From: Phormidium tenue FACHB-886
GTDB taxonomy: Bacteria; Cyanobacteriota; Cyanobacteriia; Elainellales; Elainellaceae
DNA: 50,581 nucleotides
NCBI RefSeq assembly: GCF_014764505.1
Contig: NZ_JACXWX010000033.1
Coordinates: 1-50,581, forward strand
Reading direction: 5' to 3'
Shown: positions 1-50,581 of the stretch, piece after piece
How positions within the stretch are numbered: the first letter of the stretch is position 1
How the letters are laid out: each line of letters starts with the position of its first letter
Notes under the pieces: generated by a model
Told to the model about the DNA's origin: nothing
Databases searched by the model: none
The model's input: the letters and a program-made list of their open reading frames with translations, nothing else
Position numbers and translations under genes: made by a program

Positions 1-20
1 GATTTAGAAGTTAATTGATT

Positions 21-49
21 GGGGTGCGCCCACGGGGCGCCCCTTTTTT
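21..49 (+). terminator. Rho-independent terminator
   Basis: A GC-rich hairpin (ggggtgcgcc, short loop, ggggcgcccc, with one wobble and one mismatch) is followed by six T on the + strand. It most likely ends a + strand transcript that starts left of the window. Confidence 0.6.
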
Positions 50-118
50 GTATCCTCTTCTATTCTCGCTAATCCGCCCCGTACTCCCCCATCCTTCGGA
101 TGCGCCCGAAATTTCGGC

Positions 119-448
119 TTATCCATGTTGTTCCTCATTGTGGTCTGCTTCAAGACTTTTCTTCAATTCACTCAAGGCTGCTAAGCGATCGCGCTCGTAT
201 TTCTGAATCCAGCGATCGTAAATCTCATGAATCGGTACAGGATTGAGATAATGCAATTTTTCGCGCCTATGCCAAACTGTGACAACCGGATTTGCCGCCT
301 CTAATAACGCCAGATGCTTAGCGACAGCCTGCCTTGACATGTCAAGGTGTTCGCACAGTTCACTCAACGTTTGTCCGTTATTTGTGTACAACTGGTCGAG
401 TAGTTTCCGCCGACTTGGATCTGCAAGAGCCTTAAACACTGCATCCAT
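119..448 (-). CDS. ArsR/SmtB-family HTH transcriptional regulator
   Basis: Small winged-helix repressor of about 109 residues. The N-terminus (MDAVFKALADPSRRKLLDQL) is the classic ArsR opening, followed by a recognition-helix region (LSELCEHLDMSRQAVAKHLALLE) and a beta-wing (WHRREKLHYLNPVP). No cysteine or histidine metal-site motif is visible, so this resembles the subgroup that does not sense metals and often sits beside AHSA1/SRPBCC genes; no such partner is visible in the 118 bases left of the stop. The ATG at 448 is preferred over an in-frame TTG at 463 because the TTG lies inside the operator palindrome at 460-475. That palindrome suggests autoregulation. Family assignment is firm; ligand unknown. 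Confidence 0.85.
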   Translation of the reverse strand: MDAVFKALADPSRRKLLDQLYTNNGQTLSELCEHLDMSRQAVAKHLALLEAANPVVTVWHRREKLHYLNPVPIHEIYDRWIQKYERDRLAALSELKKSLEADHNEEQHG

Positions 449-459
449 ATATTTATTAT

Positions 460-475
460 GCAACCATTTGGTTGC
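460..475. promoter_or_regulatory. Probable ArsR operator palindrome
   Basis: GCAACCATTTGGTTGC is a perfect inverted repeat with 7-bp arms and a 2-bp centre. It lies just upstream of the ATG of the ArsR gene. Its position argues for autorepression; binding is inferred. Confidence 0.6.
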
Positions 476-677
476 CTGTTAAGTTTGTAGTCTGCCTTGT
501 CTATGCGAGTTGCTCATTGCCACTCAACGCGCTTGTTCTGATGCAATCACCTGTGGTATCCAGCGCTGAAACAAAACCCAATTATTTCTGAAAGCTGAGC
601 AGATGGGAATTTGCAAGAAATAATTTGCAGCTATTTAAGTGAAAGCTGCTGTAATTTCAATTTTTTTGCTTGCCCCC

Positions 678-709
678 TTGACTCTGACGTAACGTGAGGT
701 TCTTACCAT
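678..709 (+). promoter_or_regulatory. MerR-type promoter/operator with long spacer
   Basis: A -35 box TTGACT (678-683) and a weak -10 (TTACCA/TACCAT, 703-709) are separated by 19-20 bp, the overlong spacing typical of MerR-regulated promoters. The spacer holds an imperfect dyad centred on ACGTAACGT (687-695). It sits 48 bp before the MerR gene start, so autoactivation is the simplest reading. Confidence 0.55.
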
Positions 710-756
710 GGACTCATTCATTGATTCGATTGTCTCTGAGCGCGGAGGAGAAATAG

Positions 757-1497
757 ATGCAACCAGTTGTATTAAAAGTGGGCGATCTTGCCAAGCAAAC
801 GGGAGTTTCAGTGCGGACGTTACACTACTACGACGAAATCGGTTTACTCTCGCCTTCTCACCGAACTGAGACGGGCTATCGTCTGTATGCCGAGAATGAC
901 ATTATCCGCCTGCAGCAAATTGTCTCTCTGCGGCAAATTGGCTTCTCGCTGGAACAGATCCGGGAGTGCTTGGAGCAGCATCAGTTTGACCCCCATCATG
1001 TGGTGCAACTGCATCTCTCCCGCCTCAAGGAACAGATGGAGCTACAGCAGCAGCTCTATGCACAACTAGAAGCGATCGCCCTGCGCCTGCAGTCAACAGA
1101 GACAATTTCTATTCAAGAATTCATTCAATTAATCGAGGTGACGAACATGGTTGGAAAATACTACACTCCAGAGCAGCAAGCGTATCTCCAAGAAAGACAG
1201 CAGCTACTCGGTGAAGAGCGGATTCGGCAGGTTGAGGCAGAATGGCAGCAACTGATTGAGCAGGCTCGAACGGCTATGCAAAATGGCGTTGATCCGACGA
1301 GTGAATCAGTGCAGGCATTAGCTCGACGCTCACACGAACTGATCCAAGAATTTACAGGCGGTGATGCGGGCATTGAGCAGTCTTTAAACACAATGTATCA
1401 GCAAGAAGGACCTGAGGTTGCCAGTCGAGGGGCGATCGATTCAGCCGTGATGGAGTACATTGGCAAAGCAAGGGCAGCTCTGAAGCAATCAAGCTAG
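757..1497 (+). CDS. MerR-family regulator with TipAS-type C-terminal domain
   Basis: A 246-residue regulator. Residues 6-75 form a MerR HTH (VGDLAKQTGVSVRTLHYYDE, then GYRLYAENDIIRLQQI); 80-120 are the dimerisation coiled coil; about 130-246 match the TipAS fold (YYTPEQQAYLQ, then a helical region with EFTGGDAGIEQSLNTMY). TipAL-type proteins sense thiopeptides or other amphipathic compounds through this domain and activate promoters with a long spacer, and one lies just upstream. The start is supported by a strong Shine-Dalgarno, GGAGGAG at 744-750. No resistance gene or transporter follows in the same orientation, so it may act on itself or at a distance. Confidence 0.9.
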   Translation: MQPVVLKVGDLAKQTGVSVRTLHYYDEIGLLSPSHRTETGYRLYAENDIIRLQQIVSLRQIGFSLEQIRECLEQHQFDPHHVVQLHLSRLKEQMELQQQLYAQLEAIALRLQSTETISIQEFIQLIEVTNMVGKYYTPEQQAYLQERQQLLGEERIRQVEAEWQQLIEQARTAMQNGVDPTSESVQALARRSHELIQEFTGGDAGIEQSLNTMYQQEGPEVASRGAIDSAVMEYIGKARAALKQSS

Positions 1498-1591
1498 GGA
1501 GCCTTGGACTATGGCTGGCGAGCATGCGAAATGTGCAGAAGCTCGTCAGTCATAGAAATTCACAGAGGTGGTAACAGAGATGCTAAATGCA

Positions 1592-1690
1592 GGCTTCCGC
1601 TTCAGGAGGCTGCAATGCTGTCATTTCTTATGACAACCTTTGAACATAAGAAATGACAGCATCACTCCTGAAACGGCAGAGCCGTTTCAA
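1592..1690. repeat. Long inverted repeat (MITE-like hairpin or bidirectional terminator)
   Basis: The core is a perfect 18-bp inverted repeat (1615-1632 and 1645-1662, ATGCTGTCATTTCTTATG) around a 12-nt loop. Outside it, TTCAGGAG (about 1601-1608) pairs with CTCCTGAA (about 1665-1672), and weaker pairing continues through the flanking GGCTTCCG and CGGCAGAGCC. It lies between two convergent genes and its right end reaches the last codons of the GNAT gene. Confidence 0.7.
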
Positions 1691-2283
1691 CCCGTCGTGG
1701 AAGAAGGAGTTTGCTTGAATTGTAATGAAGCGATCGGTCTTATTCTCTCCCACATCTTCCGTGTAAGCTGCCATTCTGTTTGGCTCCAGCCTCGTTCACT
1801 CATCCAATCAGCACCAGGACGGCTGCCAATTTCAACAAACCCGTACCGCTGCGCTAACCGGGTAACTCGCGAATTTGCACTGACGGAAACGCCTCGAATC
1901 TCATTTAACCCCAACTCGCCGAATCCGAACTCAATTAAAGCGCTTGCTACCTCAATTGCATAGGCATAACGTCCCCAAAACTGAGGTGCCAGCTCAATGC
2001 CCAGTTCCGCTTGATCTGGACTGTATCCCCCGCCGCGCAGCCCGCCGCAGCCAATCAACTGCTGGGAATCGCGGCGATCGATAATTGCAAACTGGTAATT
2101 GCGACGAGGATGTTCAGCTGCCCATTGGCTGAAGAGGTGGAGAAGCTCACGGCTATAGCTGGGTGTTACTTCTTCTGGTGTACAAAACTCGGCGTAGCGA
2201 GGATCGGCACGATAGGCGGAAAATGCAGGTTGATCATCCTCAGTAAAGTCTTTAAGAAGAAATCTCTTAGTCACGATCTCCAT
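1687..2283 (-). CDS. GNAT family N-acetyltransferase (RimJ/RimL type)
   Basis: About 198 residues of the Acetyltransf_3 fold. It opens with TKRFLLKDFTEDDQPAF, has the central strand (QLIGCGGLRGGGYSPDQAELGIEL), a long helix following QFWGRYAYAIEVASALIEFGF, and NSRVTRLAQRYGFVEIG at the acetyl-CoA binding region. RimJ/RimL-like enzymes acetylate N-terminal amines or small molecules, but the substrate cannot be read here. ATG at 2283 is chosen over 2289 because AGGGG lies seven bases before it and too close to the other. The last codons overlap the edge of the long inverted repeat, which may have altered the C-terminus. Confidence 0.85.
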   Translation of the reverse strand: MEIVTKRFLLKDFTEDDQPAFSAYRADPRYAEFCTPEEVTPSYSRELLHLFSQWAAEHPRRNYQFAIIDRRDSQQLIGCGGLRGGGYSPDQAELGIELAPQFWGRYAYAIEVASALIEFGFGELGLNEIRGVSVSANSRVTRLAQRYGFVEIGSRPGADWMSERGWSQTEWQLTRKMWERIRPIASLQFKQTPSSTTG

Positions 2284-2359
2284 AATCATTGCCCCTATTG
2301 CTTTGTCAAAGGCGATCTCAATTCGCGGCTGTGTGAGTTTCTGAGCCTCGCTTAGACAG

Positions 2360-2397
2360 GTGAGATTTACAGTGAGATTTATTTGCAGTGAGATTTA
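2360..2397. repeat. Triplicated GTGAGATTTA direct repeat
   Basis: Three exact copies of the 10-mer GTGAGATTTA begin at 2360, 2372 and 2388 (spacing 12 and 16 bp), about 77 bp upstream of the GNAT start. They could be a regulator-binding array or a small tandem expansion. Confidence 0.6.
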
Positions 2398-2544
2398 CAG
2401 TGCTTTGCGCTATAACCAAAAATAATTTTTAGTTCACTTACGCAAAAACTTTGTAAGGCATGAATGACTTGCTGCTACCGCAGGAAAATTATGTCTATAC
2501 TACATTATACTACAAATCGTGGCTGCCTTTCCCCAGAGGGTTTT

Positions 2545-5500
2545 CTAGCGTCTTCCTGCGATCGCCCCCAGAGCGAGCAGCGTCGAGTGTTGCATTGAAG
2601 TGAGTCCGGTCACCCCCGTAATATTCATTCCTTCATAAGGACGATCGCTTTTGATTTGCTTGATGCATTTCCCTGTTTCGATATCCCAGAAGCGAATCGT
2701 GCGATCGCCGCTGCTGCTAGCTAATACGGGCTTTAAGATAGACAGATCAGCATCAGGAAGAACGGTAAACGTGAGGGTATAGATCCATTTGGTATGCCCT
2801 TTTAATACGTTCAGGCACTCTCCTGTAGTAGCATCCCAAACCTTGATCTGCTGATCCATGCTGGCACTGACCAATCGCTGACCATCCGGACTATAAACAA
2901 TTGCCACAATCGGGCTAGAATGCGCTTCTATTTGCCGCAGCACCTTTCCAGTTTGCACATCCCAAAGCTGAATGCAACCCGTTTCACGATTACTTGCCAG
3001 GGTTTTGCTATCGGGGCTGAAAGCGATCGCCCCGCCCCAGTCAAAGGTGGCAGAAAAATGCCATTCAGTATGATATCGGAAAGTTTGAACACAGTCTCCA
3101 AGGGCGACATTCCATAGCCGAACCGTTTGATCTACCCCATAACTTGCTAAAAATTGCCCATCCGGACTGTAGATCACAGCCACCACCGGACTAGTGTGAT
3201 TCAACACGGTAAGACACTGCCCTGTTGCCACATCCCACAGCCGGATCGTATAGTCTACGCTACAGGTCGCCAGCGCTTCACCGTCCGGGCTATAGTTCAC
3301 TGACCAGACAAACCCCTCATGCCCCTGCATAATCCGCAGGCATTCTCCAGTTGCCACATCCCACAGACGCACTACCCCATCCACACCAGAGGTTGCCACC
3401 GTTTGATCGTCCGGGCTAAAGGCAACCGAGCGCACCCAGACCCAGTGCCCTTTCAGCACCTTCAAGCATTGCTCTGTCTGCACATCCCAAAGCTTTGCTG
3501 TTTGTTCGTCACCACTGCTCACCAACGTGCGACCGTCAGAACTGAAGGCGATCGCCCAGATGCTATCGCTGAATCCTCTCCAGGTTTTAAGACACTGTCC
3601 ACTATCGAGGTTCCACACTTTCAGGGTTTGCCCTTCATCGCTGCTAATTAAAGTTTGCCCCTTGGCAGTAAACAAAACGACTCGAACGCCATACTCATGC
3701 CCATGCAGCGTTTTAATGAGCTGCCCTGTCTGCAGATTCCACACCTTGATCGTGTGGTCGGCACTGCAGCTTACAACAGTTTGTCCATCTGGGCTGCAGT
3801 CCACCCACCAAACCCAATCATTATGCGATTGAGTCTGCAAACACTCCCCGGTCTGCAGATGCCACCATTTCACCTGATTATCCAACCCGCCGCTAACCAA
3901 AATTTGCCCATCTGGGCTGAAACTCATGAAGAGCAGCGGCATTCGTTGATGTCCGGGCAAGGTTTTGAAGCAAGCTCTGGTTTGCAAATTCCAGAGTTTA
4001 ATCGTGCCATTGTTGCAGGCTGCCGCCAGAATTTTTCCATCCGGACTAAAGCGAATGGTGGTCGTCCAATCAAGCTGCTGATTCAAGGGAACGACTTCAT
4101 CGGTATCGAGATTCCAGACTTTAATCGTGCCGTCTGTGAGGGCAATCGTTCCGCCATCTGGACTCACCGATATTGCCCAAACTGTACCATCCTGGTTGTG
4201 CAGCTTGCGGCAGCATTGCCCCGTTTGCACATCCCAAAGCTTCAGAAATTGGTCGTCGCCCCCACTGGCGATCGTTTGGCTATCGGGCAGAAAGATGAGC
4301 GATCGCACCGAACCAGCATGAGCTTCCCAACTCCTTAGCAGTTGCCCATCGCTCAGTTGCCACAAACAAATCTCGCCCTGCGTATCGGCAGTAGCAAACC
4401 ATTCACCGTTGGGACTGGACGCCATCGAATAAATATGGTTAAAGCTGTTAGTAAAAGTTGTTTTAGCTAGATTGGCACCTGAGAAATTAGTTTGGCGTAA
4501 GTAAATGTTTTTGAAATCTGCCTGCCAAATCACCAGATGAGAAAAATCATATCCGCTCCAGTCCTGCTTGAATTGACAAAGAAGATTAGCAGTATTACCA
4601 CCTGCATATCCAACTTCAGCAGCAGATTGATATCGCAGTGAGTTAAGAATCGTTAGCAATAGGATTTCTGCAGATTCTGAGCTGCCGCAGCGGCGCAGCA
4701 GCTGACGGACGATCGGTTTTAAAATCAGGTTGACTTGCGTCTCTTTCACATAGTCTTTGGACTGCGCTTTCATCAGCGCATAGTATTTCAAAGCAGATAA
4801 TTCTGATATCTTCTGATTGACATTTCCTGACTGCTGCCATTCACCCATTTCGACACACACCTGCTTAATCAGGCGATAAGTCATATATTCCATTAAAACG
4901 GGCTGAAGCGTAAACGAATCAGTGCTTCTCTCAATTAGAGAGCGACGCTGGAGAGCCTCCAGAGCTTCGAGAAATTCTGTTGATAAGAAGGGGTAGAGCA
5001 GATCTGCCTGGAGATCGGCGATCGCTACTGGTTCGCGGTTGACCGCCAACCAGTATAGAACCTGCTGCTCCAGTGCTGACAAACGATTGAATTGCTGATC
5101 GAGCAAATCTTGAATATCACCAAAAATAACCGCACCTTGGGATAAGAACTTAGAAATATTTCCGGCGAACAAATCGTGAATCGTGGTTGAAACAATTTTC
5201 AACGCTAGCGGGTTACCGGCATAGGTGTGAATCAAAATTTGCCAGTCCTGCTCTGAACCCCAAAAGCTGCCCTTTGCCTGCACAATTTCCCGTCCGTCTG
5301 AAAGGGACAAACCTTTGAGTTGGAGCGATCGCACAGGTAGCGTTTCCCCTTCTAGCGCAGCAACTTCTTTCGGCTTCTCTCGGCTGGTGAGAATCAAACA
5401 GCTATTGTGTTGCAGTTCACTCACTTTTTTGAAGAGTTCACCATACGGCTCAAATCCTGGTTGGTAATAACCCACGCGGCTCATGCTGAAATCATCGTTT

Positions 5501-6186
5501 GGATTCGCCAGGATGGTTTCTACGTTGTCCAATACCAGTAAACAGCGGTGATGCTTAAAGATATTCAGGAGGGTTGCAATCTGCCGTTGAAGATCGGTTG
5601 ACGAGCCCAATTCCTGCTGAGCAGGTAAATCAATCAAACTGTTAAGCAGTGCATTCAAAGACGGAGCATTATACAGCGATCGCCAAATCACTATCTCGAA
5701 CTGGGTTTGAAGCTGCTCTGCTAGTTTGATGGATAACGCTGTCTTGCCAGTCCCTCCAATGCCCAAAATGGCGATGAGACGACAGCGATCCTGAATCCAT
5801 TGATTTAAGGTGGCTAATTCTTGAGTGCGGCCATGAAACACGGAAACATCAATCGCTTCACCCCAATCTTGATGAGCAGGAGCTAACGCAATTGGCGCTG
5901 TTTTAACTTGGGTTGAGAGTGTCTTTTGGTTTTCCGGCTTTGTATGACGCTTTAAAATTGAGCGAAAGTTGTTTTTCGTAACTTTTACCCCTAGCGTCTC
6001 TGACAGCATCTTCCAGAGTTGAAAGCCGACCAGTTTTACATAATCAGCGTCATAGCCACTCGTTTCAGCAATTTCTGGATAGGTTTTTTGCTCCCAAGAC
6101 TCCCGCAGAATCATCTCCTGCAATTCGTTGCCAATCGCTTTGCCAAGAATAGTTTCAACGATCGCTAAGGCTTCTTCACCCGTCAT
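2545..6186 (-). CDS. STAND NTPase: vMAP-type HTH, NB-ARC, two WD40 propellers
   Basis: A 1213-residue signalling protein. Residues 1-82 resemble the helical N-terminal domain common on cyanobacterial NB-ARC proteins (vMAP HTH). An NB-ARC ATPase follows, with Walker [10 protein letters not shown] at 142-150 and Walker [10 protein letters not shown] near 215, then a winged-helix section to about 450. A short pentapeptide-like patch ([17 protein letters not shown]) precedes 14 WD40 blades, enough for two seven-bladed propellers. STAND proteins are ligand-gated oligomerising ATPases; in bacteria many act in antiviral defence or stress signalling. No effector domain such as a protease, TIR or nuclease is fused, so output is probably through a partner. 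It is divergent from psbA with 323 bp between. The start lacks a strong Shine-Dalgarno. Confidence 0.9.
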
Positions 6187-6509
6187 GATTGCAAGATGAG
6201 TGGGTAGTAATGACTAGAAAGTGAGGTGCGATTGCTAATTAATTGTCAATTAGAAGCGATCGCTGTGCCCCTGCTAAATAGTAAAGTTCTGTATCAAATT
6301 GCTCATCTAAATCCTACCCTAAAGGCTTTAATCTGAGAGCGTTGCGCCTAAATTGCTTAATGTTATGTAACATTTTATGTTGAATTGCTAACCTGAACTG
6401 ATAACTTTAACTAACTTTTCATAACTGCGATCGCTGTCTGTCTTTTTTACGATGCAATTAGCTGCTGTGAAAGACAGCGGCGAAGCGTAAATAGGAATGA
6501 TGCAACTCT
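6187..6509. promoter_or_regulatory. Divergent STAND/psbA upstream region
   Basis: The 323-bp gap contains a TGTTA-TG-TAACA dyad at 6360-6371 and, in the presumed psbA leader, an 8-bp stem (CGCTGTCT 6432-6439 with AGACAGCG 6472-6479) that encloses a T-run. psbA leaders often control mRNA stability. No clear -35/-10 pair could be fixed. Confidence 0.35.
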
Positions 6510-7607
6510 ATGACAACAACTCTACGAAAACGCGAAAGCGCCAGCATTTGGGAGCAGTTTTGCAACTGGATTACCAGCATTGAGAATCGCCTTTATGTAG
6601 GCTGGTTTGGTGTGCTGATGATCCCAACCCTACTGGCTGCCACCCTCTGTTTTATCATTGCCTTCATTGCTGCGCCTCCCGTAGATATTGACGGCATCCG
6701 TGAACCTGTTGCAGGTTCTCTCCTGTATGGCAACAACATCATCTCCGGCGCAGTTGTCCCGTCTTCTAATGCGATCGGTCTGCACTTTTACCCTATTTGG
6801 GAAGCTGCTTCTTTGGATGAATGGCTGTACAACGGCGGCCCTTACCAACTGGTTGTATTCCACTTTCTGATCGGCATATTCGCCTACATGGGTCGGGAGT
6901 GGGAGCTGTCATACCGGCTGGGGATGCGCCCCTGGATCTGTGTAGCTTATTCTGCCCCAGTTGCGGCAGCTACGGCTGTATTTTTAATCTACCCGATCGG
7001 TCAAGGTTCGTTCTCAGATGGGATGCCGTTAGGCATTTCTGGTACGTTCAACTTCATGTTTGTGTTTCAGGCAGAACATAATATTTTGATGCATCCATTT
7101 CACATGCTGGGTGTGGTAGGGGTGTTTGGTGGGGCATTGTTCAGCGCTATGCACGGGTCTCTCGTGACTTCATCGTTAGTGCGGGAGACGACCGAAATCG
7201 AGTCTCAGAACTGCGGCTACAAGTTTGGGCAAGAGGAAGAGACTTACAACATTGTGGCGGCTCACGGGTATTTTGGTCGCTTAGTTGGGCGCACGAACGA
7301 GATTATTTTGGGAACCAATGCAAACAGCCGCACCCTGCATTTTCTCTTGGGCGCTTGGCCTGTCGTGGGAATTTGGTTCACCGCTCTGGGCATCAGCACA
7401 ATGGCGTTCAACCTAAATGGATTTAACTTTAATCAGTCGGTACTCGATTCTCAAGGACGTGTGGTCAACACTTGGGCAGATATGCTGAACCGAGCCAATT
7501 TGGGGATGGAAGTGATGCATGAGCGTAATGCTCACAATTTCCCATTGGACTTGGCGGCAGGCGAAGCAACTCCGGTTGCGCTCAAAGCACCTGCTCTTTT
7601 GAGCTAA
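6510..7607 (+). CDS. psbA: Photosystem II D1 protein, variant with replaced QB loop
   Basis: D1 reaction-centre subunit, 365 residues against the usual 360. Donor-side residues are all present: Tyr161, Asp170, Glu189, His190, His198, and the C-terminal His-Glu, His, Asp and Ala ligands ([13 protein letters not shown], shifted by five). The processing site LDLA/AGE is intact, and Glu130 is the high-light-type residue. His215 and His252 remain. Between Leu258 and the NSRTLHF motif, the usual FQYASFN, which includes QB-binding Ser264 and Phe265, is replaced by [12 protein letters not shown] (260-271). The reading frame is clean and no shifted frame restores the usual sequence. Tyr235 is Cys. Rogue D1 and ChlF lose Mn ligands, so this is a different kind of variant. 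An AGGAA lies 12 bases before the ATG. Confidence 0.97.
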
Positions 7608-7649
7608 CGCTTTCCAAAATGCTGTAGCAGTTTGAGTGCTTGAATGGTC

Positions 7650-7675
7650 ATGCTCCCTGACAAGGGAGCATTTTT
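7650..7675 (+). terminator. psbA terminator
   Basis: Perfect 8-bp stem ATGCTCCC/GGGAGCAT with a 6-nt loop, followed by a T-run, 43 bp after the psbA stop. Confidence 0.85.
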
Positions 7676-7710
7676 GTGTAATCTCTCGAATAGGCTCGAA
7701 TAAACCTACC

Positions 7711-8364
7711 TCAGCGAACGCTGACTCGGTAAACGCAACGTCGATCGCCTGCTAAGATGTGTTCTGTTCGTTCGATCGTTACGTCCTCACCCAAAGCGGC
7801 TTGAAAGATTTCTAGCTCCATGCGACATAAGCCTGTACAGGCAGTAGCGACTACACAAATCGGGCAATGTTTTTCAAAGAGCAGAAACGTACCATCGGCT
7901 TGCGCTTGTACTTCTGCCATGTAGCCTTCCTCGGTTCGCTGTCCTGCTAACGCTTCTAGCCGTTGCTGCAATGGACTTTGACAAGGTACGATCGCCTGAT
8001 ATGCTTGAATCTGTTCGCGGGTTCTCACTTCCAGCAGCCGATCCAGCCCTGCTTCACCGAATGCTTCTTTCATGGAGTCGAGCAAACTCAAGGTTAACTC
8101 GGCATAGCGATCGGGAAAGAGGCGATCGGCAGCAGAAGTTAACTGCCACAGCTTAGCAGGTCGTCCCATGGGACGCGCTTCTTTGTGGTACGTAACCAGT
8201 CCTTCTTCCTGCAGCGCATAAAGATGCTGCCGTACTGCCATTGCTGTAATGCCAAAGCGGCACGCAAGAGCTTCGGCATCTAGAGGCCCATCTTGCTTGA
8301 GCAATTTGACGATCGCTCGACGGGTGCGAACACTAGCAGGCTGGGTTTGGCTGTTGGTCTTCAT
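7711..8364 (-). CDS. SufR-like winged-helix regulator with cysteine cluster
   Basis: About 217 residues, matching SufR in length. The N-terminal DeoR/ArsR-type HTH (RTRRAIVKLLKQDGPLDAE, then RFGITAMAVRQHLYALQEEGLV) is followed by the wing (RPMGRPAKLWQLT) and a C-terminal sensor domain. The cysteines Cys167, Cys170, Cys176, Cys180 (CPIC, then CTGLC) and Cys210 are suited to binding an Fe-S cluster or metal. SufR represses the suf Fe-S assembly operon in cyanobacteria, but no suf genes are here, so this may be a paralogue. ATG at 8364 is preferred over the upstream TTG at 8397. It is convergent with psbA. Confidence 0.8.
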   Translation of the reverse strand: MKTNSQTQPASVRTRRAIVKLLKQDGPLDAEALACRFGITAMAVRQHLYALQEEGLVTYHKEARPMGRPAKLWQLTSAADRLFPDRYAELTLSLLDSMKEAFGEAGLDRLLEVRTREQIQAYQAIVPCQSPLQQRLEALAGQRTEEGYMAEVQAQADGTFLLFEKHCPICVVATACTGLCRMELEIFQAALGEDVTIERTEHILAGDRRCVYRVSVR

Positions 8365-8971
8365 AACCACAAGTGAAAGAAAAACCTTATAGGTCAACTA
8401 AAATCTCTATGACATTTTAAAGACTTTTCTTTATTAATGCCAAGAGCCTGGTAATTCAGAAGGAGAATTAGATATATAAACCTTTTTTGCGCAACCCTCC
8501 GTAGTACAGAAGTAAAGGAATACAGAACGGAGGCAATCGTTCGTTCCAACACCATTAGGTATCTATTGGTTGAACACCGACTTATTGAATACTGCTTTAC
8601 CGGATACTGCTCTGCTGCTCTACTGAATACGGATACGTTGTCTATTGTAGGTGCCCCTGACATAAATAATTTGTTTGGTTGAAGTGCCTTAAGCTTTCTC
8701 GATCTACTATCTTTGCAACAGTACTAGTTTTTGTTCTTGAAAGAATTTTTTGACCTGAATATGAAGATTTATACGCCTTGTTGCAATTCGTTCCCTAGTC
8801 TGTTGATTTAGCGTTAATAGTTGATATAGCCTTTTCAAGCAGAAACGATCCCCAGGCATCTACTCCTCAAGCTTGCAAATTCAGGAGAATGCGAATTACG
8901 ATCGCTTAGTTCGTAGGCAATTATTAGCGACTAGAGTTTCTACTGTTATACAGACAAAAGAGAACCCCAGT
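8365..8971. other. Intergenic region without a supported gene
   Basis: A 607-bp AT-rich divergent gap before the aldo/keto reductase gene. Short degenerate repeats (GAATACTGCT, GGATACTGCT, GAATACGGAT) occur at 8586-8635. The only long frame, on the minus strand, resembles no protein. Confidence 0.4.
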
Positions 8972-9934
8972 ATGAATCCGAAGCTTAAACGCCGAAACGT
9001 TTTACTGAGTATTTTGGCATGGGCAGGAAGCCAATTCGCTCATTCTGCCCGTGCAAACCAGCCGGAGGTAGAGCCTACCCAACTTTCGCAAATGCCGGAA
9101 CGAAATCTGGGCAAAACTGGGGTCCGTGTTCCCATCTTGGGATTAGGAGGAGCAGGACAAACTCCACTATCCTGGGAGAATTCTGAGGCGCAAGCGGTTG
9201 CGGTAATTGAGCGCGCCTTGGAGCTAGGAATTCGCTACATTGATACATCTGCAAACTATGGTCCTAGTGAAGAATATCTGGGCAAGGTGGTGCCTGCCTA
9301 TCGCTCAAGTATCTTTCTAGCTACGAAAACTGGGGAACGCGATCGAGATGGAGCGTGGCGAGAGTTAGAGCGATCGCTGCAACGGCTAAAAACCGATCGA
9401 CTAGACCTTTGGCAGTTGCACAACGTGGCTTACACAGAGCAATTGGATGCAATTTTCAGTGCTAATGGAGCAGCTAAGGCGCTTGAAGAAGCGAAACAGC
9501 AAGGTATTGTGCGATTCGTTGGCATTACCGGACATCATGATCCAGCCATTATTGTTGAGGGAATTCGACGCTATCCCTTTGATACAACCTTGATTCCCAT
9601 TAACGCTGTGGATAAGCATCATCCCGAATCTTTTATTACCACCGCTCTGCCGGTTACCCGCGAGCAGCAGGTTGGGGTAATTGCCATGAAAGTGCCTGCT
9701 TATGGTCGGTTGCTTAAACCCGGTTTGTTAGAAGGAATGCATCAAGCATTGGGATACTCTCTGTCACAAGAGGGGGTTGACTGTTGTGTGATTGCTGCTG
9801 AAACCGTAGAACAGCTAGAAGCCAACGTCAAAGTAGCACAAGCCTTTCAACCCCTTAATGCTGAGGCATTGGCAGCGATCGAGCAGCGCACTGCGTCGGT
9901 CTATGAGGAAATGAGTTTCTTCCGCAATTGGTAG
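8972..9934 (+). CDS. Exported aldo/keto reductase family protein
   Basis: About 320 residues. It begins with a signal peptide (MNPKLKRRNVLLSILAWAG, cleavage likely after AHSARA) whose paired arginines suggest, but do not prove, Tat export of a folded NADPH enzyme. The TIM-barrel follows: MPERNLGKTGVRVPILGLGGAG, then catalytic residues in IDTSANYGPSEEYLG (Asp, Tyr), LATKTG (Lys) and WQLHNVA (His). AKR enzymes reduce carbonyls with NADPH. ATG at 8972 is preferred over TTG at 8873 because it gives the signal peptide. The SMP-30 gene starts 29 bp after its stop, so the two look co-transcribed and both act outside the cytoplasm. Confidence 0.88.
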   Translation: MNPKLKRRNVLLSILAWAGSQFAHSARANQPEVEPTQLSQMPERNLGKTGVRVPILGLGGAGQTPLSWENSEAQAVAVIERALELGIRYIDTSANYGPSEEYLGKVVPAYRSSIFLATKTGERDRDGAWRELERSLQRLKTDRLDLWQLHNVAYTEQLDAIFSANGAAKALEEAKQQGIVRFVGITGHHDPAIIVEGIRRYPFDTTLIPINAVDKHHPESFITTALPVTREQQVGVIAMKVPAYGRLLKPGLLEGMHQALGYSLSQEGVDCCVIAAETVEQLEANVKVAQAFQPLNAEALAAIEQRTASVYEEMSFFRNW

Positions 9935-9963
9935 GTCATCCTTGTCGATTAAGCATTTGGCGC

Positions 9964-10992
9964 ATGAAACGATCCTCATTTCTTCGTCTAGGGGTCTTCC
10001 TAATGTCAACAGCCTTCTGTAGCGCTGCCTCGCTGCGTGAACAGCAGGATGAATCCTCCCCTACAGTTGGCAGCATTCGACGTTATGATCCAGGACTCGA
10101 TCGGCTCCTACTACGCGATGCCACGGTCGAAGTTGTTGCCTCTGGATTTGAGTGGTCGGAGGGGCCTGTCTGGATTAAGAATGGCGGATTTTTGCTTTTT
10201 TCTGATGTTCCCCGCAATGCCGTGATGAAGTGGCATGAACAGACAGGAGTGAGCCTGTTTATGCAGCCATCTGGCTATACAGGAGTAGCGGAATATGGTG
10301 ACGGGATGGGCAGCAATGGGCTGTTGCTAGACGGACAAGGGCGGCTAGTGCTGTGTGAGCATGGCGATCGTCGAATTTCTCGTTTAGCCTGGGATGGAGG
10401 CAAGCAAACCCTGGTTGATAGCTACAGGGGAAAGCGCCTCAACAGCCCTAATGATGCCGTGTTTCACTCAAATGGAGATTTATATTTTACCGATCCGCCT
10501 TATGGGTTGCCTGGGTATGTCAACGATCCGAGACGGGAATTAGAGTTCTGTGGTGTGTACCGTTTATCCGCTGGAGGTGAGGTCACCCTACTCTCACAAG
10601 AAATGACCTTGCCCAATGGTATTGCCTTCTCCCCAGATGAAAAAACGCTTTATGTAGCGCAATCAGATCCACAACAGGCAATTTGGAAAACATTTCCAGT
10701 GAATACAGATGGTACATTGGGCGAGAGCCGAATTTTCTATGATGTGACACCAGCAGTTGGAAAGCTGCCGGGGCTACCGGACGGAATGAAAATTGACCAT
10801 GAAGGTAATGTTTTTGCAACCGGTCCGGGTGGGGTTTACATATTTGCTCCAGACGGAACCCGCTTGGGGCAGATTGAACTTGATGTTGCAGCGTCGAATT
10901 GCGCTTGGGGAGATGATGGCTCAGTTTTGTACATTACGGCTGATAGCTATCTTTGCCGTCTGAGAACGAATACACGAGGGCTAGGGTGGTGA
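9964..10992 (+). CDS. Exported SMP-30/gluconolactonase-like beta-propeller
   Basis: About 342 residues. A signal peptide (MKRSSFLRLGVFLMSTAF) is followed by the SMP-30/gluconolactonase six-bladed propeller. The metal-binding signature is visible: the Glu of FEWSEGPVW, the Asn-Asp of RLNSPNDAVF, and NGIAFSPDEKTLYVAQSD with a later DG (LPDGMKIDHEGN). Family members hydrolyse sugar or other lactones with Ca or Zn. With the exported aldo/keto reductase just upstream, a periplasmic lactone or sugar-acid route is likely. ATG at 9964 is preferred; a TTG at 9928 overlaps the upstream gene and would spoil the signal peptide. Confidence 0.87.
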   Translation: MKRSSFLRLGVFLMSTAFCSAASLREQQDESSPTVGSIRRYDPGLDRLLLRDATVEVVASGFEWSEGPVWIKNGGFLLFSDVPRNAVMKWHEQTGVSLFMQPSGYTGVAEYGDGMGSNGLLLDGQGRLVLCEHGDRRISRLAWDGGKQTLVDSYRGKRLNSPNDAVFHSNGDLYFTDPPYGLPGYVNDPRRELEFCGVYRLSAGGEVTLLSQEMTLPNGIAFSPDEKTLYVAQSDPQQAIWKTFPVNTDGTLGESRIFYDVTPAVGKLPGLPDGMKIDHEGNVFATGPGGVYIFAPDGTRLGQIELDVAASNCAWGDDGSVLYITADSYLCRLRTNTRGLGW

Positions 10993-11116
10993 TGACTGAA
11001 CCTTTTCTGTAGAGCTAGACAGCAGCAGACGCATGACGGATATATCCGCCAATCTGATTCCTGCTTTATTGCTTAGATCGCCCAGAGCAGGCAGCGTTCT
11101 GGGTAGAACGAGCAAC

Positions 11117-11150
11117 AACGTATAAATAAAGTAAACGTATAAAGAAGTAA
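11117..11150. repeat. 17-bp imperfect direct repeat
   Basis: AACGTATAAATAAAGTA is followed directly by AACGTATAAAGAAGTAA, a two-copy array 117 bp upstream of the response regulator start. Possible binding site or promoter element. Confidence 0.4.
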
Positions 11151-11217
11151 TAGATTTTTTGCGTTAGGCCAAATACCGCCCTATTTTCCTGGCTAAGATT
11201 ATGCTGAAGTGAGCTTT

Positions 11218-11247
11218 TAGTAGCTTCTAGTAGCTTCTAGTAGCTTC
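11218..11247 (+). repeat. Three perfect 10-bp direct repeats (TAGTAGCTTC)
   Basis: TAGTAGCTTC occurs three times head to tail, one helical turn per copy, ending 19 bp before the ATG of an OmpR-type response regulator gene. OmpR/PhoB regulators bind 10-11 bp direct repeats, so this is a candidate autoregulatory array. Confidence 0.6.
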
Positions 11248-11266
11248 GTGGTAATTGAAACTGCCC

Positions 11267-12802
11267 ATGAGAGTTTTGCTGATTGAAGACGACAAAGCGA
11301 TCGCTGAGCTACTAAGACAGTCCTTAACGGCACAACACTACTTGGTTGAGGTTGCAGCAGATGGGCAAGCCGGATGGGATCTGGCAGAAGCGTTTGAATA
11401 TGACCTGATCCTACTAGACTTGATACTACCGAAGTTAGACGGCATTCGCTTCTGCCGACGATTGCGCGCTCAAGGGAATGGTCGATCACAGTTGCTGAAT
11501 CAAAATACACCCATCCTTTTGATGACGGCTGAGGATGGCAGCCGTCACCGAGTCGCAGGGCTAGATGCCGGGGCTGATGACTATATCGTGAAGCCCTTCG
11601 ATTTGGACGAACTGCTGGCGCGAGTTCGAGCGCTGCTGCGGCGAGGTAGGGTTGAGCGATCGCCCCTGCTGGAATGGAAACAGTTGCAATTAGACCCTAG
11701 TGCTTGTCAGGCTAGCTATAAGGGTCAGCCCTTTCATCTCAGCTCAAAGGAATATAGCCTGTTAGAGCTTTTTCTACGGCATCCTCAACGCATTTTTAGC
11801 CATGGCGCGTTAATCGAGCATCTTTGGGCGTTAGAGAATACTCCGACTGAGAATGCGGTTCGAGCGCAAGTCAAAGGGTTACGGAAGCGGCTCAAGGAAA
11901 TTGGCGTTGAGGACTGGCTTGAGACGGTCTATGGATTAGGGTATCGGTTAAAGGACGCGGGGGGCGTCAGGGAAACAGTAGTTGAAAGAGGCGAGGCAGA
12001 AATATCCCATCAGCCCACTTCTCCTTTGCTTCGCGGCTCTACGTCCATCAATGCCTTTTGGAAGCAGTATCAGGCACAATACTGCGATCGCCTTTCGATC
12101 ATCGAACAGGCGATCGCCGCCCTGCAAACTAATACCCTAACGGAGCAACTCCGACAGCAGGCACAACGAGAAGCGCATACGCTGAAGGGCTCGCTGGGTC
12201 TGTTTGGGCTGGATAAGGCATCTGAGCTGTCTCAGGAACTTGAGCAACTGTTTAAGAGCGATCGGTTAGAGCAGCAGCAAAGGCGTTTGTCCGAAATAGC
12301 ATCAAGTTTACGGCAAGTCTTAGAACAACCGTCTGAAACAACACCAGCCGCTGAAGTACTCAATTCCAATATTCCCCCTCAAAAGCTTGTACTACCCCAG
12401 CGATCGCAGCTGCTGATTGTAGACGATGATGCCCAACTCTTAAGCATCGTGCAAGCCATGCTGCAGCCTTGGGGTTTTCAGATTGCCCTACTCAGTGATC
12501 CTCAGCAGTTCTGGAGCACCTTAGAAGCAGTGAAACCCGATCTGCTGATGCTGGATGTTGAATTGCCGGAAGCTAATGGAATCGATTTGTGTCAAGAGAT
12601 TCGCAGCGATTTGCACTGGGAAGATCTACCAATTCTAATAATTTCCGCCAGCACCGATGATGAGACGATACAACGGGTGTTTATGGCAGGGGCAGACGAT
12701 TATGTCAGTAAACCCATCCGAGCCGCAGAACTGGTGGCACGAGTAATCCGACGATTAGAACATGCAATGGTCGTGAAAAAATTACGGGGTCTGGAGAAGT
12801 AA
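11267..12802 (+). CDS. Response regulator REC-wHTH-Hpt-REC
   Basis: A 511-residue multi-domain regulator. REC1 (1-120) has acidic pair D8/D9, phosphoacceptor D51 (LILLDLILPKLDG) and Lys in VKPFD. An OmpR-type winged helix spans 135-225 (FHLSSKEYSLLELFLRHPQ, then LETVYGLGYRLKD). A histidine phosphotransfer domain covers about 255-350 with H304 in REAHTLKGSLG. REC2 (375-490) has phosphoacceptor D430 in LLMLDVELPEANG and SKPI. It can bind DNA and also relay phosphate, so it may integrate two kinases. ATG at 11267 is chosen over TTG at 11255 because MRVLLIEDD is the canonical REC start. No kinase gene is adjacent. Confidence 0.93.
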   Translation: MRVLLIEDDKAIAELLRQSLTAQHYLVEVAADGQAGWDLAEAFEYDLILLDLILPKLDGIRFCRRLRAQGNGRSQLLNQNTPILLMTAEDGSRHRVAGLDAGADDYIVKPFDLDELLARVRALLRRGRVERSPLLEWKQLQLDPSACQASYKGQPFHLSSKEYSLLELFLRHPQRIFSHGALIEHLWALENTPTENAVRAQVKGLRKRLKEIGVEDWLETVYGLGYRLKDAGGVRETVVERGEAEISHQPTSPLLRGSTSINAFWKQYQAQYCDRLSIIEQAIAALQTNTLTEQLRQQAQREAHTLKGSLGLFGLDKASELSQELEQLFKSDRLEQQQRRLSEIASSLRQVLEQPSETTPAAEVLNSNIPPQKLVLPQRSQLLIVDDDAQLLSIVQAMLQPWGFQIALLSDPQQFWSTLEAVKPDLLMLDVELPEANGIDLCQEIRSDLHWEDLPILIISASTDDETIQRVFMAGADDYVSKPIRAAELVARVIRRLEHAMVVKKLRGLEK

Positions 12803-13370
12803 GCTGTCATGGTGAGCAAAATGCGATAAATCAGCGCCCATGTTGTTGCGGTGCTATCTTTTCTTGCGACTATCGGTACCCATTACATTCACTCTATTTT
12901 ATCTGGCGCTCGCCATCACTGCTTGAGTTAATGATGCAGAATTCGGATTGAAACAATAGCTCTTTCCGTTCTCTCTATGGAGCACTTTTGTTTGCTGCTC
13001 GCTTATTCGCTTAAAACTGCTAAGTAGCTAGGCGAAAATGAACTTCCGAACGCTTGTTTCTTGATTTCCAGGAGAACCAAGCCTATCTTAAAGGTTTGGG
13101 TAATCTTTTTGATAAAAATCTTCTTAACATGCAGCACCTAAAGATGCAACCGAAGATTCTCAAAGGGTTAAGCAGTCCATTCGCTAGCTATGGGTGTAAG
13201 TTCTCAGCTTTGAAGGAGCCAGAATCCGTAAGATAGGCGTCAAACATCTGATTAGACTTACCCACCCTGTGCACTGTTCTGGTGGTCCTGAATATTGAAC
13301 ATAGGTTTGACTAGGTTCAATCGTTCAACTCCGTAAGTCCTGTCCCTCTCTAAAGTTCGGAACTCTTATA
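12803..13370. other. Intergenic region without a supported gene
   Basis: 568 bp between two + strand genes. A 60-codon frame at 13054-13236 shows no family resemblance. No terminator, tRNA or riboswitch was recognised. Confidence 0.4.
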
Positions 13371-14357
13371 GTGCAGACGACAACTATCCTACAGCTTGCT
13401 CAACAGGGACAACCTCAGGCGATCGCCGCTCTCATCAACCAGATGCTGCGATCCAAAGGCATTACAGCTAAAGTCACTGTTAAAGAACGAACCTTAAAAA
13501 TTCTACTAGAAGGTAGCACTGTACCTGACCAAGCATCTTTAACAGCTTTTGTTTTGAAGGGTGTAACGAGCCTAAAGATCCAGACACTCAACAAGCTGCA
13601 AATTTTTGGCAAAAGTACTGATCAACCAACTGCTGCCTGGACTCAAGTCTATTCACTAAACTCAACCAGCACTGAACCAGACATCGTTGTGGACAGTAGT
13701 GCTCAAAATGCTAACCCAATTTCCACTACAGATGCTTCTGCAGCGACCGGAGTATCAGCGCTATCCAATAATCTAGAGGCGATCGCAGATCTGCTGAATC
13801 GGGCGATCGCTGATGACCAAATTACCATCAAGACAACTCAAGAAGATAAACTACTTAAGATTATTGTTGAAACCAACAAGTTTATAGATGGGCAGTCCTT
13901 TGCTTCAAGAATTCATCAAGAGTTAAAAGTAGCTGATCTATCCAATTTTGAAACAGTAAGTATCTACAAGCAAAAACCTAAGGGTCAGCACAGCTTCCAA
14001 ATCAAATCTTTCACACTCACTGCACCAGAAGGCGAGGCAACTCAACCAAGGACATCCCAAGAAGATACGCTACAGTTAAGCATTAACAGCCGAGAACTTT
14101 CTGGTGAAAAAAGAACCAGTAGGCTGAACAATCAAGCGGCGACCAAGCCCAAACTCAAAATCAGGCGCTTGATTTCAGTTGGAGTGATAGGAGTCTTGGC
14201 TGCATTTTTCATCATTAGAACATTGAAGCGGATGCTCTTTGTGATTTGGCTATCTCCTGCCCTTGGGGGCTTTAGCCTAATTCTGGGGCTTGTCATTTTA
14301 TGGAGAGCCTGGAGTATCCTGCGTCCTCTCCTGCTAGCACTTTTAAGAGACGAATAG
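13371..14357 (+). CDS. Cyanobacterial membrane protein with duplicated N-terminal domain
   Basis: A 328-residue protein of unknown function. Two related segments are visible. Residues 1-105 begin ILQLAQQGQPQAIAALINQM and run through GITAKVTVKERTLKILLEG. Residues about 125-225 contain ALSNNLEAIADLLNRAIADD and KLLKIIVETN. This element, with its AIAALIN/LLNRAI core, recurs at the N-termini of many cyanobacterial proteins. A polar linker follows, then two C-terminal transmembrane segments (about 265-282 and 289-312), so the duplicated domains should face the cytoplasm or be tethered to the membrane. The start is GTG with no strong Shine-Dalgarno. The repeat reading is mine; no enzyme motif is seen. 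Confidence 0.7.
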   Translation: MQTTTILQLAQQGQPQAIAALINQMLRSKGITAKVTVKERTLKILLEGSTVPDQASLTAFVLKGVTSLKIQTLNKLQIFGKSTDQPTAAWTQVYSLNSTSTEPDIVVDSSAQNANPISTTDASAATGVSALSNNLEAIADLLNRAIADDQITIKTTQEDKLLKIIVETNKFIDGQSFASRIHQELKVADLSNFETVSIYKQKPKGQHSFQIKSFTLTAPEGEATQPRTSQEDTLQLSINSRELSGEKRTSRLNNQAATKPKLKIRRLISVGVIGVLAAFFIIRTLKRMLFVIWLSPALGGFSLILGLVILWRAWSILRPLLLALLRDE

Positions 14358-14784
14358 AATTTACAGCTTCTAAATGTGGCATAACTAAGCTTTTTTCTCA
14401 CTTATTCTTTCTCAATCCGGGTATGACTTGACCAACCGAACTGCCTAGGCTACTCATTCTGATATAGAATCAAGCCTCCCTGGGATATGGATATACATTC
14501 GCTTGAAATACTGAAAGATGAAGGACTGAAGAAATTAGAATCTGCCATTTCAAAGAGCATCTGGAATACCGACTAAAGCTGGCTTCCGATCAAACTGATG
14601 CAGAATCGCGCTGTCTGATTTCAGCTCTGCCATGTCTGTTAGGTTCTGCAGGAGGTGCGGCATACCGTTGTAACGTCCATGCTTCACTCTCCAGGTAATG
14701 TTTCTATTCGTAGCAAAACGCTCAACTCTCTAGGCAGAACTGTAGTATCTTCTGAGCTGTTCATATCCATTACTGCTTGCTCTA
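14358..14784. other. Intergenic region upstream of binding-protein gene
   Basis: 427 bp with no supported gene. It was examined for a TPP or guanidine riboswitch because of the following NMT1/THI5-type gene; neither set of conserved boxes was found. Confidence 0.4.
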
Positions 14785-15813
14785 ATGTCGATCCACCGTC
14801 GGTCTTTCCTCAAATTTTCTGGCTATTGCGGCGCAACAGCTCTGTTAACTACTACAGGTATGCTGAGACCTTCTCAATCCCTAGCGGCAGACGTTGCTCC
14901 CTTAACAATGCAGCTTGACTGGAAATTCAATGTCCAGTTTGCCGGATTGCTGCTAGCCGATTACCTGGGGCTCTATCAACAAAAAGGTCTCAATGTCACC
15001 CTCAACCCTTGGCAGTCTGATATGGTGGTGCCGGAGGTGGTGAGCGAAGCTCCCTTGACCATCGGATGCTCTGAGCAAAATCTGATTTTGGAAGCCCAAG
15101 CCAAGGGTGCTCCCCTCAAAGCGATCGCCACCATGTTTCAGTCCTCTCCCTATGCGCTGATGGCGCTACCGGACAGCGGCATTACGACCCTTCGCGATCT
15201 GATTGGCAAGCGGGTAGGGATTCACCTCGATGGCGTTAAGGTGATGGAGTTAGTCAAGGGCGTTAACGGGTTGCAGCCAGAAGATATTGAGATCGTCGAA
15301 ATTCCCTACGAAAATAAGCTTGAGCGCTTAATTAGCGGTGAGTTTGCAGCGCTTCAGTGCTATGCCGTTGATGAGCCGATCGCTTTTGCCCAGAAGGTTG
15401 GCAAAGAGGCAACCCTCATGCCGATGGATCAATACGGCTATAAAGCATATGCTCAAGTGTTTTTCACCACTGACCGCTTGCTCAATCAGCAGCCAGAACA
15501 GATCAAAGCCTTCTTAGAAGCTAGCTTTGAGGGTTGGCAGCGAGCCTTTGCGGATGTGTCCGGTACAGCTGAAATCATTGCTAAACGCTATGCTGAAGCA
15601 GGCAGTAAGTACACCAATGTTGAGTATCAACAACAGTCATTGGAATTGGTGAAGCAGTATGTCATGCGTGGTATAGCAGCAGAGCAGCTAGGCGTGATCT
15701 CTCCGGCACAGTGGCAGCAAGCCGCTGATATGATGGTTCAGTACGACATCATTGGGCAGAGCCCTGTTATGGAAAGCAGTTTGGACTTGAGTCTATGGGG
15801 TGGAAATTCCTAA
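14785..15813 (+). CDS. NMT1/THI5-like ABC transporter substrate-binding protein
   Basis: A 342-residue periplasmic binding protein. The N-terminus HRRSFLKFSG is a textbook Tat motif (RRSFLK), followed by a hydrophobic stretch and likely cleavage after SLAA. The mature part opens LTMQLDWKFNVQFAGLLLADYLGLY, typical of NMT1/THI5-like proteins that bind thiamin precursors, nitrate, sulfonates or related small N/S compounds. Other family marks are LIGKRVGIHLDG and the lobe-crossing region IEIVEIPYENKLERLISGEF. No ATPase or permease is adjacent; the nearest matching ones are at 21929-23609, on the same strand. Pairing with them is plausible but inferred. The ligand is unknown. Confidence 0.88.
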   Translation: MSIHRRSFLKFSGYCGATALLTTTGMLRPSQSLAADVAPLTMQLDWKFNVQFAGLLLADYLGLYQQKGLNVTLNPWQSDMVVPEVVSEAPLTIGCSEQNLILEAQAKGAPLKAIATMFQSSPYALMALPDSGITTLRDLIGKRVGIHLDGVKVMELVKGVNGLQPEDIEIVEIPYENKLERLISGEFAALQCYAVDEPIAFAQKVGKEATLMPMDQYGYKAYAQVFFTTDRLLNQQPEQIKAFLEASFEGWQRAFADVSGTAEIIAKRYAEAGSKYTNVEYQQQSLELVKQYVMRGIAAEQLGVISPAQWQQAADMMVQYDIIGQSPVMESSLDLSLWGGNS

Positions 15814-16161
15814 GCTTAAGGAGATTCCTAGATTCTCTGGTATCAAGGAAGGAGAAGGGATTTTGTCAGCCAAAACAGGTAGAGGGCAAGCTGAAAAAGC
15901 CTAGCGCCTGGGAGCTTGTTCACCCATACCTATGCTTTCCCAAAACTAAAGTAGCCAGCCTGGGTCGTAGATTAAACTCCTTCTCCGCCGTTGATTGGCA
16001 TCGGTTCAAGCTGGATGACATCTGCGGTTCTTTTGTCAAACTAATCGCAAACTGATCGCAGAGCTAGTTCAAAGATGCCAGGACAGCGTAACATCGTCTA
16101 GCCTTACTCCTGCTGACCAGAACCACGAGAGACTTAAGATGGAGGAGAGGGAGGACTGCGA
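15814..16161. other. Intergenic region upstream of hybrid kinase
   Basis: 348 bp; nothing recognised except the strong Shine-Dalgarno GGGAGGA just before the kinase ATG. Confidence 0.4.
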
Positions 16162-19100
16162 ATGAACGGACAGAGAACGAGCCCCTTTCCCAAGTTTGGG
16201 GAGATGGGAACACGCATGCAGGCATTGGATTGGGCACAAACTCCAGTAGGTGCTGTAGAGTCCTGGTCGCAAAGTTTGAAATCAACCGTTCGCACGCTGT
16301 TAGGCTCACGTTATCCGATGATCCTGCTGTGGGAGCAGGAACTGATCCAGATCTACAACGATGCCTACATCAATTTGATTGGCACAAAACATCCCTATGC
16401 ACTGGGACGATCGATCCGCGAAACCCAAGCTGAATCCTGGGACGTGATCGGACCCATGATCACAGAAGTAATGACCACTGGGATTCCCAACTGGGTGGAA
16501 GACCAGATGCTGGCGGTGAATCGATCGGGCTACAACGAGGAAGCTCACTTTAGCCTGTCTTACAGCGCGGTCGAAGATGACGCAGGTGTGATTCGCGGGA
16601 TGCTCTGCGTCTGTAGTGAAGTGACCCAGCAGGTGCTAGGAGAGCGGCGTTTGCGCCTGCAGCGTGATCTATCAGCACGGGCAGGTGAGACGCGCAGCGT
16701 AGACGCGACCTGTCAGGATATTCTGGCTGCGATCGCCGAATATCCGCTGGATGTGCCGTTTGCCTTAATCTATTTGCGCGATCCGGACGATGAAATTCTG
16801 CATCTGCAGGGCAGCGTGCGGGTGGGCAATCAGGAGATTGCCCCAACATCTGTCTCGCTAGCAGAATCGACGGATCGATGGTCTTTGGCAAAAGTCATGG
16901 CGGGGCAGACCGAGATCGTAGGAGGGCTTGACCGTGACCTGGCCATTCTGGGTGGGCCCTGGAGCGAAAGCGTGCATCAAGCAATTGTATTGCCTATCCC
17001 ATCGTCCAACGTGGCGACGCCGTTAGGGACTCTGATTTGTGGTATTAATCCTAACCGTGCTCTGGATGAAGGCTACCAATCGTTCTATGAGCTTTTGGCT
17101 GGACAGGTCTCGGTGTCTATCCGCAACGCTCAGGCTCATGAAGAGGAACGCCGCCGCGCCGAGATGCTGGCAGAAGTCGATCGGGCAAAAACGGTTTTCT
17201 TCTCTAATGTCAGCCATGAGTTTCGCACCCCGCTGACCTTAATGTTGAATCCGCTTGAAGATGTGCTCCAGAATGGCAACTTGTCTGCCATGGAACGAGA
17301 ACAAATTACGGTGGCACATCGCAACAGCCAGCGTCTGTTAAAGTTAGTCAACACATTGCTCGACTTCTCTCGCATCGAGGCAGACCGCATTCAAGCCGTT
17401 TATGAACCGACAGATCTGGCAAGCCTGACTGCTGATCTGGCTAGTGTTTTTCGATCGGCGATCGAGAAGGCAGGCTTACAGCTTGTTGTGGATTGCCAAC
17501 CGCTGCCTGAACCTGTGTATGTCGATCGACAAATGTGGGAGAAGGTTATGCTCAATCTGCTCTCTAACGCCTTCAAGTTCACTTTTGAAGGGCAAATTTC
17601 AGTTTCATTGCGCTCTGTAGATGCTGTGGTTGAGCTGGTTGTTAAAGACACAGGAACTGGCATTCCAGCGCATGAACTGCCTCATTTGTTTGAACGATTC
17701 CATCGAGTTGCCGGGGCGCAGGGTCGATCTTACGAAGGCTCAGGCATTGGATTGTCGCTGGTACAGGAATTGGTCAAGCTGCATGGGGGTACGGTAGCCG
17801 CGAGCAGCGTTGTGGAGGAAGGGAGTACTTTTGTTGTGCGGCTACCAAGGGGGTGTGCTCACCTGCCAGCAGAACAGATTCAACCTGCGCGAACTCAGGC
17901 TTCATCTGCTTCAAGCACAGCGCCTTATGTCGAAGAAGCTTTGGGGTGGGTTTTAGAGCGCAGAGAAGATTCAGTAGCTTTACCTCAGCGCTCTTCTGCC
18001 CGGATTTTGTTAGCCGATGACAATGCCGATATGCGTCATTATCTGCAACGGCTCCTGAGCGAATACTATGACGTGGAAGCGGTTGCTGATGGGCAAGCTG
18101 CCCTGGAAGCGGCTTGTACTCAAATTCCTGATTTAGTGCTAACCGATGTAATGATGCCCGGACTTGACGGTTTTGGGCTACTCCGAAAGCTCCGGGCTAA
18201 TCCACAAACCCGTGAGATTCCGATTCTGCTACTCTCGGCGCGGGCGGGTGAAGAAGCTGCTGTTGAGGGATTGGAAGCGGGAGCCGATGATTATCTGGTC
18301 AAGCCTTTTAGCGCGCGAGAACTGTTGGCAAGGGTGGCAACAAATTTAGAGTTGGGTCGATCGCGTCAGGCTGCCAGCCAACAGCGCTTTCGCTTTCTGG
18401 CAGAATCGATTCCTCAAATGGTTTGGACCGCTGATGCTCAGGGTTGGGTCGATTATTACAGCCCCTGCTGGTTTGACTACACTGGACTAACTCTGGCACA
18501 AACTCAGGGGTTAGGATGGCAAAATATCATTCATCCTGACGATCGTACCCGCAGTATCGAGACGTGGAATCAAGCCGCTGAAAACGGGACAAGCTACGAC
18601 GTTGAACATCGCTTGAGACGAGCAGATGGCAGCTATCATTGGCATCTGACTCGTGCCCTTCCCATGTTTGATGAGCAGGGTCAAGTTATTCGCTGGTTTG
18701 GCACTTGTACAGATATTACCGATCGCAAGCAAGCCGAAGCCGAGCGAGAACAACTGCTGCACCAGGCACAAACAGCAAGGGAAGCAGCTGAACGGGCCAA
18801 TCGCATTAAAGATGAATTTTTGGCAGTGCTATCCCATGAGTTGAGATCGCCTCTTAACCCGATTTTGGGTTGGTCAACGCTCCTCCTCAATCAAAAGCTG
18901 GATCAAACCAAAACCACTCAAGCCTTGAGTACAATCGCGCGAAATGCCAGGTTACAATCTGAACTTATTGAAGACCTACTCGATGTGTCCCGCATTCTGC
19001 AGGGCAAACTCAGCCTGAATGTTAGCTCGGTCAATCTCACATCAGTTGTTCAAGCAGCACTGGAAACGGTGCGCTTATCGGCTGAAGCTAGATCAATTCA

Positions 19101-19989
19101 AATCCACACTACGCTGGAAGCAAACGTAGGACTGGTATCAGGTGACTCAAGTCGATTACAGCAAGTGGTTTGGAATCTCCTCTCCAACGCGATTAAGTTC
19201 ACTCCTTCAGGTGGGCAGGTGGCTGTCCGTTTAGAATGCCTTGGCTCTGCTGCCAAAATCACTGTGAGCGATACAGGTAAGGGGATTCACCCGGATTTCC
19301 TGCCCTATGTGTTTGACTACTTCCGGCAAGAGGATGGCGCAACCACTCGTAAATTTGGTGGACTGGGATTAGGATTAGCGATCGTGCGTCACTTGGTGGA
19401 GCTGCATGGCGGCACAGTTGAGGTAGAAAGTCTCGGTGAAGGACAGGGAGCAACCTTCAGCGTGAATCTGCCGCTACTGTCGTCATCCCAGGACGATCAT
19501 GATAACCAACCCTCTAAGACAGCTCCAGCTTTGACTGGCATTCAGGTTTTAGTGGTCGATGATGATGCTGATACACGGGAGCTTGTGGCGTTTCTGCTGG
19601 AACAAGCGGGTGCAGAGGTAGTCACCGCTACCTCTGCAGGCGATGCACTGGTAGCGTTAACCTGCTCCCAGCCAGATGTGTTGCTGAGTGATATTGGCAT
19701 GCCAGAAGTGGATGGCTATATGTTGCTGCGTCAAGTGAGAGCGTTGCCACTAGAGCAAGGAGGAGGGATTCCGGCGATCGCACTCACTGCCTACGCGGGA
19801 GAAATTAATTATCAGCAGGCAATGGCGGCAGGCTTTCAACGGCATATCGCTAAACCGATTGAACCCGAAGTGCTAATCCAGGCAATTAGTACTTTGTACA
19901 ACTCTGCAGGCGAAGCCACGCTAAAAGAGACAGGAAACCCCAAATCCAGGAGCGCAACCTTACTTAAACATTCACTGCCACAGCAGTAG
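16162..19989 (+). CDS. Hybrid sensor histidine kinase with two kinase cores and two receivers
   Basis: A 1275-residue protein without transmembrane segments. Domains in order: PAS-like sensor (about 40-160), GAF (165-330), HisKA with H352 (VSHEFRTPLT), HATPase (455-570; GTGIPAHELPHLFERFHR, then GSGIGLSLVQELV), REC with D662 (LVLTDVMMPGLDG), PAS plus PAC (745-865; MVWTADAQGWVDYYSPCWFDYTG), second HisKA with H892 (LSHELRSPLNP), second HATPase (GKGIHPDFLPYVFDYFRQ, then GGLGLGLAIVRHLVELHGG), and terminal REC with D1177 (LLSDIGMPEVDG). Every catalytic element looks intact, so it is an internal phosphorelay of two complete kinase modules. It lies between the binding protein and LysR genes, but function in the same pathway is only suggested. 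GGAGG precedes the ATG. Confidence 0.93.
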   Translation: MNGQRTSPFPKFGEMGTRMQALDWAQTPVGAVESWSQSLKSTVRTLLGSRYPMILLWEQELIQIYNDAYINLIGTKHPYALGRSIRETQAESWDVIGPMITEVMTTGIPNWVEDQMLAVNRSGYNEEAHFSLSYSAVEDDAGVIRGMLCVCSEVTQQVLGERRLRLQRDLSARAGETRSVDATCQDILAAIAEYPLDVPFALIYLRDPDDEILHLQGSVRVGNQEIAPTSVSLAESTDRWSLAKVMAGQTEIVGGLDRDLAILGGPWSESVHQAIVLPIPSSNVATPLGTLICGINPNRALDEGYQSFYELLAGQVSVSIRNAQAHEEERRRAEMLAEVDRAKTVFFSNVSHEFRTPLTLMLNPLEDVLQNGNLSAMEREQITVAHRNSQRLLKLVNTLLDFSRIEADRIQAVYEPTDLASLTADLASVFRSAIEKAGLQLVVDCQPLPEPVYVDRQMWEKVMLNLLSNAFKFTFEGQISVSLRSVDAVVELVVKDTGTGIPAHELPHLFERFHRVAGAQGRSYEGSGIGLSLVQELVKLHGGTVAASSVVEEGSTFVVRLPRGCAHLPAEQIQPARTQASSASSTAPYVEEALGWVLERREDSVALPQRSSARILLADDNADMRHYLQRLLSEYYDVEAVADGQAALEAACTQIPDLVLTDVMMPGLDGFGLLRKLRANPQTREIPILLLSARAGEEAAVEGLEAGADDYLVKPFSARELLARVATNLELGRSRQAASQQRFRFLAESIPQMVWTADAQGWVDYYSPCWFDYTGLTLAQTQGLGWQNIIHPDDRTRSIETWNQAAENGTSYDVEHRLRRADGSYHWHLTRALPMFDEQGQVIRWFGTCTDITDRKQAEAEREQLLHQAQTAREAAERANRIKDEFLAVLSHELRSPLNPILGWSTLLLNQKLDQTKTTQALSTIARNARLQSELIEDLLDVSRILQGKLSLNVSSVNLTSVVQAALETVRLSAEARSIQIHTTLEANVGLVSGDSSRLQQVVWNLLSNAIKFTPSGGQVAVRLECLGSAAKITVSDTGKGIHPDFLPYVFDYFRQEDGATTRKFGGLGLGLAIVRHLVELHGGTVEVESLGEGQGATFSVNLPLLSSSQDDHDNQPSKTAPALTGIQVLVVDDDADTRELVAFLLEQAGAEVVTATSAGDALVALTCSQPDVLLSDIGMPEVDGYMLLRQVRALPLEQGGGIPAIALTAYAGEINYQQAMAAGFQRHIAKPIEPEVLIQAISTLYNSAGEATLKETGNPKSRSATLLKHSLPQQ

Positions 19990-20230
19990 GAAAATCAAGC
20001 ATGACAGCACTCCGGTTTCTTCTGCTCGAAAATGAGTTTGATAGATGCAACGATGCCAGCGCTGCTATAAGGGGTTTGCCATTGGCGGATTCGAGCATTA
20101 GATTGTAGAGAGCATACTCACTGTCTAGCGGTAAATGTTCTTTAATCACGTGTTCTTCAATCACAACCGTACGTGCGCCTGCTTCTTGCACCACTGCTGG
20201 CTGATCGGCTTGCTGAATATGAGCAATCAC
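19964..20230 (-). pseudogene. Possible remnant of a TrkA-N-domain cation transporter gene
   Basis: An open stretch of 88 codons. Its opening (VIAHIQQADQPAVVQEAG, then RTVVIEEHVI) resembles the end of a TrkA-N NAD-binding domain such as KefB-type antiporters carry. It has no upstream part because the LysR gene stops 12 bp away, and its 3' end overlaps the hybrid kinase stop. Resemblance is by eye and weak. Confidence 0.2.
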
Positions 20231-20242
20231 TTTAAGTAGCTG

Positions 20243-21202
20243 TCAGCCTACTACAACAGCAGAGAGCAATAGTTGATTCGCCCGAATCCGTACCGCTTCT
20301 ACCATCTTTTCTGCAGCTACGCTTAAGCAATGTCGCTGGTTGGTAATCAAAACGGCCGAACGGGAGAAGGAACACTCTGGTATTTCTATTGATATTAACC
20401 TCCCATTTTCCAAGTCTTCTTGAACTAAGGAATAAGGAGCAAACGTTGCCCCAAAATTAGATAGTACTAGCTGACGAACGGACTGAAACCCTTTGACTTC
20501 AGCCACTATTTTGAAGCGATGGCTATAGGTTTGGTAGATCTTTTCAACGATCGTTCCTATTCCACAGGGACTGCTGCCAAAAGTTGATTTCTGCCGATGC
20601 AATACGAGAGGCAATGTTTCAATTTCATTGAGGCAGAGCTGTTTTTGAGCTGCTAGAGGATGAGTCGCACCGATCACAAGAATAACTGGCTCTTGATAGA
20701 GAATCTCACAAGTAACATTTTCTTGAGGAAAAGGCATTGATAAGATCGCCACGTCTATCAATCCTTGCTCAACCTGGCTAATCAAACCATCTGTATAATC
20801 TTCTAAAACCTTTACCTGTACCTGTGGGTACTGACGGTGGTACTGACTTAACACATTCGATAGGAATCGTTGTGATGAGGAAGGTGTTAACCCTAGTGTT
20901 ACGATACCTGAAATGTCTTGGGACATTTTAGCAACTGCATTGGCGCCTTCTTGAAGCCCTTGTAAGCAGCCTCGACAATACTGAATGAATACCTTACCCT
21001 CCTCGGTCAAATAAACACCATTTGACTTGCGGTGCAATAGCTGAACGCCTAGAATTCGCTCAACTCTCTGAATATGCTGGCTTACAGTAGGCTGGGATAG
21101 ATTTAGAACATTTGCTGCATCGGTAAAGCTGTTCCGTTCTGCAACTTCAATAAATGAGATCAAGGCAGAAAAATCTAACTGCCCCAGCATTTGTCTATTC
21201 AT
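20243..21202 (-). CDS. LysR-family transcriptional regulator
   Basis: A 319-residue LTTR. The winged HTH is at 9-70 (FIEVAERNSFTDAANVLNLS, then QPTVSQHIQRVERILGVQLLHR), followed by the linker helix and a periplasmic-binding-like effector domain (SGIVTLGLTPSSSQRFLSNV, then VKVLEDYTDGLISQVEQGLIDVAIL). It is transcribed away from the ABC-hydrolase operon with 726 bp between, the usual divergent arrangement for an LTTR and its target. The effector-domain style suits small aromatic or nitrogen compounds, but the ligand is not readable. The ATG at 21202 is the natural start. Confidence 0.92.
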   Translation of the reverse strand: MNRQMLGQLDFSALISFIEVAERNSFTDAANVLNLSQPTVSQHIQRVERILGVQLLHRKSNGVYLTEEGKVFIQYCRGCLQGLQEGANAVAKMSQDISGIVTLGLTPSSSQRFLSNVLSQYHRQYPQVQVKVLEDYTDGLISQVEQGLIDVAILSMPFPQENVTCEILYQEPVILVIGATHPLAAQKQLCLNEIETLPLVLHRQKSTFGSSPCGIGTIVEKIYQTYSHRFKIVAEVKGFQSVRQLVLSNFGATFAPYSLVQEDLENGRLISIEIPECSFSRSAVLITNQRHCLSVAAEKMVEAVRIRANQLLLSAVVVG

Positions 21203-21928
21203 TTCATTCTTCTGCTATTCCTGCAGGCGAATTGGCACAACCCAGTTGAGCTGAGCCAGAACAGTACAGGCTCATCTTCAACAGTAGAAAAATTGGAAAA
21301 AAGCAACAGATGGAAAAATTTAGCAGTGGAAAACCTAGTTCGGGAAGAATCTTAATTTTCTGCCTCGCTACGAATCACTAGTAAATATCAATTAGGCTCA
21401 CAATAACAGACCTCCAGCGAAGAACATTTTATAGGTATGGCGCACCCCGCGATTTTTTCTATAAAAATGGTTGATACATTGTTAAGAACGATTAATATGA
21501 CAGTTGCTATATCAGACCTGAAATAATTGAAACATCAAGATTTCAGCATAATTTAGATCTGCGCAACCCTCTTATTCTGTATCGTTAATCACATTCTTTC
21601 TATTGGCTTAACAAATGGCAGGAATTCCGTATCTAAATCCAAAATGTGATTGAAAGTACGTTTTTGTTTCCATAGATTCTTTAGCTTAATCAAAGTTTGG
21701 CAATAGGTGTTTGCTCTTAAATCTTGACAAGCAGCTGCTTACCGTGCTGGTAATTTATGCATGGCGATCTATGTATTAGCAAGCTATCTATCTATGTGAT
21801 TGATGATAAAAAAATGCGATCTTGCTTTGCTCGTTTTGATGAATCTAACTCCTTAATTAATATTTTAAATCTTCAACTTTCTAATTTTAAATTGATAGTA
21901 GATTTTTCATTGGAAGGAACTGTAAATA
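21203..21928. promoter_or_regulatory. LysR/ABC operon divergent control region
   Basis: 726 bp, AT-rich, without a supported gene. An inverted repeat CATTTTATAG (21425-21434) and CTATAAAAATG (21459-21469) flanks a GC-rich core. LysR sites are often loose T-N11-A dyads, so this is a candidate but unproven. No NtcA GTA-N8-TAC site was found. Confidence 0.35.
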
Positions 21929-22768
21929 ATGAATTGCTACTCAATCAAAATTGAGTTACAAAATATTAATCATATTTTTCAGACACGAGAGACTCAAACT
22001 TTAATAGCGTTGGAAGATATTAGTCTGCAAGTTTCTGCTGGTCGTTTTGTTAGTTTGATTGGTTCTTCTGGAAGTGGAAAAACAACCTTATTCAATATTA
22101 TTGTGGGCTTACAATACCCAACAGCGGGACAGGTTTTAATCGACGGGCAAGATGTGACAGGTAAAATCGGACCAGTGGGCTATATGCTCCAGAAAGATCT
22201 GCTTCTGCCGTGGCGTACTGTTTTAGATAACGTTGTGTTGGGGCTAGAACTGCAAGGTGTCCCAATCCGAAAAGCAAGACAAATCGCGCTGCCCTACCTT
22301 CATCAGTACGGGCTAGGTAGTTTTGAGAAGCATTACCCTTCGGCATTATCGAGAGACATGCGCCAAAAGGTAGCCTTGCTACGGACATTGCTCTGCAGCA
22401 CTGATTTAATCCTGTTAGACGAGCCATTTGCTGCACTAGACGCTCAAATGCGAGTGCAAATGCAAGAGTGGCTCCTTCAAATTTGGCATGACTTTGGTAA
22501 AACCTTTTTTTTCATTACTCATGATGTGGATGAAGCACTTTATCTTGCCGATGAGGTCTTCATTTTGAGCAATCGACCTGGAACCATCAAAGCTCGACTT
22601 GAAGTACCGATCGATCGTCCTCGTTCTCGCCAGGTCTTGTTCGATCCGGTTTTTACCCAGCTCCAGGAAACCTGCGTTGCCCTTTTGCTGGATGAGAGCT
22701 CTCCAACAGAAGAAATTCCTATGCTTCGTCAAGCTGGCGTAGGGCAAGGAAAGTTTGATTATGACTAA
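21929..22768 (+). CDS. ABC transporter ATPase (nitrate/sulfonate/taurine type)
   Basis: A 279-residue ATPase of the SsuB/TauB/ThiZ group. Walker A is GSSGSGKTTL (about residues 50-59), the Q-loop is YMLQKDLLLPWRTVLDNV, Walker B is LILLDEPFAALD, and the H-loop is FFITHDVDEALYLADE. The signature is unusual: ALSRDMRQKVALLRTL where LSGGMRQR is normal, so the two glycines are Arg-Asp. Other positions are intact and activity is plausible. The ATG is preceded by GGAAGG. It overlaps the permease start by 8 bp, so the two are translationally coupled. Confidence 0.93.
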   Translation: MNCYSIKIELQNINHIFQTRETQTLIALEDISLQVSAGRFVSLIGSSGSGKTTLFNIIVGLQYPTAGQVLIDGQDVTGKIGPVGYMLQKDLLLPWRTVLDNVVLGLELQGVPIRKARQIALPYLHQYGLGSFEKHYPSALSRDMRQKVALLRTLLCSTDLILLDEPFAALDAQMRVQMQEWLLQIWHDFGKTFFFITHDVDEALYLADEVFILSNRPGTIKARLEVPIDRPRSRQVLFDPVFTQLQETCVALLLDESSPTEEIPMLRQAGVGQGKFDYD

Positions 22769-23609
22769 ACGTTCAGCAACAGTTTCATCAACTGTAGGTG
22801 TACAACAAGTTTTACAGCGAGCAAGATTGTTGCCACGTGAACCGGTTTGGGCTCAATCAAGGGTGCTACTGTGGCAGGCGGGCATTGTGGTGGCAGGGTT
22901 ATCTGTTTGGGAATTGACAGCGCGTGTTCGTTGGATTGATCCTTCTTTTTGGTCTTCGCCGTCTGCCATTATTAGGACAGGATTTCTATTTTTCAGTCAG
23001 GATAGTGCCATCGAAGATATTGAGTTTACGTTTCGCTCAACCATTATCGGATTTGTAATAGGTACAGTATTAGGTGCAATCATCGGGCTTAGCTTTTGGT
23101 GGTCACGTAATTATGCTGCTGTTGCTCAACCTTTTATTATTGCGTTTCATGCAATGCCCAAACTAGCATTAGCGCCCTTAATCGTTTTTGTATTTGGAAT
23201 TGGGGGAGCTTCTAAAATTGCAATGGCTGTTGCATTGACGATCGTAATCTCAACTTTGACAACCTACAGTAGTACTCAGGCGGTAGACTCTGATTTGCAA
23301 AGATTAGTGTATTCTCTTGGTGCAACACGATGGCAAGTTTTTATAAAAGTTATAGTTCCGTCTGTTCTGCCTTGGATCATTTCATTGTTGCGCGTTAATA
23401 TTGGGCTTTCTCTCTCAGGAGCGATCGTCGGTGAATTTTTTGGCGCTCAACAAGGATTGGGACGGTTAATTTTTTATGCAGGTCAGACCTACAATATTGC
23501 ACTAATTTGGGTCGGTCTGTCAGTTCTTGCAGCACTTTCTCTTGTAATGAATACTCTTGTGGGATATTTAGAGCGCTTGCTGCTAAAAGGGGTGATGCAT
23601 AAAATGTAA
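22761..23609 (+). CDS. ABC transporter permease (BPD_transp_1)
   Basis: About 282 residues with six predicted membrane helices and the EAA loop (VDSDLQRLVYSLGATRWQVFIKVIVPSVLPW) that docks the ATPase. It resembles SsuC/TauC/ThiX permeases for sulfonates, nitrate or thiamin precursors. ATG at 22761 overlaps the ATPase stop (ATGACTAA); a TTG six bases upstream is less likely. The next gene, a cysteine hydrolase, follows after 107 bp on the same strand, suggesting that the imported molecule is its substrate. Confidence 0.93.
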   Translation: MTKRSATVSSTVGVQQVLQRARLLPREPVWAQSRVLLWQAGIVVAGLSVWELTARVRWIDPSFWSSPSAIIRTGFLFFSQDSAIEDIEFTFRSTIIGFVIGTVLGAIIGLSFWWSRNYAAVAQPFIIAFHAMPKLALAPLIVFVFGIGGASKIAMAVALTIVISTLTTYSSTQAVDSDLQRLVYSLGATRWQVFIKVIVPSVLPWIISLLRVNIGLSLSGAIVGEFFGAQQGLGRLIFYAGQTYNIALIWVGLSVLAALSLVMNTLVGYLERLLLKGVMHKM

Positions 23610-23716
23610 ACCATTGAGTAGTAAGGCGATACCTGCTAATGCTCGGACGGAAAGCGGCCGGCTATAGGTTCCCACTCATTTTGCAACCCCTTACCCATTA
23701 AACGAGGAAATTGAGA

Positions 23717-24418
23717 ATGTATCCTTGGAGCGATGTGATTTCGGATGCCGACATTTTAAGCTTTCGTTCTGGTTTAGACGGCATGGAGCGATCTTTAGAG
23801 GCAGGGATCAAACCTGCGTTGATCGTTGTAGATATGACACGAGCTTTTGTGGACAGCAGCTATCCAACGGGATGGAGCGAAACAGGTTATCCAGCTGTTA
23901 CAGTCAATCGTAAACTTTTGAACATTGCCCGTCAGGTTGGCATTCCCATTTACTTCACTAAAGGCTATCCCTACTCAGACTATAAGCCTACCCTAGTGCA
24001 AAAGGGACGCTGGAAGACAGGTAAGCGTCCTCAGGTAGATCCAACCTTACCTCCCGGAGACGTCATTGTAGAAGATTTGACACCGCTTCCAGAAGAAATT
24101 GTGATCGATAAGCAGTCAAAACCCAGCGGTTTTTTTGGTACACCGCTGATATCTTATCTGGTCTACGAAAGAGTGGACACCGTCATTATTACTGGTATGA
24201 CAACAAGCGGTTGCGTCAGAGCAACGGTGCTTGACGCTTTTCAGTATAATTTGAATGTGATTATCCCACATGAATGTTGTGCCGATCGCAGCCAAATTTC
24301 TCATAAAGTTAGTTTGTTTGATATGCATATGAAGTATGCTGATGTTGTTTCCGTTGGTCAAACAATTGACTATCTCTTACAGGTAACTGGCAAAATGCAG
24401 CTATCAACACCTGTCTGA
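23717..24418 (+). CDS. Isochorismatase-like cysteine hydrolase
   Basis: About 233 residues of the isochorismatase/N-carbamoylsarcosine amidohydrolase fold. The catalytic triad is readable: Asp39 (IVVDMTRAF), Lys132 (VIDKQSKPSGFFGTPL) and Cys166 (TTSGCVRATVLDAF), with the cis-peptide region before the Cys. Members split C-N bonds in N-carbamoylsarcosine, ureidoacrylate, nicotinamide or maleamate, and the length and N-terminal extension fit the N-carbamoylsarcosine amidase group best. ATG at 23717 is chosen because GAGG at 23704 is well spaced; an in-frame TTG at 23711 is too close. No signal peptide, so cytoplasmic, acting after the ABC importer. Confidence 0.9.
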   Translation: MYPWSDVISDADILSFRSGLDGMERSLEAGIKPALIVVDMTRAFVDSSYPTGWSETGYPAVTVNRKLLNIARQVGIPIYFTKGYPYSDYKPTLVQKGRWKTGKRPQVDPTLPPGDVIVEDLTPLPEEIVIDKQSKPSGFFGTPLISYLVYERVDTVIITGMTTSGCVRATVLDAFQYNLNVIIPHECCADRSQISHKVSLFDMHMKYADVVSVGQTIDYLLQVTGKMQLSTPV

Positions 24419-25125
24419 GGGATTGACAATCAGTTTTGCGGAAAGATCTGAAGATTACACGGATATATTTTCGCTATTTTGTGTTGCCTGCTTTGATGCA
24501 TTGGCTATGTCTTGCTGTCTCTCAGTAGCTCTTGCAATTTTCACTTAATCATGATGCTAGAAACTAAATTCGTTTAGATACTTTAATATTTTAATAATTC
24601 TATGATTTCGACTGAAATAGATCTATTTTTCTATGACTTCTTGGTATGCTAGTATTCGCTTTTTATTTAAGTTTCGCTATTAGAAAGTAGAATGTTGTTT
24701 ATTATTAGCTTGAATAAAATATGTTGCTTCGTACACCTTATTTCTATACTCGGACGGCTAGAATTTCACTATCTCATTCGGCAGAAACAAAAATTCGATC
24801 GTGAAACATGTAATCGATAATGTATGAGGCATAGTTAGGGATATTTATTATTTTCTCTTCTGCGCATCGCTACAGCCCCTGTAAATCCAATTTCTATTTC
24901 AAGAAAGTAGTTAGGTGAAAATAGACGTTTGGTAGGTTTGTTGTAAGTCATTAGTCATTTCTAGATAACCTGTGACGAATGCCCTGTGACTGATAAACTT
25001 TTCCATTTAATGTTTAATTGTGCTCATCTACTTGGACTAACAGAGTTTCTAAATTCTTTTCAATCACCCAGATGCAGTGGTAACTCTGCAGGGTGTTTGT
25101 ATTCATCTACCAGGAGACCAATTCA
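24419..25125. other. Intergenic region before first amidase
   Basis: 707 bp, strongly AT-rich, no supported gene, terminator or NtcA-type box. It is long enough to hold an independent promoter for the amidase. Confidence 0.4.
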
Positions 25126-26961
25126 ATGACCTCTAAACTCTCGCTGCTAGACCTATCAATCTCAGAAGCACGGGCTGCAATGGAGAAGGGCGAACTGTCG
25201 GCCGTGCAGCTGGCTCAGTATTACCTTGATCGCATCTCAGTTTATGATGACGAATTGACTGGAACTTATCTCAATTCAGTTGTTACGATCAGTCCTGATG
25301 TGCTGGAGCAAGCGGAGAGATTAGATAAATTGCGGGCTGAAGGCACGATTCTAGGTCCTCTCCATGGCATTCCGATCGTCGTTAAAGACTCCTACAACGT
25401 AGCAGGTTTGGCAACAACAGGAGCTGTTCGAGGATTCGAGGATTTTATTTCTGATGATGATGCTTTTGTAGTTGAAAAACTGCGAGAGGCAGGGGCAATC
25501 ATCCTGGGCAAAACCAACATGGACAGCTTTGCCAGCGGGGTTCGAGGGGTCAGTAACTTGTTTGGCGGTACCCGCAATCCCTACAATTTGGGGAAGGAAA
25601 CTGGAGGCTCAAGTTCTGGAACTGGATCTGCGATCGCTGCTAACTTTGCGATGGCTGGAACAGGCGGCGAAACGGGCGGTTCGATCGTCATCCCTAGTGC
25701 TGCTAACTCCTTGGTCGGAATTAAGCCCAGTCGGGGGCTGATCTCGGTAGATGGCACGATTCCACTGGGTCCATTCCGCGACGTAATTGGACCCATGACG
25801 CGCAGTGTAACCGATACGGCAATTATGATGGATGCCATGGTTAAGGAAGACCCTGAAGACCTGTGGTTCTCCTACAAACCCGAAGGTGCCAACAATCGCC
25901 CAGAGTCGTACGCATCACCAGGGGTGCTAAACGATAAATCACTGGAGGGGAAAGTGCTGGCTGTTCCCAAAATCTATGTTGGCAAAGACCAAAAGCTAGG
26001 AGAGGGGTTTAAGCTCGATCCCGAAGTCGAGAAGCTGTTTGAAGTCGCCAAACATACTTTAGAGGAACAAGGCGCAACCGTCATTGAGGTAGATACAGCT
26101 CCCTACCTTTCCAAGTGGTTGAACCGTGCAGAGGAATGGGAATATGGCTGGCCCGATGACGCTTTTCCTGATTGGAACCGAGAAAATGCTGCTTTCTATC
26201 TCGAAGAATTTATAAAAGGTCTCAACAACCCGGATATTGACTCGCTGGTGGATGTGAAAACTGCCATCACGGGTGAATTTTCTGATACAGCGCTGGTTCA
26301 AACTCTGAAAGCACTCGAGGAGGGTAAACCTCGATCGTTTGAAGATGAAGCTCTACAAATCGCCCTGAACGCGGTAAAAGAATGGCGTGTCAAAGACTTT
26401 GAACCTTTTGTGAAAGAACATGACATTGACGCGTTCGTATTTCCTACCCTGCGGGCTGCAATTCCTGATGAATCTGGGCCTACAGGACCTATTCCCTTCG
26501 ATCGAAATGCAGATGCAGAATCGAACGTGATGGGTTTACCTGTGGTTACGGTACCAATGGGATACACTAGCGGCAATGCTCCTGCTTCCTTAAGCATCAT
26601 GGGAGACTACTATGGCGAAGCTGAGATTCTAGGATACGCCTATGATTTTGAACAGGCTACAAAGTACCGCGAAACACCTAATACAGTGCCTGAACTTGAA
26701 TTCACAGATGAATTGCTGTACGGAGGTAATACAAGCAGGGATACAGGTAAGATATTTATCCTAAAAACTGGTTCTGGTAGGGATTTGATTACAGATTACC
26801 AAGCTGAACGCGACCAGCTTGGTCTAATTGAGGGAATTCAGTTTGATGATTTGACAATTACTTCTATTGGACAGAACACTCGGATTCAACTAGATAATGA
26901 TGTATTGGCAGTGCTCAGAGGTGTCGATGCTAGCCTGATCACAGCTACTGAGTTTGTGTAG
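25126..26961 (+). CDS. Secreted amidase (amidase signature family) with RTX-type C-terminal tail
   Basis: About 611 residues. The amidase-signature fold carries the Ser-cisSer-Lys triad: Lys87 (IVVKDSYN), the cis-Ser in GGSSSGTGSA (162-164), and nucleophile Ser186 (GETGGSIVIPSA). After about residue 525 the homology ends, and a module like the end of RTX exoproteins follows: TGSGRDLITDYQAERDQLGL, then a beta-rich stretch ending TATEFV. There is no N-terminal signal peptide, which fits type I secretion through the C-terminus. The start is fixed by CAGGAGACC at 25111-25119. Substrates could be amides, peptide amides or N-carbamoyl compounds. Paralogous to the next gene. Confidence 0.9.
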   Translation: MTSKLSLLDLSISEARAAMEKGELSAVQLAQYYLDRISVYDDELTGTYLNSVVTISPDVLEQAERLDKLRAEGTILGPLHGIPIVVKDSYNVAGLATTGAVRGFEDFISDDDAFVVEKLREAGAIILGKTNMDSFASGVRGVSNLFGGTRNPYNLGKETGGSSSGTGSAIAANFAMAGTGGETGGSIVIPSAANSLVGIKPSRGLISVDGTIPLGPFRDVIGPMTRSVTDTAIMMDAMVKEDPEDLWFSYKPEGANNRPESYASPGVLNDKSLEGKVLAVPKIYVGKDQKLGEGFKLDPEVEKLFEVAKHTLEEQGATVIEVDTAPYLSKWLNRAEEWEYGWPDDAFPDWNRENAAFYLEEFIKGLNNPDIDSLVDVKTAITGEFSDTALVQTLKALEEGKPRSFEDEALQIALNAVKEWRVKDFEPFVKEHDIDAFVFPTLRAAIPDESGPTGPIPFDRNADAESNVMGLPVVTVPMGYTSGNAPASLSIMGDYYGEAEILGYAYDFEQATKYRETPNTVPELEFTDELLYGGNTSRDTGKIFILKTGSGRDLITDYQAERDQLGLIEGIQFDDLTITSIGQNTRIQLDNDVLAVLRGVDASLITATEFV

Positions 26962-27235
26962 TTAACGAACCATACTCACAAACTGAAGAAACTGGTACTG
27001 GTGTCAGCAGCAGCTTAATACAGTTTGTTGGATTCGTAGATTTAGAGAGCCATAAGATCTGCTAATGCTTTTCGGTCAGGTGAGTACTTTATGGTGTTTG
27101 TCGCCAGATTCCTCGATTTGAGGTTTGGAATTTGAGGGTAACTGAAAGGTATGGCAGTCTTATGCCTATAGGCAGTGATCGATTCATTCCTCAGCAAGTT
27201 TTTCATGCGTAATCAAAAGATTGACGGAGAGCAGC

Positions 27236-29440
27236 ATGGTCAAAACCTTTCGTTTATCAGCTCCTACGACGTTTAAATTGATTGAGGCAACGATCGAGGA
27301 AATTAACAAAGCCTTTGAGTTTGAGGCGCTGACGGCTGAAGAATTGGTACGGCTTTACCTCAATCGGGTTGAGGCTTACGATCAACAGGGTCCAACGCTG
27401 AATTCAATGATCAGCATTAATCCCAATGCGCTTGAAGTTGCTCAGCAGCTGGATCAAGAACGTCGAGCGGGTACCCTCAAGGGTCCCTTGCATGGTATTC
27501 CGATCGTTCTGAAAGACAACTTCGATACAGTTGATTTGCCAACTACCGCTGGCTCGATCGTTTTAAAGGACTCGATCCCTCCTGACGATGCCCTTTCAAC
27601 GCGGCTGTTGCGGGAGGATGGAGCCATCATTTTGGGTAAGGCAAATATGCGGGAGTTCGCCGCTAGAGGTGGACTAGGCGTTTACACAGAGTATGGCGGA
27701 GAAACTCGCAATCCCTACAACTTCAATCGAAATGCCAGCGGCTCAAGTGGTGGGACGGGTGCAGCAGTCGCTGCCAATTTTGCAGTTCTTGGAACTGGAA
27801 GTGATACTGGCGGTTCCATTCGGGGGCCTTCTTCCTTCAACGGTTTGGTAGGCATCCGTCCTACACGTGGGCTAATTCCTCTGGATGGCATTGTGCCTTT
27901 TGCCCTTTCCCGCGATGGAATTGGACCTATGGCCCGAACCGTAACCGACGCTGTTACAGCTCTAGGGTCTATGGTGGAGTATGACCCCAATGATCCAATA
28001 TTTAAAACTCCTGTTCCGGCTCCTGAAGCTCAACCCGATAAATTCTTTGATGATTACACGCAATTCCTCAAGACTGGCGCTTTAAAGGGAGCGCGTATTG
28101 GAGTTGGTCGTGCTTGGTTTGGTGGTGATCCTGAGGTCGATCGTTTGATCAATGAAGCCATCAAAGAGATGGAAAATTTGGGAGCAACGATCGTTGAACT
28201 CGACTTGCCCAATGAGCTGTTGAGGACCATGATCAATGCGTCAAACTCTATTGGATTAGCTGAATTCCCATCTCAACTTGCCACCTATTTATCGACTTTG
28301 GGTGAGGGATATCCCAAAACGCTGGATGATATTATTGCGATCGCAGAATCACCAGAGTTTGCAAATTTAGTTCCTTCTTCTAGGTTGACAGGACTGAAGA
28401 ACATTCGAGATTATGGCGGATTGAGCAATCCTGAATATATCAACGTAGTTCAGAATGTCATTCCTGCTCTACGAGAAACATTCTTCAATTTCTACGAAAG
28501 CAATGATCTTGATACCATTGTTTTTCCAACAACAAGAACGCTTGCCTCACCGTTTGAAGGAGTTACCGATCCCACATTTTTCGAAAATCTCCCAGCACCT
28601 CCTATTCGTGGTGTAGAGATCGCCAGTCTGCTTGGTTTCTCAGATATTACAGTTCCAGCAGGATTCAGTGAAGATGGACTACCCATTACTATTTCTTTTA
28701 CGGGTGTTCCTTACAGCGAACCGAGCTTGATTGGTTTAGCTTACTCCTTTGAGCAGGAAACCAAATATCGTGCTGCTCCTCCACTTTTGCCCGCACTGCC
28801 AGGAGAAGAGTTTGAGTATGTGACAGAGGTGCTAGTTCAGGGTGATGCTGCGAATGACACGATTATTGCCAAGCAAGTTACGGATTTTGATGGCAATGCT
28901 GATACGATCGTGGCAGATGCTGGAGATGACCTGATTGACACATCTTCAGCCCTAACGGGTAAAAATCGCATCCATGCTGGGGATGGTAATGACACAATAC
29001 TAGTAAATCGCGATGATCAAGCGTATGGCGAAGCTGGAGATGATCGCTTAGATTCATCAAAGGGAATTGGAGGAAACATCCTCTCCGGCGGCTTAGGCAA
29101 CGATAAGCTGTATGCAGGTACGAAGGATCAACTCTTCGGCAACCAAGGGAGCGACGAGCTGTATGTAGGTGAAAAGGGTGACAGCTTATTGACAGGGGGG
29201 GCAGGAGCAGACCAGTTCTGGATTGCCAATCAGCAGCTACCCTCTACTCCAAACACAATTGCCGACTTCGAAGTAGGAGTCGATGTAATTGGATTAGGAG
29301 GGCTTGGGCTAGGTTTTGCAGATCTTGTCCTTAGTCAGGTTGATTCAAGCACACAGATTAGCGTTCAGGACAAAGTAGTTGCAACCTTCTTAAATATTCA
29401 AACAACAGCATTAACTGCAGAAAGTTTTGTGTTCATCTGA
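27236..29440 (+). CDS. Secreted amidase with RTX-like calcium-binding repeats
   Basis: About 734 residues. The amidase domain (to about 520) has Lys93 (IVLKDNFD), the Ser-Gly region SGSSGGTGAA and nucleophile Ser194 (GSDTGGSIRGPS). A beta-roll with degenerate RTX nonapeptides follows (AGDGNDTILV, YGEAGDDRLD, SGGLGNDKLY, GNQGSDELYV, TGGAGADQFW), then a terminal module (IADFEVGVDVIGLGGLGLGF, ending TAESFVFI) shared with the first amidase. There is no signal peptide, so type I secretion is expected. ATG at 27236 follows GGAG; the TTG at 27221 is less likely. The gap of 274 bp and paralogy suggest tandem duplication followed by loss or gain of RTX repeats. Confidence 0.92.
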   Translation: MVKTFRLSAPTTFKLIEATIEEINKAFEFEALTAEELVRLYLNRVEAYDQQGPTLNSMISINPNALEVAQQLDQERRAGTLKGPLHGIPIVLKDNFDTVDLPTTAGSIVLKDSIPPDDALSTRLLREDGAIILGKANMREFAARGGLGVYTEYGGETRNPYNFNRNASGSSGGTGAAVAANFAVLGTGSDTGGSIRGPSSFNGLVGIRPTRGLIPLDGIVPFALSRDGIGPMARTVTDAVTALGSMVEYDPNDPIFKTPVPAPEAQPDKFFDDYTQFLKTGALKGARIGVGRAWFGGDPEVDRLINEAIKEMENLGATIVELDLPNELLRTMINASNSIGLAEFPSQLATYLSTLGEGYPKTLDDIIAIAESPEFANLVPSSRLTGLKNIRDYGGLSNPEYINVVQNVIPALRETFFNFYESNDLDTIVFPTTRTLASPFEGVTDPTFFENLPAPPIRGVEIASLLGFSDITVPAGFSEDGLPITISFTGVPYSEPSLIGLAYSFEQETKYRAAPPLLPALPGEEFEYVTEVLVQGDAANDTIIAKQVTDFDGNADTIVADAGDDLIDTSSALTGKNRIHAGDGNDTILVNRDDQAYGEAGDDRLDSSKGIGGNILSGGLGNDKLYAGTKDQLFGNQGSDELYVGEKGDSLLTGGAGADQFWIANQQLPSTPNTIADFEVGVDVIGLGGLGLGFADLVLSQVDSSTQISVQDKVVATFLNIQTTALTAESFVFI

Positions 29441-29441
29441 C

Positions 29442-29496
29442 AATTCCAATGACACGACATTGGGAATTTTTTGGGGCGCTTCGGCGCCCCAAAAAA
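29442..29496. terminator. Overlapping double terminator
   Basis: Hairpin 1 (29442-29468, AATTCC..AATG with CATT..GGAATT) runs into a T-run. Hairpin 2 is a perfect GGGGCGC-TTCG-GCGCCCC (29473-29490) flanked by six T and six A, so its stem can absorb the T-run of hairpin 1 on the + strand, and it reads as a good terminator on the minus strand. It ends the amidase gene and faces the convergent thioredoxin gene. Confidence 0.8.
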
Positions 29497-30096
29497 TGTT
29501 TCTATCCTAACTGCTGTAGCGGATTTTCTACAAGAGACTTATAAAGCCCAGCTTGTCTTCTATTGTTCGAAAATGGTCTAAAAATGGATAGTGTGTTCTA
29601 GACCTGGGATTGATGAAGTCTTACTAAAGAGACGAATGAGGGGTACAGCGCTACGCGCATACGTTAGGACAAATCTTTTACACAAAAAGAATTCGAGAGC
29701 TAAGTCAGGCGAACTAGGTGAGCACTGGCTTGCACCAACACATCGGGTTCAACGAGCTTTGAGATGTGCTTTTGGAAGCCTGCGGCAAGTATCTGTGTCT
29801 CTCCCGGCATAGAAGCCTCCACAGAAGGGCTCATACCATTTGAGAATTTAACTGTAGCGGAAGATCGCTGCGTAGAAATCCGTTGACTACTTGCGCGTCA
29901 CTCCTCTAGAAAGGGTAAGGGAGACCGCCTTTACTCTGACTTGTTTGGTCGCTCTTGTTTGGTCGCTTTGTTTTCAGGGCCGCAACTTGTAGCTGCAGTC
30001 GCAGGAAGTGCCTGCTGCGATCGGCTGCTTGCCAGGTGAGGGAGTTGGATAGATAAGATGCAGCACAGTGACTCACCCGACCTGGCTTAAATGCAA
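29497..30096. other. Intergenic region without a supported gene
   Basis: 600 bp between convergent genes. CTTGTTTGGTCGCT occurs twice in tandem at about 29940-29968. Frames in it resemble no protein family. Confidence 0.4.
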
Positions 30097-30420
30097 TCAG
30101 GCTACATGTTTGGCAAGAGCGCTACTAAATTCTTCGTAGGGTTTAGCACCGACTAACGTTTCTGCTAGCTCACCCTGCTTGAAGATCATGACAGCAGGAA
30201 TACTGCGGATGCTATAGCGAGTGGCAACAGCTTTGTTGGTATCGAGGTCTAGCTTAAAGACTTGGGCGCGATCGCTATATTCATCTGCCAGTTGATCAAT
30301 TAAAGGGGCAATGAGTTTGCAAGGACCGCACCAAGAAGCGGTGCAGTCTACAACGAACAGCGGTGCGGTTTCCAGCAACGTGTCAAATTCGGCTTCATCT
30401 TGAATATAAGCGGCAGTCAT
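30097..30420 (-). CDS. trxA: Thioredoxin
   Basis: A 107-residue thioredoxin with the active site WCGPC (Cys31, Cys34), Asp25 in VVDCTASWCG, and the cis-Pro loop IRSIPAVMIF. It reduces disulfides in target proteins. The ATG is preceded by GGAGGTTTT. An extra Cys26 lies five residues before the first active-site Cys, which is uncommon for m-type thioredoxins and closer to the y/x or TrxA2-like variants of cyanobacteria; I cannot place the subtype. It is transcribed alone. Confidence 0.93.
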   Translation of the reverse strand: MTAAYIQDEAEFDTLLETAPLFVVDCTASWCGPCKLIAPLIDQLADEYSDRAQVFKLDLDTNKAVATRYSIRSIPAVMIFKQGELAETLVGAKPYEEFSSALAKHVA

Positions 30421-31516
30421 AAAACCTCCGGTAAAGCAGTATTATCCCACAGATGCGGCATAAAGGTGGGCTGCACCGTTGCCGCTGTTGCCGGAGGACT
30501 GAGATTGAGGCGATGGGCAATGGACAGGCTAAAAGGCTAAATTATGGAATGGACTGCGAGACTAGCTGTCAAACCATCGTAATGCATTTGCACAGGTCAA
30601 GCTTCCACGGACATAGAGCTTTGACCTGTGCACAGAATGCAGTCATAAAAAGCAGCGAAGCACTGAATTTGCCCAAAAGATGTAGAAATGAAAGATAGCG
30701 TAGTCGGGTTATGTCTCGGTATTTCAGAAGTCAGTCCTGATACAGGCTTCGATCGAGAAGCTGCATCAGGAAAAGCTACTTGCTATGCAATTAATTTTAG
30801 AAAAGACTGAAGCTTCCCACCCAATTCTACAGAGCTATCGGAATCGTTGTTAGATGGTACTGTCACTGACAAACAACAGCTCAGAAAACACAGTAAAGAA
30901 ATAGCTGCACTATCAAAGAAGATCCAGTTTATCTTAAATGATTGCTAGCTTCACTATTAAGGAATAAAGCAACGCTACTATCCAACGCTAGAATTTAGAG
31001 CGGTTAAATTGGCTTAAAGATTATACCAAAGGATGATGAAGTTAGAAACTTTTTGAGAGCATAACTCTGCATGCAGAAATCGTATTTTTCTAGAGAGAAA
31101 CCAACGACTTACAGAATAAATTAGTGAATTATAAAAATATTTTAAGCAACTTAAACCAGTTTGAGAAGGAGAGGAGAGAAGAGGAAAGATTTGTCTCTGA
31201 AGAAGAGACGAAAGGTGAATACTTCAGTTCTGATAATTTTGTGGCGATTGTCTGTGCAGTCATTGTCGGCTAATGTGCAGCCATTGAGTAAGTTTAAGTA
31301 AAGTTGTAGTTTTGCAAAGAACTTGCCAATCTGCTGCTGCCATACTCCTGGCGATTTAGTCTATGACTGCTGCAGGATATGAGGTGGTTATTTGCCTTTT
31401 GTGTTATACTACAGAAGTAAGCGATTATTTTCGGCTTTGAAACTTCTTTACTGTTCATCAATCAAGTGTTTCTCCGGATCTAACTCCCTGCAGCCCTTGG
31501 ATTTTGGAGACCTTGC
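30421..31516. other. Long intergenic region (1.1 kb)
   Basis: No gene could be supported. A helical-looking open stretch without a start near 30705-30855 (including SIEKLHQEKLLAMQLILEK) may be chance or a gene scar. The last 150 bp probably hold the long leader common upstream of cyanobacterial RNA-binding-protein genes. Confidence 0.4.
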
Positions 31517-31822
31517 ATGTCGATTTATGTAGGCAATTTGTCCTATCAGGTAACGTCAGCAGACGTTGAGCAAATTTTTAGCGAGTACGGTAAAGTCAGT
31601 CGGGTTCAACTACCTACCGATCGTGAAACTGGACGGGTGCGTGGCTTTGCTTTTGTTGAAATGGGAACTGAGGCAGAGGAAACAGCAGCCATTGAGGCGC
31701 TTGATGGCGCTGAGTGGATGGGTCGCGATCTGAAAGTGAATAAAGCTAAACCTCGTGAAGATCGAGGAACATCCGGTGGGAGAGATTTTGGGAACCGGGG
31801 TGGTTCTTCCCGACGCTATTAG
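31517..31822 (+). CDS. RRM-type RNA-binding protein (Rbp family)
   Basis: A 101-residue protein with one RNA-recognition motif. RNP2 is IYVGNL (residues 3-8) and RNP1 is RGFAFVEM, followed by a short Gly/Arg-rich tail (TSGGRDFGNRGGSSRRY). Cyanobacterial Rbp proteins bind single-stranded RNA; several are cold-induced or help localise thylakoid protein mRNAs. GGAGACC sits correctly before the ATG. A hairpin at 31895-31942 follows. Confidence 0.95.
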   Translation: MSIYVGNLSYQVTSADVEQIFSEYGKVSRVQLPTDRETGRVRGFAFVEMGTEAEETAAIEALDGAEWMGRDLKVNKAKPREDRGTSGGRDFGNRGGSSRRY

Positions 31823-31894
31823 GTTTTGAGCCTAAAGCTTCAACTTGACAGCTTTAAAGGGTGCCTCTGCGCATACTCTTTTGCTTAAATGTCT

Positions 31895-31942
31895 GCTTAA
31901 GCGCTTCCATTTGAATTTGATAGCAACCGGAAGCGCTTAAGC
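31895..31942 (+). terminator. Hairpin after RNA-binding protein gene
   Basis: A perfect 14-bp inverted repeat, GCTTAAGCGCTTCC and its complement, with a 20-nt loop, followed by TTTATACT. Likely terminator or 3'-stabilising structure. Confidence 0.6.
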
Positions 31943-31996
31943 TTTATACTCCTCTAAACCCCTTTTTAACCCGTGAAAATTGAAAATCTTGTCTTT

Positions 31997-32305
31997 ATGA
32001 AGGTTGAGGATCTGGTTAGTCGGTACAGAGCAGGACAACGAGACTTCAGGAACCTAAACCTAATTGCCGCCAATTTGAAGAACTTGAACCTTAGCGGTGC
32101 AAACTTCAGTGGTGCAAATTTAACCAAGGCAAATCTGACAAGAACGAATTTGAGCCGCGCTAATCTTTCAGATGCGATCATCACTGGAGCAAATGTAACT
32201 GAAACCAGCCTGGTGATGGCAAATTTGACGAATGCAACCCTGAGTGATGTTCAGCTCAATCATGCCGATTTGCGAGGAGCCATCATGCAAGGCGTGGTGA
32301 GGTAG
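31997..32305 (+). CDS. Pentapeptide-repeat protein
   Basis: About 102 residues. The opening MKVEDLVSRYRAGQRDFRNLNL is typical of small cyanobacterial pentapeptide proteins and favours the ATG at 31997 over the GTG at 31973. About 13 A(N/D)LxX repeats follow (LSGANFSGANLTKANLTRTNL, split over residues 34-54), predicting a short right-handed quadrilateral beta-helix. No signal peptide. Function unknown. Confidence 0.85.
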   Translation: MKVEDLVSRYRAGQRDFRNLNLIAANLKNLNLSGANFSGANLTKANLTRTNLSRANLSDAIITGANVTETSLVMANLTNATLSDVQLNHADLRGAIMQGVVR

Positions 32306-32401
32306 TTTCGGGCGGAGATGAGAAGATTCAGTTCGTTAGAATTCGCTAGAGGTCAACAAAGAAGTGATTAATGTCCTGCAATCTCAAGAGGTTCAGTTGC
32401 C

Positions 32402-32938
32402 ATGACTCCAACAGCAATACGCATGGTATCTCAACTCAGGCAGGAGTTCTATTCTCTCTTTGCTGCAATGATGAAAGTGTCAGTGAATGTTACAAGTAGA
32501 AACGTTTCTACCTGTAATCCTTCGATGGCGTTTTGGGTTGATAATCACCAGCGTCTAAATTATTTATATATTTACGCTTGTACAGCACCTGATGAATTAA
32601 GTCCGGAATGTCCTTTTGTGCTTCGGTTGGCGATCAACAAAAATGCTGGTACGCTCACAGCCGCGAATCGAGGCAAATATGGTCGAGAGCTTAATCAAGC
32701 TTGGGAGTTTGAGCTAACCCTCTTGCCTAATGAACTCCTGGATTTTCTTCCCTGGGTGATTGACTTAATCAAGGCTTACAACAGCAGTTCACCTTCTCTG
32801 CTTCCAGAACCTCCTCATCCGATTCAGAGCAAAGTGTCTGATGTAATGATATTTCATAGTGCTCAAACTTGTACCGCTGGTGGAAGGCTTGTACAGCATG
32901 CAGATAGGCAATTGACTTTGTTATCTGCTAAGCCTTAA
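32402..32938 (+). CDS. Hypothetical protein
   Basis: 178 residues, not recognised. It looks like a soluble mixed alpha/beta protein, with a segment reading MAFWVDNHQRLNYLYIYACTA, a charged middle and a helix near LLDFLPWVIDLIKAYN. There is no signal peptide or membrane helix. It sits on the same strand as the IF-3-like gene 68 bp downstream. Being intact, with an ATG and cyanobacterial codon use, it is probably real. Confidence 0.6.
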   Translation: MTPTAIRMVSQLRQEFYSLFAAMMKVSVNVTSRNVSTCNPSMAFWVDNHQRLNYLYIYACTAPDELSPECPFVLRLAINKNAGTLTAANRGKYGRELNQAWEFELTLLPNELLDFLPWVIDLIKAYNSSSPSLLPEPPHPIQSKVSDVMIFHSAQTCTAGGRLVQHADRQLTLLSAKP

Positions 32939-33006
32939 CAAAGTCCTGATCTTTCGCTATCCTGGTAGTGTAAGTATAGTCCAACTATTGAGTTCGAGAG
33001 GAAAGT

Positions 33007-33495
33007 ATTATCGTTACAAAACAACTGATCAATCGGCAAATCAAATCTGCTCAGGTTCTCCTCATTGACCATGAGAACAACAATCGTGGTTTGATAGACA
33101 CCCAAGAAGCCCTGAAACTGGCTGAAAGCGTAGAGCTTGATCTGGTAGTTGTCTCTGAAGGTAAAGAGACTCCAGTCGCTAAAATTCTGAACTACGGTAA
33201 GCATCAGTACCAACAGAAGAAGCGGCAACATCAAAGTTCTCGACCAACCGTTAAAGAAGTAAGGTTGCGCCCAAACGTAGGCGAATCAGACTACAGCCTG
33301 CGGATTGATAGAGCGACAGAGTGGTTGGGAAAAGGCGATTCGGTCAAGTTTCAAATTCGGTTACGGGGACGAGAGCATCAAAACCGCGATCGTGCTACAG
33401 ACCTGCTGGAGCGGATAGTCACTGACTTAGCTCAGGTGGGTAAGGTTCAGTCTTTGGACAAGCGATCGCTGATCGTACAGGTTGTTCCAAGCTAA
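33007..33495 (+). CDS. infC: Divergent translation initiation factor IF-3, ATT start
   Basis: About 162 residues with both IF-3 domains: the N-domain (LINRQIKSAQVLLIDHENNN, then RGLIDTQEALKLAESVELDL), the linker (KILNYGKHQYQQKKRQHQ) and the C-domain (VKEVRLRPNVGESDYSLRID, then FQIRLRGREHQNRDRATDLL). It departs from the usual cyanobacterial IF-3 in many positions, so it may be a second copy. The first canonical start (TTG, 33091) lies inside the conserved N-domain. Upstream to the in-frame stop at 32989 there is no ATG, GTG or TTG. ATT at 33007, preceded by GAGAGGA, is the best start, as in enteric infC, where AUU allows IF-3 to repress itself. ATC at 33010 is an alternative. Confidence 0.88.
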   Translation: MIVTKQLINRQIKSAQVLLIDHENNNRGLIDTQEALKLAESVELDLVVVSEGKETPVAKILNYGKHQYQQKKRQHQSSRPTVKEVRLRPNVGESDYSLRIDRATEWLGKGDSVKFQIRLRGREHQNRDRATDLLERIVTDLAQVGKVQSLDKRSLIVQVVPS

Positions 33496-33523
33496 ATACG
33501 TTTCTAACAGCCTCCTAGAGATT

Positions 33524-33574
33524 CCCCGCAAACTCAAGAAAGATTATTTCCCCTGTAAAAATGAGTTTGCGGGG
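33524..33574 (+). terminator. Hairpin after IF-3-like gene
   Basis: A perfect 12-bp stem CCCCGCAAACTC/GAGTTTGCGGGG with a 27-nt loop, 28 bp past the stop. The T-run is weak, so it may be a terminator or a stabiliser. Confidence 0.55.
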
Positions 33575-33712
33575 GTTAGGTGTTTTAAACATATTTATGG
33601 CGAGCTAGCTGCGCGTTGGGTGCATGACTAAGTTGAGTAACCAACGAGTGGACTGTTGTAGCACGTTTTTAAGTTTTTCCAGACCGAATTGAAAACATGT
33701 TTATTTTGTTTT

Positions 33713-35761
33713 CTATCGCAGTGTCACAACATCACTGACTGATTGTCCCTGATGCACCCGATTGTGACGCTCTCCTAATCCATGCTCCTGATGATGGGCT
33801 TCAATCTCACTTGCCCTTGCTTTCAATACCGCTTCAATCTTGGGCTGTGTTGCCTTACCAATCTGCTTGAGCAAGTCCTTCATCACGGGTACACTAATCA
33901 CCCAACGCTCCTGATGTGTCCTTCCCTGTGCGTTGTTGTATGCCATCAACCGCTCGAGCGCTTGCACCACATCCGCATCCAGTTCACCTGCCAATTGAGT
34001 CGCCTGCCGTCGGGATGCTGCCCTAGCTGAGTGCTCGTCCTTGTCATTAGAAGGGCTCTTAGAAGGGCCCTTGTCATTAGAAGTGGCAGATGGAGACGGT
34101 GATGGAGATGAGGAGTCTCCTCTTGTAGTGGAAACACCCGAAATAGAGGAAACAGGAGAGGAAGCAGCGACAAGATTCCCGCCGTTGAGAAACTGCCCAA
34201 TGGCTTCTAGTCTCGATTGCGTCTGCTGGAGCTGAAGCTGAAGGGTGGCATTCTCCTGTCGCAGTTGGGCAATCACTCCATCATCAGTACCGGGATGAGC
34301 TTGCTGCTTTTCTAATTCTTGAATACGTGCCCTCAATCTATCAATTTCAGTCGTGAACCACCGGATCGTCTGCTCATCTGCGATCAGTTCATTGCTTTGT
34401 TTCTGCCCTTGTTCCTGCTCTAATTCCACAGGTTGAGCTTCTGCCTTCTGGCTCTCATCACTCTGGTTCTTCAACTGCTCATAGCGATCGAGCAGAGCAG
34501 TGAACAGCTCTTTGATAGTTCCCTTCCTGCCCTGTGCTGCCATTAAGGACTGCATCCGTTCCAGGTCAGCGACTTGTAGCTCAGGGCGGCTGATCCGAGG
34601 GGGCAACTCCTCTAGATCCTGTTTAATGGCATTTAGGTCAGGCTGAGCAGCTTGTTTGGTGGACTTGGGAGACTTAGAAGAGGTTCTAGGCATGGCGATC
34701 GGCTTTGGTGCGAGGGATTGCGTCAGGTCGGGTGAGGAGGTTGAAGCAGGGATACCTTCTAGCAGAGAGGAAGTCGAAGCAGCGGAAGCATTTTGCTTAT
34801 CCCGTCTAAAGGCTGCAATCACCTGTACATCACGCCACTCCAAACGTATTCCTTTGCGCATGTTGCCTTGCTCATCTGCTATCAGATAGCTGCGGTAGTG
34901 TCGATCGCTTGCAATAGTGCGTCTTGCTGCCATGCTCATGCTCGCATGTCCTGCAAAATGCCCTTGGATCTCTGCTCTAAACTCTGCTTCATCTACCCAC
35001 TGGGGGCAATAGAAGTAAGTGGCAATGGTAGCATACACCTTGCGAAACAAGTGGGTGTAGAGGTTGTCTCTACCCTCAATAGTGGGCACAAGATCAGCAA
35101 AGTGTTTATCACAAGCAGCCGCAACGGCATGAGAGTATTGGTTGATCTGCTCGATGCTCTTGTCCTGGGTAGGTAAGATACGTCTTAGCTTATCTGTTGC
35201 CTTGAGGACATACTCTGCCTGAGTCAAGGTAGGGATCTCAAAGCGCAGGGGCACTTGCTCTCCCTTGCGCTTGAGTGCGCCCGTGAACAGAACTGAGTAA
35301 GGAGTAGCAGGGGTAAAAGTAGCAGTCTTGAGGACTTCGGTACTTCTCCTGCCGGTGAGAACGGCTAGTGCAGCGGCAATGTCTGACCACTGCCTGGACT
35401 GCAGTAAGGTTGTGGCTCTAGTGACAATTGCATTGACCGTCTCAGGTGAGAGAATGACCTGTGCCTCATTCTGGGCAGCGGCTCTAGCAGCAATGGTATG
35501 GTTCATTGCTGTCCATTGCTCTGGGGTAAAGTTCATTGTTTCTAGCGCAATGTGTCCAGCCCCTAGTGCTTGCTTGAGGTAATTCCTCACTTCAGTCATG
35601 AGGGGGCGTTGCTTATCGAGAGTGCTGATGCCATGTGCTGCCCATTTGCACTTAAGCCATTCCGCCCAAGCAAGGGCGATCGCCTTATTGGAGTCATTAT
35701 ATTGAAGTGGTTGAACTGCCTCTAGATACTCATCCATGAGGGGCTGTAGCCATTTCCGCAT
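33713..35761 (-). CDS. Protelomerase (telomere resolvase)-like protein
   Basis: 682 residues. Residues 100-310 resemble the catalytic core of telomere resolvases, tyrosine-recombinase relatives that make covalently closed hairpin DNA ends. Candidate active-site residues in order are Arg138/139 (LTGRRSTEV), Lys164 or 166 (GALKRKG), His237-x-x-Arg240 (YTHLFRKVYA), His268 or 272 (IQGHFAGHA), and Tyr289 or Tyr292 (RHYRSYL). The C-terminal half is low-complexity and coiled coil (about 390-560) with a helical end. An ordinary phage integrase is less likely because the GRRxxE and FEIPTL features fit resolvases. No replication or partition gene and no long palindromic target was found nearby, so its role on this replicon is unclear. 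Confidence 0.65.
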   Translation of the reverse strand: MRKWLQPLMDEYLEAVQPLQYNDSNKAIALAWAEWLKCKWAAHGISTLDKQRPLMTEVRNYLKQALGAGHIALETMNFTPEQWTAMNHTIAARAAAQNEAQVILSPETVNAIVTRATTLLQSRQWSDIAAALAVLTGRRSTEVLKTATFTPATPYSVLFTGALKRKGEQVPLRFEIPTLTQAEYVLKATDKLRRILPTQDKSIEQINQYSHAVAAACDKHFADLVPTIEGRDNLYTHLFRKVYATIATYFYCPQWVDEAEFRAEIQGHFAGHASMSMAARRTIASDRHYRSYLIADEQGNMRKGIRLEWRDVQVIAAFRRDKQNASAASTSSLLEGIPASTSSPDLTQSLAPKPIAMPRTSSKSPKSTKQAAQPDLNAIKQDLEELPPRISRPELQVADLERMQSLMAAQGRKGTIKELFTALLDRYEQLKNQSDESQKAEAQPVELEQEQGQKQSNELIADEQTIRWFTTEIDRLRARIQELEKQQAHPGTDDGVIAQLRQENATLQLQLQQTQSRLEAIGQFLNGGNLVAASSPVSSISGVSTTRGDSSSPSPSPSATSNDKGPSKSPSNDKDEHSARAASRRQATQLAGELDADVVQALERLMAYNNAQGRTHQERWVISVPVMKDLLKQIGKATQPKIEAVLKARASEIEAHHQEHGLGERHNRVHQGQSVSDVVTLR

Positions 35762-35990
35762 AGGGGATGTCCTGTTTTAGGTGAGTCAGGTGATTGTGCT
35801 GTAGGTCTTGCTAGATCGCTGCTACGGCATCAACGAGAATATCTAGAGTCTATTTTACCTAAGTAAGCCAATAACTTATCTGGAAATTAGAAATTCGTGA
35901 GCTAGATGAAGCAATTCTTCTGCCCTTTAGTGCATTGGTCGAACTTGGAACTCATCTTGTCACACTACAGGAGTGATCGAATATTTCTGC

Positions 35991-36400
35991 CGCATAAATC
36001 TGGTGAGCAGCGATCGCGCCAAAGCCGAGCGTTATGCTCAGCAGTATGGCGTAAATCCTCAAAGTATTTAAAGCTACGAGAATTACAATATAATTCGCGA
36101 CAAGCCAGAAGTGAATGTCATTTACGTCATTCTGCCAAATGAAATGTTTGCAGAATATATGATCCGAGGTGCCCAAGCAGATAAGCACATCAGGTGTAAA
36201 AAGCCGATGGCAAATTCGGTGGAAGTAATGTCAGGCGATGATTGACCTGACATGGCAAGCAGGTAAAAAACTGACGATTGCTTATCGTGCTCAGCGTGAA
36301 CCCTACAACTTGGCGGCGATCGAAATTGCCAGAGGTCAGCGTAAGGAACTGGGGTAGTTAAAAGCATTTGTACCTGATCAAGGATGTATCCTTGACCCTT
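35991..36400 (+). pseudogene. Decayed Gfo/Idh/MocA-family oxidoreductase
   Basis: A readable but broken gene fragment. From 36003 it translates as SSDRAKAERYAQQYGVNPQS, hits TAA at 36069, and continues in frame (RDKPEVNVIYVILPNEMFAE, then IRGAQADKHIRCKKPMANSV) to TGA at 36243. A frame change near 36238 continues (WQAGKKLTIAYRAQREPYNL, then AAIEIARG) to TAG at 36355, followed by LKAFVPDQG. These are typical glucose-fructose oxidoreductase-like motifs, including the Lys of the (E)KP motif (here KKP). Both the N- and C-terminal parts are missing. Confidence 0.75.
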
Positions 36401-36505
36401 ATTTTATGTGAGCCTTAACACATCAAGCTTTAGAGCCTTTAGACAGAACAATATCAATCCAAGGTTCGATACCGTAGCTGTGTATATCGTTTTTGGGTAC
36501 AAGTA

Positions 36506-36997
36506 ATGGCTTCAACCAGAGAATCTGTCAAAACCACTGAATTTGAAAAATCGATTACTGTTGCTGCACCTGCCGATCGCATCTTTGATTTCCTAGCAGA
36601 TGTGAAAAATGTGCCACAGTATTTGCCAACTGTGAAAAATGCCCAACCGCAGCAGGGCGATCGCATTCGTACTCAAGGACAATCGGGAGATCACTCCTAT
36701 GACTCTGATGGTCACTTTCGAGTGAATCAGGCAGAACATCATCTTGAATGGGGTTCTGACGGCGAGAATGATTATGGTGGATGGATGAAAGTACAAAGCA
36801 ATGGAGATTCACAATCTCAGGTGACGGTGCATATTCATTTTGCTCCTGGACCTGAAATGGCACAAAAGATGGCAGAGCGATCGCCAGAACACAGTTTTGA
36901 ATCTGCTATGAATGAAGGCATTACTAAAACTCTGGAATCTATCAGACGGATCTGTGAAGGTCAGGGTGGTAAAGAAGAGATCGAAGCGAACAAGTAG
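36506..36997 (+). CDS. SRPBCC (START-like) family protein
   Basis: 163 residues of the helix-grip fold: EFEKSITVAAPADRIFDFLA, then DVKNVPQYLPTVKNA, the strands DHSYDSDGHFRVNQAEHHLEW and VTVHIHFAP, and a long C-terminal helix. Members bind hydrophobic ligands or act as polyketide cyclases. There is no catalytic signature beyond the fold, and no gene next to it suggests a ligand. The ATG is clear, and no operon partner is close. Confidence 0.8.
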   Translation: MASTRESVKTTEFEKSITVAAPADRIFDFLADVKNVPQYLPTVKNAQPQQGDRIRTQGQSGDHSYDSDGHFRVNQAEHHLEWGSDGENDYGGWMKVQSNGDSQSQVTVHIHFAPGPEMAQKMAERSPEHSFESAMNEGITKTLESIRRICEGQGGKEEIEANK

Positions 36998-37424
36998 TGT
37001 TTTTAGAAGCACAGGCTCGGAGATCTGCTGTCTCAAGCAGCTAATACCTGGAGCACTTGATTGTGAACTTTTCTCAAGTCATCTAGAATCATCAAAGTGA
37101 CTAAGTGAAGCTGCTTCCAGGAATTTCCGTTCTGTTAACTATTGACCCCTTCCATTAGTAACTCATTGAAGTATTGTTTGGCTAAGTAGGTGGGCGCAAT
37201 TAAACGTTAAATAGCAAGGGTCATGCGGCATTCGACACTGGTTATTTGCGAATGCCGCATGATGCATGACGCATGACCCACAATAAACTGGAATTAAGTA
37301 ATCAGGAAGCTGAGATTCCTCTTCGCTTGATACCTGTCTTCGGACTTAACTTTAGAGTGATGCATTATTTCGAGCCTTGTTCACAGGATCGGAATGAGAG
37401 ATACTGCGAACTGATGAGGAACCA
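36998..37424. other. Intergenic region with nested GCATGA inverted repeats
   Basis: 427 bp with no gene. It contains the inverted-repeat element listed at 37218-37280. Confidence 0.4.
37218..37280. repeat. Nested competing inverted repeats
   Basis: TCATGCGGCATTCG (37221-37234) pairs perfectly with CGAATGCCGCATGA (37249-37262). The overlapping GGGTCATGCG (37218-37227) can instead pair with CGCATGACCC (37271-37280). The segment GCATGA occurs three times on the right side, so two alternative hairpins compete. Confidence 0.7.
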
Positions 37425-38324
37425 ATGTTTTTACCCCCTGGCTTTGGTGAACGCTCTACAATGACCGAACTTGGCAGGATGGTTTATTACACTGCTCAGG
37501 GAGAACCGTGGAGTAAAGCAAGCGATTCAAGAAAAAAGCTGGTGTTCTTGCATGGCTTGGGGGGCGGTTCTTCTGCTTATGAGTGGTCAAAGGTCTATCC
37601 ATCGTTTGCTCCCGAATATCAAGTTCTAGCACCCGATCTGATTGGCTGGGGACGCTCTGACCATCCTGCTCGTAGCTATCAAGCTGAGGATTACATCAAG
37701 GTCATTACAGAATTCATGGAGCAGATATGCGATGGTCCAACGACTGTCATTGCCTCTGCACTTACAGCTGCCTTCACAATTCGAGCTGCCATTAACCGTC
37801 CTGAATTATTCAAATCATTAATTCTGACAACCGCTGCGGGTTTAGCCGAATTTGGACAGGATTATCGCCACAGTGGTCCGGCTCAAGTTGCCAAAACGCT
37901 TAGTATTCCGTTTCTGAGTCAACTGCTCTATAGCACAGGGGTTGCAACAAGCTTTGGCATTCGTAGCTATCTTGAGCAACGCCAGTTTTCCCATCCAAAC
38001 CGTATTTATCCCGAAATTGTAGACGCATATCTGCAGTCTGCTCAGCAACCGAATGCAGAATATGCAACGCTCTCGTTTGTGCGGGGAGATTTGTGTTTTG
38101 ATTTATCTCAATATATTACTCAGCTTACTGTTCCGACTGCCATTATTTGGGGCAAAGCCTCTGAATTTACAGGTCCAGATGTAGGGCGTCGTCTTGCTGA
38201 AATGAATCCTCAAGCAGTTCGTGCCTTTTACCATTCTGATGAGGTTGGCTTTACACCACAACTCGAACTACCTGGAGTCACAATTGGGTTGATTCGTAAG
38301 TTTTTACCATTACTAGAGCAGTAA
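37425..38324 (+). CDS. Alpha/beta hydrolase-fold protein
   Basis: 299 residues. The start MFLPPGFGERS and GRMVYYTAQGEPW are shared by a common cyanobacterial group. The oxyanion loop is FLHGLGGGSSAYEW, and DLIGWGRSDHP follows. The nucleophile elbow reads VIASALTAAFT rather than GxSxG, and the end reads EVGFTPQLELPG where hydrolases usually keep GHxPxxE, so the catalytic His is not obvious. It may be a non-classical hydrolase or a binding protein. GAGGA precedes the ATG. GH1 beta-glucosidase follows after 114 bp. Confidence 0.82.
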   Translation: MFLPPGFGERSTMTELGRMVYYTAQGEPWSKASDSRKKLVFLHGLGGGSSAYEWSKVYPSFAPEYQVLAPDLIGWGRSDHPARSYQAEDYIKVITEFMEQICDGPTTVIASALTAAFTIRAAINRPELFKSLILTTAAGLAEFGQDYRHSGPAQVAKTLSIPFLSQLLYSTGVATSFGIRSYLEQRQFSHPNRIYPEIVDAYLQSAQQPNAEYATLSFVRGDLCFDLSQYITQLTVPTAIIWGKASEFTGPDVGRRLAEMNPQAVRAFYHSDEVGFTPQLELPGVTIGLIRKFLPLLEQ

Positions 38325-38387
38325 ATTCACTTGGGATTACTCACGGGTTTATCCCTAAACAAATTGTCTCATTTCTGCAAAATCTAG

Positions 38388-39863
<1,476 letters not shown>

Positions 39864-40533
39864 ACAGGCAAGGAAAAATTTCTGTAGCTTCGTAAGTGCG
39901 ATCGGACTCGTTATTGCGGTTGATTCAGGTTATAAGTTGGAGGATGTTCAACGCATTAACAATTTAACGCATTAACAATGGAGCTACCGTGGCATCGGGA
40001 CATATGTAGCTTCAAGCACTACACGAACGGGGAGAATAAACTGCTAGCGAAGCGAGCCTTTCTGCTGAGTAGTTTGATTAGAACAATGAACGCCACGATC
40101 TCTCAAAAATTTAGCGCTATAATAGCGGCTAAATTAATACCCTGTTAAAGGCAAAGAAGGGAACAGTTGCTGCAACGGTGCCGAGCGAACCAGGGACGGT
40201 GTGAGCCTAGTCATACCATACGACAGCAATGAATATCTTCCCTGAGCCGCCCTCCGAGCCAGTCCTTTGCCTGTAGCAAACAGGGATGTGTTCTGCCCGT
40301 CATAGCAGATTCGCTCTTCCCGTTTGGGAGTAGCGTCTAAATCCGAAGTTTTGTGATTTCGATGTTCAGAGCAGTTGAGACTTCCAGTTTTCCTGCCGTG
40401 GAGCAGGCAGAGATGGATTTTTAGAAGGGACGCCACATTTTCCGGAAGTCGATTGCAAAAATTCGAATTAGAGCATGTGATTAATTCTGCCATGTGCTTG
40501 GTTCTCTAGATAACCTGATTCAAAGCGCTGACG
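39864..40533. other. Intergenic region with an unidentified block
   Basis: 670 bp. A 119-codon minus-strand frame at 40134-40493 (GQNTSLFATGKGLARRAAQG is its most protein-like part) has no domain I can name. Its composition recalls the terminal regions of some cyanobacterial IS elements. No terminal repeats were found. Confidence 0.3.
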
Positions 40534-43500
40534 ATGTCTCAACCGACTGAACCCCCAATGTCCCAAAGCGATCGCTCCTGGCAAGCCACACAAGCTCGCC
40601 TTGCTGCTCTAGAACAAGAAAATGCGCTGTTGCAGCTACGACTCCAGTCCTATGAGCAGGCTCAGGCAGACCTGCAACCCAATATTGGTAGATTTGCTCT
40701 GGAACATTGCCTTCTAGAGGCAACTGCAGAAGTTGCCAATGCTTTACTGACGATCGCTAACTTTGATAAGGCAGTTAATACAGCCCTGCAAATCATTGGT
40801 GAAGCTTTAGAGACCGATCGTGTGGTAGTGATTGAAAGCTTTGATGCCCCTTCTGAACAACCTTGTTACTGGAGAATTTTGTATGAATGGCATTCTCCCA
40901 TGGCATCCCAACTTCCCCATTCTGAAGCAACACAAGGACGCTGGGAAGATATTAAAGAGTGGTATGAGCAGTTTGTGCAGGGGCAAAGCATTAGCTGTCT
41001 ACTGGAAGAAATGCCGGAACTCCTTCGGCTTGACCTGGAAAAGGCTGGCGTCAAGGCAACGCACATTGTTCCTATCTTTGTCAGGGGTAAGTGGTGGGGA
41101 ACTCTGGGTTTAAACGACTACCGTCAGGTAAAACGGCGGAGTGCGGCTGAATTATCTGTACTGAAAACTGCCGCTGATTGTATCGGTAGTGCCATTCAAC
41201 GAGAACGTATTCGGCAAGCTTTAGCAGAAGAAGCAAAACAGGCGGCAGTAGCGAAGCTGAATGAGGTTATCGCTCGTGAAAAAGCTGCTCAAGACCTTGC
41301 TGCTGAACAGGCAAAAGCAAATGCTACCCTTCGCCGTAGCCTTTCGTGGTTAGCTCACAAAGGGGATTTGAATCAATTTCTCAAAAGAATTTTACTTGAG
41401 ATTGCAGCCATCACCCAGGTAGATTTTGCTCTCCTGTTTGTGCTACAAAAGCCAGAACGAATGCTGAAGCTTACTGCACGGGTGACTGACGGCGCCATTA
41501 GCGATCGTCCTGCTCCAAATGAACCCGCACTATTCTTAGCTCCCTTCCCGGCTGATATTACTCCTATTTTTCGCTACATCGAAGAGCAAGACCTGTTTCT
41601 AACGCTAGACATGGTGATGCTCCAGCCAGAACTCCTAGAGATGGTAAGTCCGGATGCCATTGACTGGCTTCTGCGGAAGGGGCCCAAACAGATGGCGTGC
41701 TTGGTGCTCAAGGCGGGCGATCGCAGTGTTGGTGCTCTATGCTTGGGATTTCGTGAGGCGCGAGAATTTTCTCAGGAAGAACGCGAGTTAGTGATCGCTC
41801 TTGCCAACCAATCGTCGCTGGCGATTCTATCGATCCAGCTAGCAGAAGAAGCGAAACAAGTGGCGATTGCCCGTGAACAAGAACGCACTGCGCTAGAACA
41901 GGTGGCAGAATTAGCTAAAGCTAACAAAGCTTTGCGCGAAAGCATTAACGCCTTGACTGCCCAACCCTCAGCAGAGGCATTTCTCGGCATTTCTCTACGC
42001 TCGATCGCGACTGTTCTAAAAGTTCCTTCGGCATGCCTTTGGCGCTATCAAGGCGAATGGAAGTATCTCCAGTGGGTCTACCAAGACGGCGAGGTTGTGC
42101 CTGCTGGGCAAACCAATCATCCGAATGCAACCCAGCCCACTTACCTTGATAGTGGCTTTTACAACCTCAAGGGTCAACCTCGAACCCGACCCTACTACTG
42201 CAGCCCTGATGACCCCAGTGCAAGGCTTACCGTTGAACAACGAGCCCTGCTTCAGCAGCTTGGCGTTCGTTGTTTGTTAATCGCCCCCATTGTGATCGAC
42301 AATCGAGTTGTTGGTGAGGTCTCAATTCGGATTCCTCGCAATATGCCCGACCCAGCCCCAATCCAAATCGAGTTGGTCATCACCCTCGTTAACCAAGTGG
42401 CACTGGCACTGGAGCTGACACGATTAGCAGAAGAAGCGAAACAAGCTGCCATTGCCCGTGAGCAAGAACGAGCAGCTCAACAGCAGGCGGCAGAGCTATC
42501 CAGGGCAAATATCCTGCTGCGAAATAGCTTAAGTCGTCTTTCAACTAACCCTAATCTTCAAGATGTTTTAGGGCATCTGTTAATTGAGCTGGTGCGATAT
42601 ACAGGCGCATCCGTTGGACATATTTTTACCTATGACTCAACTCAAAGCACACTGACCCTAAGCGTTCGCTGTCAAGGTGAAGAGGCATTTTGGACACCTG
42701 CTGCTGACGAACCTGCTCTCCTCCAATCGCCAATTCCCGTCGAACTAACCACAATTTTCACCGTTCTATGTGCCAAACCTCGGCTTGCCATCCTTAACCC
42801 GCATCAATTTGAAGGAAGGCTTTGGCAGGGTGTCTCTGAATGGTTTCAAGCAAAAGGGTATCAGGGTACCTGTAGCTGTGTTCTCATGGTTGGCGAGCGT
42901 CCTTTGGGGATGTTGGCAATGGCGTTTCCTCAGCCCATTGCCTTTCTTTCCGTCGAAGAAGAGCTGATTTTAGCCTTGGCTCAACAAATTGCCCTGGTCA
43001 TTCAACTGACTGCGCTGGGCGAAGCTGATAAACAAACGGCGATCGCTCGTGAACAAGAACAAGCCGCACATGAACGCGCTGCAAAACTGGCAAAAGCGAA
43101 TGATGCCCTGCGTCACTCTGTGGCACACCTCACCAGCACCGATAGTTTAACCTCGTTTCCGATCGCTGCACTGCAAGGAGCGATTCAGGCGTGTGATGCG
43201 GCATCGGGATATATCTTTGTCTACCAGCCCGATCGCCATACCTTCCAGATGACTGCCCTAGTGCTGCATGGCGAAATCATTGACGTTGCTACTGACCCCC
43301 GCGCTGAAGCGTGGCGTCCTCCTATTCCGGCAGAGCTGACTCCAGGCTGGCAGAGCATTCAAAATCAGCAGATCTATTGGACAAACTTAGAACAACTGTC
43401 ATTGGAAGGCTGGTCCTTTGTAGTAACCTGGCAGCAGCAGCAAGGACACGAAACCATTCCGATGATTCCGCTGACAATCGGCGAACAACTGCTAGGGTTT

Positions 43501-44247
43501 ATGGGACTTGCCTTCACGGCGAACCAACCGCCCAGTGAGTTTCTCTTTGAGCAGTGTCGCACCTTTGCTCATCATGCTGCATTGGCGCTGCGGATGGCAG
43601 AACTGGTGCAGCAAACCAAGCAAACTGCCCTGCTTGAGGAGCGCAACCGCATGGCACGCGAGATTCACGATACCCTCGCCCAATCTTTCACCAGTATTGG
43701 GATGCAACTCGAAGCTGCCACCCGCTTCCTTACCCGCAAGCCCACACAAGCGCAAGCCTGCCTCTCCTTTGCTCAAGAACTCGCGCGTGACGGGCTAGCA
43801 GCAGCTCGTCGATCGGTCTGGGCATTGCAGTCTGAAGCCGAAGACTATCGTCATCTTGCCTCTTCGCTTCAACGCCTTGCGGCTCAGCGCTCGGCTGAAA
43901 GTTCCGTTCAAATTGAGGTGTCGATCGCTGGCACTCCTCGTGTCTTGCCAGCCGATGTGGGGATGAACCTGCTCCGCATCGGGCAAGAAGCCCTCAACAA
44001 TGCTATGCGTCACGCCCAAGCTCAAATCATTTTGCTTACTCTCACCTATGCACCCGACCACATTCAACTTCAGATTCAGGATGATGGACAAGGGTTTGAC
44101 CCCCAGCTGCAACGCAATAGCGGCGGCTTCGGCTTGATGGGAATGCAGCAGCGTAGCGATCGTCTTGGTGCCACAATGGCGATTGCCAGTCAATTAGGAC
44201 AGGGGACAGAGGTCAGAGTGACAGTACCCCTGCAGCAAAATAGTTAA
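40534..44247 (+). CDS. NarL-type sensor histidine kinase with five GAF domains
   Basis: 1237 residues, soluble. Five GAF-like domains (about 55-225, 275-440, 475-630, 665-825, 860-1015) are separated by nearly identical coiled-coil linkers (AEEAKQAAIAREQERAAQQQ type), which look like internal duplications. HisKA_3 follows with His1045 in MAREIHDTLAQSF, then HATPase (NMRHAQAQIILLTLTYAP, DDGQGFDP, GGFGLMGMQQR). Chromophore-type cysteines were not evident, so it probably senses small ligands or redox. The response-regulator gene follows 38 bp later. ATG 40534 is used; 40558 is an alternative. Confidence 0.92.
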   Translation: MSQPTEPPMSQSDRSWQATQARLAALEQENALLQLRLQSYEQAQADLQPNIGRFALEHCLLEATAEVANALLTIANFDKAVNTALQIIGEALETDRVVVIESFDAPSEQPCYWRILYEWHSPMASQLPHSEATQGRWEDIKEWYEQFVQGQSISCLLEEMPELLRLDLEKAGVKATHIVPIFVRGKWWGTLGLNDYRQVKRRSAAELSVLKTAADCIGSAIQRERIRQALAEEAKQAAVAKLNEVIAREKAAQDLAAEQAKANATLRRSLSWLAHKGDLNQFLKRILLEIAAITQVDFALLFVLQKPERMLKLTARVTDGAISDRPAPNEPALFLAPFPADITPIFRYIEEQDLFLTLDMVMLQPELLEMVSPDAIDWLLRKGPKQMACLVLKAGDRSVGALCLGFREAREFSQEERELVIALANQSSLAILSIQLAEEAKQVAIAREQERTALEQVAELAKANKALRESINALTAQPSAEAFLGISLRSIATVLKVPSACLWRYQGEWKYLQWVYQDGEVVPAGQTNHPNATQPTYLDSGFYNLKGQPRTRPYYCSPDDPSARLTVEQRALLQQLGVRCLLIAPIVIDNRVVGEVSIRIPRNMPDPAPIQIELVITLVNQVALALELTRLAEEAKQAAIAREQERAAQQQAAELSRANILLRNSLSRLSTNPNLQDVLGHLLIELVRYTGASVGHIFTYDSTQSTLTLSVRCQGEEAFWTPAADEPALLQSPIPVELTTIFTVLCAKPRLAILNPHQFEGRLWQGVSEWFQAKGYQGTCSCVLMVGERPLGMLAMAFPQPIAFLSVEEELILALAQQIALVIQLTALGEADKQTAIAREQEQAAHERAAKLAKANDALRHSVAHLTSTDSLTSFPIAALQGAIQACDAASGYIFVYQPDRHTFQMTALVLHGEIIDVATDPRAEAWRPPIPAELTPGWQSIQNQQIYWTNLEQLSLEGWSFVVTWQQQQGHETIPMIPLTIGEQLLGFMGLAFTANQPPSEFLFEQCRTFAHHAALALRMAELVQQTKQTALLEERNRMAREIHDTLAQSFTSIGMQLEAATRFLTRKPTQAQACLSFAQELARDGLAAARRSVWALQSEAEDYRHLASSLQRLAAQRSAESSVQIEVSIAGTPRVLPADVGMNLLRIGQEALNNAMRHAQAQIILLTLTYAPDHIQLQIQDDGQGFDPQLQRNSGGFGLMGMQQRSDRLGATMAIASQLGQGTEVRVTVPLQQNS

Positions 44248-44285
44248 AGCGCTTAGAGTACAGATAATTAGCAGGTTGACCTGGT

Positions 44286-44927
44286 ATGACTCAAAGTGAA
44301 CCGATTCGTATTCTCCTGTCTGATGATCATCCGCCCCTCCGCAAAGGGCTGGCGCTAATTTTGGAGAGCGAAGACGACATGACGATCGTTGCGGAAGCAG
44401 GCAACGGACGCGAAGCGGTTGAGCTGTTTCGGCAACATCAGCCCGATGTTGCGCTGCTCGATTTACGGATGCCAGAGTTAGGTGGGGTAGAAGCCATCAC
44501 TGCCATTCGCGCTGAGTTTCCAGATGCCCATTTGATTATCCTCACTACCTACGACGGCGATGAGGACATTTACCAGGGATTGCGAGCAGGAGCAATGGCA
44601 TACCTGCTCAAAGACACCGGCTGTGACGAAATCATCGAAACTATTCGCATTGTCCACACTGGGCAGCAGCGTATCCCCTCGGCTGTAGGTGTGAAGCTAT
44701 TGGAGCGCATGGGTACTACCGATCTGAGCGATCGCGAACGAGAAGTGCTGCAGCTGCTGGCAATTGGTAAAAGCAATCAGGAAATTGCGGCTGACTTAAG
44801 CATTACTGAAGGCACCGTTAAGTTTCACGTCAATAACATTTTGAGCAAATTAAACGTTAGGGATCGCACTCAAGCAGTCGTTAAGGCATTGCGACGTGGC
44901 TTAGTCCATTTGATTGACAAGCCGTGA
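44286..44927 (+). CDS. NarL/FixJ (LuxR-type) response regulator
   Basis: 213 residues. The receiver (7-125) has Asp13-Asp14, phosphoacceptor Asp59 (VALLDLRMPELGG), Thr in LTTYD, and Lys in LLKDTG. The LuxR HTH (about 148-205) reads LSDREREVLQLLAIGKSNQE, then IAADLSITEGTVKFHVNNIL. It is the obvious partner of the five-GAF NarL-type kinase 38 bp upstream, and HisKA_3 kinases always use this kind of regulator. Target genes are not visible. Confidence 0.95.
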   Translation: MTQSEPIRILLSDDHPPLRKGLALILESEDDMTIVAEAGNGREAVELFRQHQPDVALLDLRMPELGGVEAITAIRAEFPDAHLIILTTYDGDEDIYQGLRAGAMAYLLKDTGCDEIIETIRIVHTGQQRIPSAVGVKLLERMGTTDLSDREREVLQLLAIGKSNQEIAADLSITEGTVKFHVNNILSKLNVRDRTQAVVKALRRGLVHLIDKP

Positions 44928-45436
44928 GCCTAGACAAAAGTTAGGGGAAGACACTTATTGTTCAATCACCTGTAAAACTAAACCTGTAGTAGGCGACAGC
45001 AACGGATTCTGCTTTGTATAGTGGCTCCAGAATCAACGAGTTTGGAGAAAAGACGAAACCAACTCAGCATGGACAGTTAATGCCGCCCCCCTTAGCCTTT
45101 TCGCCTTTTGGGTTAAAGCAAAAGGTATACCATAGATCGAATCTATGACCATGATTAATCTTCACCTATGGGAGAATAAATCGTGCTCGAGGATCAACCG
45201 ATGCGGCGATCGTGTTGGTGCAATACTGCGGTTATCAGTCTGCTCAGGGTACTCAGGTACAGTAACTTAGCATCTCCAATATCAATTAGGCAAACAGTAT
45301 TAACAGCATTCGTTATGAGTGTGAGTAAAGTTTGAAAGCGCTAGTGGTCGAAGTTAGCAATCGTAAAGACTAATAAGCGCTGCTCTACAACTAATCAAAA
45401 GTAGAATCATCGCTGATGATTCACAAGGAGATGTCT
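44928..45436. promoter_or_regulatory. Intergenic region with dyads upstream of SDR gene
   Basis: 509 bp. CATAGAT-CGA-ATCTATG (45131-45147) is a perfect 7-bp dyad, and CCTTTTG..CAAAAGG lies just upstream. A 50-codon GTG frame at 45183 is not convincing. The dyads may be operator sites for an unlinked regulator. Confidence 0.35.
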
Positions 45437-46198
45437 ATGTCTGGTGCCCTACAAGGGAAAGTTGCCATTGTCACAGGAGCTTCTGCAAATTTGGGCAAGC
45501 TGTTTGCAGAAGCCCTTGCTGCCGATGGTGCAAAAGTTGTGATTCATTACAACAGTGCTTCCAAGCGAGACGCAGCAGCAAAGGTTGCACAAGGCATCAA
45601 CGCAAGCGGTGGCAAATCCATTACGCATCAAAGCGATTTGACCCAAGTGGGCGAAGTAAAACAACTCGTTGACGCGACATTAGAGCATTTTGGGCAGTGG
45701 GATATCCTTGTGACTACAGCAGGGATGGTTGATCGCGAGCCGATCGCCGAATTCAGCGAGACTGAACTTGACCGGCTGTTCCAAATTAATGCCAAGATCC
45801 CGTTTCTCTTAATGCGACAAGCGAGTAAGCGGATGGCAGATCACGGGCAGATTCTCAACATGATTACAACGGCGATTGTCTTCCCTGCGTCGACCTATGG
45901 CGGCTATGCTGGTAGCAAAAATCCGGTCGAACACTTTACCAAATTGCTGACTAAGGAGATTGGTAAACGCGGTATTACCGTCAATTGTGTTGCTCCTGTC
46001 TCCTCAAAGGGATCGTTTCTCTATTCTGCTAGAACGGACGAAACTAGTGCTTGGCTAAAAAGCATGAGCATTGATGGCAACATCGGTGAACCAATTGACA
46101 TCTTACCTATGGTGAGATTTCTTGCTTCTCCATTGGCAAAGAGGGCTAGGACACAAACCCTCTTTGCCAGTAGAGTACTGGTTGCAACGGTAAACTAG
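45437..46198 (+). CDS. Short-chain dehydrogenase/reductase (classical SDR)
   Basis: About 253 residues. The Rossmann motif is TGASANLGK (13-21) rather than TGxxxGxG with glycine at the last position. NTAG-like motif TTAG is present, and catalytic Tyr157-x-x-x-Lys161 sits in YAGSK. The usual catalytic Ser is replaced by Thr144/145 (MITTAIVF). The C-terminus (RARTQTLFASRVLVATVN) deviates from the usual WVTGQ pattern, so activity may be weaker or the end may have mutated. The ATG at 45437 has AAGGAG six bases before it. Confidence 0.88.
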   Translation: MSGALQGKVAIVTGASANLGKLFAEALAADGAKVVIHYNSASKRDAAAKVAQGINASGGKSITHQSDLTQVGEVKQLVDATLEHFGQWDILVTTAGMVDREPIAEFSETELDRLFQINAKIPFLLMRQASKRMADHGQILNMITTAIVFPASTYGGYAGSKNPVEHFTKLLTKEIGKRGITVNCVAPVSSKGSFLYSARTDETSAWLKSMSIDGNIGEPIDILPMVRFLASPLAKRARTQTLFASRVLVATVN

Positions 46199-46560
46199 CA
46201 ATTACGCTTATTTAATCCTGCAGAGATGAACTACGGTGGTGTTCTAGACACAGGCGCACTCAGCCAAGTGATTCATCAAGAGCCAAATGGCGCACTATAC
46301 GGTAAACGGTTGACGCTAATAGCGGCTCGTGAATTGCTCGCCTCCTTGATATAGCAATTTAGTTTGAAATTGTCAGATTTGAATACTCAAATTGAGGGTA
46401 GAAGCCTTTGCTTAATAGACTAGCTACTGCCCTTAAGCGGGGAATAGTCAGTACAAAAACTTTGAGCAGGATCGAAGTCTAAACACCACATTAAGCTCCG
46501 GTGTTGCAGAAATGGAAATAGTGGTCTATTATTTGGTTGTACGACCAACCAAGAATACCA
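46199..46560. other. Intergenic region with a small open frame
   Basis: 362 bp. A 42-codon frame at 46226-46351 (begins MNYGGVLDTGALSQVIHQEP) lies in the same frame as the SDR gene and directly after its stop. It may be a gene scar or the lost tail of another protein. It then leads into the TetR operator. Confidence 0.35.
46532..46552. promoter_or_regulatory. TetR operator O1
   Basis: TTTGGTTG-TA-CGACCAAC is a near-perfect palindrome followed by CAA. The same 8+8 sequence, with a different 2-bp centre, occurs upstream of the epimerase gene at 47192-47209. It overlaps the possible TTG start, so the TetR gene is likely autoregulated. Confidence 0.8.
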
Positions 46561-47148
46561 GTGCGCAAGAAATCTGCTTCAACCAGTGCCAATAATCGTT
46601 CACTCATTGTCTCTGCGGCATATAAGCTGCTGGCAGAGGAGGGATACGATGCGGCAACGATGAAGGAAATTGCGAATGCTGCTGGGGTCGCCCCCGGCTT
46701 AATTCACTATTACTTCAGAAGCAAGGATCAGCTGTTGCAGGAAGTGCTGTACACGGCGGGTGAACGGTATGTGAAGGAGGTAGAGCAGTGGTGTAGCACG
46801 CTGTCTCCGCAGCAATTATTGCAAACAACCTTTACTGAGCCAAAGCAGCGAGTACTCAGTGAGCCAGAATGGTTTCGCTTGCGGTGTGAGCTGTTTGCCT
46901 TGGGATTACGCAACGCTAATTTTCATCAAGCAGTTCAGGTCATGCTCTCAACGGGACGGCAATGCATTACTCGTTTGGTTCATCAGATTGCAGGGAACGC
47001 GATCGCCAATCCCGAATCCATGGCAGCCGTTCTACTGGCAGCGTTTGACGGACTAGCGCTACAGAAGTTGGCAGACCCAAACTTCGATTTGGAGAGTGCT
47101 TACCAAACCCTGTTTCAGATGTTTACGTCGCAATTAGAGGAGAGTTAG
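46561..47148 (+). CDS. TetR-family transcriptional repressor
   Basis: About 195 residues. The HTH (RSLIVSAAYKLLAEEGYDAA, then TMKEIANAAGVAPGLIHYYF and RSKDQLLQEVL) is canonical; the rest is a ligand-binding helical domain without obvious motif. A GTG at 46561 is preferred because the alternative TTG (46537) lies within operator O1. The regulated target is very likely the epimerase-DUF1772 operon starting 80 bp downstream, whose leader holds operator O2. Inducer unknown. Confidence 0.9.
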   Translation: MRKKSASTSANNRSLIVSAAYKLLAEEGYDAATMKEIANAAGVAPGLIHYYFRSKDQLLQEVLYTAGERYVKEVEQWCSTLSPQQLLQTTFTEPKQRVLSEPEWFRLRCELFALGLRNANFHQAVQVMLSTGRQCITRLVHQIAGNAIANPESMAAVLLAAFDGLALQKLADPNFDLESAYQTLFQMFTSQLEES

Positions 47149-47191
47149 GAGGCGACATCTGCCTGTATCGTCCTTTCTTTTTTTGATTGCG

Positions 47192-47209
47192 TTTGGTTGG
47201 TCGACCAAC
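47192..47209. promoter_or_regulatory. TetR operator O2
   Basis: TTTGGTTG-GT-CGACCAAC contains the perfect 14-bp palindrome GTTGGTCGACCAAC and matches O1 in both half-sites. It sits 20 bp before the epimerase ATG. Confidence 0.8.
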
Positions 47210-47228
47210 TAATTTAAGGAGACATATC

Positions 47229-48116
47229 ATGAATGTTTTGGTCACGGGAGCAACAGGATATATCGGCAGCGCGATCGTGAGCGCATTGCAATCAACCGGA
47301 TACGAAGTAACAGGATTAGCCCGTTCAAATGCTTCTGCTCAAAAGCTGGAATCGCTGGGAGTTCGACCCATGTTTGGAGATCTGCTGCACCCACAACGGT
47401 TGGTGCAAGCTGCTCAACAGGTCGATGCGGTGATTCATACGGCTTCTACAGGAGATGAGCAAATGGCAAGTGCCGAACAAACAGCAGTGGAGACGTTTCT
47501 CAATACTTTAGAGGGAACTGGCAAGACATTCATTTACACAACGGGTACCTGGTTGCTGGGCAACACGGGCGATCGCATTGCTAATGAAGATACACCTCTC
47601 CATCCAACTCCTCTGATTGCCTGGAGAGCTGAACTAGAATCACAGGTTTTGGCAGCACGAGAGCATCAGGTTCGCACAATTGTGATCCGACCAGCGCTAG
47701 TCTACGGTCGAGGCGGTGGAATTGTGACGATGCTAGTTCAGTCAGGACGTCAATTTGGTGTAGTGCAATTTGTGGGGACGGGTGAAAATCGGTGGACGCT
47801 AGTGCATGTTGATGATTTAGCTCGTTGCTATGTTGCAGCGCTGGAGAAGGCGACGGCGGGTTCATTGTTTATTGCAGCCGATGCTCAGGTGATGAAATTG
47901 TGGGATATTGCTGAAGCTGCAAGCCAGGCAGCTGAAGTGCCAGGTCAAACTCAACCTTGGGCTTTGGAAGCAGCCCGAAACGCAATGGGTGCGTTCGCTG
48001 ATGCACTTGCCCTTGATCAAGAAGTGAGTGGGGACAAGGCTAGAAAACTATTAAATTGGCAACCTCACGCAATTTCACTGTTAGATGACTTAAAGGAAGG
48101 TTCTTATGTTAGCTAG
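47229..48116 (+). CDS. NAD(P)-dependent epimerase/dehydratase-type protein
   Basis: About 295 residues, an extended or atypical SDR. The N-terminal Rossmann motif is VTGATGYIGSAIV (Gly7-x2-Gly10-x2-Gly13), with DAVIHTAST, TTGTWLLGNTG and IRPALVYGRGGG further on. It has no clear YxxxK in the usual place, so it fits the NmrA/atypical group that often binds NAD(P) without strong catalysis. ATG at 47229 is preceded by AAGGAG; the TTG at 47187 lies upstream of the operator. It overlaps the next gene by 11 bp, so both form an operon under TetR control. Confidence 0.9.
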   Translation: MNVLVTGATGYIGSAIVSALQSTGYEVTGLARSNASAQKLESLGVRPMFGDLLHPQRLVQAAQQVDAVIHTASTGDEQMASAEQTAVETFLNTLEGTGKTFIYTTGTWLLGNTGDRIANEDTPLHPTPLIAWRAELESQVLAAREHQVRTIVIRPALVYGRGGGIVTMLVQSGRQFGVVQFVGTGENRWTLVHVDDLARCYVAALEKATAGSLFIAADAQVMKLWDIAEAASQAAEVPGQTQPWALEAARNAMGAFADALALDQEVSGDKARKLLNWQPHAISLLDDLKEGSYVS

Positions 48117-48567
48117 TGGATTATTGATGCTGGCAATTCTCTCGGTTGGCGTAGTTTATGGCGTTGATGTGTTTTTTGCAGTGGTGGGTCGTCCTGCTTT
48201 GGCAGTAAGTGATGCTGTTGCGATTGCCAACATAATGGGGCATTTGCACAAAGTTGCAGATGCTCGAATGCCAGTCTTTGGAGTACTTGGAGTTTTGGCA
48301 ACCGCTACCTTTGCAATCCTTATCCCGCTCGGAACGACTGCAAGTTGGCTCGCATTGGCTGCTTTAGCCGCACTGTTAATTCAGTTGAGCTTGTATTTAA
48401 CCGTGGCTAAACCTGTCAACCAAAAAATGACAGAAGCGGTAGAACTAGAGAGAGTTCCAGACGACATTCGAGATCTCCAGAACCGCTGGGATAGTGTGAT
48501 TGTCGGACGGGCGCTAGCGATGTCCATAGCGATCGGATGCTTAGCTGCAGCAGCAGTGTTGCAGTAG
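48106..48567 (+). CDS. DUF1772-like four-helix membrane protein
   Basis: 153 residues, with four predicted membrane helices (4-30, 57-78, 81-100, 133-152) and the loop LQNRWDSVIVGRALAMS, typical of the DUF1772/anthrone-oxygenase-like group. Such proteins often accompany TetR and oxidoreductase genes, but their reaction is mostly unknown. The ATG overlaps the epimerase stop by 11 bp, so expression is translationally coupled. Confidence 0.82.
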   Translation: MLASGLLMLAILSVGVVYGVDVFFAVVGRPALAVSDAVAIANIMGHLHKVADARMPVFGVLGVLATATFAILIPLGTTASWLALAALAALLIQLSLYLTVAKPVNQKMTEAVELERVPDDIRDLQNRWDSVIVGRALAMSIAIGCLAAAAVLQ

Positions 48568-48628
48568 AAAGTTCCACAAATCCTTTTGATCAATCAATAG
48601 AGCACTGCGAAGCAATCTCCTAAGCTAT

Positions 48629-48812
48629 GAAAGGAGGAGAGAGTGTTGATTTGAGCTATACCTTAGTCACATCTTTCTCAACAGCTGTGAAAGGAGGAGA
48701 GAGTATTGATATGCTATCCCTTAGTCACATCTTTCTCAACAGTTGCGAAAGGAGGAGAGAGTGCTGATATGAGAGAGATAGCTATCCATTAGTCACATTT
48801 TTCTTAACGATC
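48629..48812 (+). repeat. Three ~60-bp tandem repeats
   Basis: Units start at 48629, 48689 and 48747. Each begins GAAAGGAGGAGAGAGT and includes TTAGTCACAT followed by TTTCT(C/T)AAC. The third is the most divergent. There are no unique spacers, so it is not a CRISPR. Confidence 0.85.
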
Positions 48813-49655
48813 TGAGCGAGAGCCAGAAATATTGTGAGATTTGAAATAGAGCGGATTTAGAAGAAAGAGGATCGATTGCTGAGGGAAGAAGATTGAAACA
48901 GAAGTAGACAACAAAGGAGAAGAAAAGCTTCAGAGGGTAAAGCGAGATGAACAAGAGCAACGATTGCGACACAAATTTTTGAAGCTGCTTAACGAAGCTG
49001 AGGTAGATGTATAGTGAGTGGTTAAGCGAGTAGAGCGGACAAAAAGGAAATAAAAGTAAACAAAGGCTAAAGTATCTGCTTAGATATAATTATATACTAT
49101 TAATATCCAGATAAAGTCACTTTTGCGTTCTTGTGTAAGTGAAAGAGATAAGGAAGCAAAAGTAAACGAACAGAGAAGAATCGAGTATATTTCGTGAAGT
49201 ACTAGGATTGAGTTAGAGAGCTAGTTTCATCTGTATTTGATGAAATAGGGATGAAATTTTTGTGATTAGGTGACGTGGTAGAGAGTAGAGAGTGCGGGTG
49301 ATTGTGGGTTGTTGGGGCGATCGGAGGGAATGGGGTTGGGGCAAAGTGCAAGAAAAGGGATGGCAATAAGAGGTGTTCAAAACGGACCAGTTTGATCGGC
49401 AGAAGTCACAGCTGGAGACAAACCGAGCGATTTCCAAAAGATTTTCAAAGAGTATCCTTAAGCCTGACAGTTTCCGCGGGTGAGGTGGGATTGAGGCGTG
49501 GGAAATCAGAGTGACTACAAAGAGAAACTGTAGGCAGGAAAAAGTACAAAAGCGATGGTATGTAACAGATAGAGTGATCGAGAAGCGCAAAAGCGCCTGC
49601 CCGAAACAGGACGTATGAGATAAGCTGATCAGTCATCGCAATGGAGATGACAAAG
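48813..49655. other. Purine-rich non-coding stretch before transposase
   Basis: About 840 bp rich in A and G on the + strand. A start-less 44-codon frame at 48883-49014 (KKIETEVDNKGEEKLQRVKR, then EQEQRLRHKFLKLLNEAEVDV) looks like a gene scar. No terminal inverted repeat of the IS could be identified. Confidence 0.45.
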
Positions 49656-50581
49656 ATGAGTTGGGTAGAGGAAGAGGTTGGAGGAACGGAACTGGGCGAT
49701 AAACGACGAACGCAACGGCTGGTGAAGCTGATCGAAGACATCGCCAGCGCCCCGAATGCGAGCATCCCTCAAGCCAGCCGAGACAATGGGGCAATGCAAG
49801 GCATCTATGAGTTCTGGTCCAACCCGCGCATCGATGCCGATGCCATTCTGAGTGGACACCAACAACAAACACTCAAACGCATTGCGTCCCACGCCGTCGT
49901 TCTAGCGATCCAAGACACCAGTGAGTTAGACTACAGCAGCCAGAAGCACCTGAGCGGAGTGGGACCGATTAGCAACGCCGAAGCCCAAGGGTTAAAGATG
50001 CACACTGTCTTGGCTGCCAGCAGCAGTGGCATCCCGTTAGGCATCCTGCACCAGGAGGTATGGGCAAGAGACAAGCAACGGCGCACGTCAAAGCGACGGC
50101 GGGAGATCGCCGAGAAGGAGAGCGTGCGGTGGCTAGGGGGACTCGAGGCAGCACAAAGCCAGATCGCGACAGAGACGAAAGTGATCACAATCGGCGATCG
50201 TGAGGCGGACATCTATGAACTCTTTGCCCATCCCCGTCGGGACAACAGCGAATTGCTGATCCGGGCTGCGCAGAACCGCAAGACCCAGAGCAGTGAAAGC
50301 GGGGAAGTCCAGCCATTATTTGAGGCGATTGCCTCTGCCCCTGTGATAGGAGAAGCAACGATCGAGATGCAGAGGACGCCTCGGCGAGTTGCCCGTAGTG
50401 CCCGCTTAGTGATCCGGATCGCGAAACTGTGGCTGCAAGCCCCAGCACACTTGCCAACCCCTGGCGTGATCGTCGTCAACGTCATCGAAGCCGCAGAAGC
50501 AACCCCGCCTGAAGGAGAAAAAGCAATCCGGTGGGTGCTGCTGACGACCCTGCCTGTTGACAGCTTAGAAGAGGCGCAGCA
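49656..50581 (+). mobile_element. IS4-family (Tn5-like) transposase, cut by window edge
   Basis: The open frame runs from the ATG at 49656 to the last base without a stop. It begins MSWVEEEVGGTELGDKRRTQ, has PNASIPQASRDNGAMQGIYE, and two catalytic aspartates of the DDE triad in AIQDTSELDY and GDREADIYELF; the Glu lies outside the window. GGAG nine bases upstream supports 49656; ATG 49641 is the alternative. Higher GC than the AT-rich surroundings fits a mobile insert. Both ends of the element are unplaced. Confidence 0.9.

Follow-up and report, generated by a model that had tools for sequence, protein, structure and literature searches.

A psbA gene with a replaced QB loop

The window, by which we mean the whole stretch of 50,581 nucleotides analysed, carries a psbA gene whose D1 product has a replaced loop at the QB site, with regulator-like genes on either side (Table 1). 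The protein scored 760 bits against the NCBIfam psbA equivalog model TIGR01151 (cut-off 596), which places it in the psbA family, and a Photo_RC domain was found in it. Aligned with the best-matching solved D1 proteins, which read FQYASFN, it has 12 residues standing for 7 at codons 260–271 (+5). Together with the clean open reading frame, this alignment bears out the original prediction of a D1 with a replaced, five-residue-longer loop. A second full-length psbA in the same genome (C1:565238) keeps FQYASFN. Truncated psbA pieces lie at the ends of contigs C112, C185, C200, C241, C197, and C44 of this genome (G000), so the genome probably has more psbA copies than the assembly resolves. AlphaFold2 models reached a mean pLDDT of 35.7 (D1s only) and 45.7 (D1s plus D2s), with low values over the loop both times.

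Table 1. Features at the loop psbA locus of the window
Feature	Position	Strand	Remarks
STAND protein, 1213 aa, divergent; candidate regulator	2545..6186	-	NB-ARC/NACHT plus WD40 (Pfam)
Three TAACT units, 10-bp spacing, upstream of psbA	6402..6427	+	TAACTTTTnnTAACTG at 6412-6427, once in genome
psbA, loop-variant D1, 365 aa	6510..7607	+	ATG start, no internal stop
Replaced QB loop, residues 260-271	7287..7322	+	In place of FQYASFN (260-266)
SufR-like HTH regulator, convergent	7711..8397	-	128.5 bits, below SufR cut-off of 178.8

The loop recurs in a family of D1 proteins (see below), 23 of them full length. Tyr161, Asp170, Glu189, His190, His332, Glu333, His337, Asp342, and Ala344 are present in all 23, as are His215, His272, His252, and Phe255. 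In contrast, Ser264 and Phe265 occur in none of the 23 loop D1s, compared with 65 of 65 G4 D1s, among which the QB loop is invariant. The predicted loss of these two residues alongside intact Mn ligands is thus a property of the full-length family. Equivalents in a shifted register were looked for by alignment, and none is conserved: the aligned Ser264 column reads V, T, or A (16, 6, and 1 of 23), and the Phe265 column reads N, D, Q, R, A, Y, or T. Within the loop, Gly260, Arg261, Asn263, Glu264, Leu267, Gly268, and Ala271 are invariant across the 23 proteins. Beyond the loop, the 23 loop D1s are markedly different from the 65 G4 D1s at positions 19, 209 (S to A), 230, 259 (I to V), and 276 (G to A) and in the C-terminal extension. 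Glu130, which we take to be the high-light form, is found in 23 of 23 loop D1s and 39 of 65 G4 D1s, and Phe211 is replaced by Ile in 8 of the 23.

Excerpts of two papers describe hydrogen bonds from Ser264 and Phe265 to QB (PMC4030317, PMC6170454), and passages of a third present the S264/F265 region as structurally well conserved across D1 groups, with no mention in those passages of an insertion there (PMC12096807). We did not find the loop described in the literature searched (titles, abstracts, and loop strings), and earlier D1-phylogeny alignments may contain it.

The loop psbA genes are under purifying selection. With all pairs of the 23 genes pooled, pN/pS was 0.133 in the loop core (residues 260–268) and 0.495 in the C-terminal extension, compared with flank values of 0.081 and 0.068, at a pS of about 0.7; standard D1s were represented in the pN/pS analysis by the first 40 rows of the G4 codon alignment. 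Loop D1s are 86.3–99.5% identical to one another.

Distribution and descent of the loop D1 family

The family comprises 24 distinct loci in 23 genomes, with 23 full-length copies and one contig-end fragment (L123). This total combines 21 loci from a class sample with 17 from a large scan, 14 of the 17 being among the 21. In the class sample, a 35-aa loop query found the loop in 20 of 388 sampled Cyanobacteriia genomes, the window genome included, corresponding to 21 loci, 12 of 160 genera, and four family codes; identity over this query was 80–97% in the 19 other genomes. Within the order, 6 of 36 genomes matched a 53-aa query spanning the loop, and a phylum sample of 386 genomes yielded two carriers, both known already. 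The large scan searched the DNA of 84,980 genomes with a gapped pattern allowing 1–30 extra nucleotides between HGYFGR and AWP. Among the 38 stretches recovered, 17 were loop D1s and 21 were chance or frameshifted matches. All 17 in-frame D1 insertions are +15 nt and carry this loop, and no other D1 insertion was found in the 84,980 genomes within the limits of these anchors. The scan is incomplete, given that the anchors miss G009 (which reads FSRL) and that G000, G015, G205, G211, and G332 are likewise unlisted.

Carriers include Leptolyngbya sp. PCC 7375, PCC 6406, and Heron Island J, as well as Nodosilinea, Adonisia turfae, Gloeocapsopsis crepidinum, and Coleofasciculus and Chroococcidiopsidaceae MAGs. 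A standard FQYASFN copy was read alongside the loop D1 in 19 of 20 carrier genomes; in G022 we obtained only a standard-length fragment match. An origin from mobile elements was considered and rejected, as none of the 482 phage and 15 plasmid records with a match reached 80% identity to the loop query. All 40 viral D1s translated, from 80 loci retrieved, read FQYASFN. The exact loop pattern was absent from viral contigs, and the gapped pattern matched five viral stretches, none of which is the loop. Three viral psbA genes (L100, L101, and L102) have one extra nucleotide between HGYFGR and AWP, which may be a sequencing error.

We placed the loop D1s in a D1 tree that had 122 rows after removal of 11 redundant loci, duplicate rows, and all proteins shorter than 300 aa; X letters were removed from L174, and L229 could not be mapped to codons. 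The groups are called G1–G4 here. With the loop columns left out, the loop rows grouped within G4, away from the G1, G2, and G3-like rows and from D1INT. The forks enclosing the loop rows in G4 have SH-aLRT values of 88 and 84 and are not starred. The free quick tree needs five label changes for the loop, of which starred branches force two. When the loop rows were held together, the likelihood was 23.2 higher and a single origin was not rejected (p-AU 0.73), so we do not claim a repeated origin. The scatter of loop rows in the free tree is due in part to gene conversion. Tracts shared with the standard psbA of the same genome were found in 2 of 20 loop genes, in the N-terminal part: L121 is 99% identical in DNA to its standard copy over residues 46–180, and L120 is 100% identical over residues 46–135. 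Bins beyond residue 180 are 79–93% identical in both, and the loop region is spared.

The window protein is about 84–90% identical to standard G4 D1, with which it shares the donor-side and iron ligands. The standard protein differs in reading FQYASFN with Ser264 and Phe265, where the loop D1 has 12 residues and its own regulator. Assignment to rogue (sentinel) D1 (G2) or to ChlF (G1) was rejected, as the loop D1 branches with neither and keeps its C-terminal ligands, whereas G2 and G1 rows have changed C-termini, long branches, and no such loop. Those rows also lack FQYASFN, the G2 loop region reading LIPGTAMRNSR and similar. Because G2 proteins lack this motif as well, what sets the loop D1 apart is the +5 replacement together with complete donor-side ligands. 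The contrast with rogue D1 drawn in the original prediction stands for the full donor-side ligand set; loss of Ser264 alone makes no distinction. The proposed distinct acceptor-side variant is real, with donor-side ligands in 23 of 23, and is not unique, being one of a family of 24 loci.

D1INT, reportedly from Sheridan et al. 2020, resembles the loop D1 in being a G4-related isoform of unknown function with acceptor-side changes. It is described in excerpts of PMC9740203 and PMC12096807, the former giving it Trp126 and Trp260. We rejected this identity for the window D1, which has Tyr126 and Gly260 where both Trp residues are needed. The D1INT-like D1 read here (L160; Trp126, Trp260) has no insertion, and its genome, G071, also holds a loop D1 (L118).

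Regulatory genes and cis elements at the loop psbA loci

A divergent TetR-type gene lies upstream of psbA at 19 of the 23 full loop loci, the window being one of the four without it. The TetR start is roughly 0.2–0.4 kb from psbA, except at L116, where the distance is about 1.4 kb with small ORFs between. Pfam identified TetR_N in the three TetR proteins scanned, and the nearest curated family was RutR, a weak match (74 bits against a cut-off of 368). As a control, we chose 20 standard psbA genes from the same genomes, and their surroundings gave no TetR match.

The TetR–psbA intergenic regions contain palindromes of the form AACTAACnnGTTAGTT, which we counted at up to 3 mismatches of 14. At least one site is present in 19 of 19 regions, and two or three in 18; at up to 3 mismatches there were none at the 20 standard-psbA controls and none in the window. 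TTGACA lies between sites O1 and O2 in all 18 two-site loci, and O2 follows the expected -10. When 20 genomes were searched in full for AACTAACnnGTTAGTT with no more than one mismatch, every site lay at a loop-psbA locus (16 loci in 15 genomes), and the reversed control pattern gave 5 sites in 4 of the 20. Genomes G000, G022, G035, G182, and G217 had no site within one mismatch anywhere. Since operator sites lie only at the loop-psbA locus, a predicted local switch fits better than a global regulon. Among 32 genomes, TetRs at least 55% identical to the query were found only at loop-psbA loci, plus one TAG-interrupted copy. This ortholog, with an in-frame TAG (L264, 4075–4548; G283:C24), sits in a cassette-like gene order with no psbA in 9 kb. 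It seems that the regulator decays where its target is lost.

At the four remaining loci (the window, L105, L078, and L079), a STAND/WD40 gene takes the place of TetR. The AACTAACnnGTTAGTT palindromes are missing there, except for one 3-mismatch site in L079, and two or three TAAC[TC] units occur at 10–11 bp. Two such units in register were found at none of the 19 TetR-type loci and none of the 20 controls. The longer pattern TAACTTTTnnTAACTG occurs exactly once per genome in the four STAND-type genomes, at loop psbA; among ten other genomes, two have one match elsewhere, and the reversed control gave 2 matches in the 14. The TAACT direct repeats resemble RpaB/HLR1 sites, an identity that we do not claim. 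PADLOC returned one match for the STAND protein, HEAT-ARM_XIII, which we judged uninformative, and a PDB search with its first 100 residues gave no match.

Other neighbours are common only to subsets of the loci, at most 7 of 24. We rejected a tie between the SufR-like gene and psbA, as a relative was seen in one other locus only (L106), where it does not adjoin psbA. By eye, no efflux gene or biosynthetic cluster was evident around the loop loci. A gene named by eye as rbcL-like lies near the cassette in L112, L113, L114, L117, and L077, several of them Nodosilinea-type.

Paralogous TetRs with 38–47% identity were read at 11 places. An FAD monooxygenase is divergent to the paralog at six of these (L253–L256, L258, and L259), with FAD_binding_3 confirmed in the five scanned; at L253 the gene is split in two ORFs. 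A Rieske protein takes this position at three more (L257, L260, and L261), and the other two places lie in the window genome and run into contig ends. The recurrence of this arrangement across L253–L261 marks a cyanobacterial TetR subfamily found time and again in divergent orientation to an FAD monooxygenase or a Rieske protein. Because the paralogs adjoin such enzymes, the evidence favours a small aromatic or quinone-like compound as the putative ligand of the cassette TetR.

Proposed function and alternative explanations

The D1 encoded at these loci is conserved and of G4 type; it retains the water-oxidation ligands checked, has a longer, conserved QB loop, and comes with its own cis elements. 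In our best reading, the loop D1 would be made on induction and would give a PSII that still oxidises water a QB site insensitive to inhibitors. The TetR would hold psbA repressed until it binds a small compound, probably an aromatic or quinone-like one. Loop D1 would then be made, enter PSII, and oxidise water normally, and electrons would reach plastoquinone via a reshaped QB pocket that offers no Ser264 or Phe265 to competing inhibitors. The invariant Asn263 and Glu264 of the longer loop may provide new hydrogen bonds or a proton path. Such a system would amount to target-replacement-like resistance for a photosystem, in which the poison induces an insensitive spare copy of its target. A spare loop D1 with its own predicted switch suggests a stand-by photosystem that could be turned on when the normal one is poisoned.

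We give nearly even weight to the proposal, drawn from sequence, of a switchable D1 isoform dedicated to chemical stress on the acceptor side. A version that we hold more tentatively is that it is a natural chemical-warfare resistance module, in which a ligand-sensing repressor or STAND sensor would induce the spare D1 and natural PSII inhibitors would be excluded. In portions of PMC6170454, S264K is triazine-resistant and slows plastoquinone reduction, at a cost in electron transfer. Given this resistance, insensitivity of the loop D1 to triazines and DCMU is plausible; given the slowed reduction, the loop D1 could also be a poor QB reducer, which we count against a switchable D1. Several other observations count against it as well. 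Over the whole loop (259–271) pN/pS was 0.202, above the flanks. No operator was found at the stringent setting in G182 and G217, and L118 has one operator and a TetR that shares only 47% identity with the query TetR. The window itself is among the loci that lack TetR, and at L116 the TetR stands about 1.4 kb off. Among the standard psbA controls, L252 also has a STAND gene, a distant relative at about 25% identity, which lies 162 bp upstream in the same orientation. Finally, the oxygenase neighbours belong to TetR paralogs of 40–47% identity and not to the cassette TetRs.

An artefact or decaying pseudogene might be suspected in a draft assembly of 255 contigs with other psbA pieces at contig ends. 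Recurrence of the same loop in other assemblies refutes this explanation, which we regard as vanishingly improbable: across the 24 loci in 23 genomes, synonymous change is near saturation and the residues are conserved, in keeping with the earlier judgement that a sequencing or assembly error is unlikely. D1 isoforms are classically acclimation paralogs, and a possible, though less probable, alternative is that the loop D1 is a condition-specific acclimation isoform, comparable to low-oxygen or far-red D1, whose loop retunes QB redox potential or exchange. Such a state could be high light, redox stress, or anoxia; TetR would bind an internal metabolite, and resistance to herbicides would be a by-product. 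The presence of Glu130 in every full loop D1, the weak likeness of the TetR to RutR, and the rbcL-like gene near several Nodosilinea-type cassettes are all consistent with acclimation. Against it stand the locus-only operator sites, which fit a local switch better, the oxygenases adjoining paralogous TetRs, and the conservation of the S264/F265 region across D1 groups described in passages of PMC12096807.

Sentinel or rogue D1 has been proposed as a protective or signalling centre. A loop that blocks plastoquinone binding on purpose could produce such a QB-disabled PSII, as Ser264 and Phe265, which bind the distal QB oxygen, are absent and G2 rogue D1s also lack FQYASFN; excerpts of PMC6170454 add that Ser264 replacement impairs electron transfer. 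We consider this explanation unlikely, given that each of the 23 full loop D1s has Tyr161, His190, Ala344, and the Mn ligands checked, whereas G2 and G1 C-termini are changed, that His215, His252, Phe255, and His272 stay, and that the loop core is conserved rather than decayed. Water-oxidation ligands would serve little purpose in a D1 whose QB site is dead, and a D1 that no longer oxidised water would probably have lost some of them. The simplest interpretation is a PSII that is active, has a rebuilt QB pocket, and is made on demand.

The proposed inducible, inhibitor-insensitive D1 has counterparts elsewhere. Resistance of the mecA and mupA type is inducible target replacement and, like the loop cassette, sets a spare drug-target copy beside a ligand-sensing regulator; here, however, the target is a photosystem subunit and the resistance is proposed from sequence. 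Cassettes of the TetR/tetA type, with a divergent regulator and target, likewise place the two head-to-head with palindromes over the promoter, but in the loop cassette the target is a core reaction-centre protein. Herbicide-resistant D1 point mutants such as S264K likewise lose the Ser264 contact; these are single substitutions, whereas the loop D1 has a replaced, selected loop with its own predicted switch.

The QB loop is the target of major herbicides. If our reading is true, target-replacement resistance has been applied to a photosystem, and the QB site is workable without Ser264 and Phe265. A natural, selected loop replacement with full water-oxidation ligands would test ideas of QB binding and protonation, the loop D1 could supply a natural herbicide-insensitive D1, and the regulator's ligand should show which compounds threaten PSII in nature. 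As a minor observation from the same survey, single in-frame TAG codons were read in three psbA frames (G283:C46, G283:C230, and G057:C1:213177).
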